A DNA stretch of 64,000 bases from Psychroserpens burtonensis DSM 12212 (GTDB lineage Bacteria > Bacteroidota > Bacteroidia > Flavobacteriales > Flavobacteriaceae): the NCBI RefSeq assembly GCF_000425305.1, contig NZ_AUDE01000018.1, forward strand, positions 1 to 64,000, in the 5' to 3' direction. The position numbers and the translations under genes were made by a program. The notes below the pieces were generated by a model. It was not told the DNA's origin, ran no database searches, and worked only from the letters and a program-made list of their open reading frames with translations. Shown here one piece after another: positions 1 through 64,000 of this stretch; positions within the stretch are counted from its first letter, which is position 1; the number at the start of each line of letters is the position of its first letter.

Positions 1-260
1 ATTCGTTTTTTAAGCTCATCAGTTAAGATTATAGGCTTGGGTTTCAAACAATGTCTATTAATTGCCTTCTGTTGAGCGTGTTCTGGAATATAACTACCAG
101 CTGTACTTCCTCTACTTGGCGTGTTTCTTTTTAACTCTCTTGATACTGTACTTTTATTGACACCAATAATTATTGCTATTTGTGTAATAGTAATTCCTGT
201 CTCTAATAATGCAGAGATTTGATACCTTTGTGACAAGGTCAATTGTTTATAATGTTTCAT
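1..260 (-). CDS. IS30-family transposase, N-terminal part (cut by window edge)
   Basis: The minus-strand frame opens with ATG at 258-260 and stays open to base 1, giving about 86 residues. It begins MKHYKQLTLSQRYQI and contains a helix-turn-helix reading GITITQIAIIIGVNKSTVSR followed by ELKRNTPSRG. This is the characteristic DNA-binding N-terminus of IS30-family transposases. The catalytic DDE domain would lie beyond the window, so integrity cannot be judged. It is too short here to be seen as a long frame. The neighbouring response regulator reads towards it on the same strand. Confidence 0.8.
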   Translation of the reverse strand, partial: MKHYKQLTLSQRYQISALLETGITITQIAIIIGVNKSTVSRELKRNTPSRGSTAGSYIPEHAQQKAINRHCLKPKPIILTDELKKR

Positions 261-285
261 TCAAAACGAATATAAATATTGAGCC

Positions 286-317
286 TAAAATAGATGGGGC
301 TAGCCCCATCTATTTTA
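286..317. repeat. 32-bp perfect palindrome upstream of the IS transposase
   Basis: Two 16-bp arms with no spacer: taaaatagatggggct and its reverse complement, with a GC-rich centre in AT-rich DNA. It sits between the candidate IS terminus and the transposase ATG. As RNA it would form a strong hairpin on either strand. A role in insulating the transposase gene from outside transcription is an inference. Confidence 0.75.
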
Positions 318-508
318 AATATTCGTGTTGCACTTATAACTTGAACTTAGAATTTTATAATTTATATGATTTTAATTAATAAAAAAAATTTTAATCATAG
401 ATGTTGTTGCGTGCACTCAACTCTTTCTTGATTAACATTTTAAAGATAGACCTTACCATTCAAATAAAATCACAAAAAGGTTTACTTAAAGTAAGCAAAA
501 GCAGAAAA

Positions 509-1201
509 CTAAATAAATCCTTTTGCCCTAACTGCCAATACTAAATCTCTATTACTATTACTTTCAATATTAAAATTTCGTTTTAAAGTTCGTATTCTTT
601 TATCTATCGCAGATTTAGAAAGTGGTACTAACTCTAAAAGATCTTTCATTTTTGAACCATTTGCTAACTCTTTAAGTATTAATATATCATAATCATCTAA
701 AACTATTCTAAGTTGGGATTTTTGTCTTAAAGCATTAATAACGCTTTGGCTATACATATTATTATTGGAGAGTAAACTTTCAAACGCCTTAACAAAACCC
801 ATAAAGCCTAAATCATTTTTACAGATAAAACCTTCTGGATTTATAAGTTTCTGTATTTGGGATAATCTATAAGTGTCATCATAAAAAGTACACACTAGTA
901 TTTTTGTTTTTGGCAATTGCTGTCGCAAAAGAATACCTAAATCTTCACCAGAGTTAATTTTTAGTTCTGGTGCTGCTGGTAAGCTAATATCTAGCATCAC
1001 CAAATCTAGGTTTTGATTTAGAATCTTGGTATTAATTTTAAAAAATGCGCTTTGGCAATCATTTGCGCTCACAATATTAAACGTTAAGTTTTCATTTTGC
1101 TTCTCAATATGTTTCAAAACGTTTTGAAAGGCTTCAATAATAGATGGATGGTCATCAATAAGTAAGACGTTGTAGGAGGTTTTTTTTATAATAATTTGCA
1201 C
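509..1201 (-). CDS. Orphan response regulator, receiver plus LuxR-type HTH
   Basis: 230 residues. The N-terminal receiver domain shows the acidic pair D16-D17 (LLIDDHPS), the phospho-acceptor D71 in LDLVMLDISLP, and a lysine near 128 (CKND). The C-terminal part (about 165-230) resembles a GerE/LuxR DNA-binding domain, with the helix SKSAIDKRIRTLKR. It probably acts as a phosphorylation-controlled transcription factor. No histidine kinase gene lies within the window, so its partner is either upstream of base 1 or elsewhere. Downstream lies the insertion sequence end, so any former downstream partner may have been displaced. Target genes are unknown. Confidence 0.85.
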   Translation of the reverse strand: MQIIIKKTSYNVLLIDDHPSIIEAFQNVLKHIEKQNENLTFNIVSANDCQSAFFKINTKILNQNLDLVMLDISLPAAPELKINSGEDLGILLRQQLPKTKILVCTFYDDTYRLSQIQKLINPEGFICKNDLGFMGFVKAFESLLSNNNMYSQSVINALRQKSQLRIVLDDYDILILKELANGSKMKDLLELVPLSKSAIDKRIRTLKRNFNIESNSNRDLVLAVRAKGFI

Positions 1202-1444
1202 ATTAATTTAGTCTATAAATAGACGGTTAAAATTATTTTTGTGTAGTCAACAAATTAATTAGAAATTCCTTTAGGGAAGAAATTATGAGTAAATCTAGCA
1301 TTATTTTGAGAATAATAATAAAGTTGAGGGAAATTTTAGTTGTCAAACAAATTTGAAGTAAATTTTATACATAACTTATTGATGTTAAATAGAAAACAAA
1401 TTATATTGTCACCTATCTTTGACTACGTTCTAATCTAAATAATT

Positions 1445-1726
1445 ATGGGAGCTACAGCATTAAAAAATAAAATACTACAACTTATAAATACTGATAACGT
1501 CAATCATCTAAAGGCTATAATTGACTTTGCAGAAAAGCAAAAAGAAGAAAATGATTCTGAAATTGTTGCATATACTGTTAATGGAGATTCACTTACCAAA
1601 GAAGAATATGTCAATAGAGTTAAAGAAGCAGACGCATCAATAACTCATGGAGAGTATACAACTGTTGAAGATTTAGAAAAAGAAGTGAAAAAGTGGAAAT
1701 ATGACAAAGCACCTATTTTACTTTGA
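1445..1726 (+). CDS. Antitoxin-like small protein without an adjacent toxin
   Basis: 93 residues, highly charged, no signal peptide. The pattern NKILQLINTDNVNHLKAIIDF followed by a middle segment YTVNGDSLTKEEYVNRVKEADASI and a C-terminal VEDLEKEVKKW resembles short Bacteroidota antitoxins usually followed by a RelE/ParE-type toxin on the same strand. Here no toxin frame follows: the next genes are on the opposite strand and form their own toxin-antitoxin pair. It may be an orphan antitoxin or a survivor of a lost pair. The family assignment rests on recalled patterns and is moderate. Confidence 0.65.
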   Translation: MGATALKNKILQLINTDNVNHLKAIIDFAEKQKEENDSEIVAYTVNGDSLTKEEYVNRVKEADASITHGEYTTVEDLEKEVKKWKYDKAPILL

Positions 1727-1736
1727 AATAATCAGC

Positions 1737-1997
1737 TCACTTCCCATAATGATACCTACATGCAGCAATCAATACACTTTCATCTTCATATTTATAAACT
1801 AAACGATGTTCCGAAGTAATACGTCTCGACCAATAGCCTTGTAAATCTCCTTTTAATGCTTCGGGTTTTCCGATGCCCTCAAATGGTGTTCGTATACAAC
1901 TTTTAATAAGTTCATTGATTCGCTTCATAATTTTTCTATCGACTTTCTGCCAATACAAATAATCATCCCACGATGTTTTTGACCAAATTAAGCGCAT
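1737..1997 (-). CDS. yoeB: YoeB-family ribosome-dependent mRNA endonuclease toxin
   Basis: 86 residues, close to the 84 of E. coli YoeB. The catalytic positions known from E. coli are all present at matching numbers: E46, R65, H83 and Y84 (end CRYHYGK). It should therefore be an active toxin that cleaves mRNA on the ribosome when its antitoxin is degraded. Its ATG (1995-1997) shares one base with the TAA of the upstream antitoxin gene (1997-1999), so the pair is translationally coupled. It converges on the antitoxin-like gene at 1445-1726 with a 10-bp gap. Confidence 0.93.
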   Translation of the reverse strand: MRLIWSKTSWDDYLYWQKVDRKIMKRINELIKSCIRTPFEGIGKPEALKGDLQGYWSRRITSEHRLVYKYEDESVLIAACRYHYGK

Positions 1998-2245
1998 TAG
2001 TCTAATAGATCTTTTTCAAACCCTTTGCCAGCTTCCAACTCACTAATAGATTGTAATAAAATATCTCTGTTTTTTCCAGACAATAAGTAGGTAGTTTCCT
2101 TGAGAGAATTGTACTCATCTAATGAAATTAAGACTAAGTCTTTGCCACCTTTTCGCTTGATGACTAAGTCACTCACATTATCTACGACTCTATCAAACCA
2201 ATGTTTGAGATTTGATCGAAATTCTGAATAGTTTACTGTTTCCAT
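1997..2245 (-). CDS. yefM: YefM/Phd-type antitoxin
   Basis: 82 residues, starting METVNYSEFRSNLKHWFDRV, the usual N-terminal DNA-binding fold of Phd/YefM antitoxins, with VIKRKGGKDLVLISLDEYNSL in the middle and a disordered acidic C-terminus expected to mask YoeB. It precedes yoeB in the standard antitoxin-first order with a one-base overlap. A long perfect inverted repeat with two AGTACT cores lies just upstream and is a likely binding site for autorepression. Confidence 0.93.
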   Translation of the reverse strand: METVNYSEFRSNLKHWFDRVVDNVSDLVIKRKGGKDLVLISLDEYNSLKETTYLLSGKNRDILLQSISELEAGKGFEKDLLD

Positions 2246-2251
2246 AAAACA

Positions 2252-2297
2252 AATATAAATAAAAAAGTACTTAAATAAGTACTTTTTTATTTATATT
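2252..2297. promoter_or_regulatory. YefM-YoeB operator candidate; also a possible dnaB terminator
   Basis: A perfect inverted repeat with 22-bp arms (2252-2273 and 2276-2297) and a 2-base spacer begins 7 bp upstream of the yefM ATG. Each arm holds one AGTACT (2266-2271 and 2278-2283), so the two cores are 12 bp apart centre to centre. E. coli YefM-YoeB is known to bind two TGTACA-centred palindromes with the same 12-bp spacing. The RNA form also has A6/U6 flanks, so it may act as a terminator for dnaB, whose stop lies 26 bp upstream on the same strand. Both roles are inferred. Confidence 0.7.
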
Positions 2298-2322
2298 AAT
2301 TTATAGTAAAAGGATGTAAAAT

Positions 2323-3864
2323 CTAAAAAGGCACATCATTATCCTCATCCTCCTCTGGACCACCAAAAGCATCATTAGCAGACGGAAATTTATCTGGACT
2401 AAACGTATCATCATTCGCAGCTGCATTCATTTTTGAATGGAATTCTCCAAAAGGTGTATCAAAATCATCTAGATTATCAAACTTACCTAAATGACCGATA
2501 AACTTTAATCTAATACTATCCAATCCACCGTTTCTGTGTTTGGCAACGATGAATTCTCCTTGACCTTCGGTTGGTGAGCGCTCGTCATCATCCCATTCGT
2601 CAATTTTGTAGTATTCTGGTCTGTAGATAAAGGACACGATATCTGCATCTTGCTCGATGGCTCCAGATTCACGTAAATCTGATAATAACGGACGCTTGCT
2701 TCCTCCACGCGTTTCCACAGCACGAGACAATTGTGATAATGCAATTACTGGGATTGCTAATTCTTTAGCTAGTGCTTTTAAATTTCTTGAAATTGTTGAG
2801 ATCTCTTGTTCACGGTTTCCTCCTTTTTGACTTCCACCTGCTGTCATTAACTGCAGGTAATCAATCATGATCATTTTAATTCCGTATTGAGAGGCTAAAC
2901 GCCTTGCTTTTGCACGCAAATCGAAAATGGACAACGAAGGTGTATCATCAATAAACAAAGGTGCTTTTTCGAGGGTTTTCACTTTCACATTGAGTTGTTC
3001 CCACTCGTGCTTTTCTAATTTTCCGGTTCTTAACTTTTCTGAAGACAGGTTCGTTTCCGAAGAAATCAAACGTGTTATTAACTGTACAGATGACATTTCC
3101 AGAGAGAAAAATGCTACAGGAATATTACTATCTACGGCAACGTTTCTTGCCATGGTTAACGTAAATGCTGTTTTCCCCATACCTGGACGTGCTGCGATAA
3201 TAATCAAATCACTTGGCTGCCAACCTGAAGTCAATCTATCTAATTTGGTAAATCCTGTTGGAATACCACTCATCCCCTCTTTATTGGATATTTCTTCAAT
3301 TTTCTTTTTTGCTTGAATCACCAAACTTTGAGCAGACTCCGTAGATTTCTTAACGTTACCTTGGGTAACTTCATAAAGCTTAGCTTCTGCTGTATCTAAT
3401 AAATCAAAAACATCTTTAGTTTCGTCATAAGCCTCTTCTATAATTTCGTTAGAAATTTTAATTAAACTTCTTTGAATATACTTTTGTAGAATAATACGCG
3501 CATGAAACTCAATATGCGCAGAAGATGATACGCGTTGCGTTAAAGAAATCAAATAAAAGTCACCTCCAGCAAGATCTAATTTTGCATCTTTCTTTAATTG
3601 ACTAGAAACGGTTAATAAGTCAATAGGCTCACTGTTTTCAAATAATTTGAAAATAGCTTCAAAGATATGTTTATGGGCGTCTTTATAGAAAGCCTCAGTA
3701 CTTAAAATATCAATAACCTCATCAACACCCTTTTTATCAATCATCATAGCTCCAAGCACAACTTCCTCTAAATCAAGTGCTTGAGGCGGTATTTTACCTT
3801 TCTCTAAGCTTATAATTGTGCTTTTATCTATTGGATAGCCTTGTAGTTGGTTGGGTTGTTTCAT
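2323..3864 (-). CDS. dnaB: Replicative DNA helicase DnaB
   Basis: 513 residues. The N-terminal domain (about 25-130) binds primase and stabilises the hexamer. The RecA-like ATPase domain follows, with Walker A ARPGMGKT at 225-232, the region IPVAFFSLEMS, Walker B-like IKMIMIDYLQLM and the late motif FIVAKHRNGGLDSIRLKF. It unwinds DNA ahead of the replisome. The C-terminal tail is acidic and low complexity (PEEDEDNDVPF), common in this phylum. It stands alone between the toxin-antitoxin pair and accA. No intein or frameshift is seen. Confidence 0.97.
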   Translation of the reverse strand: MKQPNQLQGYPIDKSTIISLEKGKIPPQALDLEEVVLGAMMIDKKGVDEVIDILSTEAFYKDAHKHIFEAIFKLFENSEPIDLLTVSSQLKKDAKLDLAGGDFYLISLTQRVSSSAHIEFHARIILQKYIQRSLIKISNEIIEEAYDETKDVFDLLDTAEAKLYEVTQGNVKKSTESAQSLVIQAKKKIEEISNKEGMSGIPTGFTKLDRLTSGWQPSDLIIIAARPGMGKTAFTLTMARNVAVDSNIPVAFFSLEMSSVQLITRLISSETNLSSEKLRTGKLEKHEWEQLNVKVKTLEKAPLFIDDTPSLSIFDLRAKARRLASQYGIKMIMIDYLQLMTAGGSQKGGNREQEISTISRNLKALAKELAIPVIALSQLSRAVETRGGSKRPLLSDLRESGAIEQDADIVSFIYRPEYYKIDEWDDDERSPTEGQGEFIVAKHRNGGLDSIRLKFIGHLGKFDNLDDFDTPFGEFHSKMNAAANDDTFSPDKFPSANDAFGGPEEDEDNDVPF

Positions 3865-3976
3865 AGCTGCGAATGTAAATAAAATGTATTCTAATATTGG
3901 ATTTCAAAAATTCTCAATCTTAACAGGTCATCAACAATTTAACTGTTAATAACTTAAATATATTGTTAATAGCGAT

Positions 3977-4010
3977 AAAAAAAACCGAAACGATAAGTTT
4001 CAGTTTTTTT
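3977..4010 (-). terminator. Terminator downstream of accA
   Basis: A stem of about 12 bp (one G:U pair) around a short TTAT loop, flanked by A and T runs on both sides. It lies 21 bp past the accA stop and could also work in the other direction. Confidence 0.75.
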
Positions 4011-4030
4011 AAGCCTATATTTTATAAGGT

Positions 4031-4984
4031 TTAGCCTTTAAAAACTCCCATGTTTAAGTATTTTTCCATACGTTGATTCACCAAATCTTTTGGTGATAAG
4101 TTTTTAAGCTCTTCGTAATTTTTCTCTATAGCATTTTTAACTGCTAAAAATGTTGCTTTTCTATCTGTATGTGCACCTCCTAAAGGTTCTTTAATAATAC
4201 CATCAATTAATTTAAGACGTTTCATGTCTGGAGAGGTTAATTTGAGAGCCTCAGCTGCTTGCTCTTTATATTCCCAGCTTCTCCATAAAATAGATGAACA
4301 AGATTCGGGTGAAATAACAGAATACCATGTATTTTCTAACATTAGCACTTTGTTCCCTACTCCTATCCCTAAAGCTCCACCTGATGCACCTTCTCCAATT
4401 ATAATTGTAATAATAGGTACTTTAAGGCGAGTCATCTCTAGGATATTTCTAGCAATTGCTTCTCCTTGTCCGCGTTCTTCGGCTTCCAATCCTGGATAAG
4501 CACCAGGAGTATCAATCAATGTCACTACGGGAATTCCAAATTTCTCTGCAGATTTCATTAAACGCAAAGCCTTACGATAACCTTCTGGATTTGACATTCC
4601 AAAATTTCTGTACTGACGTGTCTTAGTGTTATACCCTTTTTGTTGACCAATAAACATATACGTTTGATCCCCAATTTTACCTAAACCACCAATCATCGCT
4701 TTGTCATCTTTAACATTACGATCACCGTGTAATTCTAAAAAAGAATCGCCACATAGTGCTTTAATATGATCTAAAGTATAAGGTCTATCTGGATGTCTTG
4801 AGAGTTGAACACGCTGCCACGCACTCAAATTTTTGTATATCTCTTTTTTAGTTTCAAGTAACTTTTTCTCAATTTTCTTACAAGTTTGTGTGACATCTAC
4901 TTCACTCTCCTCGCCTATTACTTGACATTTTTCTAATTGGTCTTGAAGTTCTTTTATGGGTAGTTCAAAATCTAAATATTCCAT
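4031..4984 (-). CDS. accA: Acetyl-CoA carboxylase carboxyltransferase subunit alpha
   Basis: 317 residues, the usual AccA length. Starts [21 protein letters not shown] and contains [46 protein letters not shown] and [12 protein letters not shown], the crotonase-type oxyanion and substrate-binding elements of the alpha subunit. With AccD it moves the carboxyl group from carboxybiotin to acetyl-CoA, giving malonyl-CoA for fatty-acid synthesis. The other subunits are not in the window. It has its own -7-like promoter element upstream and a terminator downstream. Confidence 0.97.
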
Positions 4985-5026
4985 AGAAATTTTGATTAGT
5001 TATAATTAGTCATTAGTTAGTTGCTG

Positions 5027-5034
5027 CAAATATA
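5027..5034 (-). promoter_or_regulatory. Candidate -7 element of accA
   Basis: TATATTTG on the minus strand matches the Bacteroidota -7 consensus TAnnTTTG, about 42 bp before the ATG. A clear TTTG at -33 is not visible, so this is a partial match. Confidence 0.45.
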
Positions 5035-5193
5035 AAAACTTTCTATCAGTTAAAGATTGAATACGCTTGAAAAGAAAATGATGTTTTTGTCTTTATATGG
5101 ATAAGAAAATATATTCATGGCGCTAGTTACCGATTCCTTTTATTAAGATATAGAAAGATAAACAAGGCGTTTTATTCTGATGAAATCAGTTAT

Positions 5194-6117
5194 TTACTGA
5201 TGGGTATCAGCTTTACTCGTTAACCCACTTCGCTTTATATGGCGCTTATAGTTTTTTAAAATACCATCTGCTAAAACGGTAGCCAAAACTAAAAAGGCAC
5301 CATAGTAAAACTGTGTACTCATTATTTCAGTTTCAGGAAATAATAACAATGCCAATGCTATACCATATAGAGGTTCAAGGTTATAGGTTAAAATCACAGT
5401 ATATGGACTTAAATGTCGCATCACGTTTACAGAACCAATAAACGCATAAGCCGTACAAATAGAGGCAAGGATTGAAATATAAATCCAATCTGATGTTTTT
5501 AATATGAAAAAATCTGTAGAAAAACCACCTTGAAATACGAGTATAAATAATGATAAAAACACAACACCACTAATAAATTCGTAAAATGAGATGACCGTAG
5601 CACGATGTTCTGCGATAAACTTTCCGTTTATAACTGCAAATAACGTAGAGAACAATGCTGATAAAATCCCTAATAAAATCCCATTTAGGTATTTGATCTC
5701 ACTTTGTGTAATTAGAAAAACACCGATTATGACAATCATTCCGAAGAGAATTTCATACCAGATAATTTTTCGTTTGTAAATCAAAGGTTCTATAAAAGAA
5801 GCAAAAAAAGCGCCTGTGGAGAACATCGCTAAAGTTATAGAAATATTGGATTGATTTATGGCTTCAAAAAATGTAATCCAATGTAATGCGATTATAATTC
5901 CTGCTCCAAAAAATTTAAGTTTTGTTTTTGTTGATACTTGTATTTTGAGCTTAATAATTTTGATATACGCAAACATCAAAACACCTGCAATGAGCATTCG
6001 ATACCATACCAAAGCGGTGGAACCAATGGAGATTAGCTCTCCTAAAATAGCTGTAAAACCAGCTATGAAAACTAGAAAATGTAGATGGAGATAATTTTTA
6101 AATTTATCGTTTGGCAT
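5194..6117 (-). CDS. EamA/DMT-family membrane transporter
   Basis: 307 residues with about ten hydrophobic segments arranged as two repeated halves, the EamA (RhaT/DMT) architecture; for example LVFIAGFTAILGELISIG near the start and AYAFIGSVNVMRHLSPYTV in the second half. Such proteins export or import small metabolites; the substrate cannot be read from the sequence. Its start overlaps the end of the upstream LptF/LptG-type gene by 14 bp, indicating co-transcription. The C-terminus is short, hydrophilic and cytoplasmic. Confidence 0.85.
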   Translation of the reverse strand: MPNDKFKNYLHLHFLVFIAGFTAILGELISIGSTALVWYRMLIAGVLMFAYIKIIKLKIQVSTKTKLKFFGAGIIIALHWITFFEAINQSNISITLAMFSTGAFFASFIEPLIYKRKIIWYEILFGMIVIIGVFLITQSEIKYLNGILLGILSALFSTLFAVINGKFIAEHRATVISFYEFISGVVFLSLFILVFQGGFSTDFFILKTSDWIYISILASICTAYAFIGSVNVMRHLSPYTVILTYNLEPLYGIALALLLFPETEIMSTQFYYGAFLVLATVLADGILKNYKRHIKRSGLTSKADTHQ

Positions 6118-7174
6118 TGTATAACAGATAAGCGGCTAAGATGCCAAAAACAATATTTGGTAACCATACGGCTACTATTGGTGAAAAGCTAGATTGTGCT
6201 GCCATGACGCCAAACACTTTATCAAAAAACACGAAAACCATAGCAATTGTAATCCCGAATGCTAGATTAATTCCCATACCACCTCTACGTTTAATAGAGG
6301 ATACAGAAACAGCGATGATGGTTAAAACAAATACAGATACTGGTAAACTCCATTTTTTATATTTTACAACCTCATAGCGACCAATGTTAGACGAGCCCCT
6401 TCGTTTTTCCTTTTCAATAAATTTTATCAAATCACCGTATTGGAGTGTTTCTGCAATATATTCTTCTGGTGTTAAATCATCTGTATCGAAATCAAACTCA
6501 ATATCCTTTCTACTTGAGTTTTCAATAAGGTCATTTTCTGGACCAAACGTTCTTTTTGTATAATTGATAAGTCGGTATGTCGAATCATTATCAATGATAG
6601 AATTTGCGGTGATTTTGTATGTCAGTTTATTACCTACAAAATGCTCTAGCGTAAAATTAGTCCCTCGTTTTGTTACTGGGTTAAAATTACTTACATAAAT
6701 GTAATCATTATCATTAATTTGCCGGTAAATATTCGTAGTTTTAGTAACGTTAGAGCTATTTTTTAAATATTTATACTTAAACTCATTAAACCCCTTGCTA
6801 GCTTCTGGAGCGAGATATAAGCCCATAACTAAGGCAAGACTCGCGATAATAGTAGCGCCAATCATATAAGGTCTTAAAAACCTCCAAAATGAAACTCCCG
6901 AGCTTAAAAAAGCTACGATTTCTGTATTATTTGCAAGCTTAGATGTAAACCAAATTACTGAGATAAATAAAAATATTGGATATAATAAATTTGCAAAATA
7001 AATCGTAAAATCTAAATAGTACTGAGCGACTGCTCCAAAAGGAACATTACGTTCTAAAATCTTACCAATTTTCTCAGCGAGGTTTATTGTAATCCCAATA
7101 GGAATAAACAATAACAACATCATTAAAAATGTAAGCAGATAGCGTTTTAATATGTACCAATCGAGAATTTTCAC
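6104..7174 (-). CDS. LptF/LptG-family LPS export permease
   Basis: 356 residues. Opening MKILDWYILKRYLLTFLMMLLLF is the standard LptF/LptG N-terminus; hydrophobic helices flank a large periplasmic jellyroll-like middle (about 115-260) and three helices close the protein (GGMGINLAFGITIAMVFVF). It works with the ATPase LptB to move lipopolysaccharide from the inner membrane towards the outer membrane. The start is GTG at 7172-7174, placed directly against the TAG of tgt with no spacer, so translation is probably coupled. Only one such permease is present here; the partner must lie elsewhere. LptG and LptF cannot be told apart from sequence alone. Confidence 0.9.
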   Translation of the reverse strand: MKILDWYILKRYLLTFLMMLLLFIPIGITINLAEKIGKILERNVPFGAVAQYYLDFTIYFANLLYPIFLFISVIWFTSKLANNTEIVAFLSSGVSFWRFLRPYMIGATIIASLALVMGLYLAPEASKGFNEFKYKYLKNSSNVTKTTNIYRQINDNDYIYVSNFNPVTKRGTNFTLEHFVGNKLTYKITANSIIDNDSTYRLINYTKRTFGPENDLIENSSRKDIEFDFDTDDLTPEEYIAETLQYGDLIKFIEKEKRRGSSNIGRYEVVKYKKWSLPVSVFVLTIIAVSVSSIKRRGGMGINLAFGITIAMVFVFFDKVFGVMAAQSSFSPIVAVWLPNIVFGILAAYLLYNAKR

Positions 7175-8305
7175 CTATAATCTTTTATCCATTTGTTTCA
7201 CCATTTTATCTTTCCATGCTCTAAAATCTCCAGCTATTATATGCTTTCTAGCTTCTCGAGTTAACCATAAATAAAATCCGAGGTTGTGAATTGTAGCAAT
7301 TTGCTTACCCAGTAATTCATTCACTGTAAATAGATGTCTAAGGTATGCTTTGCTATATTCTGTATCAACAAAAGTAATTCCCATCTCATCAACAGGAGAA
7401 AAATCATCTGCCCATTTTAAGTTTTTAATATTTATAGAACCATGAGCAGTAAATAACATCCCGTTTCTTGCATTACGCGTTGGCATCACACAATCAAACA
7501 TATCCACACCCAAAGCAATATTCTCTAAAATATTTATAGGTGTACCTACTCCCATTAAGTAACGTGGTTTGTCCCAAGGCAGAATCTCACAAACAACATC
7601 TGTCATGGCATACATTTCTTCTGCTGGTTCTCCAACAGATAAGCCTCCAATGGCATTTCCTTGGGCTCCTGCATTGGCAATATACTCTGCTGATTGTTGA
7701 CGTAAATCTTTATAACAACTTCCTTGAACTATTGGAAAAAATGTTTGTTCGTAACCATATTTAAAAGGTGTTTTATCCAAATGTGTTAAACAACGCTCTA
7801 ACCAACGATGCGTCATATGCATTGAACGTTTCGCATAATTATAATCGCATGGATAAGGTGTACATTCATCAAATGCCATAATGATATCAGCACCAATACT
7901 ACGCTGAACTTCCATCACATTCTCTGGAGTAAAGACATGGTAACTGCCATCAATATGAGATTTAAACTTTACGCCTTCTTCTTTTATCTTTCGGTTATCA
8001 GATAGGGAATACACTTGATAACCTCCAGAATCGGTTAAGATATTTCTATCCCAATTCATAAACTTGTGCAAACCTCCTGCTTTTTCTAAAATAGGCGTTT
8101 GAGGTCTTAAAAATAAGTGATAGGTATTAGCTAAAATAACATCTGGATTGATATCATTCTTAAGTTCGCGTTGATGCACCCCTTTTACAGAGGCAACGGT
8201 GCCAACAGGCATAAATATAGGAGTCTCAATTTGACCATGATCTGTTGTTATTAAACCAGCTCTGGCCTTACTTTGAGGATCACTTGCTTTTAATTCAAAT
8301 TTCAT
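7175..8305 (-). CDS. tgt: Queuine/preQ1 tRNA-ribosyltransferase Tgt
   Basis: 376 residues. Family motifs include TPIFMPVGTVASVKG, DSGGYQVYSLS, MAFDECTPYP, GGLSVGEP, YLMGVGTPINIL and DCVMPTRNARNG. It exchanges guanine-34 for preQ1 in tRNAs with GUN anticodons. The place where bacterial Tgt normally has the zinc ligands CxCxxC before YSRAYLRHL reads GITFVDTEYSKAYLRHL here, so the three cysteines are missing; I believe this is common in Bacteroidota but cannot confirm it. First gene of a three-gene minus-strand run with the LptF-type permease and the EamA transporter. Confidence 0.95.
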   Translation of the reverse strand: MKFELKASDPQSKARAGLITTDHGQIETPIFMPVGTVASVKGVHQRELKNDINPDVILANTYHLFLRPQTPILEKAGGLHKFMNWDRNILTDSGGYQVYSLSDNRKIKEEGVKFKSHIDGSYHVFTPENVMEVQRSIGADIIMAFDECTPYPCDYNYAKRSMHMTHRWLERCLTHLDKTPFKYGYEQTFFPIVQGSCYKDLRQQSAEYIANAGAQGNAIGGLSVGEPAEEMYAMTDVVCEILPWDKPRYLMGVGTPINILENIALGVDMFDCVMPTRNARNGMLFTAHGSINIKNLKWADDFSPVDEMGITFVDTEYSKAYLRHLFTVNELLGKQIATIHNLGFYLWLTREARKHIIAGDFRAWKDKMVKQMDKRL

Positions 8306-8470
8306 AAAACGTATTCGTAAGTGAGCAAAGATAATTATCTAGACGTATTATGGTCTTAAACATTTAATAAAATTATGTCTTCGGAAACTTAAAAACTAGT
8401 TTTCATATTCCATTTGAATAAAAATTGTTAGCAACTGACTAAAATCGTTAATAAGTGCATCGCCTCTATT

Positions 8471-8501
8471 TTTGATTAGCCTTACGAAAACTTTATTTTT
8501 G
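8471..8501 (+). promoter_or_regulatory. Promoter of the transketolase genes
   Basis: TTTG at 8471-8474, exactly 19 bp, then TATTTTTG at 8494-8501: a full match to the Bacteroidota housekeeping promoter. The expected transcript start is near 8507, about 20 bases before the ATG at 8527. Confidence 0.75.
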
Positions 8502-8526
8502 AGGCTTAAATATTCACACTCTTTAT

Positions 8527-9372
8527 ATGCCAAACACACAACAATTACAAGACTTAACAACCCAAGTTCGTAGAGATATTCTACGAATGGTTCACAAGGT
8601 AAATTCTGGTCATCCAGGAGGTTCATTAGGATGTGCCGAATTCTTTGTAGCACTCTATCAGGACATCATGGATAGAAAAGATACTTTTGATATGGATGGG
8701 AAAGATGAAGACCTTTTCTTTCTATCAAACGGTCATATCTCACCAGTATTTTATAGTGTTTTGGCCAGATCAGGATATTTCCTTGTTGATGAACTAAATA
8801 CTTTTAGACTAATTAACTCAAGACTTCAAGGTCACCCAACAACTCATGAAGGTTTGCCAGGAATTCGTATTGCCTCTGGATCATTAGGTCAAGGTTTTAG
8901 TGTTGCTTTAGGTGCTGCCCAAACAAAAAAATTAAACGGAGACACTCATTTAGTTTACAGCTTACACGGTGATGGTGAATTACAAGAAGGTCAAAACTGG
9001 GAAGGCATTATGTATGCTGCGGCAAATAATATGGATAATATAATTTCTACTATTGATTTAAATGGACAACAAATTGATGGCTCTACAGACGATGTTTTAC
9101 CTATGGGTAGTATAAGAGGAAAGTTTGAAGCTTTTGGTTGGACTGTTTTAGATATTGAAAATGGAAACGATATTGATGCTGTTTTAGAAGGAATGGCGAA
9201 AGCTAAATCACTTACGGGACAAGGTAAACCCGTTTGTGTTTTACTGCACACAGTAATGGGCAACGGTGTAGATTTTATGATGCACACGCATGCTTGGCAT
9301 GGTAAAGCACCTAATGACGAGCAGTTAGCTCATGGTTTAGCACAGAATCCTGAAACCTTAGGCGATTATTAA
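8527..9372 (+). CDS. Transketolase, N-terminal (thiamine diphosphate) subunit
   Basis: 281 residues covering the cofactor-binding half of transketolase: VNSGHPGGSLGCAEFFVALY, FFLSNGHISPVFYSVLAR, GSLGQGFSVALGAA and the ThDP motif beginning GDGELQEGQNWE and ending about IDLNGQ. With the next gene it forms a complete enzyme that moves two-carbon units in the non-oxidative pentose phosphate pathway. The split two-gene form is common in this phylum and in archaea. The gap to the C-terminal subunit gene is 23 bp. Confidence 0.95.
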   Translation: MPNTQQLQDLTTQVRRDILRMVHKVNSGHPGGSLGCAEFFVALYQDIMDRKDTFDMDGKDEDLFFLSNGHISPVFYSVLARSGYFLVDELNTFRLINSRLQGHPTTHEGLPGIRIASGSLGQGFSVALGAAQTKKLNGDTHLVYSLHGDGELQEGQNWEGIMYAAANNMDNIISTIDLNGQQIDGSTDDVLPMGSIRGKFEAFGWTVLDIENGNDIDAVLEGMAKAKSLTGQGKPVCVLLHTVMGNGVDFMMHTHAWHGKAPNDEQLAHGLAQNPETLGDY

Positions 9373-9395
9373 TCCTTCAAATTAAGAGATAAAAG

Positions 9396-10349
9396 ATGAA
9401 AACATACGAAAATCAAGGAAATAAAGATACTCGCTCAGGATTTGGAGCAGGATTAACAGAATTAGGAAAAACTAATGAGAGTGTAGTTGCACTTTGTGCA
9501 GATTTGATTGGCTCCCTTAAAATGGATGAGTTTAAGGCAAACCATCCAGAACGTTTTTTTCAAGTAGGAATTGCAGAAGCCAATATGATTGGTCTTGCAG
9601 CAGGTATGACCATTGGTGGTAAGATTCCATTTACAGGTACATTTGCTAATTTTTCTACAGGTCGTGTTTATGATCAAATTAGACAAAGTATTGCATACTC
9701 TGATAAAAATGTAAAAATCTGTGCATCTCATGCAGGATTAACACTTGGAGAAGATGGAGCAACGCACCAAATCCTCGAAGATATTGGTTTGATGAAGATG
9801 TTACCTGGAATGACTGTAATTAATACCTGTGATTATAATCAAACTAAAGCGGCTACTATTGCCATAGCAAAACATCAAGGACCTGTTTATTTGCGTTTTG
9901 GAAGACCAAAAGTAGCTAACTTTACTCCAGTAGATCAAACATTTGAAATTGGTAAAGCACTAAAATTAACTGAAGGTACTGATGTTACTATCGTTGCTAC
10001 TGGTCATCTGGTTTGGGAAGCACTTGAAGCTGCTAAATCGCTAAATGAAAAAGGTATTTCTGCAGAAGTCATTAATATTCATACCATCAAACCTCTGGAT
10101 GACAAAACTATTATAGACTCTGTGATAAAAACAGGATGTATTGTTACTGCTGAAGAACATAATATTTTAGGTGGTTTAGGAGAAAGTGTTGCAAGAGTAT
10201 TATCCCTACACCGACCTGCACCTCAAGAGTTTGTTGCTACCCAAGACACCTTTGGAGAGTCTGGAACTCCAGCTCAATTAATGGAAAAATACGGATTGAA
10301 TGCAAATGCTATTATAAATGCCTCCGAAAAGGTTATAAAAAGAAAATAA
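9396..10349 (+). CDS. Transketolase, C-terminal subunit
   Basis: 317 residues holding the pyrimidine-binding and C-terminal domains: RSGFGAGLTELGKTN, FQVGIAEANMIGLAAGM (with the conserved glutamate that activates ThDP), SHAGLTLGEDGATHQ, and a final EEHNILGGLGESVARVL. It partners the product of the gene just upstream. A terminator follows 22 bp after the stop, so this is a two-gene operon. Confidence 0.95.
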   Translation: MKTYENQGNKDTRSGFGAGLTELGKTNESVVALCADLIGSLKMDEFKANHPERFFQVGIAEANMIGLAAGMTIGGKIPFTGTFANFSTGRVYDQIRQSIAYSDKNVKICASHAGLTLGEDGATHQILEDIGLMKMLPGMTVINTCDYNQTKAATIAIAKHQGPVYLRFGRPKVANFTPVDQTFEIGKALKLTEGTDVTIVATGHLVWEALEAAKSLNEKGISAEVINIHTIKPLDDKTIIDSVIKTGCIVTAEEHNILGGLGESVARVLSLHRPAPQEFVATQDTFGESGTPAQLMEKYGLNANAIINASEKVIKRK

Positions 10350-10371
10350 ACCTTTTATAAAATATCAGTTC

Positions 10372-10402
10372 AAAAATCTAGCTTTTATCAGCTAGATTTT
10401 TT
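10372..10402 (+). terminator. Terminator of the transketolase operon
   Basis: An 11-bp stem (AAAAATCTAGC against GCTAGATTTTT) with a short loop and a T run, directly downstream of the second transketolase gene. Confidence 0.8.
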
Positions 10403-10508
10403 GTGTTAAACACATTGTAGTATCCTATTATTTTAAGACAAAAAAGAAATAATTCTGTTTTGGCAACGTTTATGATGTTATAAATCCAAATCACAAAAAA
10501 AGAATATT

Positions 10509-11099
10509 ATGCAAAACTTAATTATGAGTACGTTTTTACTAACGTTATTTTGTTTGAATGTCAATGCCCAAGAAGGGAGTGCATTTGGACTTAAAGGAGG
10601 ATTAAACTACAGTTCCAATGGTGATTACTTTGAATCTATCAGTGACAATTCTAAAAATCCTGATCGAAATATCGGATATCATCTTGGTGTTTTCGGAAAA
10701 TTTGGTGACGATTTGTACCTAAGACCAGAACTCATATATACAGCTACAAAAAGCGAATACGATAGTAGTGAGTTTTCAATAAAAAAAATTGATGCGCCTA
10801 TACTTGTTGGTATAACTATTATTGGGCCAATTAGCGTGTTTGCTGGACCTTCATTTCAATATATTCTTGATACCGAATTCAACGGAATTAATATAGAAAA
10901 TGTAGAAGATGAATTCTCGGTTGGATTAAACTTTGGTATCGGATTAAGCTTTAATAAAATTGGCATTGACTTAAGGTACGAAAGAGGTTTTAGCGAAAAC
11001 GAAGCTACTTTTATTGATAACAACATTGGTGAAGGTGCAATAAGTAGAATTGACACAAGACCAGATCAATTAATTTTGAGTTTGTCTATTGCCTTATAA
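10509..11099 (+). CDS. Outer-membrane beta-barrel protein (porin-like, PorT type)
   Basis: 196 residues with a Sec signal ending near VNAQ and then GSAFGLKGGLNYSS, the usual opening of small Bacteroidota beta-barrel proteins. Alternating strands follow (GYHLGVFGKFGDDLYLRPELIYT, FAGPSFQYIL, GIGLSFNKIGIDLRYERGF) and the last strand ends LILSLSIAL. It likely sits in the outer membrane; its function is unknown. Single gene with a strong terminator behind it. Confidence 0.8.
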   Translation: MQNLIMSTFLLTLFCLNVNAQEGSAFGLKGGLNYSSNGDYFESISDNSKNPDRNIGYHLGVFGKFGDDLYLRPELIYTATKSEYDSSEFSIKKIDAPILVGITIIGPISVFAGPSFQYILDTEFNGINIENVEDEFSVGLNFGIGLSFNKIGIDLRYERGFSENEATFIDNNIGEGAISRIDTRPDQLILSLSIAL

Positions 11100-11124
11100 T
11101 TTAATTCGGAAAGAGTAAAAAACA

Positions 11125-11152
11125 AAAAAAAGACGCTTCCAGCGTCTTTTTT
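11125..11152. terminator. Bidirectional terminator between convergent genes
   Basis: A perfect 12-bp stem, AAAAAAGACGCT / AGCGTCTTTTTT, with a 3-base loop and A/T runs on both sides. It serves the barrel protein on the plus strand and the FKBP lipoprotein on the minus strand. Confidence 0.88.
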
Positions 11153-11184
11153 ATTCTATCATCCTAAGAAAATAAACTTTCTTT

Positions 11185-12108
11185 TTAACTATCTGTTTGA
11201 TTAGATTCAGTAGAATCTACATCTAAATAATTAGGAATTCCATCCATATCAGAATCATCGTTAGTTGGATCACCATCATTATCTATATCTTCATTTCTGG
11301 TTAATACCCCATCGCCATCATCATCTACATCAAAGAAATTCGGTACTAAATCACCATCACTATCGTCATCAGTTATATTTTCATTCCCATTAATATCTTC
11401 TAAATGACTAAAAACGCCGTCATTATCATGATCATTTACTTCCGAAGCGTATAATTCAAACTTAAATATTAAATTTGAGTAAACTGGAATTCCAAATGGA
11501 GGCGTGTTAAAATACGCTAAACCAGACGGTAAAAACATAACACCAAGTCCATAGTTATCATAGCTAAAAGTTCCATCAGCGTTTTCAAATGGCCCACTCT
11601 CAGCAGTTTTCACATCTTGCAACACGTCTCTCCAACCAGGAATCACACCTATTAAATCTAAAGTCGTTGGATTTACAGTACTATCAAAAATATCGTCATC
11701 TTGTAAAAAACCTGTGTAACTTATACTTACATTGTCAGTAAAATTTGGCTGAGGACCTCCTGTTCCGGGATTCAAATCAAGGACATAGTAGTCATAATCT
11801 TGGCTTAAAAATGAAGAGGAGTACATAATAACATCATTAAATAATAATTCATAGGGATTCCCTTCACCATCCGTTGATTCTTCCGATATTATAATATCAT
11901 CTTTAGAATAATTTGCAGACGTATCACTAAAGAAAGATTTATTATAATAATGTGTTTGTAAATATTCTATCAATGAGTCATTGTCTATAATCTGCTGCTC
12001 TCCTCTATCACGCGCGGGCACTATTGTGATCTCTGTTTCATCTGGAGTACATGCCCAAAATGTCGCAATTAAAAAAACAATTAAGACTGTAATGTATTTA
12101 GAATTCAT
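11185..12108 (-). CDS. FKBP-type peptidyl-prolyl isomerase lipoprotein with Ca-binding repeats
   Basis: 307 residues. A lipoprotein signal ends at C20 (ATFWACTPDE). An FKBP-like fold spans about 115-225 (NVSISYTGFLQDDDIFDST, VIPGWRDVLQ, GLGVMFLPSGLAYF). The last 80 residues are Asp/Asn-rich repeats of the thrombospondin type 3 kind (DHDNDGVFSHLEDINGN, DDDGDGVLTRNEDIDNDGD), expected to bind calcium. It is probably an envelope lipoprotein helping to fold exported proteins, or only a structural FKBP derivative. Related proteins occur near gliding and secretion genes in this family. Confidence 0.85.
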   Translation of the reverse strand: MNSKYITVLIVFLIATFWACTPDETEITIVPARDRGEQQIIDNDSLIEYLQTHYYNKSFFSDTSANYSKDDIIISEESTDGEGNPYELLFNDVIMYSSSFLSQDYDYYVLDLNPGTGGPQPNFTDNVSISYTGFLQDDDIFDSTVNPTTLDLIGVIPGWRDVLQDVKTAESGPFENADGTFSYDNYGLGVMFLPSGLAYFNTPPFGIPVYSNLIFKFELYASEVNDHDNDGVFSHLEDINGNENITDDDSDGDLVPNFFDVDDDGDGVLTRNEDIDNDGDPTNDDSDMDGIPNYLDVDSTESNQTDS

Positions 12109-12190
12109 AGTGATTAAATTTGCTTTAATTCAAATAAATTTGAATTGTTCAATATTGCTTATTTTTAAGGCGCAAGATACAATAATATAA

Positions 12191-12198
12191 TACTTTTG
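12191..12198 (+). promoter_or_regulatory. Candidate -7 element of hslR
   Basis: TACTTTTG fits TAnnTTTG about 36 bp before the hslR ATG; no clear -33 TTTG is seen at the expected distance. Confidence 0.4.
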
Positions 12199-12233
12199 CA
12201 CAATACAATTAACGCCAATTTTACAGTTTTAAT

Positions 12234-12614
12234 ATGCGAATAGACAAATATCTTTGGTGCACTAGATATTGCAAAACAAGAAGTATTGCAACTAATGCAT
12301 GCAAAAAAGGTCATGTGAAAATAAATAATCAAGTTGTTAAGCCTAGTAGAGATGTTTATGCAACTGATAAAATTGAATTTAGAAAAGACCAAGTAAAATA
12401 TCAATTACAAGTCAATGATTTACCTGAAAGTCGTGTTGGTGCCAAGCTAGTTAATTTGTACGTAACAGACGTTACTCCAAAAGACGTGTTTGACGCTAAA
12501 GAATTACTCAAATACTCCAAAGAGTATTATAGAAAAAAAGGAGTAGGTCGACCAACGAAAAAAGACAGAAGGGATATTGATGATTTTTACGATACACCAG
12601 AAGAAGATATCTAA
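12234..12614 (+). CDS. hslR: S4-domain RNA-binding protein (HslR, heat shock protein 15 family)
   Basis: 126 residues. Opens MRIDKYLWCTRYCKTRSIATNACKKGHVKINN, the S4 RNA-binding domain of Hsp15/HslR. The C-terminal tail is basic (EYYRKKGVGRPTKKDRR). Hsp15 binds free 50S subunits carrying a stalled nascent chain in E. coli. It is divergent from the FKBP lipoprotein and followed by a phosphoribosyltransferase gene that seems to have its own promoter. Confidence 0.88.
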   Translation: MRIDKYLWCTRYCKTRSIATNACKKGHVKINNQVVKPSRDVYATDKIEFRKDQVKYQLQVNDLPESRVGAKLVNLYVTDVTPKDVFDAKELLKYSKEYYRKKGVGRPTKKDRRDIDDFYDTPEEDI

Positions 12615-12645
12615 CTTTTAAACAACGATTAAGAAAACTCTTTTT

Positions 12646-12653
12646 TATCTTTG
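12646..12653 (+). promoter_or_regulatory. -7 element that decides the next start codon
   Basis: TATCTTTG matches TAnnTTTG. It overlaps a possible TTG start at 12651, so that start cannot be used; the ATG at 12672 lies about 13 bases past the expected transcript start. Confidence 0.5.
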
Positions 12654-12671
12654 AAGAAACCGAAAGCACCT

Positions 12672-13175
12672 ATGAGCATTACTAAAAATATTATATTAGA
12701 TCATCAAGAAATACAGCATAAAATAAAACGTATTGCTTATCAGATTTATGAATGTAATGTGGAGGAGAAGGTCATTATACTAGCTGGCATAGAACATAAT
12801 GGTTTCATTCTTGCGCAAAAATTAAAACAAACTCTCGAAAAAATTTCTGACATAAAACCAGTAATTTGCAAAGTTATTATTAATAAAAAGAATCCCCTTA
12901 TTGAAGTAAATACCTCCTTAAGTAAAGAAGCATACGCCAATAAATCAATCGTATTAATTGATGACGTTCTAAACTCTGGAAGCACTTTAATATATGGGGT
13001 AAAACATTTTCTAGATGTGCCTCTAAAACAATTTAAGACTGCCGTATTAGTCAATAGAAATCACAAGAAATACCCAGTGAAAGCAGATTTCAAAGGAATT
13101 TCTTTATCAACATCACTACATGAACATATTGAAATTATTTTAACTGGTAAAGTGCATCAAGCTTTTCTAAAATAA
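12672..13175 (+). CDS. Phosphoribosyltransferase-fold protein (PyrR-like)
   Basis: 167 residues from the ATG. The PRPP-binding loop VLIDDVLNSGSTLIYG is near 99-114 and VIILAGIEHNGFILAQKL gives the PPi-loop region. The fold is that of type I phosphoribosyltransferases; the overall look is like PyrR/UPRTase-type proteins, but no pyr operon is adjacent and the substrate is unknown. An in-frame TTG 21 bp upstream was rejected because a promoter -7 element covers it. The gene converges on aroK with a 9-bp overlap. Confidence 0.75.
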   Translation: MSITKNIILDHQEIQHKIKRIAYQIYECNVEEKVIILAGIEHNGFILAQKLKQTLEKISDIKPVICKVIINKKNPLIEVNTSLSKEAYANKSIVLIDDVLNSGSTLIYGVKHFLDVPLKQFKTAVLVNRNHKKYPVKADFKGISLSTSLHEHIEIILTGKVHQAFLK

Positions 13176-13685
13176 TTTTAAAACGAGATTATCAACTACC
13201 TCATTTATATCTAAACCATCAGTTTTAATACTAAGACTAGATTGTTCATAAAAAGGAGCGCGCTCAAATATATGCTTACCTATAAATTCATTAAGTGCAC
13301 TTATATCTTCTAGATGAGCTATTAAAGGTCTTTTATATCTCTCTTGATACAATCTTCCTACCAGCGTTTTAATTGAAGCTTTTAAATAAATACTTAATGA
13401 ATTTTTAGACTCTAAAATTAGATTCAGGTTATTTCCATAACACGGAGTACCCCCTCCTAGAGAAATAACCGTATTATTTAGACCAATTAACTCTTTAAGA
13501 TAGGAACTTTCAAGTTTTCTAAAATAAATTTCACCCTTCGTCTTAAATATTATTTTTATGGTTGCACCCTCTTTTTCTTCAATATAACCATCTAAATCTA
13601 GATAATTATATTTCAAAATATCTGCTAATTTACTGCCAATTACAGACTTACCCGATCCCATATACCCAACTAAAAAAAGCGTCAT
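13167..13685 (-). CDS. aroK: Shikimate kinase
   Basis: 172 residues. P-loop GYMGSGKS at residues 7-14, substrate-binding acidic stretch YLDLDGYIEEKEG and GGGTP near 77-81. It phosphorylates shikimate at the 3-position in aromatic amino-acid synthesis. Its 3' end overlaps the end of the convergent phosphoribosyltransferase gene by 9 bp. No other aro genes are nearby. Confidence 0.95.
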   Translation of the reverse strand: MTLFLVGYMGSGKSVIGSKLADILKYNYLDLDGYIEEKEGATIKIIFKTKGEIYFRKLESSYLKELIGLNNTVISLGGGTPCYGNNLNLILESKNSLSIYLKASIKTLVGRLYQERYKRPLIAHLEDISALNEFIGKHIFERAPFYEQSSLSIKTDGLDINEVVDNLVLKLF

Positions 13686-13760
13686 ATTGTCATTATAAAT
13701 TGATTATTAAAATCATAATTAATATTTAAACAAAAAAACAAAAAAATATCCAAAAATAGG

Positions 13761-13791
13761 TTTGGTTAATTAATTATTCGTTTTATATTTG
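13761..13791 (+). promoter_or_regulatory. Promoter of tRNA-Lys
   Basis: TTTG at 13761-13764, 19 bp, then TATATTTG at 13784-13791: a textbook Bacteroidota promoter. The expected start is near 13797, about 18 bases before the mature tRNA. Confidence 0.8.
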
Positions 13792-13814
13792 CACCCTCGT
13801 TAGAGAAACTTAAT

Positions 13815-13887
13815 GACCAGTTAGCTCAGTTGGCAGAGCATCTCCCTTTTAAGGAGAGGGTCCTGGGTTCGAGCCCCAGACTGGTCA
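13815..13887 (+). tRNA. tRNA-Lys (anticodon TTT)
   Basis: 73 bases. The acceptor arm GACCAGT pairs with ACTGGTC, followed by discriminator A. The anticodon stem TCTCC/GGAGA encloses the loop CTTTTAA, so the anticodon is TTT (Lys). The T arm contains GGTTCGAGCC. CCA is not encoded. Confidence 0.97.
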
Positions 13888-13891
13888 CAAT

Positions 13892-13927
13892 AAAAAAAAG
13901 TTAAGCATTTGCTTAACTTTTTTTTTA
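13892..13927 (+). terminator. Terminator after tRNA-Lys
   Basis: A long stem, AAAAAAAAGTTAAGC against GCTTAACTTTTTTTT, with a 4-base loop and a T run. It separates the two tRNA genes into distinct transcripts. Confidence 0.85.
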
Positions 13928-13943
13928 TCTTTATTGAAATAAA

Positions 13944-14027
13944 GCGCACGTGGCGGAATTGGTAGACGCGCCAGCTTGAGGGGTTGGTGGACATTAGTCC
14001 GTGGAAGTTCGAGTCTTCTCGTGCGCA
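13944..14027 (+). tRNA. tRNA-Leu (anticodon GAG)
   Basis: 84 bases, a type II tRNA with a long variable arm. Acceptor GCGCACG pairs with CGTGCGC plus discriminator A. The anticodon stem CCAGC/GTTGG encloses TTGAGGG, so the anticodon is GAG (Leu). The T arm shows AGTTCGAGTCT. CCA is not encoded. Confidence 0.96.
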
Positions 14028-14200
14028 CTTTTAACTACCCTGCTTTCTAACAGCAATAAATGAAAGTAGTCCTATGGAAATCAGAGCATTTTATGCGACT
14101 ACTTTTTATATAATACTCACCGTTCAATATCACAAATAACATTTTCAATAGTTTTACTATTAAATAAAGCTTAAAATTTAGTTGCATTACAAAAAAGTGT

Positions 14201-14228
14201 TACTTTTGTTTAACTTTTTTAAATAAAC
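14201..14228 (+). promoter_or_regulatory. Promoter/operator candidate of the MerR-type regulator
   Basis: TACTTTTG (14201-14208) fits the -7 consensus. It runs into GTTTA...TAAAC, an inverted repeat (14208-14212 and 14224-14228, 11-bp spacer) ending just before the ATG at 14230. The same GTTTAACTTT string precedes crtI, suggesting that the regulator binds both sites. Inferred. Confidence 0.4.
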
Positions 14229-14229
14229 A

Positions 14230-15129
14230 ATGAACAACGTAAAGAGCACTTTTAGTATTAAAGATCTTGAAAATCTAACAGGTGTAAAAGCACATACCAT
14301 ACGGATTTGGGAGAAGCGTTATAATTTACTTGAACCAGAACGTACAGAAACGAATATTAGGTATTATACATTAGCTCACCTCCAAAAGCTTTTAAATATT
14401 AGTTATTTAAATAACAATGGATACAAAATATCTAAAATTGCTTCGCTTCAAAATAGCGAAATACCTAAATTAGTTAAAGAAGTATCCAAAAATGATCATA
14501 CAAATAACCATGCTATTGATACGTTTAAACTATCAATGTTAAATTTTGATCAAAAACTCTTTTATGATACTTATGAAAGTTTGATAACAGAGAAATCATT
14601 TCTTGAGATGTTCTATCAAGATTTTATACCTCTTCTTTCTGAAATCGGTATGCTTTGGCAAACCGATACGATTACGCCTGCACATGAGCACTTTCTAACC
14701 TCTTTAATTAGACAGAAGATACTTATAAACACTGAAATAATTCAATCTCAAAATCAAGAGAAAACTGACAAAGTATTTGTTCTATATCTACCAGACAATG
14801 AGGTCCACGAATTAGGACTTATGATTATAAATTATCAAATAATAGCAAAAGGTCATAAATCCATATTTTTAGGACAAAGTGTTCCTCTTGAAAGTTTAAA
14901 AGATCTTCTTAAATACTACGATGACATTACATTTCTATCTTATTTCACTGTAATGCCAGATAAAGAACATATTGCTGATTATATCAATGAGTTTTCTGAA
15001 AAAATTCTAACAAAAAAATCTATTAAACTTTGGGTTTTAGGAAGAATGTTACAGGAACTAGACCTAAATAAACTGCCAAAACAAATCACAACTTTTGACT
15101 CTATTGAGAATTTAGTTAAAAAATTATAA
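14230..15129 (+). CDS. MerR-family regulator with CarH/LitR-like B12-binding module
   Basis: 299 residues. Residues 6-75 form a MerR winged helix (FSIKDLENLTGVKAHTIRIWEKRY). The C-terminal half contains both landmark motifs of the B12-dependent photoreceptors CarH/LitR: W143-x9-E153-H154 (WQTDTITPAHEH) and E191-x-H193-xx-G196 (EVHELG), whose histidine would be the lower cobalt ligand. Later motifs are weaker: S237 is present, but the usual GG is GR (271-272). It lies directly upstream of crtI-crtB-crtZ-crtY on the same strand. The likely role is light- and B12-controlled repression of carotenoid synthesis, as known for CarH; cofactor binding here is inferred. Confidence 0.82.
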   Translation: MNNVKSTFSIKDLENLTGVKAHTIRIWEKRYNLLEPERTETNIRYYTLAHLQKLLNISYLNNNGYKISKIASLQNSEIPKLVKEVSKNDHTNNHAIDTFKLSMLNFDQKLFYDTYESLITEKSFLEMFYQDFIPLLSEIGMLWQTDTITPAHEHFLTSLIRQKILINTEIIQSQNQEKTDKVFVLYLPDNEVHELGLMIINYQIIAKGHKSIFLGQSVPLESLKDLLKYYDDITFLSYFTVMPDKEHIADYINEFSEKILTKKSIKLWVLGRMLQELDLNKLPKQITTFDSIENLVKKL

Positions 15130-15154
15130 AAAAACGCCGTTAAAAGCTAATTTC

Positions 15155-15182
15155 GTTTAACTTTCTAGTAACTTTGTTAAAC
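15155..15182 (+). promoter_or_regulatory. Promoter/operator candidate of the crt operon
   Basis: An inverted repeat GTTTAAC (15155-15161) and GTTAAAC (15176-15182) surrounds a -7-like TAACTTTG (15169-15176). The crtI ATG at 15184 is only 7 bases past the -7 element, so the transcript would be nearly leaderless. GTTTAACTTT is shared with the region before the regulator gene. Confidence 0.4.
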
Positions 15183-15183
15183 A

Positions 15184-16647
15184 ATGACAAAACATATTTC
15201 TATAATTGGTTCTGGCTTTTCGGCCCTTTCAGCATCTTGCTATCTTGCAAAAGACGGTTATGATGTAACCGTTTTCGAAAAGAACGAAACTATTGGCGGT
15301 CGATGCCGACAATTCAAAAAAGAGGGCTTTACTTTTGATATAGGACCTAGTTGGTATTGGATGCCTGATATTTTTGATAAATTTTTTGCTGATTTTGGCA
15401 AAAAAACTTCAGACTTTTACGCACTTGACAAACTGGATCCTGCATATCAGATATTCTTTAAAGATGAAATAATCACAATTGGTGATACTTTAGAAAAAAT
15501 AGGTAAAGAGTTTGACCGCATAGAACCGGGTAGTTCTGTCGCACTCAAAAAGTTTATCGATAAGGCCGCCACAAACTATGATATAGCAATTAATAAAGTT
15601 GTTTTAAAGCCAGGAATTTCTCCTTTTGAATTGGTCACTCCTGAAACAGCGATGCGAGTAGATCAATTTTTCAAAACGATAAGTGGAGAGGTCAGAAAGA
15701 ACTTCAAAAATTCGAAACTAATTTCAACATTAGAATTCCCTGTTTTGTTTTTAGGAGCAAAACCTAGCAAAACACCGTCATTTTATAATTTTATGAATTT
15801 TGCCGATTTCGGTCTCGGCACATGGCATCCAAGAGGAGGTATGTATGAAATCATAAAAGCCATGGAAACTGTAGCAGTAGATTTAGGTGTAAAGATCCTC
15901 ACAGAAAACTCAATTGATAAAATCAATGTAGATAATGGTACTGCAACATCTATTGTTTCTAATGGTATTGAGTACAAAAGCGACATTGTGTTAAGTGGAG
16001 CAGATTATCACCACTCAGAGACCTTGTTAGACAAAAAGTACCGTCAATATTCTGAGGACTATTGGAATAAAAAGACATTTGCACCATCGTCACTCCTATT
16101 CTATGTAGGTTTTGATAAAAAATTAAAAAATATACTACACCACAATCTATTTTTTGATACTAGCTTTGAAACGCATGCAGAAGAAATATATGATAATCCT
16201 AAATGGCCGAGTGATCCTTTATTTTATATGAACTTTCCGTCCGTTACAGATGAATCTATGGCACCTGCAAATTGTGAGACAGGATTTTTTTTAATACCTA
16301 TAGCTCCAGGAATTGAAGATACAGAGGAATTAAGATTACAATATTTTGATTTGATTATATCAAGATTTGAAAACTTAACACATCAAGATATTAAAAATAA
16401 TATTATATTTAAGGAGTCCTTTTGTGTCAAAGACTTTATAAAGGATTATAATTCTTATAAAGGTAATGCTTACGGTATGGCAAATACGCTATCCCAAACT
16501 GCATTTTTAAGACCCAAGTTGAAAAGTAAAAAAGTAAATAATCTCTATTTCACAGGACAACTAACGGTTCCAGGACCAGGAGTTCCTCCTGCTCTAATCT
16601 CAGGTAAATTAGCAGCTGAGCTCATTAAGAAACACCATAGTAACTAA
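15184..16647 (+). CDS. crtI: Phytoene desaturase (CrtI)
   Basis: 487 residues. The N-terminal FAD-binding stretch is GSGFSALSASCYLAKDGYDVTVFEKNETIGGR, followed by FDIGPSWYWMPD, typical of Bacteroidota CrtI. The C-terminal signature FTGQLTVPGPGVPPALISGKLAAELI is present. It introduces double bonds into phytoene to give lycopene. First gene of the four-gene crt operon; crtB starts 2 bases after its stop. Confidence 0.95.
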   Translation: MTKHISIIGSGFSALSASCYLAKDGYDVTVFEKNETIGGRCRQFKKEGFTFDIGPSWYWMPDIFDKFFADFGKKTSDFYALDKLDPAYQIFFKDEIITIGDTLEKIGKEFDRIEPGSSVALKKFIDKAATNYDIAINKVVLKPGISPFELVTPETAMRVDQFFKTISGEVRKNFKNSKLISTLEFPVLFLGAKPSKTPSFYNFMNFADFGLGTWHPRGGMYEIIKAMETVAVDLGVKILTENSIDKINVDNGTATSIVSNGIEYKSDIVLSGADYHHSETLLDKKYRQYSEDYWNKKTFAPSSLLFYVGFDKKLKNILHHNLFFDTSFETHAEEIYDNPKWPSDPLFYMNFPSVTDESMAPANCETGFFLIPIAPGIEDTEELRLQYFDLIISRFENLTHQDIKNNIIFKESFCVKDFIKDYNSYKGNAYGMANTLSQTAFLRPKLKSKKVNNLYFTGQLTVPGPGVPPALISGKLAAELIKKHHSN

Positions 16648-16649
16648 GT

Positions 16650-17489
16650 ATGAAGTCAATTTTTGATTCTGTTTCCCACGAGTGTAGTAAGACTGTAACA
16701 AAATCTTACAGCACTTCTTTTTCGTTAGCAACAAAAATGTTGTCTGACTCAATACGTCAAGACATCTACAATATCTATGGATTCGTAAGGTTCGCAGACG
16801 AAATTGTAGATACCTTTCACGATTATGATAAGCTTTTGCTCTTTAAAAATTTCACTAATGATTTAGAGCTCGCATTAGAACAAAAAATAAGTTTAAATCC
16901 AATATTAAATTCATTTCAAGAAACGTATCACAAGTACAATATTGATAAAAAACAAGTCGATGCTTTCATGAAAAGTATGAGAACAGATTTACATAAAAAC
17001 ACGTATTTAACAGACGAAGAGTACAAACAGTACATTTATGGATCTGCTGACGTTGTTGGTCTCATGTGTTTAAAAGTCTTTGTAAAAGGTGATAACGAAA
17101 AGTACGAGTCGTTAAAAGACTCTGCCATGAGTTTAGGATCTGCATTTCAAAAAGTTAATTTCTTGAGAGATTTAAAAGCAGATTTCGAAGATTTAAGTAG
17201 AACCTATTTTCCAAATACAGATTTAAACCATCTGGACGAAATCTCTAAGCAAGCGATTATAGCAGACATAGAAAATGATTTCGCTTTAGGTCTCCAAGGT
17301 ATAAAACGACTTCCAATAGAAGCAAAATTTGGGGTTTTTATGGCATATCGCTATTATAACCAATTGCTAAAAAAACTGAAGAAAACTCCAGCATTAGAAA
17401 TAAAATCTACAAGAATTCGAGTGCCTAATTACAAAAAGATTGAGATACTCACAAGAAGCTATGTTAAATATCAATTAAACCTAATATAA
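16650..17489 (+). CDS. crtB: Phytoene synthase (CrtB)
   Basis: 279 residues. Two acidic prenyl-transferase motifs are visible: FADEIVDTF (DxxxD) near 45 and NFLRDLKADFED near 169-180. It condenses two geranylgeranyl diphosphates into phytoene. Tightly packed between crtI (2-bp gap) and crtZ (4-bp gap), so surely co-transcribed. A geranylgeranyl diphosphate synthase gene is not in the window. Confidence 0.95.
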   Translation: MKSIFDSVSHECSKTVTKSYSTSFSLATKMLSDSIRQDIYNIYGFVRFADEIVDTFHDYDKLLLFKNFTNDLELALEQKISLNPILNSFQETYHKYNIDKKQVDAFMKSMRTDLHKNTYLTDEEYKQYIYGSADVVGLMCLKVFVKGDNEKYESLKDSAMSLGSAFQKVNFLRDLKADFEDLSRTYFPNTDLNHLDEISKQAIIADIENDFALGLQGIKRLPIEAKFGVFMAYRYYNQLLKKLKKTPALEIKSTRIRVPNYKKIEILTRSYVKYQLNLI

Positions 17490-17493
17490 CCTA

Positions 17494-17943
17494 ATGCAAA
17501 CTATATACTGGATACTACTATTTTTAGGTGTTTTTAGCACCATGGAATTCATGGCTTGGTTTACTCACAAGTATGTCATGCATGGCTTTCTATGGAGTTT
17601 ACATAAAGACCATCACCATAAAGATCATGATAATTGGTTTGAACGCAATGATGCATTTTTTATATTTTATGCCATAGTAAGCATGTCCTGTTTCTATCTT
17701 TGGAGCTATGAAATGTTATGGTACTGCCTACCTATTGGACTAGGTATTATGGCTTATGGATTAGCCTATTTTATAGTTCATGACATTTTTATACACCAAC
17801 GCTTCAAAATGTTTAGGAAAGCTAGTAACTGGTATGCAAAAGGCGTTAGACGTGCCCACAAAATTCATCATAAATCTTTAGGCAAAGGAGATAGTGAGAA
17901 TTTTGGAATGCTTTTCGTACCTTTCAAATACTTCAAAAAATAG
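17494..17943 (+). CDS. crtZ: Beta-carotene hydroxylase (CrtZ)
   Basis: 149 residues with membrane helices and the four histidine clusters of the fatty-acid hydroxylase superfamily: HKYVMHG, HKDHHHKDH, HDIFIHQR and HKIHH. These bind a di-iron centre. It hydroxylates beta-carotene at C3 and C3', giving zeaxanthin. Placed between crtB and crtY. Confidence 0.95.
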   Translation: MQTIYWILLFLGVFSTMEFMAWFTHKYVMHGFLWSLHKDHHHKDHDNWFERNDAFFIFYAIVSMSCFYLWSYEMLWYCLPIGLGIMAYGLAYFIVHDIFIHQRFKMFRKASNWYAKGVRRAHKIHHKSLGKGDSENFGMLFVPFKYFKK

Positions 17944-17958
17944 TAGTTAAATTCATTT

Positions 17959-19104
17959 ATGCAAAGGCCTTCCCATTTCGATTTTATCATTATAGGAAAT
18001 GGATTAGCGGGACTCCAATTGGCTCTTAAGTTATCTACTGAAATATCTTTTCATCAGAAAACAATAGCTCTAATTGACCCTTCTAAAAAAACCACTAATG
18101 ACAAAACATGGAGTTTTTGGGAAACGGAACCTTCACAATGGAAGGCACTCACTCATAAAACGTGGAGCAAAGCGTCAATTATAACTTCAAACAAAGAAAT
18201 ACATCTAAACCTTGATCCGTATGCTTACAAAACGATACGAGCAATAGATTTTTATACAGAAGCTAAAGCACAACTCAAACAGAAGGACAATATTTATTTC
18301 ATTGAAGAACACGTGACATCTGTCATAGAAGATTCACAAGTCAGCGTTAAAACAACTACTAAAACATTTACAACCACTCACGCTTTTGATAGTCGCGTGC
18401 CTGAAGAATTCGTCATAGAACCTAAGAACAGTATTTCAATTATTCAACATTTTAAAGGTTGGGTTATTAAAACTGAAAGGGATGTTTTTGACGAAAACAA
18501 AGTCATCATGATGGATTATCGTCTTAAAGACGGACATCAAACAACATTCACATACGTTTTACCATTTTCAAAAACAGAAGCCTTAGTAGAATTCACCTAT
18601 TTCACAGAGCACACCGTTGAAGAACAGGTTTACGATGCTTACATAAAAGAATACATCAAAGACTACCTCAAGATAGACGCCTACTCTATTATAGAAACAG
18701 AAGCTGGTCAAATCCCAATGACCAATTACAACTTTGAACAATTTAATACGAGTAAGATTACCAAAATAGGGACAGGAGGTGGATGGGTAAAAGGATCTAC
18801 AGGCTATTCATTTAAACATACCGAAAAGAAAGTTGCCATAATTATTGACAACCTAAAATCTGGACGCCTACCTTCCCATGGTTTATTCAGAAGAAAATAT
18901 AAGTTTTACGATACGGTTTTTTTGAAAGTACTTAAAGACGAAAATCATAAAGGCGAATGGATTTTTGAAAGTTTTTATGCAAAAAACTCTGTACAAACAA
19001 TGTTCCGTTTTTTGGATGAAGAATCTACCTTTACTGAAGAACTCAAAATTATGATGTCATTATTCTCGTGGAGTTTTATAAAGGCTTTTTTCAAAACACT
19101 TTAA
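17959..19104 (+). CDS. crtY: Lycopene beta-cyclase (CrtY)
   Basis: 381 residues. N-terminal dinucleotide-binding IIIGNGLAGLQLALKL, then KTWSFWE, QHFKGWVI, FTYVLPFS, EAGQIPMTNY and GTGGGWVKGSTGYSF, the CrtY family motifs. It cyclises both ends of lycopene to beta-carotene. Last gene of the operon. Its end overlaps the convergent TlpA-like gene by 14 bp. No ketolase (crtW) is present, so zeaxanthin is the predicted end product of this cluster. Confidence 0.93.
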   Translation: MQRPSHFDFIIIGNGLAGLQLALKLSTEISFHQKTIALIDPSKKTTNDKTWSFWETEPSQWKALTHKTWSKASIITSNKEIHLNLDPYAYKTIRAIDFYTEAKAQLKQKDNIYFIEEHVTSVIEDSQVSVKTTTKTFTTTHAFDSRVPEEFVIEPKNSISIIQHFKGWVIKTERDVFDENKVIMMDYRLKDGHQTTFTYVLPFSKTEALVEFTYFTEHTVEEQVYDAYIKEYIKDYLKIDAYSIIETEAGQIPMTNYNFEQFNTSKITKIGTGGGWVKGSTGYSFKHTEKKVAIIIDNLKSGRLPSHGLFRRKYKFYDTVFLKVLKDENHKGEWIFESFYAKNSVQTMFRFLDEESTFTEELKIMMSLFSWSFIKAFFKTL

Positions 19105-19669
19105 GTAATTCATCTATAGTATGAGTAACTCGTTCACTACTCCAATCTGCAGCTCCAGATTTATCAATAACAATCTCCCCTTGCTTACTTACGATGAATG
19201 TTCTGGGTATTGAAGACACATCAAATTCTTGAAGATATTGCGTCGCTGATTTATAGACGTTGAAACCATATCCTTTCTTATTAATGAAATCACGAATTAC
19301 AGCTGTTTCCTCATTAGACACAAACAAAAACACCACATCATCGTGAGCTTCATAATGTTTATAGAGTTGATTTAAACTAGGCATTTCGGCAATACAAGGC
19401 GGACACCAAGTAGCCCAAAAATTAATCACAATCACTTTTCCTTCGGCAGAAGAAAAGTCAAAATTATTTCCTTCAATATCTTTTAATTTCCAGTCATATC
19501 CTGAAAGTTTTACTCTTTCAGAAGCATTAACAACACTCGGTTTTACAATCATTGCTATTCCTTTTTGAAGAAATATTTGAATGGGCTGTCTTGTTTGAGG
19601 TATAATCATCAATGCAATAACAACTACAAAAATAATGCTAGACGTTTTAAATCGTTTAGGTTGTGCCAT
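19091..19669 (-). CDS. TlpA-family membrane-anchored thiol-disulfide oxidoreductase
   Basis: 192 residues. One N-terminal membrane helix (SIIFVVVIALMIIP) anchors a periplasmic thioredoxin fold with the active site W88-C89-P90-P91-C92 (FWATWCPPC) and the cis-proline loop SSIPRTFIVS. It likely keeps envelope cysteines reduced, for example in cytochrome c maturation, but no ccm genes are near. It converges on crtY with a 14-bp overlap. Confidence 0.9.
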   Translation of the reverse strand: MAQPKRFKTSSIIFVVVIALMIIPQTRQPIQIFLQKGIAMIVKPSVVNASERVKLSGYDWKLKDIEGNNFDFSSAEGKVIVINFWATWCPPCIAEMPSLNQLYKHYEAHDDVVFLFVSNEETAVIRDFINKKGYGFNVYKSATQYLQEFDVSSIPRTFIVSKQGEIVIDKSGAADWSSERVTHTIDELLKVF

Positions 19670-19733
19670 AAGTTATATAAATTAATAAACGCATCACGAT
19701 AGTCGGTAATACTCCTCAAATCTAACAATAAAA

Positions 19734-19756
19734 AAGCCTTTGATTTCTCAAAGGCT
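19734..19756 (-). terminator. Terminator of the aconitase gene
   Basis: A 9-bp stem (AGCCTTTGA / TCAAAGGCT) with a TTTC loop, followed on the minus strand by a T run; 25 bp past the aconitase stop. Confidence 0.8.
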
Positions 19757-19780
19757 CATTTCTATCATATTAATATTATG

Positions 19781-22051
19781 CTATGCAGCATTTTCTTTTT
19801 TGATTAAGTTCAAAGCAGAACCTTCATTATACCAATCAATTTGAGGTTGGTTGTATGTATGGTTTAGCATCACTGTATCTTTACTTCCATCTGCATGTAC
19901 AACTTCTAGTGTCAATTGCTTTTCTGGTGCAAATTCATTTAAATCTAAGAAGTTGAGGGTGTCATCCTCCTGAATTAAATCGTAATCTGCTTCATTAGCA
20001 AATGTCAATCCTAACATCCCTTGTTTTTTAAGGTTTGTCTCATGGATACGTGCAAATGATTTTACAATCACAGCAGCTACTCCTAAAAAACGTGGTTGCA
20101 TTGCTGCATGCTCTCTAGAAGACCCTTCACCATAGTTGTGATCTCCAACAACTATAGACTTGACACCTGCAGCTTTATACGCTCTTGCTGTATCTGGCAC
20201 ACCGCCAAACTCACCTGATAATTGGTTCTTAACAAAGTTTGTTTTTTTACCGAACGCATTCACAGCACCAATTAAGGTATTGTTTGCAATATTATCTAAA
20301 TGTCCGCGGAAACGTAACCATGGTCCGGCCATAGAAATATGGTCTGTTGTACATTTTCCAAAAGCCTTGATTAATAATTTAGCACCTGTTATAGAATCTC
20401 CTAATGGTGTAAATGGTGTTAGTAGTTGTATTCTTTCAGATTCTGGATCTACCGTTACTTTGACACCTCTTCCATCTTCCATTGGTTCCAAATATCCATT
20501 ATCGTCAACAGCAAAGCCTTTTGGAGGTAATTCCCATCCTGTTGGTTCCTCAAACATCACTTCTTCGCCATTTTCATTGATTAACTTATCTGTCAATGGG
20601 TTAAAATCTAAACGACCTGCAATTGCAATTGCAGCTGTTAGTTCTGGTGATGCAACAAAGGCATGCGTGTTTGGATTTCCATCAGCACGTTTTGCAAAGT
20701 TTCTGTTAAATGAATGTACGATACTATTTTTAGGTGCATTTTTAGGATCTTCATATCGCGCCCATTGCCCTATACATGGACCACAAGCGTTTGTAAAAAT
20801 CTTAGCATCTAATTTTTCGAAAATTTGAATGATTCCGTCACGTGCCGCTGTAAAACGAACTTGCTCAGAACCTGGATTAATCCCTAGTTCTGCTTTCATT
20901 TTTAAGCCTTTATCTAAAGCCTGTTGTGCAATAGAAGAGGCACGAGATAAATCTTCATAAGAAGAATTGGTACATGATCCAATTAAACCCCATTCTACTT
21001 TTAATGGCCACTCATTAGCGGTTGCTTTTTCGGTCATTGAGGAACCCACTGGCGTTGACAAATCTGGAGTAAAAGGACCGTTTAATAATGGACCTAACTC
21101 AGACAAATTGATATCTATTAATTGATCAAAGTATTGCTCTGGGTTAGCGTAAACTTCTGCATCTCCAGTTAAATGCTCTTTAACTTTATTTGCAGCATCA
21201 GCAACATCTGCTCTATCTGTAGCTCGTAAATAACGTTCCATAGATTCATCATATCCAAAGGTTGATGTGGTTGCTCCAATTTCAGCACCCATATTACAAA
21301 TTGTTCCTTTTCCTGTACATGACATTCCTGTCGCCCCAGGTCCAAAATATTCAACGATAGCTCCTGTGCCTCCTTTAGCGGTAAGAATATCTGCTACTCT
21401 TAAAATAACATCTTTTGGTGCTGTCCATCCAGACAACTTGCCTGTTAATCTAACGCCTATTAACTTCGGAAATTTCAACTCCCAAGCCATACCTGCCATG
21501 ACATCAACAGCATCTGCTCCACCAACTCCAATAGCTACCATTCCTAATCCTCCTGCATTTACAGTATGAGAATCTGTCCCAATCATCATTCCTCCAGGAA
21601 ATGCATAATTTTCTAAAACCACTTGGTGTATGATACCAGCTCCTGGTTTCCAGAAACCAATACCGTATTTATTAGATACAGACTCTAAGAAGTTAAATAC
21701 TTCATTACTTGTATTTATTGCATGTTGCAAATCTGTTGTTGCACCATCTTTTGCTTGGATAAGGTGATCGCAATGAACTGTTGTAGGCACAGCAACTTTA
21801 GTTTTTCCTGCTTGCATAAATTGCAACAATGCCATTTGCGCTGTTGCATCTTGACATGCAACTCTATCTGGCGCAAAATCAACATAATCTTTACCTCTAG
21901 TAAACACTTTGGTAGAATTTCCATCCCAAAGATGAGAGTATAATATTTTTTCTGAAAGTGTTAATGGTTTTCCAACAAGGTCACGAGCGGCATCTACACG
22001 CTCTGCCATATTAGAATACACCTTTTTAATCATGTTAATATCAAATGCCAT
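19781..22051 (-). CDS. acn: Aconitate hydratase, mitochondrial-type
   Basis: 756 residues. The Fe-S cluster cysteines lie in [10 protein letters not shown] and ACGPCIGQW; other motifs are [25 protein letters not shown]-like (read here as [11 protein letters not shown] then MMIGTDSHT) and [14 protein letters not shown]. It interconverts citrate and isocitrate in the TCA cycle. The length and sequence style fit the AcnA/mitochondrial type rather than AcnB. It is monocistronic, with a -7-like TAAATTTG (22092-22099, minus) upstream and a terminator downstream. Confidence 0.96.
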
Positions 22052-22091
22052 AAGTCTTATTTATAAGGTTGCTTTTTATTTTTAAGTGTAG

Positions 22092-22099
22092 CAAATTTA
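22092..22099 (-). promoter_or_regulatory. Candidate -7 element of aconitase
   Basis: TAAATTTG on the minus strand matches TAnnTTTG about 41 bp before the ATG; no clear -33 TTTG partner. Confidence 0.4.
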
Positions 22100-22696
22100 C
22101 GAATTTTAAAGCAGATTTTAAAATATGTAACAAAATGTGAAAAACTGTGCAGATACATCAACAAAAAAGACAATATGCATCATTATTTTGATGATTTAAC
22201 AATTAAAATAGGTGAAAATTATAAAATTAACAACTATACGTTATTTAAAACGATTCTTAATTTTAGCGGTATCACGAAGATTAGCCATAGGGCTTTCAAA
22301 AAACACATAAAGTACGTAAGACCCGACTCTAGTAAATGTAGCATCAACTAAAAAGGAGATGATGAAATTCAAACTCCATAATCCTTAAGTAAAAAAAAAA
22401 TCGAAGTGATAACCGTGCTACCTTCACTTGTACTAACTTATGTAATAAACAACATTTAAAACTCTATAGAGTATATAAACAGTCTACTAGTAAAGACATG
22501 TTTATTGCAGACAACATCGATTAAAACGATGACTATTTTTTAACATGACCAACTAAAAATATATAATACCTTTATGTGAGACTAATTTTGAATATCGTAA
22601 TGTAGAGCGGTGTAAATCTGGATTCTATCTTATTTTATTAGACAAAAAATAATGGTGTTTTTAAAAAACACTGCTAATACATTATTAGACTAAAAC
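22100..22696. other. Gap with no intact gene; one possible decayed fragment
   Basis: No complete gene is seen. On the minus strand, 22241-22384 is an open 47-codon frame ending in TAA with a hydrophobic, protein-like composition (IISFLVDATFTRVGSYVLY, then SPMANLRDTAKIKNRFK) but no start codon. A different frame just upstream is interrupted at a run of ten A (22391-22400). This may be the C-terminus of a decayed small membrane protein. The rest, 22440-22680, shows nothing recognisable. Confidence 0.35.
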
Positions 22697-22888
22697 TCAC
22701 TTCCTTCTACGCATTTTGATCAATGCAACGATCGCCATAAATATAGCTAACAGTTCTAGAAACGTTCCAATTGTTAGAAGCATTCGTCCATACGTCCAAT
22801 GTTGAATTTTAAAAAGCGCACCCAAGATAGTTGCACCGATACCCAAAAGAAGTATAATTCCCGCAGGTAGTAGCTTTTTTAAATTCAT
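22697..22888 (-). CDS. Small GldL-like two-helix membrane protein
   Basis: 63 residues with two membrane helices. The segment GATILGALFKIQHWTYGRMLLTIGTFLELLAI strongly resembles the N-terminal region of the gliding/T9SS motor protein GldL, in reading IGALFKIQHW-type motifs, but the protein stops after the two helices. It starts one base after the moxR stop on the same strand, so it is co-transcribed. Function unknown; the similarity may reflect only a shared helical hairpin. (Motif cited in two parts: GATILGALFKIQHW and LTIGTFLELLAI.). Confidence 0.7.
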   Translation of the reverse strand: MNLKKLLPAGIILLLGIGATILGALFKIQHWTYGRMLLTIGTFLELLAIFMAIVALIKMRRRK

Positions 22889-23842
22889 TTAAAACAAACT
22901 CTTAATGATTTGAGCATCCGTAATACCTTCAGCTTCTGCTTTATAATTTTTAATAATTCTGTGACGTAGAATCCCAGAAGCTACTGCTTGTACATTCTCA
23001 ATATCTGGAGAAAATTTACCATTAATTGCAGCATGTGTTTTGGCTGCCAAGATTAAATTTTGTGAAGCTCTTGGTCCTGCTCCCCAATCTACAAACTCTG
23101 TAACGAGGTCTGAAGCAGTAGATGTTTTTGGTCTTGTTTTACTCACCATTTTTACAGCATATTCAATAACATTATCTGCGACAGGAATACGACGTATTAC
23201 ATTTTGAAAATCTATAATTTCTTGAGAAGTGAACAATGCATTTACAGTCGCTTTATGATCTGAAGTGGTCGACTTTACGACTTGAACTTCCTCCTCAAAA
23301 GAGGGATATTCCAAATTAATAGCAAACATAAAACGGTCTAATTGTGCTTCTGGCAAAGGATATGTTCCTTCTTGCTCAATAGGGTTTTGTGTTGCTAACA
23401 CAAAATAAGGTAAATCTAATTTATAATTATGTCCAGAAACGGTCACAGAGCGTTCTTGCATAGCTTCTAATAAAGCTGCTTGAGTTTTTGGAGGGGTACG
23501 GTTAATCTCATCTGCCAAAATAATATTGGCGAAGATTGGACCTTTAATAAATTTGAATTGCCTGTTCTCGTCTAAGATTTCACTTCCTAAAATATCACTA
23601 GGCATTAAATCTGGTGTAAATTGGATACGCTTAAAATCTAAACCTAGAGCTTGCGCAATGGTATTGACCATTAAGGTTTTTGCCAACCCAGGAACACCTA
23701 TTAATAACGAGTGACCTCCAGAAAATATTGAAATAAGTATTTGATTTACAACCTCGTCTTGACCAACTATAACTTTGGCAACTTCGGTTTTTAGGTCATT
23801 ATATTTTTTTACAAACTGTTCTATTGCAGCAACGTCAGACAT
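22889..23842 (-). CDS. moxR: MoxR-family AAA+ ATPase
   Basis: 317 residues. Walker A GVPGLAKT at 49-56, Walker B ILADE at 108-112 followed by INRTPPKTQAALLEAMQE, then VLATQNPIEQEGTYPLPEAQ and LDRFMF. MoxR ATPases are chaperone-like, often acting with von Willebrand factor A proteins; no VWA genes are adjacent here. It is flanked by a SurA-like gene (1-bp gap upstream) and the small GldL-like gene (no gap), so it belongs to a five-gene minus-strand run. Confidence 0.93.
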   Translation of the reverse strand: MSDVAAIEQFVKKYNDLKTEVAKVIVGQDEVVNQILISIFSGGHSLLIGVPGLAKTLMVNTIAQALGLDFKRIQFTPDLMPSDILGSEILDENRQFKFIKGPIFANIILADEINRTPPKTQAALLEAMQERSVTVSGHNYKLDLPYFVLATQNPIEQEGTYPLPEAQLDRFMFAINLEYPSFEEEVQVVKSTTSDHKATVNALFTSQEIIDFQNVIRRIPVADNVIEYAVKMVSKTRPKTSTASDLVTEFVDWGAGPRASQNLILAAKTHAAINGKFSPDIENVQAVASGILRHRIIKNYKAEAEGITDAQIIKSLF

Positions 23843-23843
23843 A

Positions 23844-25301
23844 CTATTCTTTTTCAGTTTTTAACCAGTTACTTTCAAATTCGCAGCCCTTGTAATCATC
23901 GTTTATTTTCACATACGTATCAAAAATCTTTTCTTCTTGCCACTTTTGAATCGCCCTAAATTGCTTCTCTTGGAGGGCAAGGTCTTTAATTTTAAGATAG
24001 TCACGAGCAAAATTTGCTTGATGGTCTTCTGTTCTATCTGTAACGGTTAATATTTTAAATTTAATTGGATTTACTCTATCTTGATCCTGTAACACTAAAC
24101 TAATTTCATCATCTTTTAAGTCTTGAATTTGACCATATAATTCTGGATCCATTTTTGTTAATTCTAAACTAGAATCTTGAGTGTATGGATTAATTAATTG
24201 TCCGCCTTCAAATTTCGTTTCCTCTTCATCACTAAACTCACGAGCAGCATCTGCGAATTTTAAATCTCCCGATTCAATACGCTCTTTTACTTTAGTAATC
24301 TTTTCTTTGGCTGCTAACACAGAAGCATCTGTAATTTCGGGACGTAATAAAATGTGTCTTACATCATATTCTTGACCTCTGATTTTTTCTAACAAAATAA
24401 TATGAAATCCAAAATCAGTTTCAAAAGGATCTGAGATTTCACCTTCAAGTAATGAAAATGCAACATCACGAAACTCTTTTACCATTTGAGGACGCTTTCT
24501 ATTGAGCGTATACATACCACCTTTAGCTCGAGCAGCAGTATCGTCTGAATAAAACACAGCCTTAGTCGTAAAACTCGCTCCATTTTCTACAACATCTGCT
24601 TTATACCCCTTAAGCTGATCAATAACTTCTTGCTTTGCTTCCTCTGACACCTCTGGAATCACAACAATTTGTGCAACCTTAAGTTCTGTACCAAATATTG
24701 GCAAAGAATCTTTTGGGATACTATTATAATATTCTCTTACCTCTTCCGGAGTTACTTCAACTTCTTCAATAATTTTGCGCTGCATATCGCCTGCTAACTT
24801 CGCGTTCTTATTAATCTCAAACATTTCTTCGCGCAAGCTTTGTTCACTGTCTTTATTATAAAATTCTAAAAGCTCAGTCATAGAACCTCCTTTTTGTTCT
24901 AAAAACGCATTAATTTGTTGCTCTATATTAGATCTAACCTCTAATTCGTTTACAACAATACTATCTTGAATAGCATGGTGAGCATACAACTTATCTTCTA
25001 ATAACTTACCAAATAACTGACATCTAGAAATCTGTTTTATAGAAACTCCTCTTGCTTGTAATTGAATATACTCTTTATCTATATCTGAGTCTAAAACTAC
25101 AAAATCTCCTACTACCGCAGCAACACCATCAACTTTTTGACGTCCAGAAGTTTTGGTCGTATCTCTTTGTTTTTTTGATGCGTCAACCACATCTTCTATA
25201 ATCTCTTGGGAAACTGACATATTTACGGCGAAAAGGGTGACTACAAATGCTGTAAATACTAATTTATTTATAGACTTCAAATTGTTTATTTTTAATTGCA
25301 T
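23844..25301 (-). CDS. Periplasmic SurA-like peptidyl-prolyl isomerase
   Basis: 485 residues from ATG at 25301. A Sec signal (KLVFTAFVVTLFAVNMSVSQ) is followed by a SurA N-terminal chaperone-like domain (VDGVAAVVGDFVVLDSDID) and two parvulin-type domains, the second with YDVRHILLRPE and a FEGGQL segment. It should assist outer-membrane protein folding. A TTG 21 bp upstream could extend it, but the ATG is preferred. It overlaps the end of the preceding gene by 38 bp, suggesting translational coupling. Confidence 0.88.
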   Translation of the reverse strand: MQLKINNLKSINKLVFTAFVVTLFAVNMSVSQEIIEDVVDASKKQRDTTKTSGRQKVDGVAAVVGDFVVLDSDIDKEYIQLQARGVSIKQISRCQLFGKLLEDKLYAHHAIQDSIVVNELEVRSNIEQQINAFLEQKGGSMTELLEFYNKDSEQSLREEMFEINKNAKLAGDMQRKIIEEVEVTPEEVREYYNSIPKDSLPIFGTELKVAQIVVIPEVSEEAKQEVIDQLKGYKADVVENGASFTTKAVFYSDDTAARAKGGMYTLNRKRPQMVKEFRDVAFSLLEGEISDPFETDFGFHIILLEKIRGQEYDVRHILLRPEITDASVLAAKEKITKVKERIESGDLKFADAAREFSDEEETKFEGGQLINPYTQDSSLELTKMDPELYGQIQDLKDDEISLVLQDQDRVNPIKFKILTVTDRTEDHQANFARDYLKIKDLALQEKQFRAIQKWQEEKIFDTYVKINDDYKGCEFESNWLKTEKE

Positions 25302-26115
25302 CTTTAGTAATATCTTTTTCAAGTTGTTTAATCAACTCTAGTTTTCTTTTGTTAATTACAATTTGCTTAATTGTAGGTTTTACGTACTCTTGGGGTGCCA
25401 AATCGTTTTGATATAGAACGTCTTTAATTTGCATCAAATATAGGTCTAATGAATCTTTGAGTTGTATAAAATTAGATTTTTTTAACAGTTCTTTTTTGTT
25501 TTCAGAATTTAAAACTCTAATTTTTTCGGTGATCTGAGACGCTTTAATCCATATGGAATCATTTAGCGAATAACTTTTAAACTGAACAGATATTGAATCT
25601 AGGAAACGTTTATCTGCTGTATTAAATCGTTTAAATCGTTTTTTAATATCATCTTCGTTAATTGCATTTTGAGAAATCGTTATATATCTAAACTTCACTA
25701 ACTCTTCATTAAGCTTAAAGGTTTCTTGATTAGCCTCATAAACAGCAGTGGCTTGAGCATTATTTACAAACGTATCAATACTTTTTTTAACTAAAGCTTC
25801 TAGATAGGTTTTTGTGTATAAGTCATTTTTATACTGTTGAATGAGTTTATTAAAATCGATTTGTTTTTCCTCAGATAAATTACGCTCTGCGCCATCCAAT
25901 AATAATTGTTGTGTTGCCCAACGATTTATAAAACTATTAACCATTTGCAAGCTATCATTTGGAGGCGTTCCTTTTGCCACCAAATCTTTAATATCTTCTT
26001 CATAAAGATACATTTCATCAACTCTAGCAATAGGAATTCTATCGTCGGCTTCTTTAAAAAAATCACACGACATTACAGTAAAAGCAAGTAGAATAATAAT
26101 AAATAATTGTCTCAA
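25264..26115 (-). CDS. SurA-N-like lipoprotein lacking a parvulin domain
   Basis: 283 residues. Lipoprotein signal MRQLFIIILLAFTVMSC (C17). IARVDEMYLYEEDIKDLVAKG and a helical middle look like the chaperone half of SurA-type proteins, yet no HILxR parvulin motif is visible. Flanked on both sides by complete parvulin proteins, 1 bp after the upstream one. It is probably a partner chaperone for the same exported substrates. Confidence 0.78.
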   Translation of the reverse strand: MRQLFIIILLAFTVMSCDFFKEADDRIPIARVDEMYLYEEDIKDLVAKGTPPNDSLQMVNSFINRWATQQLLLDGAERNLSEEKQIDFNKLIQQYKNDLYTKTYLEALVKKSIDTFVNNAQATAVYEANQETFKLNEELVKFRYITISQNAINEDDIKKRFKRFNTADKRFLDSISVQFKSYSLNDSIWIKASQITEKIRVLNSENKKELLKKSNFIQLKDSLDLYLMQIKDVLYQNDLAPQEYVKPTIKQIVINKRKLELIKQLEKDITKDAIKNKQFEVYK

Positions 26116-26116
26116 G

Positions 26117-28063
26117 CTAGTTGTTCTTTAAAATTTGTTTTTTAACTCGTTTTAGGGTTCTCTTATTAACCTCAACCCCAAAGCGCTCACGTAATAATTT
26201 CACCCAATTAGTTTCAATATAGTTTTGGTAATCGCTAATAACTTTTCCTCTTGCCTCTTCAATTGTTTTTTTCTTTGCTGGCAATACATTATTCACAAGT
26301 ATCACATGATATGACTCATTGTGCTTATAAATGTTAGACACACCTTCTTTAAATTCAAAATCCTGAGGTAATACTTGATCACTCTCCTCAAAGGTATTTG
26401 CAGTTGAAATAACATTTAGATTTTCATCTTTATTTATCATTACCATAATGTTTTCTGCGGAAATATCTTTTTGCAATTCCGTTTTCACGGTTTCTATTGT
26501 TGTTTTAGAAGCCGATGAGAAAATCACTGCATCTACTCTATCACGCCAAACATAATTTGACGTATTATCATTATAAAACTTCTCAAGACCTACAGAATCT
26601 TTTACCGCAGCATTCCAAACTTCCTTTTCCATAAGATCAAACAATAAAAGTCCGTCTCTATATTCTTTCAATACAAAAGCAAAATCCTCATTCTCAAATT
26701 CTAAGTTATCTTCATGATACTTCAAAACTTGTTGTTCTAAAAACGCATCGAACTCGGTAGTTAGAAGCGCTTTGTAATCTACTAATTGGTTATTGTATTT
26801 ACGTAGGTTAGACATTAAATAATCTGCAAAATCCTTGTAAGACACTTGTGTGTCACGAATTGTGATGAGTACACCCTCTTTTATATCTTTTGGAGTTTTC
26901 CATGACTGCTTAAAAAATCCATCATTAAGAATTGTTTCCATAAAAGCCAAACCTTCATCCTTAAATACTTTAACTTTATATTTTGTCATTAGTTTTTTTA
27001 CTAATGCTGAATTTATAAGCGCTGACCTAGAATCACGTTTTACTTTATTTTCAAGTTCATTTTTAACCTCCTCAAAAGGTTGAATCCCCTTCTTACTAAT
27101 CAACTTAACAATATGCCAACCATAGTCTGTTTTAAAAGGCCTAGAAACATCGTCTTTCTTTTCTAACGAAAATGCCACATCCTCAAATTCTTTGGCACGT
27201 AATTGACCACCAACGATAGGCGTTAAAACACCTCCTTTTTTAGAAGAGCTCTTATCCTCTGAAAACTGCTTAGCTAGAGACTCGAATTTCTCACCTTGTT
27301 CTAATTTCTTATAAATTTGATTAATACGAGCTTCTGGATCTACAGTACTATCATTTTGTTTTGTAGATATCATAATATGAGCCACCGTAACTTCACCTAG
27401 AGATTGACGTTTTTCAAACACTTTAACAACGTGATATCCAAAACGAGTTCTAAAAGGCATCGAAACTTCACCTACAGGCGTATTAAACGCAGCTGTCTCA
27501 AAAGGATATACCATTTTAAAGCCACCAAAATAACCTAAATCTTCAGCAAAAATAGTTTTACCATCATGGACCTCTTTTTTTACCGCTTCAAAACCGTCAT
27601 TAATGAGACGTTCACGCAATTTCAGCACTTTATTGTATACTGCCAATGTATCAGACACAGATTCATCTAAACGCACTAAAATATGAGATACTTTGACATC
27701 GCTAGTTGTACGATCATAAGCTTCTTTCACTAAAGCATCGGTCACTTTATTATCTGACATAAAGTTTTTAGTAAGCTGTGTTTTATAATTATTAAACTCT
27801 CCAATATATTTAGCATCTTCATCCAAACCTAAACGACGCGCTTCTTTTACTTTGAGTTGATAATTAACAAACAACTCTAGATAAGCATCAATATCTTTTT
27901 GACTCTCATCTTTAACTAAGTCTAAGTTTTTATTATACACTCTTACAAATTCTGAAGCCATTATAGCATCTCCAGCTACTGTAAATAATACGTCATCTTT
28001 TTTTACTTGTGCCTGAGCCAAGAAAGTGAAACAAAAACAAACTATGGTTACTAATAATTTCAT
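26117..28063 (-). CDS. Periplasmic peptidyl-prolyl isomerase with two parvulin domains
   Basis: 648 residues. Sec signal MKLLVTIVCFCFTFLAQA; SurA-like start VLFTVAGDAIMASEFVRVY; first parvulin domain VKVSHILVRLDESV to about 215; second VTVAHIMISTKQND to about 325, with YGWHIVKLI. A long C-terminal helical region follows. First gene of the SurA-like/MoxR run and likely transcribed from the promoter about 100 bp upstream. Confidence 0.9.
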   Translation of the reverse strand: MKLLVTIVCFCFTFLAQAQVKKDDVLFTVAGDAIMASEFVRVYNKNLDLVKDESQKDIDAYLELFVNYQLKVKEARRLGLDEDAKYIGEFNNYKTQLTKNFMSDNKVTDALVKEAYDRTTSDVKVSHILVRLDESVSDTLAVYNKVLKLRERLINDGFEAVKKEVHDGKTIFAEDLGYFGGFKMVYPFETAAFNTPVGEVSMPFRTRFGYHVVKVFEKRQSLGEVTVAHIMISTKQNDSTVDPEARINQIYKKLEQGEKFESLAKQFSEDKSSSKKGGVLTPIVGGQLRAKEFEDVAFSLEKKDDVSRPFKTDYGWHIVKLISKKGIQPFEEVKNELENKVKRDSRSALINSALVKKLMTKYKVKVFKDEGLAFMETILNDGFFKQSWKTPKDIKEGVLITIRDTQVSYKDFADYLMSNLRKYNNQLVDYKALLTTEFDAFLEQQVLKYHEDNLEFENEDFAFVLKEYRDGLLLFDLMEKEVWNAAVKDSVGLEKFYNDNTSNYVWRDRVDAVIFSSASKTTIETVKTELQKDISAENIMVMINKDENLNVISTANTFEESDQVLPQDFEFKEGVSNIYKHNESYHVILVNNVLPAKKKTIEEARGKVISDYQNYIETNWVKLLRERFGVEVNKRTLKRVKKQILKNN

Positions 28064-28171
28064 GTGTTACTATTTAATTTAGCAGTTGTGGTTCATCCAT
28101 CATGCAAAAACATGTTTAGTGATGACTTTTTTAATGTATTTTTAAAATTGGATTAGTATATCCAAGTTCAG

Positions 28172-28202
28172 CAAAAATAAAACAATTGTCATATAAAACA
28201 AG
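28172..28202 (-). promoter_or_regulatory. Promoter of the SurA-like/moxR operon
   Basis: On the minus strand, TTG (28199-28201), 19 bp, then TATTTTTG (28172-28179). The expected start is near 28166, leaving a leader of about 100 bases before the ATG at 28063. Confidence 0.55.
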
Positions 28203-28366
28203 TCGCATTCAACAAACGTTAAGACCATTGCCTTTAGTATGTCTAATTACCGGTTAGAAACACAACTTGAACCGCTTGTCTAATATTATGGTTATTGGGC
28301 TTTCAATCGTTTATTTATATTGAAAATTACTTACCTTTAAATTTGAATAATTTCTCTACATTCAAA

Positions 28367-28822
28367 ATGAAATATACTACAGAAATAAAAGTCAATGTCA
28401 CTCTAGACGAATTTATAAAAAAAATGGATAATGTTGACAATATGAAACATTGGCAACATGGATTTGTGTCTGCAGAGCATATCTCTGGAGATTTAGGTCA
28501 ATTAGGTGCTAAAATGAAACTCAAATATCGTTTTGGAAAACGTAAAATGGAAATTATTGAAACCATAACAAAACGTAATTTACCGAATGAATTCCATGCT
28601 AACTACACTATGAAAGCCATGCAAAATGTGCAACAAAACTATTTTAAAAATACAAATAATGGGTTTACAAAATGGACCTCTATTACCGAATTTGTACCTT
28701 TAAATTTAAAAATGAGACTTATGCTCTTTTTTATACCTAGGGCCTTTAAAAAACAATCACTAATCTATATGCGAAATTTTAAAAGTTTTGCCGAAAACGG
28801 AACCTCTATTGCCAATGCGTAA
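28367..28822 (+). CDS. SRPBCC-fold protein
   Basis: 151 residues from ATG at 28367 (MKYTTEIKVNVTLDEFIKKMDN). The N-terminal strand, NMKHWQHGFVSAEHISG and the MKLKYRFGKRKMEIIETIT segment fit the START/SRPBCC ligand-binding fold. Ligand unknown. A longer frame from a TTG at 28295 was rejected because a -7-like TAAATTTG lies at 28338-28345 and family members start at this methionine. The next gene starts inside its last codons. Confidence 0.75.
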   Translation: MKYTTEIKVNVTLDEFIKKMDNVDNMKHWQHGFVSAEHISGDLGQLGAKMKLKYRFGKRKMEIIETITKRNLPNEFHANYTMKAMQNVQQNYFKNTNNGFTKWTSITEFVPLNLKMRLMLFFIPRAFKKQSLIYMRNFKSFAENGTSIANA

Positions 28823-29051
28823 ATTAAAACTCATTTGGGACTTTAAAGGTCCTGACGCTCATAAAATTGCTGAGCACCACGTCAAACATCTCAAAGAATT
28901 TATAGCCATTAAAAACACAAATCTGAACATTACGGGTTTTGAACAACTCAGTGATTTGCATAGTATTGCATTTATGGTAGTTACAGACGACGAAATGAAG
29001 CCTATTAGAGATGCCTTAAAACCGCATCGTGGTACATTGTATCAAGAATAA
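28815..29051 (+). CDS. Conserved hypothetical protein, coupled to the SRPBCC gene
   Basis: 78 residues, MRKLKLIWDFKGPDAHKIAEHHVKHLKEF, no signal peptide, soluble alpha/beta composition with several His residues. Not recognised. The ATG overlaps the end of the SRPBCC gene by 8 bp (atgcgtaa), a strong sign of translational coupling, so the two products probably work in one process. Confidence 0.7.
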   Translation: MRKLKLIWDFKGPDAHKIAEHHVKHLKEFIAIKNTNLNITGFEQLSDLHSIAFMVVTDDEMKPIRDALKPHRGTLYQE

Positions 29052-29227
29052 GTTTGAATTAGCGAGGACATTGTCTTTTTTTACAGATAAAATATCTAAT
29101 TTTCGCTACACTATGAAATATTGCGACTTTCAAAACATACATTATTAAACGAGCGTATTAAAATCGTTAGAACTCAAAACAATGATTAATAGCGAGCAAC
29201 ATATGACCTTAAAACAGACACACATAC

Positions 29228-31084
29228 ATGAAAAAACAAACCCTTTTGTACACCCTCTTTATTCTTGCTTTTAATTGCGCTAATAAAAAAAAGGAAGCAC
29301 CTATAACGCGAACATACGTTGAAGAATCACACTCTTATGCAAAACCAAATGAAGCTGTAATTAAGCACTTAGATTTGGACATTGTTGTTGATTTTGAAAC
29401 TGAAGTTATTACTGGCACAGCGTCCTACGCTATTGAAAACTATGAGGCTTCGGAAATCGTCTTAGATTCAAAGTTTTTAGATATTATACGTACAGAAGTT
29501 GATGGAAGACCAAATAAATTTGAATTAGGATCATTTGATGAACAATTGGGACAAGCTTTGCGTATTCCAATTTCCAAAGACACAAAACAAGTCACAGTAC
29601 ACTACAAAACTACAGATAAAACCGAAGCTCTGCAATGGTTGAGTCCACAACAAACAGCAGATAAAAAGCATCCGTTTTTATTTACACAAGGTCAGGCTAT
29701 TTTAACACGTAGTTGGATTCCTATTCAGGATAGTCCGCAAATTCGCATCACCTACGATGCAAAAGTGGTTGTGCCTAAAGAATTAATGGCAGTTATGAGT
29801 GCTGAAAACCCAAAGCAAAAAACAGTTGATGGTGTTTATAATTTTGAAATGAAGCAACCGATCTCTCCCTATCTTATTGCATTAGCAATTGGAGATCTCG
29901 AGTATAAAGCGGTAAGTAATCGTACAGGTGTTTATGCGGAAAAATCTATGGTTGATAAAGCTCAAGCAGAATTTATAGACATGGAAAAAATGGTTGTGGC
30001 TGCAGAGAATTTGTACGGCGACTATGATTGGGATCAGTTTGATGTGATTGTTTTACCTCCTAGTTTTCCGTTTGGTGGTATGGAAAATCCGCGACTTACT
30101 TTTGCTACACCTACTGTCATTGCTGGGGATAAAAGTTTAACATCTCTAATTGCTCATGAATTAGCACACTCGTGGTCTGGTAATTTAGTGACTAATGCCA
30201 CATGGAATGACTTTTGGCTTAACGAAGGTTTTACAGTGTATTTTGAAATTAGAATTATGGAAGCTCTCTACGGAAAAGATCGTGCAAACATGATTGCGCT
30301 AATTGGCAGGCAAGATTTGGAAGAGGAAGTAGAAGGTTTTAAAGATGAACCAGAAATGACAAAACTCAAATTAGATTTAAGCAACAAAAATCCTGACGAT
30401 GGTATGAACAGTATTGCTTATGATAAGGGCTACTTATTTTTGCGAACATTAGAAGAAAAAGTAGGTCGAGACACCTTTGATGCCTTTCTTAAAAACTATT
30501 TTAAGACTAATGCCTTTTCTACGGTAACTACCGAAAGTTTTATAGACTATTTGAATAGTAATTTATTAGAACCTAATGGTATTACATTTAATACCGAAGA
30601 ATGGATTTATCAGCCCGGAATCCCTGACAACCAATCTATAATTGTTTCTAATAAATTTGAGAACGCAGAAAAAACGTTGCAATACTATTTGGATACAAAA
30701 GCTGTTGATGTTTCTAAAACTCAAGATTGGACAACACAAGAATGGGTGCATTTTATTAGAAATTTCCCTGAAACAGTAACAACCGACGATTTATTGCGAT
30801 TAGACAACGCTTTTGACTTCACCAATGCCACAAATTCTCATATTGCCATGGTTTGGTATGAGCAGGCAATTAATCATGATTATCATAGTAATGACGTGGA
30901 CCAAAAGATAGAAGACTTTTTAATTAGAGTTGGCAGACGTTGGTATGTCTCTACTCTCTTTAAGGCATTTAAAAAAGCAGATAAGGCTGATAAGGCCTTG
31001 GCTATTTATGAACAGTCTAGACCTAATTATCACAGTGTGACTGTCAATACTATTGATATGCTTTTAGGATATAATAAAGAGTAA
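29228..31084 (+). CDS. M1-family aminopeptidase lipoprotein (LTA4H-like)
   Basis: 618 residues. Lipoprotein signal with C17 (LAFNCANKK). The M1 exopeptidase motif GGMEN at 283-287 and the zinc site HELAH at 310-314 with E333 (HEXXH-x18-E) are intact. The C-terminal helical domain matches the leukotriene A4 hydrolase/aminopeptidase B type. It likely trims peptides at the cell surface or in the periplasm. Single gene. Confidence 0.95.
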   Translation: MKKQTLLYTLFILAFNCANKKKEAPITRTYVEESHSYAKPNEAVIKHLDLDIVVDFETEVITGTASYAIENYEASEIVLDSKFLDIIRTEVDGRPNKFELGSFDEQLGQALRIPISKDTKQVTVHYKTTDKTEALQWLSPQQTADKKHPFLFTQGQAILTRSWIPIQDSPQIRITYDAKVVVPKELMAVMSAENPKQKTVDGVYNFEMKQPISPYLIALAIGDLEYKAVSNRTGVYAEKSMVDKAQAEFIDMEKMVVAAENLYGDYDWDQFDVIVLPPSFPFGGMENPRLTFATPTVIAGDKSLTSLIAHELAHSWSGNLVTNATWNDFWLNEGFTVYFEIRIMEALYGKDRANMIALIGRQDLEEEVEGFKDEPEMTKLKLDLSNKNPDDGMNSIAYDKGYLFLRTLEEKVGRDTFDAFLKNYFKTNAFSTVTTESFIDYLNSNLLEPNGITFNTEEWIYQPGIPDNQSIIVSNKFENAEKTLQYYLDTKAVDVSKTQDWTTQEWVHFIRNFPETVTTDDLLRLDNAFDFTNATNSHIAMVWYEQAINHDYHSNDVDQKIEDFLIRVGRRWYVSTLFKAFKKADKADKALAIYEQSRPNYHSVTVNTIDMLLGYNKE

Positions 31085-31449
31085 TATTTAGAGATGGTCT
31101 AAAGAGTTCACAACGTTGGAGATTTATAAGGTAAATACCTAAGTGTATATTTGAGTTGTTTTCATGTCCTTATGATCTCATAGCTTTTGAATAACTCTAA
31201 TAGAAAAAATTAGTTCTAATAAATGTGTTTCAAAACTGTGACAACATCAGTAAGCAGTAACACCTATTTATATACTTGCTTATTAAGAAGATCTTTGTCT
31301 GACAATGCGCTCCAATCTTTTGATTTATGAATGCTATCAAATAATTGTAGTTATAAGATATAACCATTAGCAGTTGTTTAAAAGATATTAAACCCAACTT
31401 TTCTATCTTTAGTATTTAGCAACTCGTTGTGTGCATATTAACCCATATT
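31085..31449. other. Gap without a recognisable gene
   Basis: No coding frame is supported. Near the right end (31390-31430) a stretch, acttttctatctttagtat and tttagcaac, resembles part of the intergenic repeat family seen at 32071 and 32691. It marks the start of the accessory stretch. Confidence 0.3.
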
Positions 31450-32019
31450 ATGAAAAAGCTATATATTCTTGCACTTTTAATACTTGGAATTAATCAAATT
31501 AATTCCCAAAAGAGGATCTCAATTGAAGCGAATGGAAATTTAGAATCACCAAAGCCTTTAGAATCTGTTGATTTATCAGAAGTTACAAATGAGAATAATC
31601 CTGCTGATATTTTAAAAGGAATGAGGAAATGTATTGCATTAAAAGAATATAAAAAGGCAGTAAAACTATTTGCAATTGCAGGAGTGTATGGGAAATATGA
31701 CACATACCGAGTAAAAGATAAAAGTGCTCATCAATCTTTATGAGTATTGCAACAAAATACACTGTTAAATATTGATGAAAGCGCAAGAAATTCTCTAATA
31801 GAAAACTTAAAAAAAGAACTTGAATTAGGTTCTGATAATTTAAATAAAATTTGTCAAGCTATTCAAAAAGTCGGAGTTCCAAAATATTACCCAAAATATA
31901 TGGTACAACACGGCATCAAGGCTTTTTTAGAAAAAGAAGATAATGGACTTAATGAGAAATTTGATAAGGGAGAGTTTTGGCGTTTGGCGTTGAAAGATTA
32001 TTTACATTGTGGAGAATAA
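31450..32019 (+). pseudogene. Secreted hypothetical protein interrupted by an in-frame TGA
   Basis: From ATG at 31450 the frame reads a Sec signal (MKKLYILALLILGINQINSQ) and 97 codons, meets TGA at 31741-31743, and continues in the same frame for 92 more codons (LLNIDESARNSLIENLKKEL to LKDYLHCGE). The two halves together give a coherent protein of about 190 residues. A single substitution (TGG or CGA to TGA) would explain it. No name is recognised. Readthrough is possible but has no support. Confidence 0.75.
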
Positions 32020-32070
32020 AAACCTGCACATAGCACCACACAAATTAATTACGAATACGAGACTACTTGC

Positions 32071-32125
32071 AAAAATACTCCCGGTTTTTCTATTCCATTT
32101 GTATTGGCTAAATTAAGCATTAAAA
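32071..32125 (+). repeat. Intergenic repeat family, copy 1
   Basis: Shared core: aaaaat..ccggtttttctattc, then atttgtattggctaaatt and aagcatt. It lies right after one broken gene and right before another. Confidence 0.65.
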
Positions 32126-32159
32126 TAAAACAACAAACGTTACCATACATAAGACTAAA

Positions 32160-32637
32160 ATGCCAGTAATTGAACTCCAAACTGAAATAAAAGCTTTCAA
32201 AAACATCGTGTTTGACCTTTCAAGAAGTATCGATTTACACAAAATTTCGACTAAACAAACTAACGAGCAAGCTATCGCTGTAAAAACAAGTGGTTTAATC
32301 GAAATGAATGAGAGCGTCACTTGGTGAGCAAAACACTTTGGCGTTTATCAAAAACTGACTTCAATAATTACCGAATACGGCCACCCAAATTACTTTGTGG
32401 ACGAAATGCAGAAAGGAACCTTTAAGCAATTCAAACACGAACATCACTTTTCCGAATTTAATGGAGGAACCTCTAATGATAGATATTTTCGACTATCAGT
32501 CACCTTTTGGTATTTTATGGAATCTTGCAGACAAATTGTTCCTTCAAAAACATATGACTCAATTACTAATACAGCGGAATCAAATTGTGAAAGAGTTTGC
32601 CGAATCTAACAAGTGGAAAGAATTGTTGGCAGAATAA
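32160..32637 (+). pseudogene. SRPBCC-family (SulA-like) gene with a nonsense codon and a frameshift
   Basis: ATG at 32160 opens MPVIELQTEIKAFKNIVFDLSRSIDLHKISTKQTNEQAI (given here only in part: IVFDLSRSIDLHKIS and TNEQAIAVKTSGLIEM), the usual start of a Bacteroidota SRPBCC protein sometimes called a SulA-like cell-division protein. TGA at 32325-32327 stands where relatives have Arg (VTW-R-AKHFG). An extra base near 32472 then shifts the frame; the remainder LMIDIFDYQSPFGILW to WKELLAE is intact. Two lesions make it a clear pseudogene. Confidence 0.85.
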
Positions 32638-32690
32638 AAAACACGTAAAATAACACCGTATCTCATGTTATTGGCAGTTTTAAGACATTT

Positions 32691-32748
32691 GAGAAAAACC
32701 CCGCAGTTTTTCTATTCAATTTATATTTGCTAAATTTAGGTACTAAAC
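32691..32748 (+). repeat. Intergenic repeat family, copy 2
   Basis: Core reads gaaaaaccccgcagtttttc, tattcaatttatatttgcta and aatttaggtac. The closest copy to 32071-32125 and in the same orientation. Confidence 0.7.
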
Positions 32749-32842
32749 AATGTAATTAATACTATACACAACTTTTAGGCCTAATTTTAAAAAGTCAAAA
32801 TTAGACAATAAACCAAACGCAATTTCATACGAAGTAGAACAA

Positions 32843-33268
32843 TTGAATCAAGAATTCTATGACTCGGCTATATTATTTATTGAGACTGTATTTTACAAAG
32901 AGCAAAATATTCCAAAAGAACTATTACTTCTTGACAATAATCATCAAAAATGGTGGTGCATTAGAAATAGTAATGAGATTGTTGGAACTGTTGCCGCTTG
33001 GAAAATCAAATCTGAATGTCATTGGGGACGATTAGCAATTCATAAAAAGTTAAGAGGTCTAGGTCTGGGAAAAAGAATTGCAATAAAATCCTTAGATGAA
33101 TTATTTCAAATAGGAATAGAAAAAGTAATCATCGACGCTAGAGATATAACCGGTGAAATAGTCTTAAAGTTAGGCGGAGAAATCACAGGCAAGAAAACCA
33201 TTTTTTACGAACACCCTATAACACCTATGAAGATTCAGAGAAAAAAATTTATATATAAAACACGTTGA
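32843..33268 (+). CDS. GNAT-family acetyltransferase, possibly with a lost start codon
   Basis: 141 residues from a TTG. The acetyl-CoA loop is LAIHKKLRGLGLGKRIAIKS, the classic R-G-x-G-x-G/K motif A. The same frame stays open about 90 bp upstream and still looks coding (AISYEVEQLNQEFYDS), matching how such proteins normally start, yet no ATG exists there. Either a non-ATG start is used or the start was lost. It is in the stretch with two broken genes, so decay is plausible. Substrate unknown. Confidence 0.65.
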   Translation: MNQEFYDSAILFIETVFYKEQNIPKELLLLDNNHQKWWCIRNSNEIVGTVAAWKIKSECHWGRLAIHKKLRGLGLGKRIAIKSLDELFQIGIEKVIIDARDITGEIVLKLGGEITGKKTIFYEHPITPMKIQRKKFIYKTR

Positions 33269-33468
33269 TAAAATTGAATTAAGTATAACCAATGAAGTTA
33301 TTAATTACCATAAAGACTATATAATTTAACATACTCGCGGGTGTCCTTTCTGTCCATCTGAAAGTATAATTTCTATGACTGTTTAAAATATAAGTACTAC
33401 TAGCATAAAACAAAAAGCCCCAATAAAAATGTATCAAGGCGTTAGGTTAATAAAAAAATTAAATAAAA

Positions 33469-34986
33469 TTATTGCATATTCTCATAAATAGTAACAGTTC
33501 CACTATCTTCATTCGAAACTACTAATAGAGCATTTCCACTTGGACTATCTTCAGCTGTAATCGCTAACAACCCTTCAGGAGCTTGGTCTCCTGGATGAGA
33601 TAAAATACTTAAGAATTGTGGCGCTATTGGATTTGTAATATCGTACACCAAAACTTGGTCATTTCGCTCTAAGCCAACAAAAAGTATATAGCGCTCATTT
33701 CCAATATTTAAAATTTCAACACTTTCAGGTTCTGCTCCTTTATCATCACTTCTTCCATCGTCATCATTAAATCTATCTGGAGTTGCATTTAAGGTTTCAA
33801 TAGCAATACTATTACCGCTATCATAAATTAAACTTCCGCCAGTTGACCAGATACTAAAAGAACGTGCTCCATAACTATAAATAATATCCTGGTCGCCATC
33901 ATTATCGACATCTCCTAGAGATGTTGTTGTTTTTAAACGTCCCAAATAAATTTCGTTTTGATAATCTTGAGAAACTGGGAATACAGTTGGATCTAACACT
34001 ACATCTTCTACACGAACTTCTTCACTAAAACCGTCATAATCTCTAGCATCTCCCTCGTTTGCCGAAATGATATAGTCAGTACCGTTTATGCTCACAGTTA
34101 CAATGGCATCTGGCTGATACATGCCATATACTGGCCAATTTTTTATCTCTTTACTATTATCTCGATCACTTGCATCAATTTCATTGCCTGACAAACTATA
34201 ATCTTTATAACCTAAAGGATAAATATTAGTTATTGTTTTGGTAACTAAATTAATTTCGGCGATACCATTATTTTCTTGCAATGATACCCAAGCAGTATTA
34301 GAATCTTCTGAAACTGCTATATATTCTGGTTCAACATCTGCAGCTAAATTTGCATTCGGTCCAAAGACTCTAAACCCTTGACTTTCTAATGCGCTTTCTT
34401 GACTATTGAACGACGAAAAGTCAAGAGTAATGACAGAGTCATCAGTTAAATTAATTATACTTATTGTTCCATCAGGATCATTAGTATAATCGTCATTAGG
34501 CTCTCCTTCATTAGCTGAGATAATTAAATTACCATCCTTTGAAAATGTAACCATATCTGGTAGAGCGCCCACTGTAAATTGTTTGAGTAAAGAGTTATCT
34601 GTTGTGTTATAGACTACTATTTTTCCAGGGTTTTGCTTGGGATCAGCCTCAACGGCAACTGCTAATCTACCATTATTAATTGCAACACTGTTTGGTGCTC
34701 CAAAGGCATTTAAATTAATTGGCGTTTCTTGAATAGGTGAACTTATATTCGAAATATTGGTCACAGATATTTGATTAGATTCTACATTAACGGTAAATAG
34801 TTTTTTAGAAACTGGGTCATAAGCTGAAATTTCCGAAGCACCTTCACCTCCAATATTAATTGACGTTTTAAACTGAAAATTAACAGTTGTATCTACAATT
34901 AAACTTGAAGTTGAGTCATCATTTTTATTACAACTCACTACTAAAACTAGGCAAAATGCCATAATTAACTTACTAAAGTATTTCAT
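33469..34986 (-). CDS. Choice-of-anchor I type beta-propeller lipoprotein
   Basis: 505 residues. Lipoprotein signal (LVLVVSCNKND). Propeller-like repeats follow: ISAYDPVSKKLFTVNVESNQ, GALPDMVTFSKDGNLIISAN and EPEYIAVSEDSNTAWVSLQ, with DVDNDGDQDIIYSYGARSF near 370 and EGDARDYDG. This matches the choice-of-anchor I family, often linked with phosphatase or nuclease-type surface proteins. Biochemical activity is unknown. Single minus-strand gene in the accessory stretch. Confidence 0.85.
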   Translation of the reverse strand: MKYFSKLIMAFCLVLVVSCNKNDDSTSSLIVDTTVNFQFKTSINIGGEGASEISAYDPVSKKLFTVNVESNQISVTNISNISSPIQETPINLNAFGAPNSVAINNGRLAVAVEADPKQNPGKIVVYNTTDNSLLKQFTVGALPDMVTFSKDGNLIISANEGEPNDDYTNDPDGTISIINLTDDSVITLDFSSFNSQESALESQGFRVFGPNANLAADVEPEYIAVSEDSNTAWVSLQENNGIAEINLVTKTITNIYPLGYKDYSLSGNEIDASDRDNSKEIKNWPVYGMYQPDAIVTVSINGTDYIISANEGDARDYDGFSEEVRVEDVVLDPTVFPVSQDYQNEIYLGRLKTTTSLGDVDNDGDQDIIYSYGARSFSIWSTGGSLIYDSGNSIAIETLNATPDRFNDDDGRSDDKGAEPESVEILNIGNERYILFVGLERNDQVLVYDITNPIAPQFLSILSHPGDQAPEGLLAITAEDSPSGNALLVVSNEDSGTVTIYENMQ

Positions 34987-35336
34987 ATTTGGTTTTTTTA
35001 TAATTAATTACAAATATGATCCTTACACTTAAAGTTAAGGTTAAGCAATTAAAAAGCTTACGTTAGGATTTACTTACAGTTGTGTCCATAACGTTTCGCC
35101 GACTTTTATTTCTCCCTGATTATTAGTTTATTGAACGTGTAGCTAAAAGAGAAATACTCAGAATCGTATTAGCTATTGGAACCAGAATCTCTCTATTTTT
35201 CGAATCCTAGATTTTAATAAGAGCATATTATGTTTAAAATCGATCAAAACACCATACAGAAAACCGGCAGCCTTATTATCCCTAATAATATATTATGCTT
35301 TTAGGTATTTAAATAAATAAGCTCTTTTCAAAGCAT
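34987..35336. other. Gap without a recognisable gene
   Basis: No supported coding frame or RNA. The right end leads into the inverted repeats upstream of the small lipoprotein. Confidence 0.4.
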
Positions 35337-35410
35337 AGTATACATAAACATTATTTATGTATACTATTAATAATATAAATATTAATTAATAGTATTAATA
35401 TTTATTTTTG
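35337..35410 (+). promoter_or_regulatory. Promoter with two inverted repeats before a small lipoprotein gene
   Basis: AGTATACATAAA (35337-35348) pairs perfectly with its complement at 35354-35365 across 5 bases. A second pair ACTATTAAT/ATTAATAGT (35363-35371, 35385-35393) follows. A -7 element TATTTTTG is at 35403-35410 and the ATG at 35429. The repeats cover the -33 region, so they are good operator candidates; the regulator is unknown. Confidence 0.5.
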
Positions 35411-35428
35411 CAGTAAACCATATGTTTC

Positions 35429-35854
35429 ATGAAAATTTTAAAACCGACAATTATTCTAACAATTATCACGACGGTATTCTTTTTCTATAGTTGTTCTGAT
35501 GATGATGATGATAATTTAATAGCAAATGTCACTTTAACTGAAGGTGTCAATGGTGACATTGGAGGAGATTTTACGGGGAATGGAGGCACTACATCCGAAA
35601 CTTTCAACTGGCAAAACGACCTTTCTACGGCTGACTACAACGCAGATATTACAGCCTCAACAACTGGATTATTCCAAATGATAGTTGAAGATTCTGAAGG
35701 GAACACCGTTTTAGACAGGTCATTGAATGGTGCTATCGAGCCAGATTCTTTTTCTGGCGTAACATCTGATGGTGAGCCAGGAAACTGGACCGTAACAATC
35801 AACGTTACTAATTTTAATGGTGACGGAAGCTTTACTTTAACTGAAGGAAATTAG
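35429..35854 (+). CDS. Small lipoprotein with a beta-rich C-terminal domain
   Basis: 141 residues. Lipoprotein signal with C22 (FFFYSCSDDDDD); the acidic run after the cysteine is a pattern associated with surface export in Bacteroidota. The rest (GGTTSETFNWQNDLSTADYN to GEPGNWTVTINVTNFNGDG) looks like a beta-sandwich. Not recognised further. It has its own promoter with inverted repeats and a strong terminator. Confidence 0.7.
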   Translation: MKILKPTIILTIITTVFFFYSCSDDDDDNLIANVTLTEGVNGDIGGDFTGNGGTTSETFNWQNDLSTADYNADITASTTGLFQMIVEDSEGNTVLDRSLNGAIEPDSFSGVTSDGEPGNWTVTINVTNFNGDGSFTLTEGN

Positions 35855-35916
35855 ACAAATAAATATTTAATTCGTTTACAAAAAGAGCAAAAAAGACTTT
35901 CGCAAATACCTTATAT

Positions 35917-35956
35917 AAGACTAGCGAATTCAGTTCGCTAGTCTTTATTATTTTTC
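35917..35956 (+). terminator. Terminator of the small lipoprotein gene
   Basis: Perfect 12-bp stem AAGACTAGCGAA / TTCGCTAGTCTT, 5-base loop, then a T-rich tail. Confidence 0.85.
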
Positions 35957-36050
35957 CAAATTGCTTTTTAAATAGTTGTGTTCTTATATTCACTAGTAAT
36001 CATGACCAATGGACTAAGTAGCAATCGAACTCAAAGACAGAAAACAAACA

Positions 36051-37397
36051 ATGAAGCAAAAAATTTTAATCAAGAATACAACAGTTGTAAATGAGGGAAA
36101 ATCAGTTTTAGCAGACGTGCTGCTGTCGGATGGATTTATTCAACAAATCGGAACTATTAATATTGAACCGAATTACAAAGTAATTGATGGAACAGGCAAA
36201 CACCTATTCCCTGGAATAATTGACGGTCAAGTCCATTTTAGAGACCCAGGACTTACGCACAAAGGAGATTTATATACCGAAAGCAAAGCAGCTATAGCAG
36301 GAGGAGTTACTTCTTTTATTGATATGCCGAATACGGTTCCTAATATTTTGACCGTTGAAAGCCTAAAAGAAAAGTATGAAATTGCTTCAAAAAAATCTTT
36401 AGCCAACTATTCGTTTTTCCTTGGTGTAAATGGAGAAAATATTGATGCTATAATAAAAACAGATACAAGCCAATTTATTGGAGTTTCAGATGACGGTTTG
36501 TATTTTACAAAAAAAGGAAATCTACTTGCAGACAACCCAGAGACAATGGAAAAACTATTTGCTAATTGCAAATCCATAATCGCTATACATTCAGAAAAAG
36601 AAGAGATCATAGAACACAATGAAAAAGCTTTTAGAGAAAAATATGGCGATGATATTCCTGCGAAATTTCATCCAATTATTAGAAGTACTGAAGGCTGCTA
36701 CGAAGCGACCAAACGCGCTATTGAGCTAGCCAAAAAACACAATGCCAGACTTCATATTCTGCATTTAACTACTGAAGCAGAAACTCACTTATTTCAAAAC
36801 GACATTCCGCTACAAGAGAAAAAAATAACGACTGAAGTTTCTGTTCATCACCTATGGTTTTCAGACAAAGACTATGAACGACTAGGAATGCTTATTAAAT
36901 GGAATCCGGCTATAAAGACAGAAGAGGATAAAGACGGTTTATTAAAGGCATTACTTGATGACAAAATAGATATCATAACTACGGACCATGCACCTCACAC
37001 CTTGGAAGAAAAACAACAACCCTATTTTCAATCTATGTCAGGAGCACCAATGGTACAGCACTCACTAAATTGTATGTTGGAGTTTTATAAACAAGACCTA
37101 ATTTCATTGGAAAAAATAGTTGAAAAAATGTGTCACAACCCTGCCATTCTGTATGGCATTACAAACAGAGGATTTATTCGAAAAGGATATTATGCAGACT
37201 TGACCTTAGTGGACTTGAATAACCAATGGACAGTCGCTAAAGATAATCTGCTTTATAAATGTGCTTGGTCGCCATTAGAAGGCACTACTTTTCATACAAA
37301 AATTATACAGACCTTCGTAAATGGAAAACTCATATATGATCATGGTATCTTTCAAGAAAATAGTTTTGGAATGCCTATAGAGTTTAGCAATAAATAG
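36051..37397 (+). CDS. pyrC: Dihydroorotase (multifunctional-complex type)
   Basis: 448 residues of the amidohydrolase fold. FPGIIDGQVHFRDPGLTHKGD holds the metal region; the first His of the usual HxH is Gln here (QVH), which I believe is common in Bacteroidota members. IHSEKEEI, LHILHLTT and TTDHAPHTLEEK supply the other His and the catalytic Asp. It closes carbamoyl-aspartate to dihydroorotate in pyrimidine synthesis. The first of three close plus-strand genes (8 bp before the next). Confidence 0.85.
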   Translation: MKQKILIKNTTVVNEGKSVLADVLLSDGFIQQIGTINIEPNYKVIDGTGKHLFPGIIDGQVHFRDPGLTHKGDLYTESKAAIAGGVTSFIDMPNTVPNILTVESLKEKYEIASKKSLANYSFFLGVNGENIDAIIKTDTSQFIGVSDDGLYFTKKGNLLADNPETMEKLFANCKSIIAIHSEKEEIIEHNEKAFREKYGDDIPAKFHPIIRSTEGCYEATKRAIELAKKHNARLHILHLTTEAETHLFQNDIPLQEKKITTEVSVHHLWFSDKDYERLGMLIKWNPAIKTEEDKDGLLKALLDDKIDIITTDHAPHTLEEKQQPYFQSMSGAPMVQHSLNCMLEFYKQDLISLEKIVEKMCHNPAILYGITNRGFIRKGYYADLTLVDLNNQWTVAKDNLLYKCAWSPLEGTTFHTKIIQTFVNGKLIYDHGIFQENSFGMPIEFSNK

Positions 37398-37405
37398 CTT
37401 TAAAT

Positions 37406-38362
37406 ATGACTATTATTTCAAATGATATTGCCAAAGCAATTGAAATCCTAAATAACGAAGATGTCGTTGCAATACCTACAGAGACTGTTTATGGATTAGC
37501 AGGAAATATCTACAGTGAAAAAGCAATTCGTAAAATTTTTGAAGTCAAACAAAGACCCTTCTTCAACCCGTTGATAGTTCATATTCATACTCTTGAGCAA
37601 ATAGAAGAACTAGTAAGTGAATTTCCTGCTAAAGCTCGAAAACTTGCTGCTACTTTTTGGCCTGGTTCACTAACCTTAATTTTAAAGAAAAAATCGAACA
37701 TTCCAGATTTAATAACCGCAGGTAAAGATGCTGTAGCAATTAGAATTCCAAATCATCCTGTTACCTTAAGTTTATTAAAAAAATTATCTTTTCCAGTGGC
37801 TGCACCTAGTGCAAATCCGTTTAATAGAATTAGTCCCACCAGTTCATTGCATGTTGAACACTATTTTAAGGAGACCATACCCATGATACTCGAGGGTGGA
37901 GAATGTGAAAACGGAATAGAATCTACCATTATTGGATTTGAAAACAACGAGCCTGTACTCTACAGATTGGGAGCTATCTCTATAGAAGAAATTGAAAATG
38001 TTATTGGAGAAATTAAAATTAAAAACAAGAATGAGAAGGCTCCAAGTGCTCCCGGAATGCTAGCAAGACACTATGCCCCTAGGACTAAAACATACCTCGT
38101 AGACGATGTTGAAACTTTTATTAAGAATTTCAAAAATAAAAGAATTGGTGTGATAAAGTTCTCAGTGGAGATTAAATGCTCACATATAGAACACTTAGAG
38201 GTTTTATCAAAATCAGGAGATTTAAAAGAAGCTGCCTCAAAATTGTACAATACATTACACAAATTGGATAATTTAAATTTAGATCTGATTGTAGCAGAAA
38301 TATTTCCAGACTTTGGGTTAGGAAAATCTATTAATGATCGATTAGAAAGAGCAACAAAATAA
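37406..38362 (+). CDS. Threonylcarbamoyl-AMP synthase (Sua5 type)
   Basis: 318 residues. The YrdC domain begins VAIPTETVYGLAGNIYS and includes KQRPFFNPLIVHI and AAPSANPFNRISPTS; a C-terminal Sua5 domain follows (SAPGMLARHYAPRTKTYLV). It makes threonylcarbamoyl-AMP for t6A37 of tRNAs. The linker SAPGMxxxHYAP is diagnostic of Sua5 rather than TsaC. It sits 8 bp after pyrC and 19 bp before the DUF6671 gene. Confidence 0.93.
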   Translation: MTIISNDIAKAIEILNNEDVVAIPTETVYGLAGNIYSEKAIRKIFEVKQRPFFNPLIVHIHTLEQIEELVSEFPAKARKLAATFWPGSLTLILKKKSNIPDLITAGKDAVAIRIPNHPVTLSLLKKLSFPVAAPSANPFNRISPTSSLHVEHYFKETIPMILEGGECENGIESTIIGFENNEPVLYRLGAISIEEIENVIGEIKIKNKNEKAPSAPGMLARHYAPRTKTYLVDDVETFIKNFKNKRIGVIKFSVEIKCSHIEHLEVLSKSGDLKEAASKLYNTLHKLDNLNLDLIVAEIFPDFGLGKSINDRLERATK

Positions 38363-38381
38363 AATAATTACTCCCAATTAT

Positions 38382-39230
38382 ATGAGCATCTCATTATTTA
38401 AAAACAGAAGACTCTTAATCGCTACTAAGCACGAAAAGGAAAAAGTAATAGCTCCTATATTAGAAAAAAATCTTGGTGTAACCTGTTTTACTAATAAAAA
38501 TTTCGACACAGATACTTTAGGAACTTTTTCAGGAGAAATTGAAAGAGAGTCTGACCCAATAGCAACCGCTAGAAAAAAATGTCTTCTCGCTATGGACGCA
38601 AGCGACTGTGATTTGGGTGTTGCAAGTGAAGGCTCTTTTGGTGCTCATCCCTCACTGTTTTTTGCTAGCGCAGATGATGAGTTTTTAATATTTATTGACA
38701 AGAAAAATAACTTGGAAATAATTGTCAGAGAACTGAGTATGGAAACCAATTTTAATGGAAAAGAGATTGAGACAGAGAAAGACTTGTTTGACTTTGCTGA
38801 ATCCGTAAAATTCCCTTCTCACGGACTAATACTTCGTAGATCAAAAAACGACAATAGCGACATAATTAAAGGTATTACAGATCTAATTCAATTACAAAAA
38901 GCATTCAAAAAACTTCTGAAAAAGTCAAATACTATTTATTCTGAAACAGATATGAGAGCATTATATAACCCTTCTCGAATGAAAGTAATTGAAGCAGCAA
39001 CCCAAAAATTGATTATCAAAATAAACTCTTCATGCCATCAATGTAGTAAACCCGGCTTTGGAATTACAGACTCAAAAAAAGGATTAGAATGTGACTTATG
39101 TGGATCACCAACAAATTCTATATTAAGCCACATTTACGTTTGCCAACATTGTAATTACACAACAGAAGAAATGTATCCACACACAAAAACAAGGGAAGAC
39201 CCTATGTATTGCGACTATTGCAACCCATAA
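38382..39230 (+). CDS. DUF6671-type protein with four CxxC zinc knuckles
   Basis: 282 residues. The N-terminal part RRLLIATKHEKEKVIAPIL, then FDTDTLGTFSGEIER, DLGVASEGSFGAHPS and FPSHGLILRRS matches the family I recall as DUF6671. The C-terminus has CHQC, CDLC, CQHC and CDYC, likely two zinc sites. Function unknown; the first half looks enzyme-like. Co-directional with pyrC and sua5, 19 bp after the latter. Confidence 0.75.
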   Translation: MSISLFKNRRLLIATKHEKEKVIAPILEKNLGVTCFTNKNFDTDTLGTFSGEIERESDPIATARKKCLLAMDASDCDLGVASEGSFGAHPSLFFASADDEFLIFIDKKNNLEIIVRELSMETNFNGKEIETEKDLFDFAESVKFPSHGLILRRSKNDNSDIIKGITDLIQLQKAFKKLLKKSNTIYSETDMRALYNPSRMKVIEAATQKLIIKINSSCHQCSKPGFGITDSKKGLECDLCGSPTNSILSHIYVCQHCNYTTEEMYPHTKTREDPMYCDYCNP

Positions 39231-39438
39231 TAACGTAGTTCAACTGCCCTAAGCAAAATGAAACTAAAAACATTGTCACCACGCTGAGTTTAAGGAACAG
39301 CGATTTTAGTTCTAATTCAAATCACTATTCTTTTTTATTTTGTAAATTACTTTTTGAAAACTAGTACTCCTAAATTCTCTACTACAAATAATAAAGGCGT
39401 TATACTTCCATATGACGCTGCTAAAAAATTAATAAAAC

Positions 39439-40113
39439 ATGAAACGTATTATTACAGCATTTATTTTTATAGGAATTTTGATTTCTTGTAATTCCTCAGA
39501 CAAAATAAAAATATCAACACAGGAATCCTCTGAAACGAAAACTGCAACAGAAAGCACGTCTAATGGTAAACAATTAAAGACTATTGATAGTAATGAATCT
39601 TTAATTGCCACATCATTAATGGCTGCTCCCGAAGAAAGCAGATCGAAATGTAAAGTTATTGGGTATAATATGGCAGGTGAATTTGTAACGTTAAGAGAAG
39701 GAGATAATGAATTTATTGTTCTTGCAGATAATCCTAATCAAGATGGATTTAATGCCGCATGTTATCATAAAGACCTTGAACCCTTTATGGCTAGAGGAAG
39801 AGCTTTAAGAGCAGAGGGAAAGACAGGACAAGAAATTTTTGATATGCGTGAAGCAGAAATGAAATCAGGTCAACTTAAAATATCTCCTGGATTGACTTTG
39901 CATATCTACTACGGAGCAAAAACAATGTATGATCCTGAAACTTCAAAAGTTGAAGGTGCTCAACTCCGCTACGTAGTGTATATGCCTTGGGCTACAGCAG
40001 AATCGACTGGTTTGCCAGCAGCTCCAATGGCACCAAATCATCCTTGGATTATGAATCCTGGAACACATAGAGCGCACATTATGATTTCACCTTTACCAGA
40101 AGAGATAGAGTAA
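39439..40113 (+). CDS. Lipoprotein of unknown function
   Basis: 224 residues. Lipoprotein signal ending GILISCNSSD (C17). A low-complexity Ser/Thr linker to about 60 is followed by a compact domain (KCKVIGYNMAGEFVTLREGDNE to NPGTHRAHIMISPLPEEIE) containing two cysteines and a His-rich end. Not recognised; the sequence style suggests an exported enzyme or binding protein. It stands alone between two gaps. Confidence 0.6.
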   Translation: MKRIITAFIFIGILISCNSSDKIKISTQESSETKTATESTSNGKQLKTIDSNESLIATSLMAAPEESRSKCKVIGYNMAGEFVTLREGDNEFIVLADNPNQDGFNAACYHKDLEPFMARGRALRAEGKTGQEIFDMREAEMKSGQLKISPGLTLHIYYGAKTMYDPETSKVEGAQLRYVVYMPWATAESTGLPAAPMAPNHPWIMNPGTHRAHIMISPLPEEIE

Positions 40114-40204
40114 CCGTAATGAGGAATTAAAAAAATGATATTACTGATCATAATAAAACTAAAAAAGAGGACTTAACGAAAGCATCACATCATGTATAAT
40201 TAAT

Positions 40205-40290
40205 GGCTGGTAATCGCCTACCTACTAAAAATTTTCTGGAATTTTATATCTGTGCGTTTTTTGTTAAATTAGATTCTTACGCAAACGAAT
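40205..40290 (+). repeat. Intergenic repeat family, copy 3
   Basis: Begins ggctggtaatcgcctacc, close to copy 6 (ggcttggtactcgcctac), and ends tttgttaaattagattctta. The middle is more diverged than copies 1 and 2. Confidence 0.55.
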
Positions 40291-40508
40291 AACAATATAA
40301 CGCATATTACGCCCAATTTGAGAAAATGACACAACATAGAAAAAGAAATAAAAATATTGGCTTAGCGGTATTTATAGCAATTGCTTTTGGAGCAGTTTGT
40401 TCTAAGTTGCTGCTGCGTAGCTAACCATCTACAAACATAATTAGTAAACATTCTAAGCGAACGAAAGCCTCATTATATGTTTACAAAATCCAAATAAGCA
40501 TATAATTT
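40291..40508. other. Gap remainder with no supported gene
   Basis: Together with 40114-40204 and 40614-40776 this is the non-coding remainder of the 40114-40843 gap. Apart from the repeat and the mini-protein frame, nothing recognisable is seen. Confidence 0.4.
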
Positions 40509-40613
40509 TTATTTTTTGAAGGAGTCTAGAAATGGTTGAAATAAAATCATGTAAAATGTAACCACTATAAAAATGAGAAATGCAATTCCGATTATGGTAT
40601 ATATAATGTTCAT
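40509..40613 (-). CDS. Possible 34-residue single-helix membrane peptide
   Basis: ATG at 40613, TAA at 40509. The peptide starts MNIIYTIIGIAFLIFIVV, has one long hydrophobic helix and ends DSFKK, a plausible small inner-membrane protein. A purine-rich stretch is not evident upstream and no relative is recalled. It could be chance in AT-rich DNA. Confidence 0.35.
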   Translation of the reverse strand: MNIIYTIIGIAFLIFIVVTFYMILFQPFLDSFKK

Positions 40614-40776
40614 TTAATCTGTTTCAGTAGGATTAATAAAAATTCAAATACTTAGCTAAAACTATAAAGCTCGCGATTAAAAAAACTATTCTTTAAAATC
40701 ATCTCTATTTGAATGCTCAAGCAAGTTTGTAATTATACACTCAAAACCTATACAGCAAATTAATCTAACAATAAAT

Positions 40777-40819
40777 CCTGACAACCTTTGCTGAAAAAGT
40801 TTTAACAACGGCTGTCAGG
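40777..40819 (-). terminator. Weak terminator or long hairpin after the SlyD-like gene
   Basis: CCTGACA (40777-40783) pairs with TGTCAGG (40813-40819) across a long loop, 25 bp past the gene stop. No T run is attached, so termination is uncertain. Confidence 0.35.
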
Positions 40820-40843
40820 TATTTCAAAATTAAGTAACTTAAT

Positions 40844-41290
40844 TTATTTTGTAACCTCTGTCTCTTTAATTGCTACTACTTCAAGATCAAAAATTAGGTC
40901 TTTGCCAGCTAAAGGATGATTTCCGTCTATAACGATACTTTCCTCTTTAACCTCAACCACTAGTAAATTCGTTTCTTGTCCATCTGGAGATTTAGAAACT
41001 AGTCCCATGCCAACTTCTGGCGTAATATCTTGGGGAAGTTCTGTTTTTTTAACTTCTTGTTTTAAATCTTCATTGATTTCTCCATACGCTTCCTCTTTAG
41101 AAATAGTAATGGTTTTTTTTTCATTTAACTTCATGTCGATTAATCCTTTTTCAAAACCAGGTATTAATTGTCCTTGACCTAAAGTAAACTCTAACGGTTC
41201 TTTTCCTTCAGAACTATCAAAAATCTGTCCATCAGATAACTTACCTGTGTAATTTACTTTTACCGTGTTATTCTCTTTAACTTGATTCAT
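40844..41290 (-). CDS. SlyD-like FKBP-type peptidyl-prolyl isomerase
   Basis: 148 residues, no signal. VNYTGKLSDGQIFDSSEGKE, LEFTLGQGQLIPGFEKGL and the split FKBP fold with an inserted flap (about 65-125), ending GNHPLAGKDLIFDLEVVAI, give the SlyD/FkpB type. The His-rich tail of E. coli SlyD is missing. It is a cytoplasmic folding helper. Confidence 0.92.
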   Translation of the reverse strand: MNQVKENNTVKVNYTGKLSDGQIFDSSEGKEPLEFTLGQGQLIPGFEKGLIDMKLNEKKTITISKEEAYGEINEDLKQEVKKTELPQDITPEVGMGLVSKSPDGQETNLLVVEVKEESIVIDGNHPLAGKDLIFDLEVVAIKETEVTK

Positions 41291-41820
41291 ACTATATTAT
41301 TGATTTTAAAAATATTCTTTGCATAATTTTTATGCAGCAAACATTTTATTTTAAACTTATTATATCATTAGCCGCCAAAATCAAGCCAAAACTCCAAAAA
41401 ACTACAATGAAAAGTTATTAACCTATAAATCATTAAACGTAATACGTGAAAATCGTGTTGTATCCCTTTAATGGTAGTAAAACACAACTTTAGAATTAAA
41501 TTAAAAATAATCACATAAAAAATAATCAAATCAGCAAATCTGTCAGTAAAAGTGAAAAATCATCAAATATGTGTGCCAACTCCGCAAAAAAAAAGAGGAA
41601 TTTAGTTCAAATATTAAAAATAATTATTGATTGGTAAAGAGACTGCACAATTTGTAATCTACATAATTTGAATTTTATAATTCCTAAAAACAATTCATCT
41701 AAATTATTTTAAAACTCTTGAGTTTATATTTTCTTAGTTTTATTCTCAACAGCACTATTTCATAAAAGAAGTCTAATCACATGGTATAAAAATAATTGCT
41801 TAGTACTATACTACTTAAAA
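41291..41820. other. Gap without a supported gene
   Basis: An AT-rich stretch. One short plus frame around 41555-41640 ends with MCANSAKKKRNLVQILK and a few more residues before TAA, too short to call. No RNA gene or terminator is clear. Confidence 0.35.
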
Positions 41821-41875
41821 AAAACCTATAGTTTACCTGTGGTTCGTCCCAATTTTTCCTAAATTAGTAGTCCAC
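41821..41875 (+). repeat. Intergenic repeat family, copy 4
   Basis: Aligns to the family over aaaacctatagtttacctgt, ggttcgtcccaatttttcct and aaattagtagtcc. A diverged copy upstream of the VIT1-type transporter gene. Confidence 0.45.
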
Positions 41876-41928
41876 TATATAACGATTCTTAAGCAAATCG
41901 TTATGTCTAATTTGACCAAACAAAATAG

Positions 41929-42645
41929 ATGACAGAAAAAACAGATGGTTTAGACGATTATTTAGATAATCATTACATACACAGAAGTAATTGGTTGAGA
42001 GCTGCTGTCCTTGGAGCTAATGACGGCATTTTATCAGTTGCGAGTATGGCGATTGGTGTTGCAGCTGCCAGTGATACTCGAGAACCTATTATTTTGGCAA
42101 CTTTAGCTGGACTAGTCGCTGGTGCTTTATCAATGGCAGCTGGAGAATATGTTTCGGTAAGCTCTCAAACAGATGTGGAAAAAGCTGATATCGAACGTGA
42201 AAAGCAAGAACTGAATGAAATGCCCGAAATCGAATTACAAAGACTCGCAGAAATTTACGAAAAAAGAGGCCTCAAAAAAGAAACTTCCTTAATAGTCGCT
42301 AAAGAATTAACAGCGCACGATGCCCTGGGAGCTCATGTTAGAGATGAATTAGGGATTAATGAAATAAGTCAAGCTAAACCCATGCAAGCTGCATTAGCTT
42401 CTGGTTTAGCATTTACGGTAGGAGGATTACTTCCTTTTTTAGTAACGCTCTTTCTTCCTTTAAAAAGTATGGAATATTCACTTTATGGTTTTGCAATATT
42501 TTTTCTTATAATTCTGGGAGCATTAGCTGCTAGAACCGGTGGCTCAAGTATAGGAAAAGCGATAATCCGAATTACATTCTGGGGAACTGTCGCAATGGGA
42601 CTAACAGCAATAGTTGGATATTTATTTAATGTGACTATTGAATAA
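41929..42645 (+). CDS. VIT1/CCC1-family iron/manganese transporter
   Basis: 238 residues. The start HYIHRSNWLRAAVLGANDGILSVASMAIGVA is the family hallmark (shown in part: NWLRAAVLGANDGI). About five membrane helices, with a charged middle loop (EKADIEREKQELNEMPEIEL) like the metal-binding insert of VIT1 proteins. It probably moves Fe(II) or Mn(II) across the inner membrane. Confidence 0.92.
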   Translation: MTEKTDGLDDYLDNHYIHRSNWLRAAVLGANDGILSVASMAIGVAAASDTREPIILATLAGLVAGALSMAAGEYVSVSSQTDVEKADIEREKQELNEMPEIELQRLAEIYEKRGLKKETSLIVAKELTAHDALGAHVRDELGINEISQAKPMQAALASGLAFTVGGLLPFLVTLFLPLKSMEYSLYGFAIFFLIILGALAARTGGSSIGKAIIRITFWGTVAMGLTAIVGYLFNVTIE

Positions 42646-43172
42646 TTCTTGTAAAGAAAAGGCAAAATATTCTAACACTAAAAAAGTTAAAAAATGCCTT
42701 TTGATTTTCTCTATAGAAATTGGAATTTTAGAATATCCTTATATTAGTGAATTAAAATGGATTGACAGTATTTATAACGCATCACTGATTTTAACTGAAA
42801 TGGAACTTATTAATAAAATGAGGACAGATTCCTCAAAACTATTCGCTCGAATATACTTTGTTTTTAGCGGTGTTTTTTTTTAAGTGCTGTGGCTATATCT
42901 TTTACTCCTTTCGTCATAGATTGATGTGTTTATTAAAAAACCACACACAACATCATGTATCATTACTTTCATAATCTACTCATAATCAGAAAATCCTAAA
43001 GGTTTTCCTCTGGTTCATTTTCTATTTACTAACTTAGTTCTCACGAATACAATTAATCATAAACAACAAAGTTGTGCTTCATAAAAAACAACCATAAAGA
43101 GTCCCAATTTCTCGAAAAAAAAATGTGATAAAATTTTATGAACCTATACATCTATTAACCAAAAGTAATAAT
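42646..43172. other. Gap without a supported gene
   Basis: A plus-strand frame from 42638 to 42883 (81 codons from a TTG) is not convincingly coding. The stretch 42987-43044 holds a repeat copy. Nothing else is recognised. Confidence 0.4.
42987..43044 (+). repeat. Intergenic repeat family, copy 5
   Basis: Reads cagaaaatcctaaaggtttt, cctctggttcattttctatt and tactaacttagttctcacg; it aligns with copies 1, 2 and 6 in the same orientation. A palindrome-like acaacaaagttgtgc follows. Confidence 0.55.
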
Positions 43173-46100
43173 ATGAAATCACTAAAACTATTATTTATTT
43201 GCATGCTTATGCTGCCAATAACTACTAATGCCCAAAAAAGAAAAATCAAGTCTTCAGAGCCCACTACAAAGCTAATAGACTCTTTATTTCATGGTTTAAA
43301 ATGGCGTAATATTGGTCCGTTTAGAGGAGGTCGAAGCGTTACATCTACTGGAGTAATAGGACAGCCTCACACCTACTATATGGGCTCTACAGGAGGTGGT
43401 GTATTTAAGACTATTGATGATGGAATCACATGGAAAAATATCTCTGATGATTTTTTAAAAACAGGATCTGTCGGTGCTATTACTGTATCTGAAAGTGATT
43501 CAAACATAGTCGTTGTTGGTATGGGCGAACATGCTGCACGTGTTGTTATGACTTCGATGGGAGATGGTGTATACAAATCTATGGATGCTGGAAAAACATG
43601 GACGCATTTAGGATTAGAAAAAACCCGTCATATTTCAGATGTTGTCATACATCCAACAAACCCTGATATTATTTATATAACTGCACAAGGCGCACAATAT
43701 GCTCCATCCGCAGAGCGAGGTATTTATAGAACTCAAGATGGTGGTATTACTTGGAAGAACATATTGTCAGTAAATGATACAACAGGAGCTTCATCCCTGT
43801 CTATGGATATGACCAATCCTCGTATTTTATATGCTTCAATGTGGCAACATCGCAGATATCCTTGGTTTATGGAATCTGGTGGTAAAGATTCAGGTTTATA
43901 TAAGTCTAATGATGGTGGAGATACTTGGGAAAACATGAAAGAAGGATTGCCTGAAGCTTTTGGTAAATCAGGCATTTCTGTTTCTAGAGCAAACCCAGAA
44001 CGTGTGTTTGCAGTTATTGAAGCTGAGGATGAAAAAGGGGGTGTATACCGATCAGACGACGCAGGAAAAATTTGGAAACAAGTAAATAGCAACCGTGTTA
44101 ATATTGCACGGTCTTGGTATTATATGGAGATTTTTGCTGATCCTCAAAATGAGAATGTAGTCTATGTTTTAAATGCACCGGTTATGAAATCTATTGATGG
44201 AGGTAATAGTTTTTTTAATATTCCTGTTCCTCATGGAGATAATCATCATTTATGGATCAATCCAAATGATAATACCAATCTAATAAACTCGAATGATGGA
44301 GGCGCTAATATATCCTTTAATGGAGGAGAAAGTTGGAGCTCTCAACAAAACCAACCAACTGCTCAATTTTATCGTGTTATAACTGATAATTTGGTACCTT
44401 ATAACGTATATGGTGGTCAACAAGACAACTCTGCTATTGCCATTGCAAGCCGAACAAACGATCGAGGAATAGATTGGAAAGACTGGTATTCTGTGGCAGG
44501 TGGTGAAAGTGCTTTTATTGCTTTCGACCCCAACAATCCAGAAACAGTATATGGTGGTACCTATCAAGGGAACATTAGCAAATGGACCAAAACATCTAAA
44601 GAACAAAAATCAATTAAAGAATACCCAGAACTAGGATTAAGTATTGCTCCAAAAGACGCTCGGTATCGTTATAATTGGAATGCACCAATTATAAGTTCAC
44701 CACACGACAGAACTACAATTTATCATGCTGGTAATGTTGTTTTTAAAACAACGGATGGTGGCATAAGCTGGACTGCTATTAGTCCAGATCTTACTAAGAA
44801 TGAAACCGAAAAACATGGTCCTGGCGGAGGTCCCTATACCAATGAAGCGGCAGGTGGTGAAAATTACAATACGCTTACGGCATTAGTAGAGTCAGCACAT
44901 GAAGAAGGTGTTTTATATGCAGGTAGTGATGATGGTTTACTTCATATTACGAAAAATGGTGGTCAAACATGGGAGAACATTACTCCAAAAGGAATTAAAG
45001 ATGGTATTATAAATAGTATTGATGTCTCTCCACATGATCCAGCAAAAGCCTATATAGTTATCATGCGATATAAATCGATGGACTTGAACTCGTATGTTTT
45101 TAAGACAGCCGATTATGGACAAACTTGGACAAAAATTGTAAATGGTCTAGAGGATCCAAACGGATTTGTAAGAGTCGTTAGGGCAGATGAAAAAAACGAA
45201 GGATTGTTGTATGCTGGCACCGAAATTGGTTTATACGTTTCAAATGATGATGGTGCTCATTGGCAGCGTCTAAAATTAAACTTACCCATCGTTCCTATTA
45301 ATGATTTAATCATTCAAGATAATGATTTGGTCGCTGCAACATCAGGACGTGGATTCTGGATATTAGATGATTTAGGTGTATTACAAAACATGAATTCTGA
45401 GAATAATGCCTTGCAACTATTCAAACCGAAAGCAACCTATCGCATTTTTGGTGGTACATCTAAAGATATAGGACAAGGAGAAAACCCTAAAAGCGGTGTA
45501 ACTTTTGATTATTATATAGACCAAACAGTAGATACTTTAGATTTAAAATTAGAGGTTTTACAAAATTCAAAAGTTATAAGAACATACACTAACAAAAAAT
45601 CTGAAGATTTTAAATCGTGGCCAGGAGGACCATCTCAACCACAAATATTACCTTCCAAACAAGGATATAATCGCTTTACTTGGGATTTTAAGAGAGAAGT
45701 CTTACCTGCTATAAATAAGGTTTTTATTCATGGCGGACTCTCTGGATCTAGCGTAGCTCCCGGCAATTACACATTACAATTAACATTAGAAGAAGAGACA
45801 ATTGAAACAGTAGTAACTATTCTTCCAAATCCTTTAATTAATTCAACTTCTCAAGATTTTATAGCGCAACAAAATATACTTATAACCATTGAGAATACGG
45901 TTAGAGATATGCATGAGTCTGTAAACCAAATGCGATCTACAAAATCGCAACTTGATATGCACGCCAAGCTTTTAAAAGATAATGAGAATATGACCTCATT
46001 AATAGAAAAAGGAGACGATTTAATAAAGCGTATTAATAGTTGGGAAGAAAATTTAATTCAAGCCGATCAAAAAACGTTTCAAGATGTTATTAATTTCAAT

Positions 46101-46319
46101 AACAAGCTAAACGCACAACTTATTCAGCTAAAAAGTTATATCGATCAAGCAGACCCTAAAATCACTGATGGCGCTATAGAACGACTTAATGATTTAATGA
46201 AAGATTGGCAAGTGTATAAAAATGAACGCAATGTTATTATAGACACAGAAATGAATGCGTATAATGCATTGTATAAATCGCTAAATATACCAGCAATCAT
46301 TATTAGCGACAAGAAGTAG
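43173..46319 (+). CDS. Large exported BNR/VPS10-type beta-propeller protein
   Basis: 1048 residues from ATG at 43173. Sec signal MKSLKLLFICMLMLPITTNA. The opening WRNIGPFRGGRSVTSTGV and repeated units of the DGGxTW kind (DDGITWKN, DAGKTWTH, NGGQTWEN) give two stacked propellers as in sortilin/VPS10 glycosyl-hydrolase-like proteins; a helical C-terminal domain follows about 880. It is likely secreted or surface-bound. Activity is not known; many are annotated glycosyl hydrolases without proof. A GTG start 48 bp upstream is less likely because it delays the signal. Confidence 0.9.
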   Translation: MKSLKLLFICMLMLPITTNAQKRKIKSSEPTTKLIDSLFHGLKWRNIGPFRGGRSVTSTGVIGQPHTYYMGSTGGGVFKTIDDGITWKNISDDFLKTGSVGAITVSESDSNIVVVGMGEHAARVVMTSMGDGVYKSMDAGKTWTHLGLEKTRHISDVVIHPTNPDIIYITAQGAQYAPSAERGIYRTQDGGITWKNILSVNDTTGASSLSMDMTNPRILYASMWQHRRYPWFMESGGKDSGLYKSNDGGDTWENMKEGLPEAFGKSGISVSRANPERVFAVIEAEDEKGGVYRSDDAGKIWKQVNSNRVNIARSWYYMEIFADPQNENVVYVLNAPVMKSIDGGNSFFNIPVPHGDNHHLWINPNDNTNLINSNDGGANISFNGGESWSSQQNQPTAQFYRVITDNLVPYNVYGGQQDNSAIAIASRTNDRGIDWKDWYSVAGGESAFIAFDPNNPETVYGGTYQGNISKWTKTSKEQKSIKEYPELGLSIAPKDARYRYNWNAPIISSPHDRTTIYHAGNVVFKTTDGGISWTAISPDLTKNETEKHGPGGGPYTNEAAGGENYNTLTALVESAHEEGVLYAGSDDGLLHITKNGGQTWENITPKGIKDGIINSIDVSPHDPAKAYIVIMRYKSMDLNSYVFKTADYGQTWTKIVNGLEDPNGFVRVVRADEKNEGLLYAGTEIGLYVSNDDGAHWQRLKLNLPIVPINDLIIQDNDLVAATSGRGFWILDDLGVLQNMNSENNALQLFKPKATYRIFGGTSKDIGQGENPKSGVTFDYYIDQTVDTLDLKLEVLQNSKVIRTYTNKKSEDFKSWPGGPSQPQILPSKQGYNRFTWDFKREVLPAINKVFIHGGLSGSSVAPGNYTLQLTLEEETIETVVTILPNPLINSTSQDFIAQQNILITIENTVRDMHESVNQMRSTKSQLDMHAKLLKDNENMTSLIEKGDDLIKRINSWEENLIQADQKTFQDVINFNNKLNAQLIQLKSYIDQADPKITDGAIERLNDLMKDWQVYKNERNVIIDTEMNAYNALYKSLNIPAIIISDKK

Positions 46320-46480
46320 TCTCAATAATTAAATTCTTTTGTGAAAGCGATCAAAACCCTATTGTAGAAAATAAAACTTCTAAATATTTCAAATACACAA
46401 TTGGTCAATTACCTCTGTAATCATTAGAGTAAGTATTTAAAAAATAACGAAAGACAAACTTAAGACCTTTAAAATATATG
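46320..46480. other. Gap without a supported gene
   Basis: Nothing recognisable before the repeat copy at 46481; the remainder up to 46652 is also non-coding. Confidence 0.4.
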
Positions 46481-46557
46481 GCTTGGTACTCGCCTACTTA
46501 AAAAAATCTGTAAGGCCTTTCTATTCGTTTGTATTTACTATAATTTGATACTTAAAA
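46481..46557 (+). repeat. Intergenic repeat family, copy 6
   Basis: Begins ggcttggtactcgcctactt, core aaaaaaatctgtaaggcctt, tctattcgtttgtatttact and tgatacttaaa. Same orientation as all other copies. Confidence 0.65.
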
Positions 46558-46652
46558 AATGTACCTCGTCTAATGCGAAACTGTTCAGTATTAAAAGATA
46601 TTTTACAAACGTTAAAGGAATACTATCTTTAACGAAATAACTCAAAACAACT

Positions 46653-48146
46653 ATGACTACAAAAATTATCGTCCTAGCCATTTATGTCGCTATTCTATTC
46701 TTAATAGGAATATTAGCCTCACGGAGAGTCAAAAGTATGAGTGATTATTATTTAGGGGGCAAAAAAATGGGTTTTTGGGCTATTGCTTTTTCTGCAAGAG
46801 CCACTGGCGAATCTGGATGGCTTTTAATAGGTCTAACAGGAATGGGAGCAATAGCAGGCTATTCTGGATATTGGGTTGTTGCCGGTGAACTACTAGGAGT
46901 TTTTCTTTCCTGGCAATTCATGGCCAAAAAATTTAAAAGGCGGTCTGATGAGTACAAATCAATTACAATACCTGATTACCTCGAGAGTCATTTTAAATCC
47001 TCTACAAACACACTTCGAATTCTCTCTGCTTCTGTATTAGTGGTTTTCGTTGTCATTTATGTCGCTTCTCAAATGGATGTCACTGGAATTGCATTTGAAT
47101 CCATGCTCGGTATTGACTATCGAATAGGAGTGCTTATCGGTTTCAGTATTGTGTTGATCTATATTTTTATTGGTGGATTTGTAGCTGCAGTTTGGTCAGA
47201 TATGTTCCAAGGTATTTTAATGTTTTTCGGGTTGGTTTTATTGCCTATTGTCGTTTGGTTCTCAATGGATCATGGTGCTGGAATCACAGAAGGATTGAAT
47301 GCCATTGACCCCACACTAACTCAAATAATGGGTAGAAGCGATGATGGCTGGATGAACTTATTTACGATTCTCGGCTTTTCAATGATTGGCCTAGGTTTCC
47401 TTGGTTCTCCACAAGTATATGTTCGCTTTATGTCTATTAAAAGTGAACATGAGATTGATAAAGGAAAATGGATTGCACTGCTTTTTACGCTCTTAACAGA
47501 TGCAGCAGCAGTAACGATTGGAATTCTTGCTCGAATTTATTTCACAAGCGAAGGACAGGATCCTGAAGCTATATTAGGAACTGGAGGAGAAGATGTATTG
47601 AGCATGATCACTAACGAATTCTTACCAACCATTTTAGTAGCTATCTTTATTGCTATTGTATTATCTGCAATCATGTCAACAATTGATTCATTACTTATTC
47701 TTGCCTCTAGCGCCATTACGCGCGACTTCTACCAAAAAATATTTAGACCAGACTTAAAAGATGAAGACTTAACCACGTTTTCGAGGCTAGTTACTATTGG
47801 AATGGCTGTAGCCGCACTTGGTATTGCTGTCATATTATACAATCTATATCCAGATAGGAAGATTTTCTGGATTATGATTTTTGGGTGGTCTGGAATTGCA
47901 GCCACCTTTTGTCCTGTGATTATTCTGTCCTTGTTTTGGAAAGGATATTCTGAGAAAGGAGCTATTGCTTCTATGATTACTGGGTTTCTATCAGTCATAC
48001 TTTTCAAGTTTGTAGTATCAAATATGGAAGGAATAGGTCCCTATTTTAAAGAATTAGATGTACTTGCTCCTTCATTCGCCTTGGCAATGATTGTAGGGTA
48101 TGTCGTTTCAAAAATATTCCCTAGCAAGACTGTTCTAGAGGAGTAA
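46653..48146 (+). CDS. Sodium:solute symporter, PutP-like
   Basis: 497 residues with about 13 membrane helices. ARATGESGWLLIGLTGMG matches the sodium/proline symporter motif; LGFLGSPQVYVRFM and AIVLSAIMSTIDSLLILASS are SSS family landmarks (Na2 site in the latter). It likely takes up proline or a related solute with Na+. A decayed gene follows. Confidence 0.9.
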   Translation: MTTKIIVLAIYVAILFLIGILASRRVKSMSDYYLGGKKMGFWAIAFSARATGESGWLLIGLTGMGAIAGYSGYWVVAGELLGVFLSWQFMAKKFKRRSDEYKSITIPDYLESHFKSSTNTLRILSASVLVVFVVIYVASQMDVTGIAFESMLGIDYRIGVLIGFSIVLIYIFIGGFVAAVWSDMFQGILMFFGLVLLPIVVWFSMDHGAGITEGLNAIDPTLTQIMGRSDDGWMNLFTILGFSMIGLGFLGSPQVYVRFMSIKSEHEIDKGKWIALLFTLLTDAAAVTIGILARIYFTSEGQDPEAILGTGGEDVLSMITNEFLPTILVAIFIAIVLSAIMSTIDSLLILASSAITRDFYQKIFRPDLKDEDLTTFSRLVTIGMAVAALGIAVILYNLYPDRKIFWIMIFGWSGIAATFCPVIILSLFWKGYSEKGAIASMITGFLSVILFKFVVSNMEGIGPYFKELDVLAPSFALAMIVGYVVSKIFPSKTVLEE

Positions 48147-48157
48147 AATGCACTTAA

Positions 48158-48673
48158 ATTAACACGACTATTAAAAATAATATTGGGCTATTAGTATTTG
48201 GTGCTATTGGAATAGTTATCACTTATTATTTAGAAGGAAACAGTCCTAATGAATTGTCCTATTTCAGCAGCACAAAAAAAGAACGTCCCAAATTAGTTAT
48301 TAATGAGATAAGTTATAATAAGCCAATAACTATGCATACTTAAACTTCTGAAATCATGATAATAAACGAATTTAAATGACGTTTTAATGCTTCGGAAATT
48401 GACATACTACCAGTAGACCACTGTAAAACAAAGATCTATACCATACTATATAAAGATTTAATAAATGGAACAATATAAAGTTACTATTGCTAAGGGCACA
48501 GATATTGCCATATTCTTTCTAAAATCTTAAACTATCCAGAATCAAAAGGACCTTTTATGTTAACAGATTTACAACGTACACCGTTAGCACGAGAAGCTAA
48601 ACGTAGTGTTATCTCAAAGCTAGGAAAACCAAATAACAGTAATACCTCTTGGAATAAATCAGCTATAAGCTGA
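48158..48673 (+). pseudogene. Decayed gene of unknown function, several frameshifts
   Basis: At least four coding-like pieces follow one another in different frames: 48158-48343 (GLLVFGAIGIVITYYLEG onward, no ATG), about 48379-48478 (ASEIDILPVDHCKTKIYTI), 48468-48530 (EQYKVTIAKGTDIAIFFL) and 48518-48673 (ILNYPESKGPFMLTDLQRTP to WNKSAIS). Joined, they suggest a membrane-anchored protein of about 160 residues. The family is not recognised. The multiple shifts make a sequencing error unlikely as the only cause. Confidence 0.7.
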
Positions 48674-48680
48674 CCGTTCT

Positions 48681-48723
48681 AAAAGTAAAAAAGCACAACA
48701 TTATGTTGCGCTTTTTTACTTTT
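48681..48723. terminator. Bidirectional terminator at the end of guaB
   Basis: A 20-bp stem with one G:U-type mismatch: AAAAGTAAAAAAGCACAACA against its complement, 3-base loop, T run on either side. It terminates guaB on the minus strand. Confidence 0.88.
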
Positions 48724-48738
48724 AATATATCTTTTATT

Positions 48739-50211
48739 CTATCGCGAATAATTAGGAGATTCATTAGTAATCGTCACATCATGAGGATGACTTTCATTAA
48801 TACCTGAAGCCGTAATTTTTACAAATTGCCCTTTATTTTGGAGCGAAGCGATATCTTTGGCACCACAGTAACCCATTCCTGCTCTTAATCCGCCTATAAA
48901 CTGATGGATACTTTCTACTAATTCACCTTTATATGGTACACGACCAACAATACCTTCTGGGACTAATTTTTTGATATCATCTTCAACATCTTGAAAATAA
49001 CGGTCTTTACTCCCTTGTTTCATCGCTTCTACTGAACCCATTCCGCGATACGATTTAAATTTTCGTCCTTCGTAAATAATGGTTTCTCCTGGACTCTCTT
49101 TTGTACCTGCTAATAAGGATCCTAACATGACGCAATCTGCCCCTGCTGCTATCGCTTTTGGAATATCACCTGTATACCGAATTCCTCCATCTGCTATAAC
49201 TGGCACTCCAGATCCTTTTATTGCTGCTGCAACCTCTAAAACTGCAGAAAACTGAGGAAACCCGACTCCTGCTATTACTCTAGTTGTACAAATTGATCCT
49301 GGACCAATCCCTACTTTTACAGCATCTGCTCCGGCTTCAACTAAATATTTAGCTGCTTCTGCAGTTGCAATATTTCCGACGATGACCTCTAATTTCGGGA
49401 ATTTCTTTTTAATCTCTTTCAAAACCAAGACCACACCTTTCGTATGACCGTGAGCGGTATCTATAACGACAGCATCTACTCCCGCTTTCACTAATGCTGA
49501 AGCACGCTCTACTGCATCTGGTGTAACACCAATCGCTGCTGCAACTCGAAGTCTTCCATAGGTGTCTTTATTTGCATTTGGCTTTTGAGTGACTTTAGTA
49601 ATATCTCTAAATGTAATGAGTCCAACTAGTTTGTAGCTCTCATCAACAATCAATAATTTTTCGATTTTATTCTGCTGTAAGATCTTCTCTGCATCTTTTA
49701 ACGAAGTACCTTCTCTCGAAGTTATTAAATTTTCAGAAGTCATAACTTCTACAATCGGTCTATCATTCTCGTGTTCAAAACGCAAATCACGATTAGTAAC
49801 AATCCCTTTAAGTAAACCTTTATCATCTACAATAGGAATTCCTCCAATACTGTGCTCTGCCATATTTTGCTTAGCATCACTAACCTTTGCAGTCATTGGT
49901 AAGGTTACTGGATCTATGATCATACCACTTTCGGCTCGTTTTACTTTACGAACTTTTTCAGCTTGTTGGTTTATCGTCATATTTTTATGGAGCACACCAA
50001 TACCACCTTCTTGAGCCATAGCAATTGCCATTTTACTCTCTGTAACGGTATCCATAGCTGCAGAAACTATAGGTATGTTTATCGTTATATTACGAGTTAA
50101 TTTGGTTTGGATATTTACCTCTCTAGGTAAAATTTCAGAAAATGCTGGGACCAGAAGTACGTCGTCGTAGGTAAGACCTTCTCCAATAATTTTATTTTCG
50201 TGTGCTATCAT
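48739..50211 (-). CDS. guaB: Inosine-5'-monophosphate dehydrogenase
   Basis: 490 residues. [16 protein letters not shown] at the start; a CBS pair about 95-210 ([30 protein letters not shown]); the catalytic loop [15 protein letters not shown] with the active Cys; [17 protein letters not shown] and [10 protein letters not shown]. It oxidises IMP to XMP, the committed step to GMP. Preceded by a -7-like TATCTTTG (50238-50245, minus). Confidence 0.97.
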
Positions 50212-50237
50212 AATGCAATTACAGTTATAATTGCGTG

Positions 50238-50245
50238 CAAAGATA
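50238..50245 (-). promoter_or_regulatory. Candidate -7 element of guaB
   Basis: TATCTTTG on the minus strand fits TAnnTTTG about 27 bp before the guaB ATG. No TTTG at -33. Confidence 0.45.
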
Positions 50246-50305
50246 CAACTTATATAAAGAATTGTATTAAGACAAGGTTAAATCTTAAAAAACAGATTTA
50301 AATCA

Positions 50306-50449
50306 CTACAATTTGGGGCAACGAGAACAATTAGTTTTCCCTACTTTTTTATACTTTTTACAACACTTAGACTTCTTATTTTGATCACAATAAAATACAC
50401 ATGATGTAATAATCACAGTTACATTTTCTATTGTTAAATCGTTTTGCAT
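50306..50449 (-). CDS. 47-residue cysteine-rich mini-protein beside ferritin
   Basis: ATG at 50449, TAG at 50306. Starts MQNDLTIENVTVIITSCVFY; six cysteines at 17, 21, 29, 30, 41 and 44, with a Lys-rich stretch (KKSKCCKKYKKVGKTNC) and the end CSRCPKL. The CxxxC, CC and CxxC spacing suggests metal or Fe-S binding. It lies 87 bp downstream of ferritin on the same strand, so a role in iron storage or release is plausible. Similar Lys/Cys tails are familiar to me from other flavobacteria, but no name is known. Confidence 0.6.
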   Translation of the reverse strand: MQNDLTIENVTVIITSCVFYCDQNKKSKCCKKYKKVGKTNCSRCPKL

Positions 50450-50536
50450 TATTTTAATTTATTCTAAATAAAAACAAAGTTACAAAAAAAAGATCCCTGT
50501 AGAGAGAGCATTTTTTACAAAATTATCAACAGTTGT

Positions 50537-51040
50537 CTATTCATTTTCATGATTAGCGGCTATTACATTAATATCACGATCAAACAAATAATGACCAGAT
50601 TTATCTGTTCCAATAATATTTAGTTTATCAAGTAGTGTTCTAGCCATTGCTTCTTCTTCTAATTGCTCTGTCACATACCATTGCATGAAATTGTGTACGT
50701 TGTAATCTTTTTGTTGTAAACATTCAAAAATAACATGGTTGATTTGCTCTGTCACAAACATTTCACTTTCTAAAAACTTTGCAAAAAGCTCATTGAGTCC
50801 TTGATAGCTGTCTTTAGGTTTGTCCAAAGCTGGTATAATGACAGATCCTCCTCTTTGGTTGACAAACTTTATTAATTTACTCATGTGAACACGTTCTTCG
50901 TCTGACTGACTATAAAAGAAATCTGAAACTCCATTATAACCAGTAGCATCGGCCCAAGATGCCATTGCTAAATATTGTAATGACGCTTGCGCTTCGTACT
51001 TAATTTGATTATTTAGTAATTTTTCTATTGTAGTGTTCAT
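50537..51040 (-). CDS. Non-haem ferritin
   Basis: 167 residues. The four-helix bundle shows the di-iron ferroxidase ligands in YEAQASLQYLAMASW and QSDEERVHMSKLIKFVNQRGG, and TEQLEEEAMARTLLDKLN. It stores iron as a 24-mer. It follows the TonB receptor gene on the same strand after an 86-bp gap that holds a perfect palindrome, so it probably has its own control. Close to FtnA/bacterial non-haem types. Confidence 0.95.
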   Translation of the reverse strand: MNTTIEKLLNNQIKYEAQASLQYLAMASWADATGYNGVSDFFYSQSDEERVHMSKLIKFVNQRGGSVIIPALDKPKDSYQGLNELFAKFLESEMFVTEQINHVIFECLQQKDYNVHNFMQWYVTEQLEEEAMARTLLDKLNIIGTDKSGHYLFDRDINVIAANHENE

Positions 51041-51070
51041 ATCGATATGTTTCTACGAAGATAATGAACT

Positions 51071-51096
51071 TTAAATCATAACAAGTTATGATTTAA
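51071..51096. promoter_or_regulatory. Perfect 26-bp palindrome upstream of ferritin
   Basis: TTAAATCATAAC and its complement with a 2-base AA spacer, ending 31 bp before the ferritin ATG. No T run on the minus strand, so an operator is more likely than a terminator. It differs from the 23-bp motif of the iron-uptake promoters. Confidence 0.5.
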
Positions 51097-51126
51097 GAAT
51101 TCAGAATCACTATAAATTAAATAATA

Positions 51127-53553
51127 TTATAATTTGATTTGAAATGTGGCATAATAATTTCTCGGAGCTGAAGGTATAATTCCAGGTCCTGGATAACCCG
51201 TTGCACGTCTTGTAAAATAGGTTTCATCAAGTAGATTATTGATTCCTGTTTCTAACTTAAAACGTTTGTAAGTGTAAGATAGAGATACATCCATAATATC
51301 ATATTGTGGTATTGCTCCAATAACTCCGCTTAAATTTGAGTCTTGAGAGTTTGTTGCATCTGTAAATTGACTAGCCAAATACGAGTATTGCACATTTGCT
51401 AACAAGTTTTTATACCCGAATCGCAACCCTGTTTTAATATTCACATCAGGAACAAATTCAACTTGATTCCCTGCAACTCCAGATTGTTGGGATTGCGTGT
51501 ATTCCGAGGAAATAAAAGACGCATTGATGAAATAATTAAAACTAAAATCATTGTCCATTTTAAGAATCTTCTTAAAATTAAAATCAACTAAAGATTCTAT
51601 ACCAAATAGTCTAGCATCACCAACATTACCACGTTCACTTATAACACGACCATCATCAAACGCTTTTTGAATAAAACCAATTCTACCGTTATAGAATAAA
51701 GCAAAAGCACCTAAGTCATAAGAAATGGTATTTTTATAATTACCTCGAAAACCGATATCTGCAGTAAAGCCTTCCTCATCTGTAATATTTGGATTCACAG
51801 CAAATGCTGGATTTAAAATATTGATATCTGAGAAGGTTACAGATCTATAATTTTGAGAGATATTTCCATAAACCTCTAAGGCAGTTGATGGCCTATAACT
51901 CAAACCAACGCCTAACAATATGAACTTACGCTCAAAATCACGGTTATCTTCTACCGTTTCCTCAAAAATAACATTGCCTGCTGCATCTGTATTAATGCGT
52001 TTGAAAAACCCTTCACTTTCGGTTTTTATATATTCAAAACGAAACCCTGGTGTGATAGAAAACGTATCATTTAAGTAAAAAATATTCTCTCCAAATACAG
52101 CTACATTTAAATTAGGAAAATCAAATTGTGATTGTGCTGGATAATTTGGGAACTCATCGTTAAATAAATTAAAGTCTGGACCGCTTCCTTCAGATCCTGG
52201 ACCTTGCTGTTCGCTATTACTCGCTTTATAAAATTTAGAGCCAATTAGGAAGGTGGCTTCTTTTCCGAAGATCTTATATTTACTCAGTAATCGTGCTTCT
52301 GCTCCAAAGTTATTAAACTCACCTTTTATTAAATCGCGTTCGCCATTGGGATCAATTTGATCTACGCGATTGGTTCTAAACCCTAGCGCGTCACGAGAAG
52401 CATTAAGCCCAAAAGCATTGAATGTAAAGTTGGTATCTTCGGAAATTTTATGACTCAACTTGAAGTTATACAACAACCAATTTACTCTAAACCAATTGCG
52501 TGCTCTATTGCTTTGCAATGGATCTTCATTAAACTGTGCATCTGTTAAACCACCAGCTTGCTGAGCGAGATAATACAAATGTGTGAACTCTGCAGAGATG
52601 TTTGTTTTCTCATTGAATTTGTAGCCCACATGTGCAAATACATTCTTAGATTCAAACTGAGAATTAGGTCTAAAGCCGTCACCTTTTTTATAATTGAAAT
52701 AGGTATAATAGCTAAACTTCCCTTTGGTACCACTAAGGCTTGTGAAGTTTGTGTATAACCCAAAACTTCCTACCGTATTTCTAGTAATAAGCTCAATGGG
52801 CTTATTTGGATTTGGAGCTTTAGTTTTGAAGTTTATGAGTCCGCCAAACTGGGTTCCGTACTGCAGCGAAGCAGCACCACGAATCACTTGAATTTCTTTT
52901 AAACCTTCGGTTGCTGGTGTATAGTAACTTTCTGGATACCCCAAAACATCTGCACTAATGTCATAACCGTTTTGTCTCGTATTAAAATTAGCTGTACGAT
53001 TGGGATCTAAACCACGACCTCCAATATTAAGTTGTAATCCTGCATCGTCATTTTGGAAAATATTTAGTCCTGCAACCTGGCTGTAAATTTGACGTGCATT
53101 ATTAGTCGCAAGATTAGCAAGTGATTGATCTACTAAAACAACTTCGGTTTTTTTACCTGCATAAATAGCAGTGCCTTCAACATCCTTTAGTCTATTAAGT
53201 TCAAAAACTTTTGCGCGTCTTACGTTGATTATAATTTCAGAAAGATTTTCCTGTAATGGCAACAAAACGACGTTTAGATTCTCATCCTTTTCAAGGGTTT
53301 GTTCTCGTTCAAGAATCTCAAATTCTGAAATATAAAATATCACAGTTAGTTCTGTTTTTTCCGAAGAAAACTCATAGTATCCTTTAGCGTCTGACGTCGT
53401 TAATAAACCAGCAGATTTCTCAAAAACTTGAACATTATTAATAACGGTATTATCAGTTCCATTAGTAATGTAACCTGAGAGTTTGTTCTGCCCAATTACA
53501 GGTAAACTGAATAGAAATATAAATAGTACTAATTTAAAATCCTTTAATGTCAT
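51127..53553 (-). CDS. TonB-dependent outer-membrane receptor (FecA-like)
   Basis: 808 residues from ATG at 53553 (MTLKDFKLVLFIFLFSLPVIGQ, a Sec signal). A carboxypeptidase-regulatory-like domain (SGYITNGTDNTVINNVQV), a plug (ARQIYSQVAGLNIFQNDDAG, LKEIQVIRGAASLQYGTQFGG) and a 22-strand barrel ending NYYATFQIKL. It probably brings in ferric chelates. It overlaps the HTTM gene by 20 bp, so the two are co-translated. A longer frame beginning at 53628 was rejected because it lacks a signal at its start. Confidence 0.92.
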   Translation of the reverse strand: MTLKDFKLVLFIFLFSLPVIGQNKLSGYITNGTDNTVINNVQVFEKSAGLLTTSDAKGYYEFSSEKTELTVIFYISEFEILEREQTLEKDENLNVVLLPLQENLSEIIINVRRAKVFELNRLKDVEGTAIYAGKKTEVVLVDQSLANLATNNARQIYSQVAGLNIFQNDDAGLQLNIGGRGLDPNRTANFNTRQNGYDISADVLGYPESYYTPATEGLKEIQVIRGAASLQYGTQFGGLINFKTKAPNPNKPIELITRNTVGSFGLYTNFTSLSGTKGKFSYYTYFNYKKGDGFRPNSQFESKNVFAHVGYKFNEKTNISAEFTHLYYLAQQAGGLTDAQFNEDPLQSNRARNWFRVNWLLYNFKLSHKISEDTNFTFNAFGLNASRDALGFRTNRVDQIDPNGERDLIKGEFNNFGAEARLLSKYKIFGKEATFLIGSKFYKASNSEQQGPGSEGSGPDFNLFNDEFPNYPAQSQFDFPNLNVAVFGENIFYLNDTFSITPGFRFEYIKTESEGFFKRINTDAAGNVIFEETVEDNRDFERKFILLGVGLSYRPSTALEVYGNISQNYRSVTFSDINILNPAFAVNPNITDEEGFTADIGFRGNYKNTISYDLGAFALFYNGRIGFIQKAFDDGRVISERGNVGDARLFGIESLVDFNFKKILKMDNDFSFNYFINASFISSEYTQSQQSGVAGNQVEFVPDVNIKTGLRFGYKNLLANVQYSYLASQFTDATNSQDSNLSGVIGAIPQYDIMDVSLSYTYKRFKLETGINNLLDETYFTRRATGYPGPGIIPSAPRNYYATFQIKL

Positions 53554-54901
53554 CTTTAAATGGTAAAATCCAATTTTTGGGTTTAAATGATTCTTTTTCT
53601 TGATATAAATCGACGGTTGGATCAACATATTGTTGGCTTAATCGTCCGTTGAGTGCGACGTAGCTATCAGCGAAAACTTGTATATTTTCGTGACCTTGAG
53701 TTTTAAAATGGTCTCCTAAAAAATGAGCATATTCTAAAATAAAGTCTGGTTGAGAGCTCATTTGCCTTTCTTGAAAGGCAGACAAGAAATCAGTATTATC
53801 AACATAGAAATACTGCCCTGATTTAGAATTAGCAATTTTAAAGGTCGTCATTCCTGCTTTTTCCATAAGCATGACTCGCCATGACAATCTATAACCTTCT
53901 TCAGTCCAAAATAATTCGTTCTTATACAATAAATACCTAAACGGAAATAGGATTTGAAATGCAAAAAAAACAGCTACGATTGGCAGTAAGATCTTTCGAC
54001 TACAAAATGGATATGTCTCTTGTAATTTTGGAGCTTTTATTATTTTTTGAAACGGTTTGATAATACGTTTAATAATCGCAATTATTTTTTCATGAACGCT
54101 GGCATCAAAAAAGATTAACGTCGCCACAATCATAATAAATGGAAACATTCCAATTGGAAATAAAATTCTCGTAAATACATGGAAAAACACAACGAGCACA
54201 AAAGCAAAAATACGGGTACGTTTATACAGTAACAAAAATGGAATAAATAAGTCGTAAAACATTCCAGACCAGCTCATCGCGTGGTGAAACCAGTCTTGTT
54301 GCATTAAATTATTACCAATTATTGGTAAATCGTATTTTGACGGTAGCCAGATTTTTAATGGCATGGCGCTAAGTAACCAATCACTATTTATTTTTGCTAT
54401 TCCGGCGTAGAAATACACAATTCCTAAAAGTAGTTTTATACTGTCTATTGTCCAATTTGGGATTTGATTAAAACGTCGCTTCCGCAGTAAATTATCTACT
54501 GAAAACTTAGCGTTTGCAGGCAAAAAGATCATCAAAAAGCTCAGGACACTAATAAAATAATAATGATTGAGATAGGTCGTTTTGTCAATGAGCTCTATGT
54601 ACGTGAAGCTTAAAAAGAATATGATGATTGAAAATCTATATTTTAGACCAAAAGCGATAAACAGTGCGGATATTCCGCAGACAAAAAATAACAGATAATT
54701 ATAATCTCCTAATGATCTCACCCATTCAAAATTATAATATTTAAAATGGAACTTAGGGGCTATGTATAGCTTTTCTATCCAACCATGGTACCAAAACCTT
54801 AGGAGACTAAAACACATCATGATCCCAAAAAGCACACGAAAAACTGCTAGAGGAGCTGCATTTGTCGTTTTATTTAGGTATTTGTTAAGTTTCGATGTCA
54901 T
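53534..54901 (-). CDS. HTTM (gamma-carboxylase-like) membrane protein
   Basis: 455 residues. Membrane helices from FRVLFGIMMCFSLLRFWYHGW to about 300 match the HTTM domain of vitamin-K-dependent gamma-carboxylase relatives (KFHFKYYNFEWV, YFYAGIAKINSDWLLSAMPL, FHVFTRILFPIGMFPFIM). A soluble C-terminal domain follows. In bacteria the role of such proteins is unknown. It lies between imelysin and the TonB receptor and overlaps the latter by 20 bp, so it likely serves the same uptake system. Confidence 0.88.
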   Translation of the reverse strand: MTSKLNKYLNKTTNAAPLAVFRVLFGIMMCFSLLRFWYHGWIEKLYIAPKFHFKYYNFEWVRSLGDYNYLLFFVCGISALFIAFGLKYRFSIIIFFLSFTYIELIDKTTYLNHYYFISVLSFLMIFLPANAKFSVDNLLRKRRFNQIPNWTIDSIKLLLGIVYFYAGIAKINSDWLLSAMPLKIWLPSKYDLPIIGNNLMQQDWFHHAMSWSGMFYDLFIPFLLLYKRTRIFAFVLVVFFHVFTRILFPIGMFPFIMIVATLIFFDASVHEKIIAIIKRIIKPFQKIIKAPKLQETYPFCSRKILLPIVAVFFAFQILFPFRYLLYKNELFWTEEGYRLSWRVMLMEKAGMTTFKIANSKSGQYFYVDNTDFLSAFQERQMSSQPDFILEYAHFLGDHFKTQGHENIQVFADSYVALNGRLSQQYVDPTVDLYQEKESFKPKNWILPFKDDIKGF

Positions 54902-55035
54902 CTAAATATTAGGTTGAGACTATTCTTAACCCAAAAGAGTGCTTTTATTGGAGCCTTAAATGGCTTGTTAAAAAGAGATTCCTTAACGATTTACACCACT
55001 AAAGAATCTTAATTATTATTTAATTTTATGCGAGA

Positions 55036-56157
55036 TTAATCTCCATCTGCATCTACAAAATCGACACTGATGTTCATTGCTTGAATCATATCCACTTTTA
55101 AAAGAACGACTGCTTTTTGTAATTCATCAAAGGCCTCTAACATTTTATTATTATCCGTTTCAACTTGTAATGAAAAATCATTACTTAACACTTGTATTTT
55201 TGATTCAGCAGTATTAAACTGATTATTGATTAAGGCACTTAAATCGTCACCTTCTTTAATTGTATTTAAATACTGTAAGTAGGAGTTAAAACTCTCTCCA
55301 GATATTGAAGCATTATAAGCTTTGCCGTTGAAAAAATCTTGAACAGCCTGTAAAGCTTCTAGCGCCAATATTTTTGAGGCATCTTTATTGTAAAAAGCTT
55401 CAACCTTATCATTAAAAGACGTTGTTGAAAACACACCTGCTGGAATCCCAAATTTATTAGCTCGCAACCCTTTCTCGTAATAGAAAATAAAGTCGTTAGT
55501 CAATTTATTTGAAGAACTAGTCGCCGTATTTGCTGAACTATTGACAAAAATATCTCTGTAATTTGATGTCCAGTCACTTAAAACTGTAGTCGTCAAAGCT
55601 TGCATTTGATTTATCAAATCTGACAAATATGACTTATGAGCTTCAAAATTTGAAACTATTGTATAGGCATCCAAAATTTCAGTATCACTATTTGATAAAC
55701 CATATAACATATAATCTACAGCTGGAAAACCAACGGCATCGTTATTATTTACGCTAGCAAGATCATAGGTTCCTGAGCTAATATTACTTTGAATATCCCT
55801 AACATTAGTAGGATAAATATTCATTTGAAAAGCATAATTAAACTCTTCTGCTTTACCAATATTAAACATTTCAACATATTGCCACGTTTTGTAGGCTTCT
55901 AGCCAAGATACTCTTATGGCATCTAAAGTAGTTTGATTTGGAGACGCCAAAAACGCATCTTTATTTGCAGATAATGTTCCTAAATCTGAACTTAAATCTT
56001 GAACAGCAGGAATAATAATATTATCTGCCCAATTCGTCAACATCGCTTGACGGTTAAAATCATCTGATGTCCCACCAGATCCTCCTGTATCGTCTGACTC
56101 TGTACAAGCCACGAACAACACGATTGTAAATAAACTTAAAACAATTTTCTTCATCAT
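55036..56157 (-). CDS. Imelysin-family lipoprotein
   Basis: 373 residues. Lipoprotein signal MMKKIVLSLFTIVLFVAC (C18) followed by a Gly/Ser linker. Imelysin-like helical domain with WLEAYKTWQYVEMFNIG and VGFPAVDYMLYGLS. The GxHxxE motif of classic imelysins is replaced at this place (PAVDYMLYG), as in IrpA-type iron-regulated proteins. It is expected to bind iron or support uptake at the cell surface. It has its own candidate promoter and sits between DUF4856 and HTTM genes. Confidence 0.88.
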   Translation of the reverse strand: MMKKIVLSLFTIVLFVACTESDDTGGSGGTSDDFNRQAMLTNWADNIIIPAVQDLSSDLGTLSANKDAFLASPNQTTLDAIRVSWLEAYKTWQYVEMFNIGKAEEFNYAFQMNIYPTNVRDIQSNISSGTYDLASVNNNDAVGFPAVDYMLYGLSNSDTEILDAYTIVSNFEAHKSYLSDLINQMQALTTTVLSDWTSNYRDIFVNSSANTATSSSNKLTNDFIFYYEKGLRANKFGIPAGVFSTTSFNDKVEAFYNKDASKILALEALQAVQDFFNGKAYNASISGESFNSYLQYLNTIKEGDDLSALINNQFNTAESKIQVLSNDFSLQVETDNNKMLEAFDELQKAVVLLKVDMIQAMNISVDFVDADGD

Positions 56158-56189
56158 TTTTTCATTTTATATTTTACTTTTTCATTTTG

Positions 56190-56236
56190 CAAAGATAAAC
56201 AAGCGAATACGTTCAAGCAAGGGAACGTATTTGCTT
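56190..56236 (-). promoter_or_regulatory. Internal promoter and hairpin before imelysin
   Basis: On the minus strand, a near-perfect 14-bp inverted repeat (56201-56214 with 56223-56236, one mismatch) overlaps a TTG (56218-56220), 20 bp, TATCTTTG (56190-56197) promoter. The hairpin could either slow transcription from the upstream gene or be an operator. Confidence 0.5.
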
Positions 56237-56255
56237 TTTTTAGATTAACACGTAA

Positions 56256-57455
56256 TTAACTTCCTGCTTGCGCAATAGATAAATCAAATCTATTTGCAAT
56301 TTCAGCCGACATTGCCTCTAGAGTTGCATCTGCAACATTCCAAAACCCGTTTCCTTCCATTAATTGAGTAATAAACCCATCTACTTCAGTCTTCGTGAAA
56401 TAAGGCGCATTAGAGTCTGCCTGACGTGTAAATTGTAAGCTATAGATAAAACCAAAACCTTCAGATAAGTCATGGAATGCACCACCATTATCTCCAGCAC
56501 TTCTAACAATCCTACCTTGTTCTAAATAGTAGATTGCTCTAATAGCAATCATTTTAGAAATTTCATTTTTAATAATATCAGCTTGCTCATCTCTTATAAT
56601 ATAATCATTTGCAACAATAGCAGCACGACCTAATTTAAAAGCGTTGTAAAGACTAAGAGCAATCCCTTGATAATCGGAATCTCCCTCTACTCTAGACAAA
56701 TACTTGTTTAAAAAGCTATCTTGATTAAGCATTGGGTTTGTAGCGTCATCAGTCCCATATAGGTAACCAAAAGCCTCATCCCATTTGTGCTCCATATTAG
56801 TGTAGTTTTTTCCTTCAGCTACCGTACCTGCATTGTTATCTACTACGTTATCCCCTGCATCTAAAACAGCAGGACTTAAATAATTATTTAGCAATTGATC
56901 TGTCATCAAAGCACCAATTAAGCCCTTGTTTATGGCTTGATTATATTCTAAACCCTGAGCATTAATATAACGAATAGATCCTCCTCCAGCTTCCTGAATT
57001 TGACCTGCAACTCCTGCAGAAGCATCATCATTCCATCTTGGAAACACATCATTGACTTGGTTTGCAATCCAACCGTCAAAATCATTTTTTATAACTGTGG
57101 CATCAGCAGTGTTAGCTGCAAAGAAATCTGAAGAGGCAGCTACTTTACTTCGAATACTTTTATTAGAAGCGTTTAAATCTGCGTCAGAGAAATCTGCATT
57201 TCCTTCTACATGAGCAAACATATCGTCCAACTGAGCTTCAGTTTTAGATGGATCTTTAAGTGCACTTATAAATTCTTCTCCCATTAAAATACGAGTGGTT
57301 TGTCCACTGTAACTGACGGTTGTTTCTCCATTTCTTTGAAACGTATAAGTTGCAGGTGCTTCTACTTGTGATGTCGTTGTAATAACATCATCATCATTAG
57401 AGCATGATGTGAAAAGACTTGCAATTGCAAATAAACTTAGAGCGATTTTTTTCAT
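56256..57455 (-). CDS. DUF4856-family lipoprotein
   Basis: 399 residues. Lipoprotein signal ending ASLFTSCSNDDD (C18). The domain YTFQRNGETTVSYSGQTTR, MLNQDSFLNKYLSRVEGDSD and GGAFHDLSEGFGFIYSLQF matches DUF4856, which in Bacteroidota typically precedes an imelysin gene. An iron-linked surface role is inferred from the neighbours. Transcribed from a perfect promoter flanked by two copies of a 23-bp motif. Confidence 0.88.
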   Translation of the reverse strand: MKKIALSLFAIASLFTSCSNDDDVITTTSQVEAPATYTFQRNGETTVSYSGQTTRILMGEEFISALKDPSKTEAQLDDMFAHVEGNADFSDADLNASNKSIRSKVAASSDFFAANTADATVIKNDFDGWIANQVNDVFPRWNDDASAGVAGQIQEAGGGSIRYINAQGLEYNQAINKGLIGALMTDQLLNNYLSPAVLDAGDNVVDNNAGTVAEGKNYTNMEHKWDEAFGYLYGTDDATNPMLNQDSFLNKYLSRVEGDSDYQGIALSLYNAFKLGRAAIVANDYIIRDEQADIIKNEISKMIAIRAIYYLEQGRIVRSAGDNGGAFHDLSEGFGFIYSLQFTRQADSNAPYFTKTEVDGFITQLMEGNGFWNVADATLEAMSAEIANRFDLSIAQAGS

Positions 57456-57475
57456 TTTTTAAGCTTTTATTGTTT

Positions 57476-57498
57476 TTATTTAGACTTAATACAAATAA
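57476..57498. promoter_or_regulatory. 23-bp motif, copy A (leader of the DUF4856 operon)
   Basis: Begins TTATTTAGA and ends AAATAA; 19 of 23 positions are identical in all three copies (57476, 57549, 63463). It lies inside the expected leader, about 12-34 bases past the start site. Confidence 0.65.
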
Positions 57499-57515
57499 CA
57501 TCTGTAATTCGATTG

Positions 57516-57546
57516 CAAAAATAAAACACATCTTTAAATTATCAAA
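57516..57546 (-). promoter_or_regulatory. Promoter of the DUF4856/imelysin group
   Basis: Minus strand: TTTG (57543-57546), 19 bp, TATTTTTG (57516-57523), a full match to the phylum consensus. Expected start near 57510. Flanked by motif copies A and B. Confidence 0.75.
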
Positions 57547-57548
57547 GC

Positions 57549-57571
57549 TTATTTAGACTAAATTTAAATAA
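57549..57571. promoter_or_regulatory. 23-bp motif, copy B (just upstream of -33)
   Basis: TTATTTAGACTAAAT then TTAAATAA. The ends TTATTTA and TAAATAA are inverted copies around a 9-base centre. Two bases upstream of the -33 TTTG of the DUF4856 promoter. Confidence 0.7.
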
Positions 57572-57949
57572 ACTTAACAAACTAAGAATAATTAATTGAA
57601 AATGTGGACTTTAAAGACTGTTAAAGTTTGAGTAAAGTTATAATTAATGAAAATGAGTAAAAATTTTAGTCGCTTCATTAAAGGCGCTCTTAAAACTCCC
57701 TTTTGCTTTTGAAACTTATAGAGGACAAGGGTTACAATACTCGTAATTTTAACAATCCAAACAAAGTGAAGTCTTGTCCACGACACCCTTTACCATGTCA
57801 TACATGATTTCAATTTCAACAAGTTTTAAATACAATTTTGCATCCCTAAAGACCAACTCTACTAAATTATTTTTATGTTTTAAGTTACTTTTCCAGAAAA
57901 AAAGAAGTACCAAAGTCGTTGTAATAGAATCTATAAATCTGTCTCATAG
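57572..57949. other. Gap without a supported gene
   Basis: On the minus strand a 64-codon frame without an ATG at its head (57749-57943) has a protein-like look, with SITTTLVLLFFWKSNL then LVELVFRDAKLYLKLVEIEI, in the same frame as the upstream DUF6686-like gene after two stops. It may be a remnant or chance. A plus-strand frame over the same bases is not convincing. Confidence 0.35.
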
Positions 57950-58297
57950 TCAATTAACTATTAGTGTATAATCTATATCTGAAACTTTTAATATTTTGGA
58001 GCCATCCGTAAATTCAAACAGATCAATCAACTCAAAAATTTCTTGTCTGTTGAACATGAGTACTAAATTGGCTTGCATTGTTGGAATTGGAATTTTTTTT
58101 TTTATTCTACCGCATGCATATTTATGTTCCCAATACTCAACTTCAATACACAATAGATAATTTTTAAAATATAAAAATTGCTCTTCTGTAAACTCAAAAT
58201 AAATATTATTGAATTCTAAATGGAAAACCTCGCATTGGCCACATAGATATAATTCTCCACTTTTTGTTTTTGATAACGTTTTTATTTTTTTACTCAT
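57950..58297 (-). CDS. DUF6686-like small cysteine protein
   Basis: 115 residues, no signal. YLCGQCEVFHLEFNNIYFEF carries a CxxC-x2-H; KNYLLCIEVEYWEHKYACGRIKKKIPIP and LVLMFNRQEIFELIDLFEF follow. I recall this pattern as DUF6686, found in flavobacterial iron-uptake clusters. Likely cytoplasmic and possibly metal-binding. The last gene of the five-gene minus operon, 10 bp after the PepSY fusion gene. Confidence 0.7.
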   Translation of the reverse strand: MSKKIKTLSKTKSGELYLCGQCEVFHLEFNNIYFEFTEEQFLYFKNYLLCIEVEYWEHKYACGRIKKKIPIPTMQANLVLMFNRQEIFELIDLFEFTDGSKILKVSDIDYTLIVN

Positions 58298-58307
58298 AAC
58301 TTACAAC

Positions 58308-60506
58308 TTAATAACAGTCCATTTTAATTTGTTCCATGTTTTCAAAGGCACTTAAAGACATCTTTAATCTGGTATTAGTGATGTTTTGCAACGTCTCTAA
58401 AACACTATTTTGCATTTCTAATGAACCACAAATCATGATGACCCCTTCATTTTTAAGATGATTAGCAATGAACTCGTCTTTTTGAGCAATTAAATCTTGC
58501 ACATAATTTTGTTCGTCCTGCTCTTGTGAATAGGCAATATTTATACTCGATATATATTTTTTATCAAAAGCTTGGTAAATAACCTTGTCATACATATCAA
58601 AGGATGCTTTTGTGCGACCACCCCAAAATAAATGAATCTTCTTTTTCTTTTTGTTATCGCTAATCATTCCTAAAAAAGGTGCTATTCCAGTACCATTTGC
58701 GATCATCACCACTTCATCAGCATATTCTGGAAAATGAAAATCATAATTTCGTTGTATTCCTGCTTTTATCATATCGTTAGCATTTATATCATTTAAATAA
58801 TTTGAGCATAACCCCTTGTCATGGGTCTTTACAGATAATAAAATATCTCCATTTAATTTTCCTATTGAATATAATCGTGCCGTTTCATCGCTGTTAATTT
58901 TAATTGACAATAAATCACCTGATTCAAATTTCACCCGCTGTTGTGGTTTAAATCGTATTAAAAAAGAACGATCCACATTCAACGCTGACCGCTCCATCAC
59001 TTTAAACGATTTACTGCTTTTTTGATCTTTTATTGAATCCCTAAACTTTACATCTAGGGCAATGGCATTACTTTCACTCCACTGTCTCACCCATAATTTA
59101 AAGGCTTCTTGAGATTGGTTATTGATTTTAAACAATGGTAATTTGGGCGTAAACTCTTTGTGTTGTTGCAATAATGCATCCACCACAATTGCGTATTTAC
59201 AATACTCAGGATACATCAATGATCCAAAACCTAGAACCGCATACTCTAATTTATTTTGAACGGTAACATCTAAATGTTTACCAAACTGTTTGGCATTGGT
59301 AGGCGCTTCGCCTTCGCCATAAGTAGCAGTAAAAATAATAAGCTGTTTAGCATTATCATAACCTGTATAACTGTTTAAATCAGAAATAAAAGCTTTTTCA
59401 CCAGCAGTAATTAGAGCCTTAAAAAACAGCGTAGCAAACGTGTAAGTTGTTCCGGTTTCTGAACCTACGAGAATTATATATTCTGCATCATCTTTCATAA
59501 TACTATTACTCACTTTTTCGTTATTTTTTAATCGTTTTAAAGTCATTGCAAAACCTGTATAAATGAAAAACAAGAGACCAATACAAACTAAAAACAATAC
59601 CACAGACCAAACTATAGTTCCGCTTCCTGTATGCAAAACAAAGCTCCATTGCGATGCCATTTGAACCATAGCGTAAGGTTGCTCACTCACAATGTCACCA
59701 GAATACTGATTGAACAATAGTTCTTTGTCTGCCAATTTGATAAAAAAGTAATCTTCGATGTCTTCGGAAAATGGAAACTCAATACTTTTTACTTCGGAAA
59801 TTTTAAGACTTCGAAACAGTTCAAATTCTGAAATTGGGGTTCTCACCACGTCAACCTCTACAACTTCTGGATAGGAATGTTTGATGTCACTTTCCGGAAG
59901 GAGATCAAATTTCTCCAAGGACAAATAAACGCCTGTAAAGGCAACAATACTTATTGGAATGAGCAGATAGCGACCAAGCAACACATGGTAATATTGCTCA
60001 AAATTCTCGTTAACCACTTTAGAAAACCAACGTGTTATCCCGCCTTGACGCTTAGCAATCAAAATAATACCTGTAATCGCCATTAGAAATAAAAAGAAGG
60101 AGACTAATCCAATAATAAAACGACCGGTAGATTTTAAAAATAAAGACCGATGCAAATTGGTTGCAAACTTAAAAACAGACGCTTTTTCAATAATATCACC
60201 TAGCTTTTCACCTGTTTCTGGATTGACATAAAACGTTTCACTCTCTCCTTCGTTTGTAAGTACCGAAGCAATAACAAATTCATTATTATCGACTTCAACA
60301 TGGAGAACCTCATCATAAGTATTAGCTAAATTGAGAATAGTGGTCGCCAACGAGACCTCATCCATAGATTCAACCTTATAATCTTGCAACTGATTAGAAA
60401 TAGGCTCAAAAGCCAAGACCATTCCTGTTAAAGACGCTAAAACAATAAAAATTGAAGATATGAGCGCCAACATTAGGTGGCTAAATCTCCAAACCGAAAT
60501 GGTCAT
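58308..60506 (-). CDS. PepSY-TM / flavodoxin / FAD-NAD(P)H reductase fusion
   Basis: 732 residues in three parts. 1-335: four membrane helices with PepSY loops (VWRFSHLMLALISSIFIVL, ANTYDEVLHVEVDNNEFV). About 350-480: flavodoxin domain (VGSETGTTYTFATLFFKAL, FTATYGEGEAPTNAK). About 500-732: reductase domain with ARLYSIGKLNG and MIANGTGIAPFLGMI for FAD and NAD(P)H. It is likely an inner-membrane reductase passing electrons from NAD(P)H across the membrane to ferric chelates in the periplasm. 8 bp after the DUF2271 gene. Confidence 0.9.
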   Translation of the reverse strand: MTISVWRFSHLMLALISSIFIVLASLTGMVLAFEPISNQLQDYKVESMDEVSLATTILNLANTYDEVLHVEVDNNEFVIASVLTNEGESETFYVNPETGEKLGDIIEKASVFKFATNLHRSLFLKSTGRFIIGLVSFFLFLMAITGIILIAKRQGGITRWFSKVVNENFEQYYHVLLGRYLLIPISIVAFTGVYLSLEKFDLLPESDIKHSYPEVVEVDVVRTPISEFELFRSLKISEVKSIEFPFSEDIEDYFFIKLADKELLFNQYSGDIVSEQPYAMVQMASQWSFVLHTGSGTIVWSVVLFLVCIGLLFFIYTGFAMTLKRLKNNEKVSNSIMKDDAEYIILVGSETGTTYTFATLFFKALITAGEKAFISDLNSYTGYDNAKQLIIFTATYGEGEAPTNAKQFGKHLDVTVQNKLEYAVLGFGSLMYPEYCKYAIVVDALLQQHKEFTPKLPLFKINNQSQEAFKLWVRQWSESNAIALDVKFRDSIKDQKSSKSFKVMERSALNVDRSFLIRFKPQQRVKFESGDLLSIKINSDETARLYSIGKLNGDILLSVKTHDKGLCSNYLNDINANDMIKAGIQRNYDFHFPEYADEVVMIANGTGIAPFLGMISDNKKKKKIHLFWGGRTKASFDMYDKVIYQAFDKKYISSINIAYSQEQDEQNYVQDLIAQKDEFIANHLKNEGVIMICGSLEMQNSVLETLQNITNTRLKMSLSAFENMEQIKMDCY

Positions 60507-60514
60507 ACTATAGG

Positions 60515-61012
60515 CTATTTTTGGGGCATCATTCTTATGTAACGAATAAATCCGTCACCTTCTGTTTTTCCTTTAACGTTATCTGTTGTGAGTTCAAATT
60601 CTACATCATCTTTGTAATATTCCTGGTCCTCAACAGCAGATTCAAATCTAATTGTATAGCCTTTATCAAGCTTATCATCCTCAATGTCTATGACGCTAAT
60701 CGCACGTTCGCCACCACTAATGGTTGCTCCTGTAATAGCGTCTAGATTAGTGCGACGTTTTCCGTAGAAATCCCACCAATCTGTAATATCAAAATACCAC
60801 TCATCATCATCACCTTGAACATATAAAGTCTTTTCGTATTCACCTTCAGTATTCAATAAAGAAATGACGATGTAAGCACCTTCTCCTGTATAATTCGTCA
60901 TTTGAATCATGCATTTATAATGCGACTCTTTTGGTTTAAACGAGAATCCAAAACCTATAAAAGCGCTCACTAGTAGTATTGGTATTAGTTTAAAATATCG
61001 TTTTATCATCAT
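60515..61012 (-). CDS. DUF2271-family periplasmic protein
   Basis: 165 residues with an N-terminal hydrophobic signal (FKLIPILLVSAFIGFGFSF). YKCMIQMTNYTGEGAYIVIS, DITDWWDFYG and LDAITGATISGG match DUF2271; the DAITGATISGG segment recalls flavin-attachment-type sequences (D-x-T/S-GAT-S/T). It probably takes part in electron transfer or metal reduction with the adjacent reductase, 3 bp after the ankyrin gene. Confidence 0.82.
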   Translation of the reverse strand: MMIKRYFKLIPILLVSAFIGFGFSFKPKESHYKCMIQMTNYTGEGAYIVISLLNTEGEYEKTLYVQGDDDEWYFDITDWWDFYGKRRTNLDAITGATISGGERAISVIDIEDDKLDKGYTIRFESAVEDQEYYKDDVEFELTTDNVKGKTEGDGFIRYIRMMPQK

Positions 61013-61015
61013 CTA

Positions 61016-62515
61016 TTATTTTAAAAAATTAATATCAATATTACGTTGTTGCAACAACTCATTTTCGTTTGCTAAATCGTAGACAGACTCATCAAAATCG
61101 GTCATGACTGTTTTGTCTGCGCCTTTCCCAATCAAGTATTTCAAAATATCTTGGTGTTTAGCTTTCATGGCTGCAATTTGAAGTACAGTAAATCCGTTTG
61201 TGTTTTTTGCATTGATATCAATATCAAAGGTTTCAAGACGTTTTAATAACTCAAGATTACTACGTTCAGTGGCGATATGTAATAAGGTATTACCATTATT
61301 TTGAGTTTGGTTGATGACCAACCCGTTAGATTTCAGTAAGCTCAACTTATCTTCAAATGCTTTGGTATTATTAACCTGGAAATTATTCAGTAGATAATAA
61401 GACAGGGTATTTTCTTCATTGTCAACGGTGTTTATATCCGCTTGCTTTTTTAGAAGAAAATCTATGATGTCAACATCATTACGATTGACAGCCATCACTA
61501 GCGCTGATTGACCATTTTCATCTTTAGCATTAATATCCTTGACATAAGAGTATAGAAACTTCACAACAGGTAACGTATTACTATTGGCTGCGTTCATAAA
61601 AGGAGAATTACCTCCATTATCTTGCAAATTGGAATCAACACCATGTTTGATAAAAAATCGATAGATTTCTAGATCCTCACTATTATAAGAAATGGCATGC
61701 AACGGGTTTCTTCCGTTTTCACCAATGACATTGGCAGCAATACCTTTTTCTTCCAAAAACATATAGGTACCAAGATTGGTTTTGCCTCCACGAGAACCTT
61801 GACTAGCAAATAGCATGGCATTACCTCCATTTTTATTCAAACCTTTATGCGAAATCCCCTTTTCAATAAGCCTATCAAGCATTTTGGTGTTACCTCCTTT
61901 TGCAGCATAATTAAAAATCCCGTTGCCAAAATTATCTGTAGTATTTAAGTCAATACCGTTAGATGTAAAATACTCTACCAATTTAAAGTCATTCAAAGAC
62001 GATGCAACCAATAATAACGCATTGGCACCATCATGATTTTTTTCTTCGGAAAACTGGGCACCATGTTTCACTAAAAACTCATATAACTCAATATACTGAA
62101 CACCAGATCTTGCTGCAAAACTTGCAACAGAATACCCGTGACTATCAATAATATCTGTCTTTGCACCTTGGCTCACCAAATAGGCCATCATCTCTAGATT
62201 ACCTTTGTAAGCTGCCCAGAAAATAAAGGTTCTCCCATCGTGAGTTAGTTTATTCACGTCGTTCCGTGGTTGCTTCAAAAGATATTTTATCGTTTTATTA
62301 TCCACGTTTTCAATAAGTGCATAAGACATCGCATCAAAAGCATTGTTATTTAATTGGGCTGGATTATTTCCTAACTTAATCTTTTTCTTTACGATAGAAA
62401 CTGACGGATTGGTCTTCCAAAACTCACGATTTAAAAACACATTCGATTCTTGAGCAAAAAAAGGAGTGAAAATGGTTAGGATTAATACTGTTGTAATTAA
62501 TTTGAACGTTCTCAT
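61016..62515 (-). CDS. Exported ankyrin-repeat protein
   Basis: 499 residues. Sec signal MRTFKLITTVLILTIFTPFFA, then about eleven to twelve ankyrin repeats from about 60 to 495 (for example DGRTFIFWAAYKGNLEMMAY, NGQSALVMAVNRNDVDIIDF, NGFTVLQIAAMKAKHQDIL). A periplasmic ankyrin scaffold in an iron-type operon is unusual; a protein-binding role is inferred. 3 bp after the DUF6607 gene. Confidence 0.92.
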   Translation of the reverse strand: MRTFKLITTVLILTIFTPFFAQESNVFLNREFWKTNPSVSIVKKKIKLGNNPAQLNNNAFDAMSYALIENVDNKTIKYLLKQPRNDVNKLTHDGRTFIFWAAYKGNLEMMAYLVSQGAKTDIIDSHGYSVASFAARSGVQYIELYEFLVKHGAQFSEEKNHDGANALLLVASSLNDFKLVEYFTSNGIDLNTTDNFGNGIFNYAAKGGNTKMLDRLIEKGISHKGLNKNGGNAMLFASQGSRGGKTNLGTYMFLEEKGIAANVIGENGRNPLHAISYNSEDLEIYRFFIKHGVDSNLQDNGGNSPFMNAANSNTLPVVKFLYSYVKDINAKDENGQSALVMAVNRNDVDIIDFLLKKQADINTVDNEENTLSYYLLNNFQVNNTKAFEDKLSLLKSNGLVINQTQNNGNTLLHIATERSNLELLKRLETFDIDINAKNTNGFTVLQIAAMKAKHQDILKYLIGKGADKTVMTDFDESVYDLANENELLQQRNIDINFLK

Positions 62516-62518
62516 GAT

Positions 62519-63424
62519 CTATTTTTTTACAAATGATTCAATAGTGGAGTTTATATCACTTTCTTTGGTCATCTCATTATCAAATAAAAACTTGTATAAC
62601 ACTTTATTGTCTACTTTTTCTTCTAGAACTAAGTTTTGATGTCTACCATAAACCTCATTCCATTTAGCTCTAACCATAGCCCATTTATCTTGGTGTTCTT
62701 GCCACCAATCTATAGCACCTTGACATGTGCTATCGTCTACTTTTTTATAAGTATTATGACCTTTTTCATCTGCTATTATAACATCAACCTGACCATCTGC
62801 TCTTACAATTTTAGCATTATCTTGATCATGAACCCAACCCCCTTTTGTGATCTCCTGACGATTCCCTCTTAGTGTGATATTGTAATCATTACGCTTGGTA
62901 TATTCTCGTCGTGGTAATGGCGCAGGTGTTGTATTTTCCCAGTAACTTTTCCCATCGACATGAACCCAAGTTGCTGAGCCTTCATAACGCGGACTATCAT
63001 CCACCTGAAACACTTTTTGTGTCCATTGCCCTGTCACAGCATCATTAGACCTCTTCTCAAAATCCCAATTATTATCGCCATTATACATGTAGAGATTTGT
63101 GTTTTCAAACAACCAATCTTGTCTCCAATGCTTCACGATATATGGATTATCTGGCTTACCAACTTGCAATAAATGCTGGATAGACACTTTGTTATCTTCA
63201 TCTTGGACTAATTGAGCCCACTCCAAAGCATAATCTATTTTTTTTTCTGAAGGTTGATATACAGAATCTTTACTATAAGAAAATGTCTCAGTAAAATTAA
63301 AGGTGACTTCAAAGCAACCACACATAGATTTAATGGCTTCTTGGTCTAATTGTTTTTTGTTTTGTGCATTTATAACGAGAGAAAACGCTAAAAATAATAC
63401 TGGTAAGATGATTGCTTTTTTCAT
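62519..63424 (-). CDS. DUF6607-family exported protein
   Basis: 301 residues. Sec signal MKKAIILPVLFLAFSLVINAQ. IKSMCGCFEVTFNFTETFSY holds a CxC; YIVKHWRQDWLFENTNLYMY and DSTCQGAIDWWQEHQDKW follow. I recall this pattern as DUF6607. Function unknown. The first gene of the five-gene minus operon, divergent from a TonB receptor gene; the 91-bp space between them holds one 23-bp motif. Confidence 0.82.
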   Translation of the reverse strand: MKKAIILPVLFLAFSLVINAQNKKQLDQEAIKSMCGCFEVTFNFTETFSYSKDSVYQPSEKKIDYALEWAQLVQDEDNKVSIQHLLQVGKPDNPYIVKHWRQDWLFENTNLYMYNGDNNWDFEKRSNDAVTGQWTQKVFQVDDSPRYEGSATWVHVDGKSYWENTTPAPLPRREYTKRNDYNITLRGNRQEITKGGWVHDQDNAKIVRADGQVDVIIADEKGHNTYKKVDDSTCQGAIDWWQEHQDKWAMVRAKWNEVYGRHQNLVLEEKVDNKVLYKFLFDNEMTKESDINSTIESFVKK

Positions 63425-63462
63425 AATTGTTAAAATTTAAGTCTTTCGAAAAAACTCTATTC

Positions 63463-63485
63463 TTATTTAGATTAAATTAAAATAA
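63463..63485. promoter_or_regulatory. 23-bp motif, copy C (shared divergent operator)
   Basis: TTATTTAGATTAAAT then TAAAATAA, 38 bp before the DUF6607 ATG and overlapping the -33/spacer region of the plus-strand promoter. A half-copy TTATTTAGATT also sits on the minus strand over the receptor start (63519-63529). Confidence 0.7.
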
Positions 63486-63489
63486 CTTT

Positions 63490-63497
63490 TATATTTG
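63490..63497 (+). promoter_or_regulatory. -7 element of the TonB receptor gene
   Basis: TATATTTG matches TAnnTTTG; start expected near 63503, ATG at 63516. Motif C covers the upstream half of the promoter. Confidence 0.6.
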
Positions 63498-63515
63498 CGG
63501 TAAATTTAATCAAGA

Positions 63516-64000
63516 ATGAATCTAAATAACAAATATTTCTTACTTTATTTTACACTTTTTTTTAGTGCGCTTTCTCTAGCTCAAGAAACACAAGAGACTG
63601 CTAAAGATTCTGTAAAAGTTGAAAAACTAAAAGAAGTGGTTGTTACTGGGCAGATAAATCCTCAATCTGTTGAGAAATCTGTTTTTGAGGTAAAAGTGAT
63701 TGACAGAAGAGAAATCGAAAAACGCGCTGGTGTCAATTTAGCAGACTTACTTAATCAAACTTTAAATATAAATATAGTTCCTAACCTAGGAAATGGAAGA
63801 TCTGAAGTATCACTATTTGGCTTGAACGGTCAATACTTCAAAATCTTGATTGATAATGTGCCACTTATAAACGAAGGTGGTTTTGGTAATGGTGCTGATT
63901 TAACTCTCATAAATTTAGACGATGTAGAGCGTATATAAATCGTAGAAGGTGCCATGGGAGTCCAATATGGATCTAATGCGGTTACTGGTATTATTAATAT
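63516..64000 (+). pseudogene. TonB-dependent receptor with a nonsense codon, cut by window edge
   Basis: Sec signal ending FFSALSLAQ and a plug domain: VEKLKEVVVTGQINPQSVEK, GVNLADLLNQTLNINIVPNL and FKILIDNVPLINEGGFGN. TAA at 63936-63938 (codon 141) sits where relatives have Glu or Gln, in VERI-stop-IVEGAMGVQYGSNAV; the same frame continues intact to the window end. A single GAA to TAA change would explain it. A sequencing error is also possible. Divergent from the DUF6607 operon, its likely partner. Confidence 0.8.

Follow-up and report, generated by a model that had tools for sequence, protein, structure and literature searches.

A short motif recurs in front of two gene groups of iron-uptake type in the 64,000-nucleotide stretch of Psychroserpens burtonensis DNA that we analysed (the window), raising the question of which regulator, if any, acts through it. 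A sequence-only reading had recorded three 23-bp copies, at 57476-57498, 57549-57571 and 63463-63485, and all three are present at these coordinates, with 19 of 23 columns identical; the count was nevertheless incomplete, as further copies lie at 50449-50471 (minus strand), 63507-63529 and 51099-51117. The form that it gave the motif, a half-palindrome, did not hold up. The asymmetric 23-bp pattern was dropped as too unspecific (209 matches in the genome at two or fewer mismatches versus 170 for the reversed control), whereas TTATTTAGATTnAATCTAAATAA, at three or fewer mismatches, was found at five places in the genome, four of them within the window, and at none in the control. The motif is a whole, though degenerate, palindrome of 23 bp, TTATTTAGAnTnAnTCTAAATAA. 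A second palindrome search of the genome returned 11 sites versus 1 in the control; one of the 11 lies inside a coding ORF. Searching the window with the published Fur box of Riemerella anatipestifer at two or fewer mismatches gave six sites, compared with a mean of 0.17 and a maximum of 1 in 30 dinucleotide shuffles: two before the DUF4856 gene, two in the divergent DUF6607/TonB-receptor promoter, one before ferritin and one before a 47-aa Cys-rich ORF. Two extra sites with three mismatches, at 22243 and 31086, are no excess over chance (eight sites in total at three or fewer mismatches, six of them those just listed, versus a mean of 2.6).

The DUF4856 gene (PF16148; 56256..57455, minus strand) is the first gene behind two of these sites and is followed, in the same direction, by genes encoding an imelysin (PF09375), an HTTM/VKGC-like protein (PF05090) and a TonB-dependent receptor (51127..56157, minus strand). 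The minus-strand, Bacteroidota-type promoter TTTG-N19-TATTTTTG that had been placed between the first two copies is there, at 57516..57546, as read from the sequence. Predicted Fur box 1 (57476..57498, plus strand; two mismatches to the published box) lies 3' of its -7 element, in the transcript start or leader, and predicted Fur box 2 (57549..57571, plus strand; one mismatch, the best site in the genome) lies 2 nt from its -33 element. At the other locus, the DUF6607 gene (PF20311; 62519..63424, minus strand) is the first of the leftward genes and probably forms one operon with the co-directional genes behind it, which encode ankyrin repeats, DUF2271, a PepSY-TM/flavodoxin reductase and DUF6686 (57950..62515, minus strand). 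Divergent from it is the 5' part of a TonB-dependent receptor gene (63516..63938, plus strand), with an in-frame stop at 63936-63938; two HmuY-family genes follow the receptor beyond the window. One copy of the motif had been said to overlap this divergent promoter, and the predicted box at 63463..63485 (plus strand) does cover the receptor -33 region, with the receptor -7 element TATATTTG at 63490-63497, and lies 38 nt 5' of the DUF6607 start. A second predicted box, absent from the earlier reading (63507..63529, plus strand), overlaps the receptor start codon at 63516; of the box positions before DUF6607, this one is the most frequently conserved. Elsewhere in the genome, boxes precede feoA, AraC/hemA, mrp, nqrA and sdhC.

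The near equality of the asymmetric pattern and its control is what would be expected if the copies were a chance repeat in AT-rich intergenic sequence or a by-product of promoters. The palindrome, however, occurs five times in the genome and never in the control, and boxes with two or fewer mismatches lie upstream of 19 of 20 DUF6607 genes and 19 of 22 DUF4856 genes in genomes of the family (own genome included), compared with a null rate of 0.24%. In our view the genome, ortholog-promoter and window-shuffle counts already refute chance as the explanation, and we assign it practically no probability. Nor are matches to the palindrome spread at random, a prospect that the sequence-only reading had raised against itself; there are not many of them, and most precede genes for iron, haem or Fe-S functions.

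The motif is very probably the operator at which Fur, the ferric uptake regulator, binds. Its 19-bp core is the Fur box reported, with EMSA, for the duck pathogen R. anatipestifer, 5'-ATTTAGAATTATTCTAAAT-3' (PMC5609570); the two consensus sequences are alike at each of the 16 fixed positions, sites in the window differ from the published box by one or two mismatches, and TonB receptors are among the targets of both. The palindrome here is two bases longer per side, and its targets additionally include DUF4856, DUF6607, the ferritin/Cys-rich gene pair, AraC/hemA and Fe-S genes. Several boxes listed in PMC5609570 fit that paper's own consensus poorly, and its EMSA used whole promoter fragments; the rhuB box of Riemerella is given in PMC10986502. 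For R. anatipestifer, Mn-dependent Fur binding with a Kd of 4.3 nM is reported for a promoter with ATTTAGAATTATCCTAAAT, as are binding that depends on Fe(II) or Mn(II) and derepression when iron is limiting, and by analogy Fur would bind the boxes described here in a metal-dependent manner. The earlier reading had found no named box to match, wrongly: the motif is a Fur box already in the literature, though a different one from that of E. coli. The E. coli box, GATAATGATAATCATTATC, which both PMC5609570 and PMC7976709 quote, is likewise a 19-bp AT-rich palindrome bound by Fur, but shares only 8 of 19 positions (by eye) with the Riemerella box, whose form the motif takes. PMC6613475 reports that PgFur of P. 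gingivalis does not bind the E. coli box; at least one paper still quotes this box as a guide for Bacteroidota (PMC7976709). No other Bacteroidota Fur box than that of Riemerella appeared among the literature matches listed on Bacteroidetes Fur/DtxR motifs.

The P. burtonensis genome has a single PF01475 gene, the product of which has Fur proteins as its best solved relatives. Its His, Glu, HDH and His positions, presumably the sensory metal ligands, align with those of Magnetospirillum Fur 4raz; it lacks the CxxC zinc motif present in three other aligned Fur proteins and scores below every NCBIfam equivalog cut-off. The fur gene itself has no site at three or fewer mismatches, and autoregulation is therefore visible solely in other genomes, three of which (L042, L113 and L127) have an exact box before fur. 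In F. columnare, a fur deletion is reported as unobtainable (PMC9618737). Across 247 genomes of the phylum, with the palindrome scored at one or fewer mismatches, it was present in 95 of 219 Fur-bearing and 0 of 28 Fur-less genomes (p 5e-7, the genomes being related to one another). A single family accounts for 19 of the 28 Fur-less genomes; without it, the counts are 94 of 184 and 0 of 9 (p 0.003). No site at one or fewer mismatches is present in 124 of the 219 Fur-bearing genomes; the threshold is strict, but the box may have diverged in many Bacteroidota.

The other named candidate for the metal-responsive repressor proposed by the earlier reading was a DtxR-like protein, and a DtxR/MntR-family protein is encoded beside feoAB (C1:209930-210136), adjoining feoB, the operon of which carries a box. 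DtxR-type half-sites contain TTAG, and the family senses iron or manganese; the best NCBIfam model for this gene is MntR, below cut-off. The palindrome also correlates with DtxR, being present in 86 of 172 DtxR-bearing versus 9 of 75 DtxR-less genomes (p 6e-9), an association that shrinks to 85 of 163 versus 9 of 30 (p 0.03) without the family holding most Fur-less genomes and that we read as one of shared ancestry. Arguing against binding by DtxR, the nine DtxR-less genomes with the palindrome belong to seven families and all have Fur; the dtxR promoter has an exact palindrome of its own, TTTTTAGACAAGTCTAAAAA, with a different half-site spacing and no other exact copy in the genome; the published binder of the motif core is Fur; and Fur, not PF02742, is among the best 25 of 102 families neighbouring exact boxes. 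DtxR was rejected as the binder on the genome co-occurrence and the palindrome of dtxR itself, and we consider it very improbable. A Fur-family paralogue, PerR- or Zur-like, could instead bind the box in other species, making it a shared Fur-family operator: many genomes of the phylum have two to four Fur-family genes and one has six, and PerR models also score on the P. burtonensis Fur, below cut-off as the Fur models do. With a lone PF01475 gene here, closest to solved Fur proteins, this too has very little probability. Because the core is the Riemerella Fur box, Fur-less genomes lack the palindrome, DtxR-less ones have it and the dtxR promoter palindrome is different, Fur is most likely the regulator, as the repressor-site proposal allowed.

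A scan of one genome per species for the exact palindrome found at least 119 stretches; 74 of the 80 titles listed are, by genus name, Bacteroidota, Balneolaceae or Ignavibacteria. Among the exact-palindrome matches listed, 4 of 119 were flagged within ORFs. The best 25 of 102 families among 122 box-adjacent proteins include TonB plug (19), SBP (8), SufBD (6), DUF4856 (5), Fe-S_biosyn (5), FeoB (4), Fur (3) and NqrA (3), whereas 111 distant genes from these loci gave one SufBD and no plug in the best 25 of their 123 families. Exact boxes also precede dnaA, by 286-331 bp from the box centre, in three loci of Bacteroidales (L055, L068 and L109). Har/PgFur of P. gingivalis is likewise reported at the promoter of dnaA, although Har is described there as haemin-binding and without the usual sensory site (PMC4222909). 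Among 139 oriented exact-box promoters, TAnnTTTG has its end at most 12 nt 5' of the box in 13, compared with 11 antisense and a mean of 1.4 (maximum 5) for shuffled upstream sequence, and ends 23-50 nt after the first base of the box in 26 (antisense 12). Because there is overlap between the antisense control and divergent promoters, we take this placement as weak support only; the clean promoter/box geometry is that of the 47-aa gene.

This 47-aa Cys-rich ORF (50306..50449, minus strand), absent from the ORF list, has the core KCCKKYKK..GK.NC..CPK (CC-x10-C-x2-C-P) and relatives in Flavobacteriaceae-level genomes; its product has no Pfam family above cut-off and no NCBIfam match. The predicted Fur box at 50449..50471 (minus strand) lies just 3' of the -7 element TAACTTTG and ends on its ATG. 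Similarly, the box is 18 nt or less from the ATG in 10 of 14 such genes read, and the small gene adjoins ferritin in 12 of 16 loci. It is very likely a real gene under Fur control. We rejected an RNA element as the content of the ferritin-guaB interval, the conserved protein frame fitting better: the stretch has no Rfam match at gathering scores, and the fold before the small ORF is unremarkable (z -1.0). Scans of 50200-51200 gave 10 sigma-70 promoters, where shuffles averaged 6.5 (sd 2.7), and no terminator. Ferritin itself (PF00210; 50537..51040, minus strand) has a predicted box with two mismatches 58 nt 5' of its ATG (51099..51117, minus strand), and 7 of 11 readable loci, counting that of P. 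burtonensis, have a site at three or fewer mismatches 58-75 nt 5' of ferritin. Because this distance resembles those of the DUF4856 and DUF6607 boxes, we dropped the idea that the ferritin box marks activation; either activation or repression fits.

Bacterioferritin-associated ferredoxin (Bfd) is a small four-cysteine protein encoded beside an iron-storage gene and made in iron scarcity. The 47-aa protein shares the four cysteines, the gene position and the predicted expression, but differs in its CC-x10-C-x2-C spacing, its lack of a family match and its partner, a ferritin family protein. It looks new and is a candidate iron-starvation partner of ferritin; nothing relevant on Bfd-like small proteins in flavobacteria was among the literature matches listed. 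That Flavobacteriaceae have a Fur-repressed four-cysteine microprotein behind ferritin, with a weaker Fur box before ferritin, serving as a Bfd counterpart that draws iron from ferritin in scarcity is a scenario we think improbable as a whole, and for the release role we are guessing from where the gene lies, its box and its cysteines.

Under Fur control, metal-loaded Fur would occupy the palindrome TTATTTAGAnTnAnTCTAAATAA when iron is replete, lying over the -33 region, transcription start or start codon and blocking RNA polymerase. Iron scarcity would release Fur, allowing expression of DUF4856 and the genes behind it, DUF6607 and the PepSY reductase, the receptor and HmuY-family genes, feoA and the 47-aa Cys-rich gene. 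The original observation and its iron reading thus hold, and the box itself is already known. The iron response now takes in two uncharacterised families, DUF4856 and DUF6607, neither named in any paper that our literature search found, and a small gene that had been overlooked beside ferritin comes to light as probably regulated by iron. In much of Bacteroidota the predicted Fur operator is TTATTTAGAnTnAnTCTAAATAA, which offers a usable rule by which iron regulons may be read from the genomes of the phylum.

All three copies of the 23-bp motif (57476-57498, 57549-57571 and 63463-63485) are present, with 19 of 23 columns identical; two flank a minus-strand TTTG-N19-TATTTTTG promoter (57516-57546) and the third lies in the divergent DUF6607/receptor region, confirming what a sequence-only reading had described. 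Its inferred gene identities also agree with ours for both groups: DUF4856, imelysin, HTTM/VKGC-like, TonB receptor and ferritin genes lie on one side, and DUF6607, ankyrin, DUF2271, PepSY-TM/flavodoxin reductase and DUF6686 genes on the other. Because two HmuY-family genes follow the receptor gene at 63516 beyond the window end, this looks like an HmuR/HmuY-type haem or iron locus. The receptor frame (plus strand) continues past an in-frame TAA at 63936-63938 (codon 141, plug region), which is either a nonsense change or an assembly error; the copy in a same-genus genome is uninterrupted over this part.

The motif is specific as a palindrome and unspecific as an asymmetric pattern, which at ≤2 mismatches gave 209 genome matches versus 170 for the reversed control. 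At ≤3 mismatches, the palindrome TTATTTAGATTnAATCTAAATAA occurs at five places in the 3.98-Mb genome versus none for the control: four inside the window and a fifth 2 nt upstream of feoA, where it directly follows a TATTTTTG -7 element. Freeing positions 10 and 14 as well raises the count to 11 places versus one control match: five in the window, one each at feoA, a divergent AraC/hemA promoter, mrp-nfu, nqrA and sdhC, and a last one within a coding ORF (feoA, hemA, mrp, nfu, nqrA and sdhC were named by eye from translations). The AraC/hemA promoter carries the box in four genomes (G000:C1:184762-184784 in our own, and loci L083, L140 and L154), and the AraC-type regulator, hemA, or both may be the target.

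The sequence-only reading could match the motif to no named box, but the palindrome corresponds to one already published for a flavobacterium: the Riemerella anatipestifer Fur box, 5'-ATTTAGAATTATTCTAAAT-3'. It was derived with RegPredict and ClustalW, EMSA was done on four promoters, and several of the 11 boxes listed match their own consensus poorly (PMC5609570). In a later study, Fur binding to the rhuB promoter with ATTTAGAATTATCCTAAAT was Mn-dependent, with a Kd of 4.3 nM (PMC10986502); another R. anatipestifer paper cites the E. coli sequence as the Fur box (PMC7976709), a box that PgFur of Porphyromonas gingivalis reportedly fails to bind (PMC6613475). When only the published core was scored, at its 16 fixed positions, the window gave six sites at ≤2 mismatches (50451, 51099, 57478, 57551, 63465 and 63509), versus a mean of 0.17 and a maximum of 1 in 30 shuffles; the two sites added at 3 mismatches (22243 and 31086) are not above chance.

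Among 60 family genomes searched, our own included, DUF6607 was found in 20 (20 genes) and DUF4856 in 21 (22 genes). A site at ≤2 mismatches lies within 250 bp upstream of 19/20 DUF6607 and 19/22 DUF4856 genes, a level reached by 0.24% of 840 shuffled upstreams; the genes without one are L192 for DUF6607 (best 6 mismatches) and L208, L220 and L221 for DUF4856 (best 3, 4 and 5). The best site is 84-99 nt before DUF6607 in 13 of the 20 promoters, and its counterpart here, 63507-63529 (84 nt), had been overlooked in the sequence-only reading; the same-genus genome (L183) has both members of the pair in the divergent promoter.

A scan for the exact palindrome, with all 20 fixed positions matching, in a single genome of each species found at least 119 stretches; 4/119 sites among the matches listed were flagged inside ORFs. 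Of 80 listed titles, 74 are, by genus, Bacteroidota, Balneolaceae or Ignavibacteria; the other six are Streptococcus, Shewanella, two Clostridia/Clostridiales and two unspecified. Proteins starting within 350 bp of an exact box (124, or 122 after excluding two >1100 aa) had, among the best 25 of 102 Pfam families, TonB plug (19), SBP families (8), SufBD (6), DUF4856 and Fe-S_biosyn (5 each), FeoB (4), and Fur, NqrA, DnaA and HTH_18 (3 each). Among the best 25 of 123 families for 111 genes >1.2 kb from the box in the same loci, a control that is conservative because operons extend into it, ABC_tran was commonest (5), imelysin and HmuY had 3 each and SufBD 1, and TonB plug was absent. FeoA frames, identified by eye, begin 5-10 nt after the box in four loci. 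Three Bacteroidales genomes (L055, L068 and L109), two of them Dysgonomonas, also have an exact box 286-331 bp upstream of dnaA, which may connect iron with the initiation of replication; Har of P. gingivalis reportedly binds the dnaA promoter (PMC4222909). Small proteins of 114-119 aa (N-terminus of one, MQQDIYKLYNNSFGIAF) are encoded ~40 nt behind an exact box in Tamlana, Flavobacterium and Tenacibaculum (L049, L050 and L059) and are perhaps iron-regulated.

These data support the earlier iron reading, and of the two regulators it offered, Fur- or DtxR-like, Fur is the more likely and DtxR is not required. A survey of 247 genomes of the phylum, covering Fur, DtxR and the palindrome at ≤1 mismatch, found the palindrome in 95, comprising 95/219 Fur-bearing versus 0/28 Fur-less genomes (p 5e-7), or 94/184 versus 0/9 (p 0.003) without the family holding 19 of the 28 Fur-less genomes; since genomes are related, these and the following p values are a guide only. 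It was present in 86/172 genomes with DtxR versus 9/75 without (p 6e-9), or 85/163 versus 9/30 (p 0.03) without that family. DtxR is thus correlated yet dispensable; the nine DtxR-less genomes with the palindrome, spread over seven families, all bear Fur. An exact box precedes the fur gene itself in L042, L113 and L127; our own fur gene has no site at ≤3 mismatches. Our Fur aligns best, among solved structures, with Fur proteins (4raz); it reaches no NCBIfam equivalog cut-off and lacks the CxxC motif that the three further Fur proteins in its alignment all have. A different palindrome, TTTTTAGACAAGTCTAAAAA, occurs as an exact copy at the promoter of the DtxR-family gene (L031 10378-10397, or G000:C1:210377-210396), between this DtxR/MntR-family gene and a divergent TonB receptor. 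This single exact copy in the genome is probably a manganese-type operator; at ≤3 mismatches the pattern is little above control (22 versus 14 matches). The adjacent regulator gene includes a FeoA domain, the receptor is followed by a Trx-like gene and a ZnuA-type metal-binding protein, and TTTTTAGACAAGTCTAAAAA and the Fur box have a TTTAGA half in common. Fur is most likely the regulator of the box. One family (54 genomes; 19 without Fur, 45 without DtxR) has the palindrome at ≤1 mismatch in only one genome and must regulate iron in another way or via a diverged box.

The fourth window palindrome terminates on the ATG of a 47-aa Cys-rich ORF (50306-50449, minus strand) between ferritin and guaB. 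Relatives occur in 16/120 family genomes, our own included; the only same-genus genome of the 120 has none at E ≤ 0.001. The protein scores above cut-off with none of the Pfam families and fits none in NCBIfam. The Cys core KCCKKYKKKGKxNCKxCPK, matched in 14/16 relatives (not in L176 and L177), was used to select the reading, giving 14 genes. Of these, 12 have a box at ≤3 mismatches (400 nt searched; shuffled 260-nt upstreams reach this in 2.4%), within 18 nt of the ATG in 10, and L172 and L175 have none over that stretch. The exact-box scan, blind to the small protein, also reached such an ORF, 8 nt after the box in L095. The small gene adjoins ferritin in 12/16 loci, and ferritin has a candidate site 58-75 nt upstream in 7/11 readable loci (≤3 mismatches, our own included). 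This arrangement resembles bfr-bfd, and we hypothesize that the small gene may have a similar role.

Boxes lie on or beside the -33 element (57549-57571 and 63463-63485), at or downstream of the predicted transcript start (57476-57498, the feoA box and the 47-aa gene box) or upon the start codon (63507-63529). In 10/14 small-gene promoters, including our own, the end of TAnnTTTG lies 5-9 nt upstream of the 19-bp box, and the box therefore covers the expected transcription start; given established Fur behaviour, Fur bound there would act by simple occlusion of the start. TAnnTTTG placement over all 139 oriented exact-box promoters lends this geometry weak support. The two boxes flanking the DUF4856 promoter might allow joint action of two dimers. 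As far as our searches show, three things are new: the spread of the box through the phylum, DUF4856 and DUF6607 as its targets, and the small Cys-rich gene.
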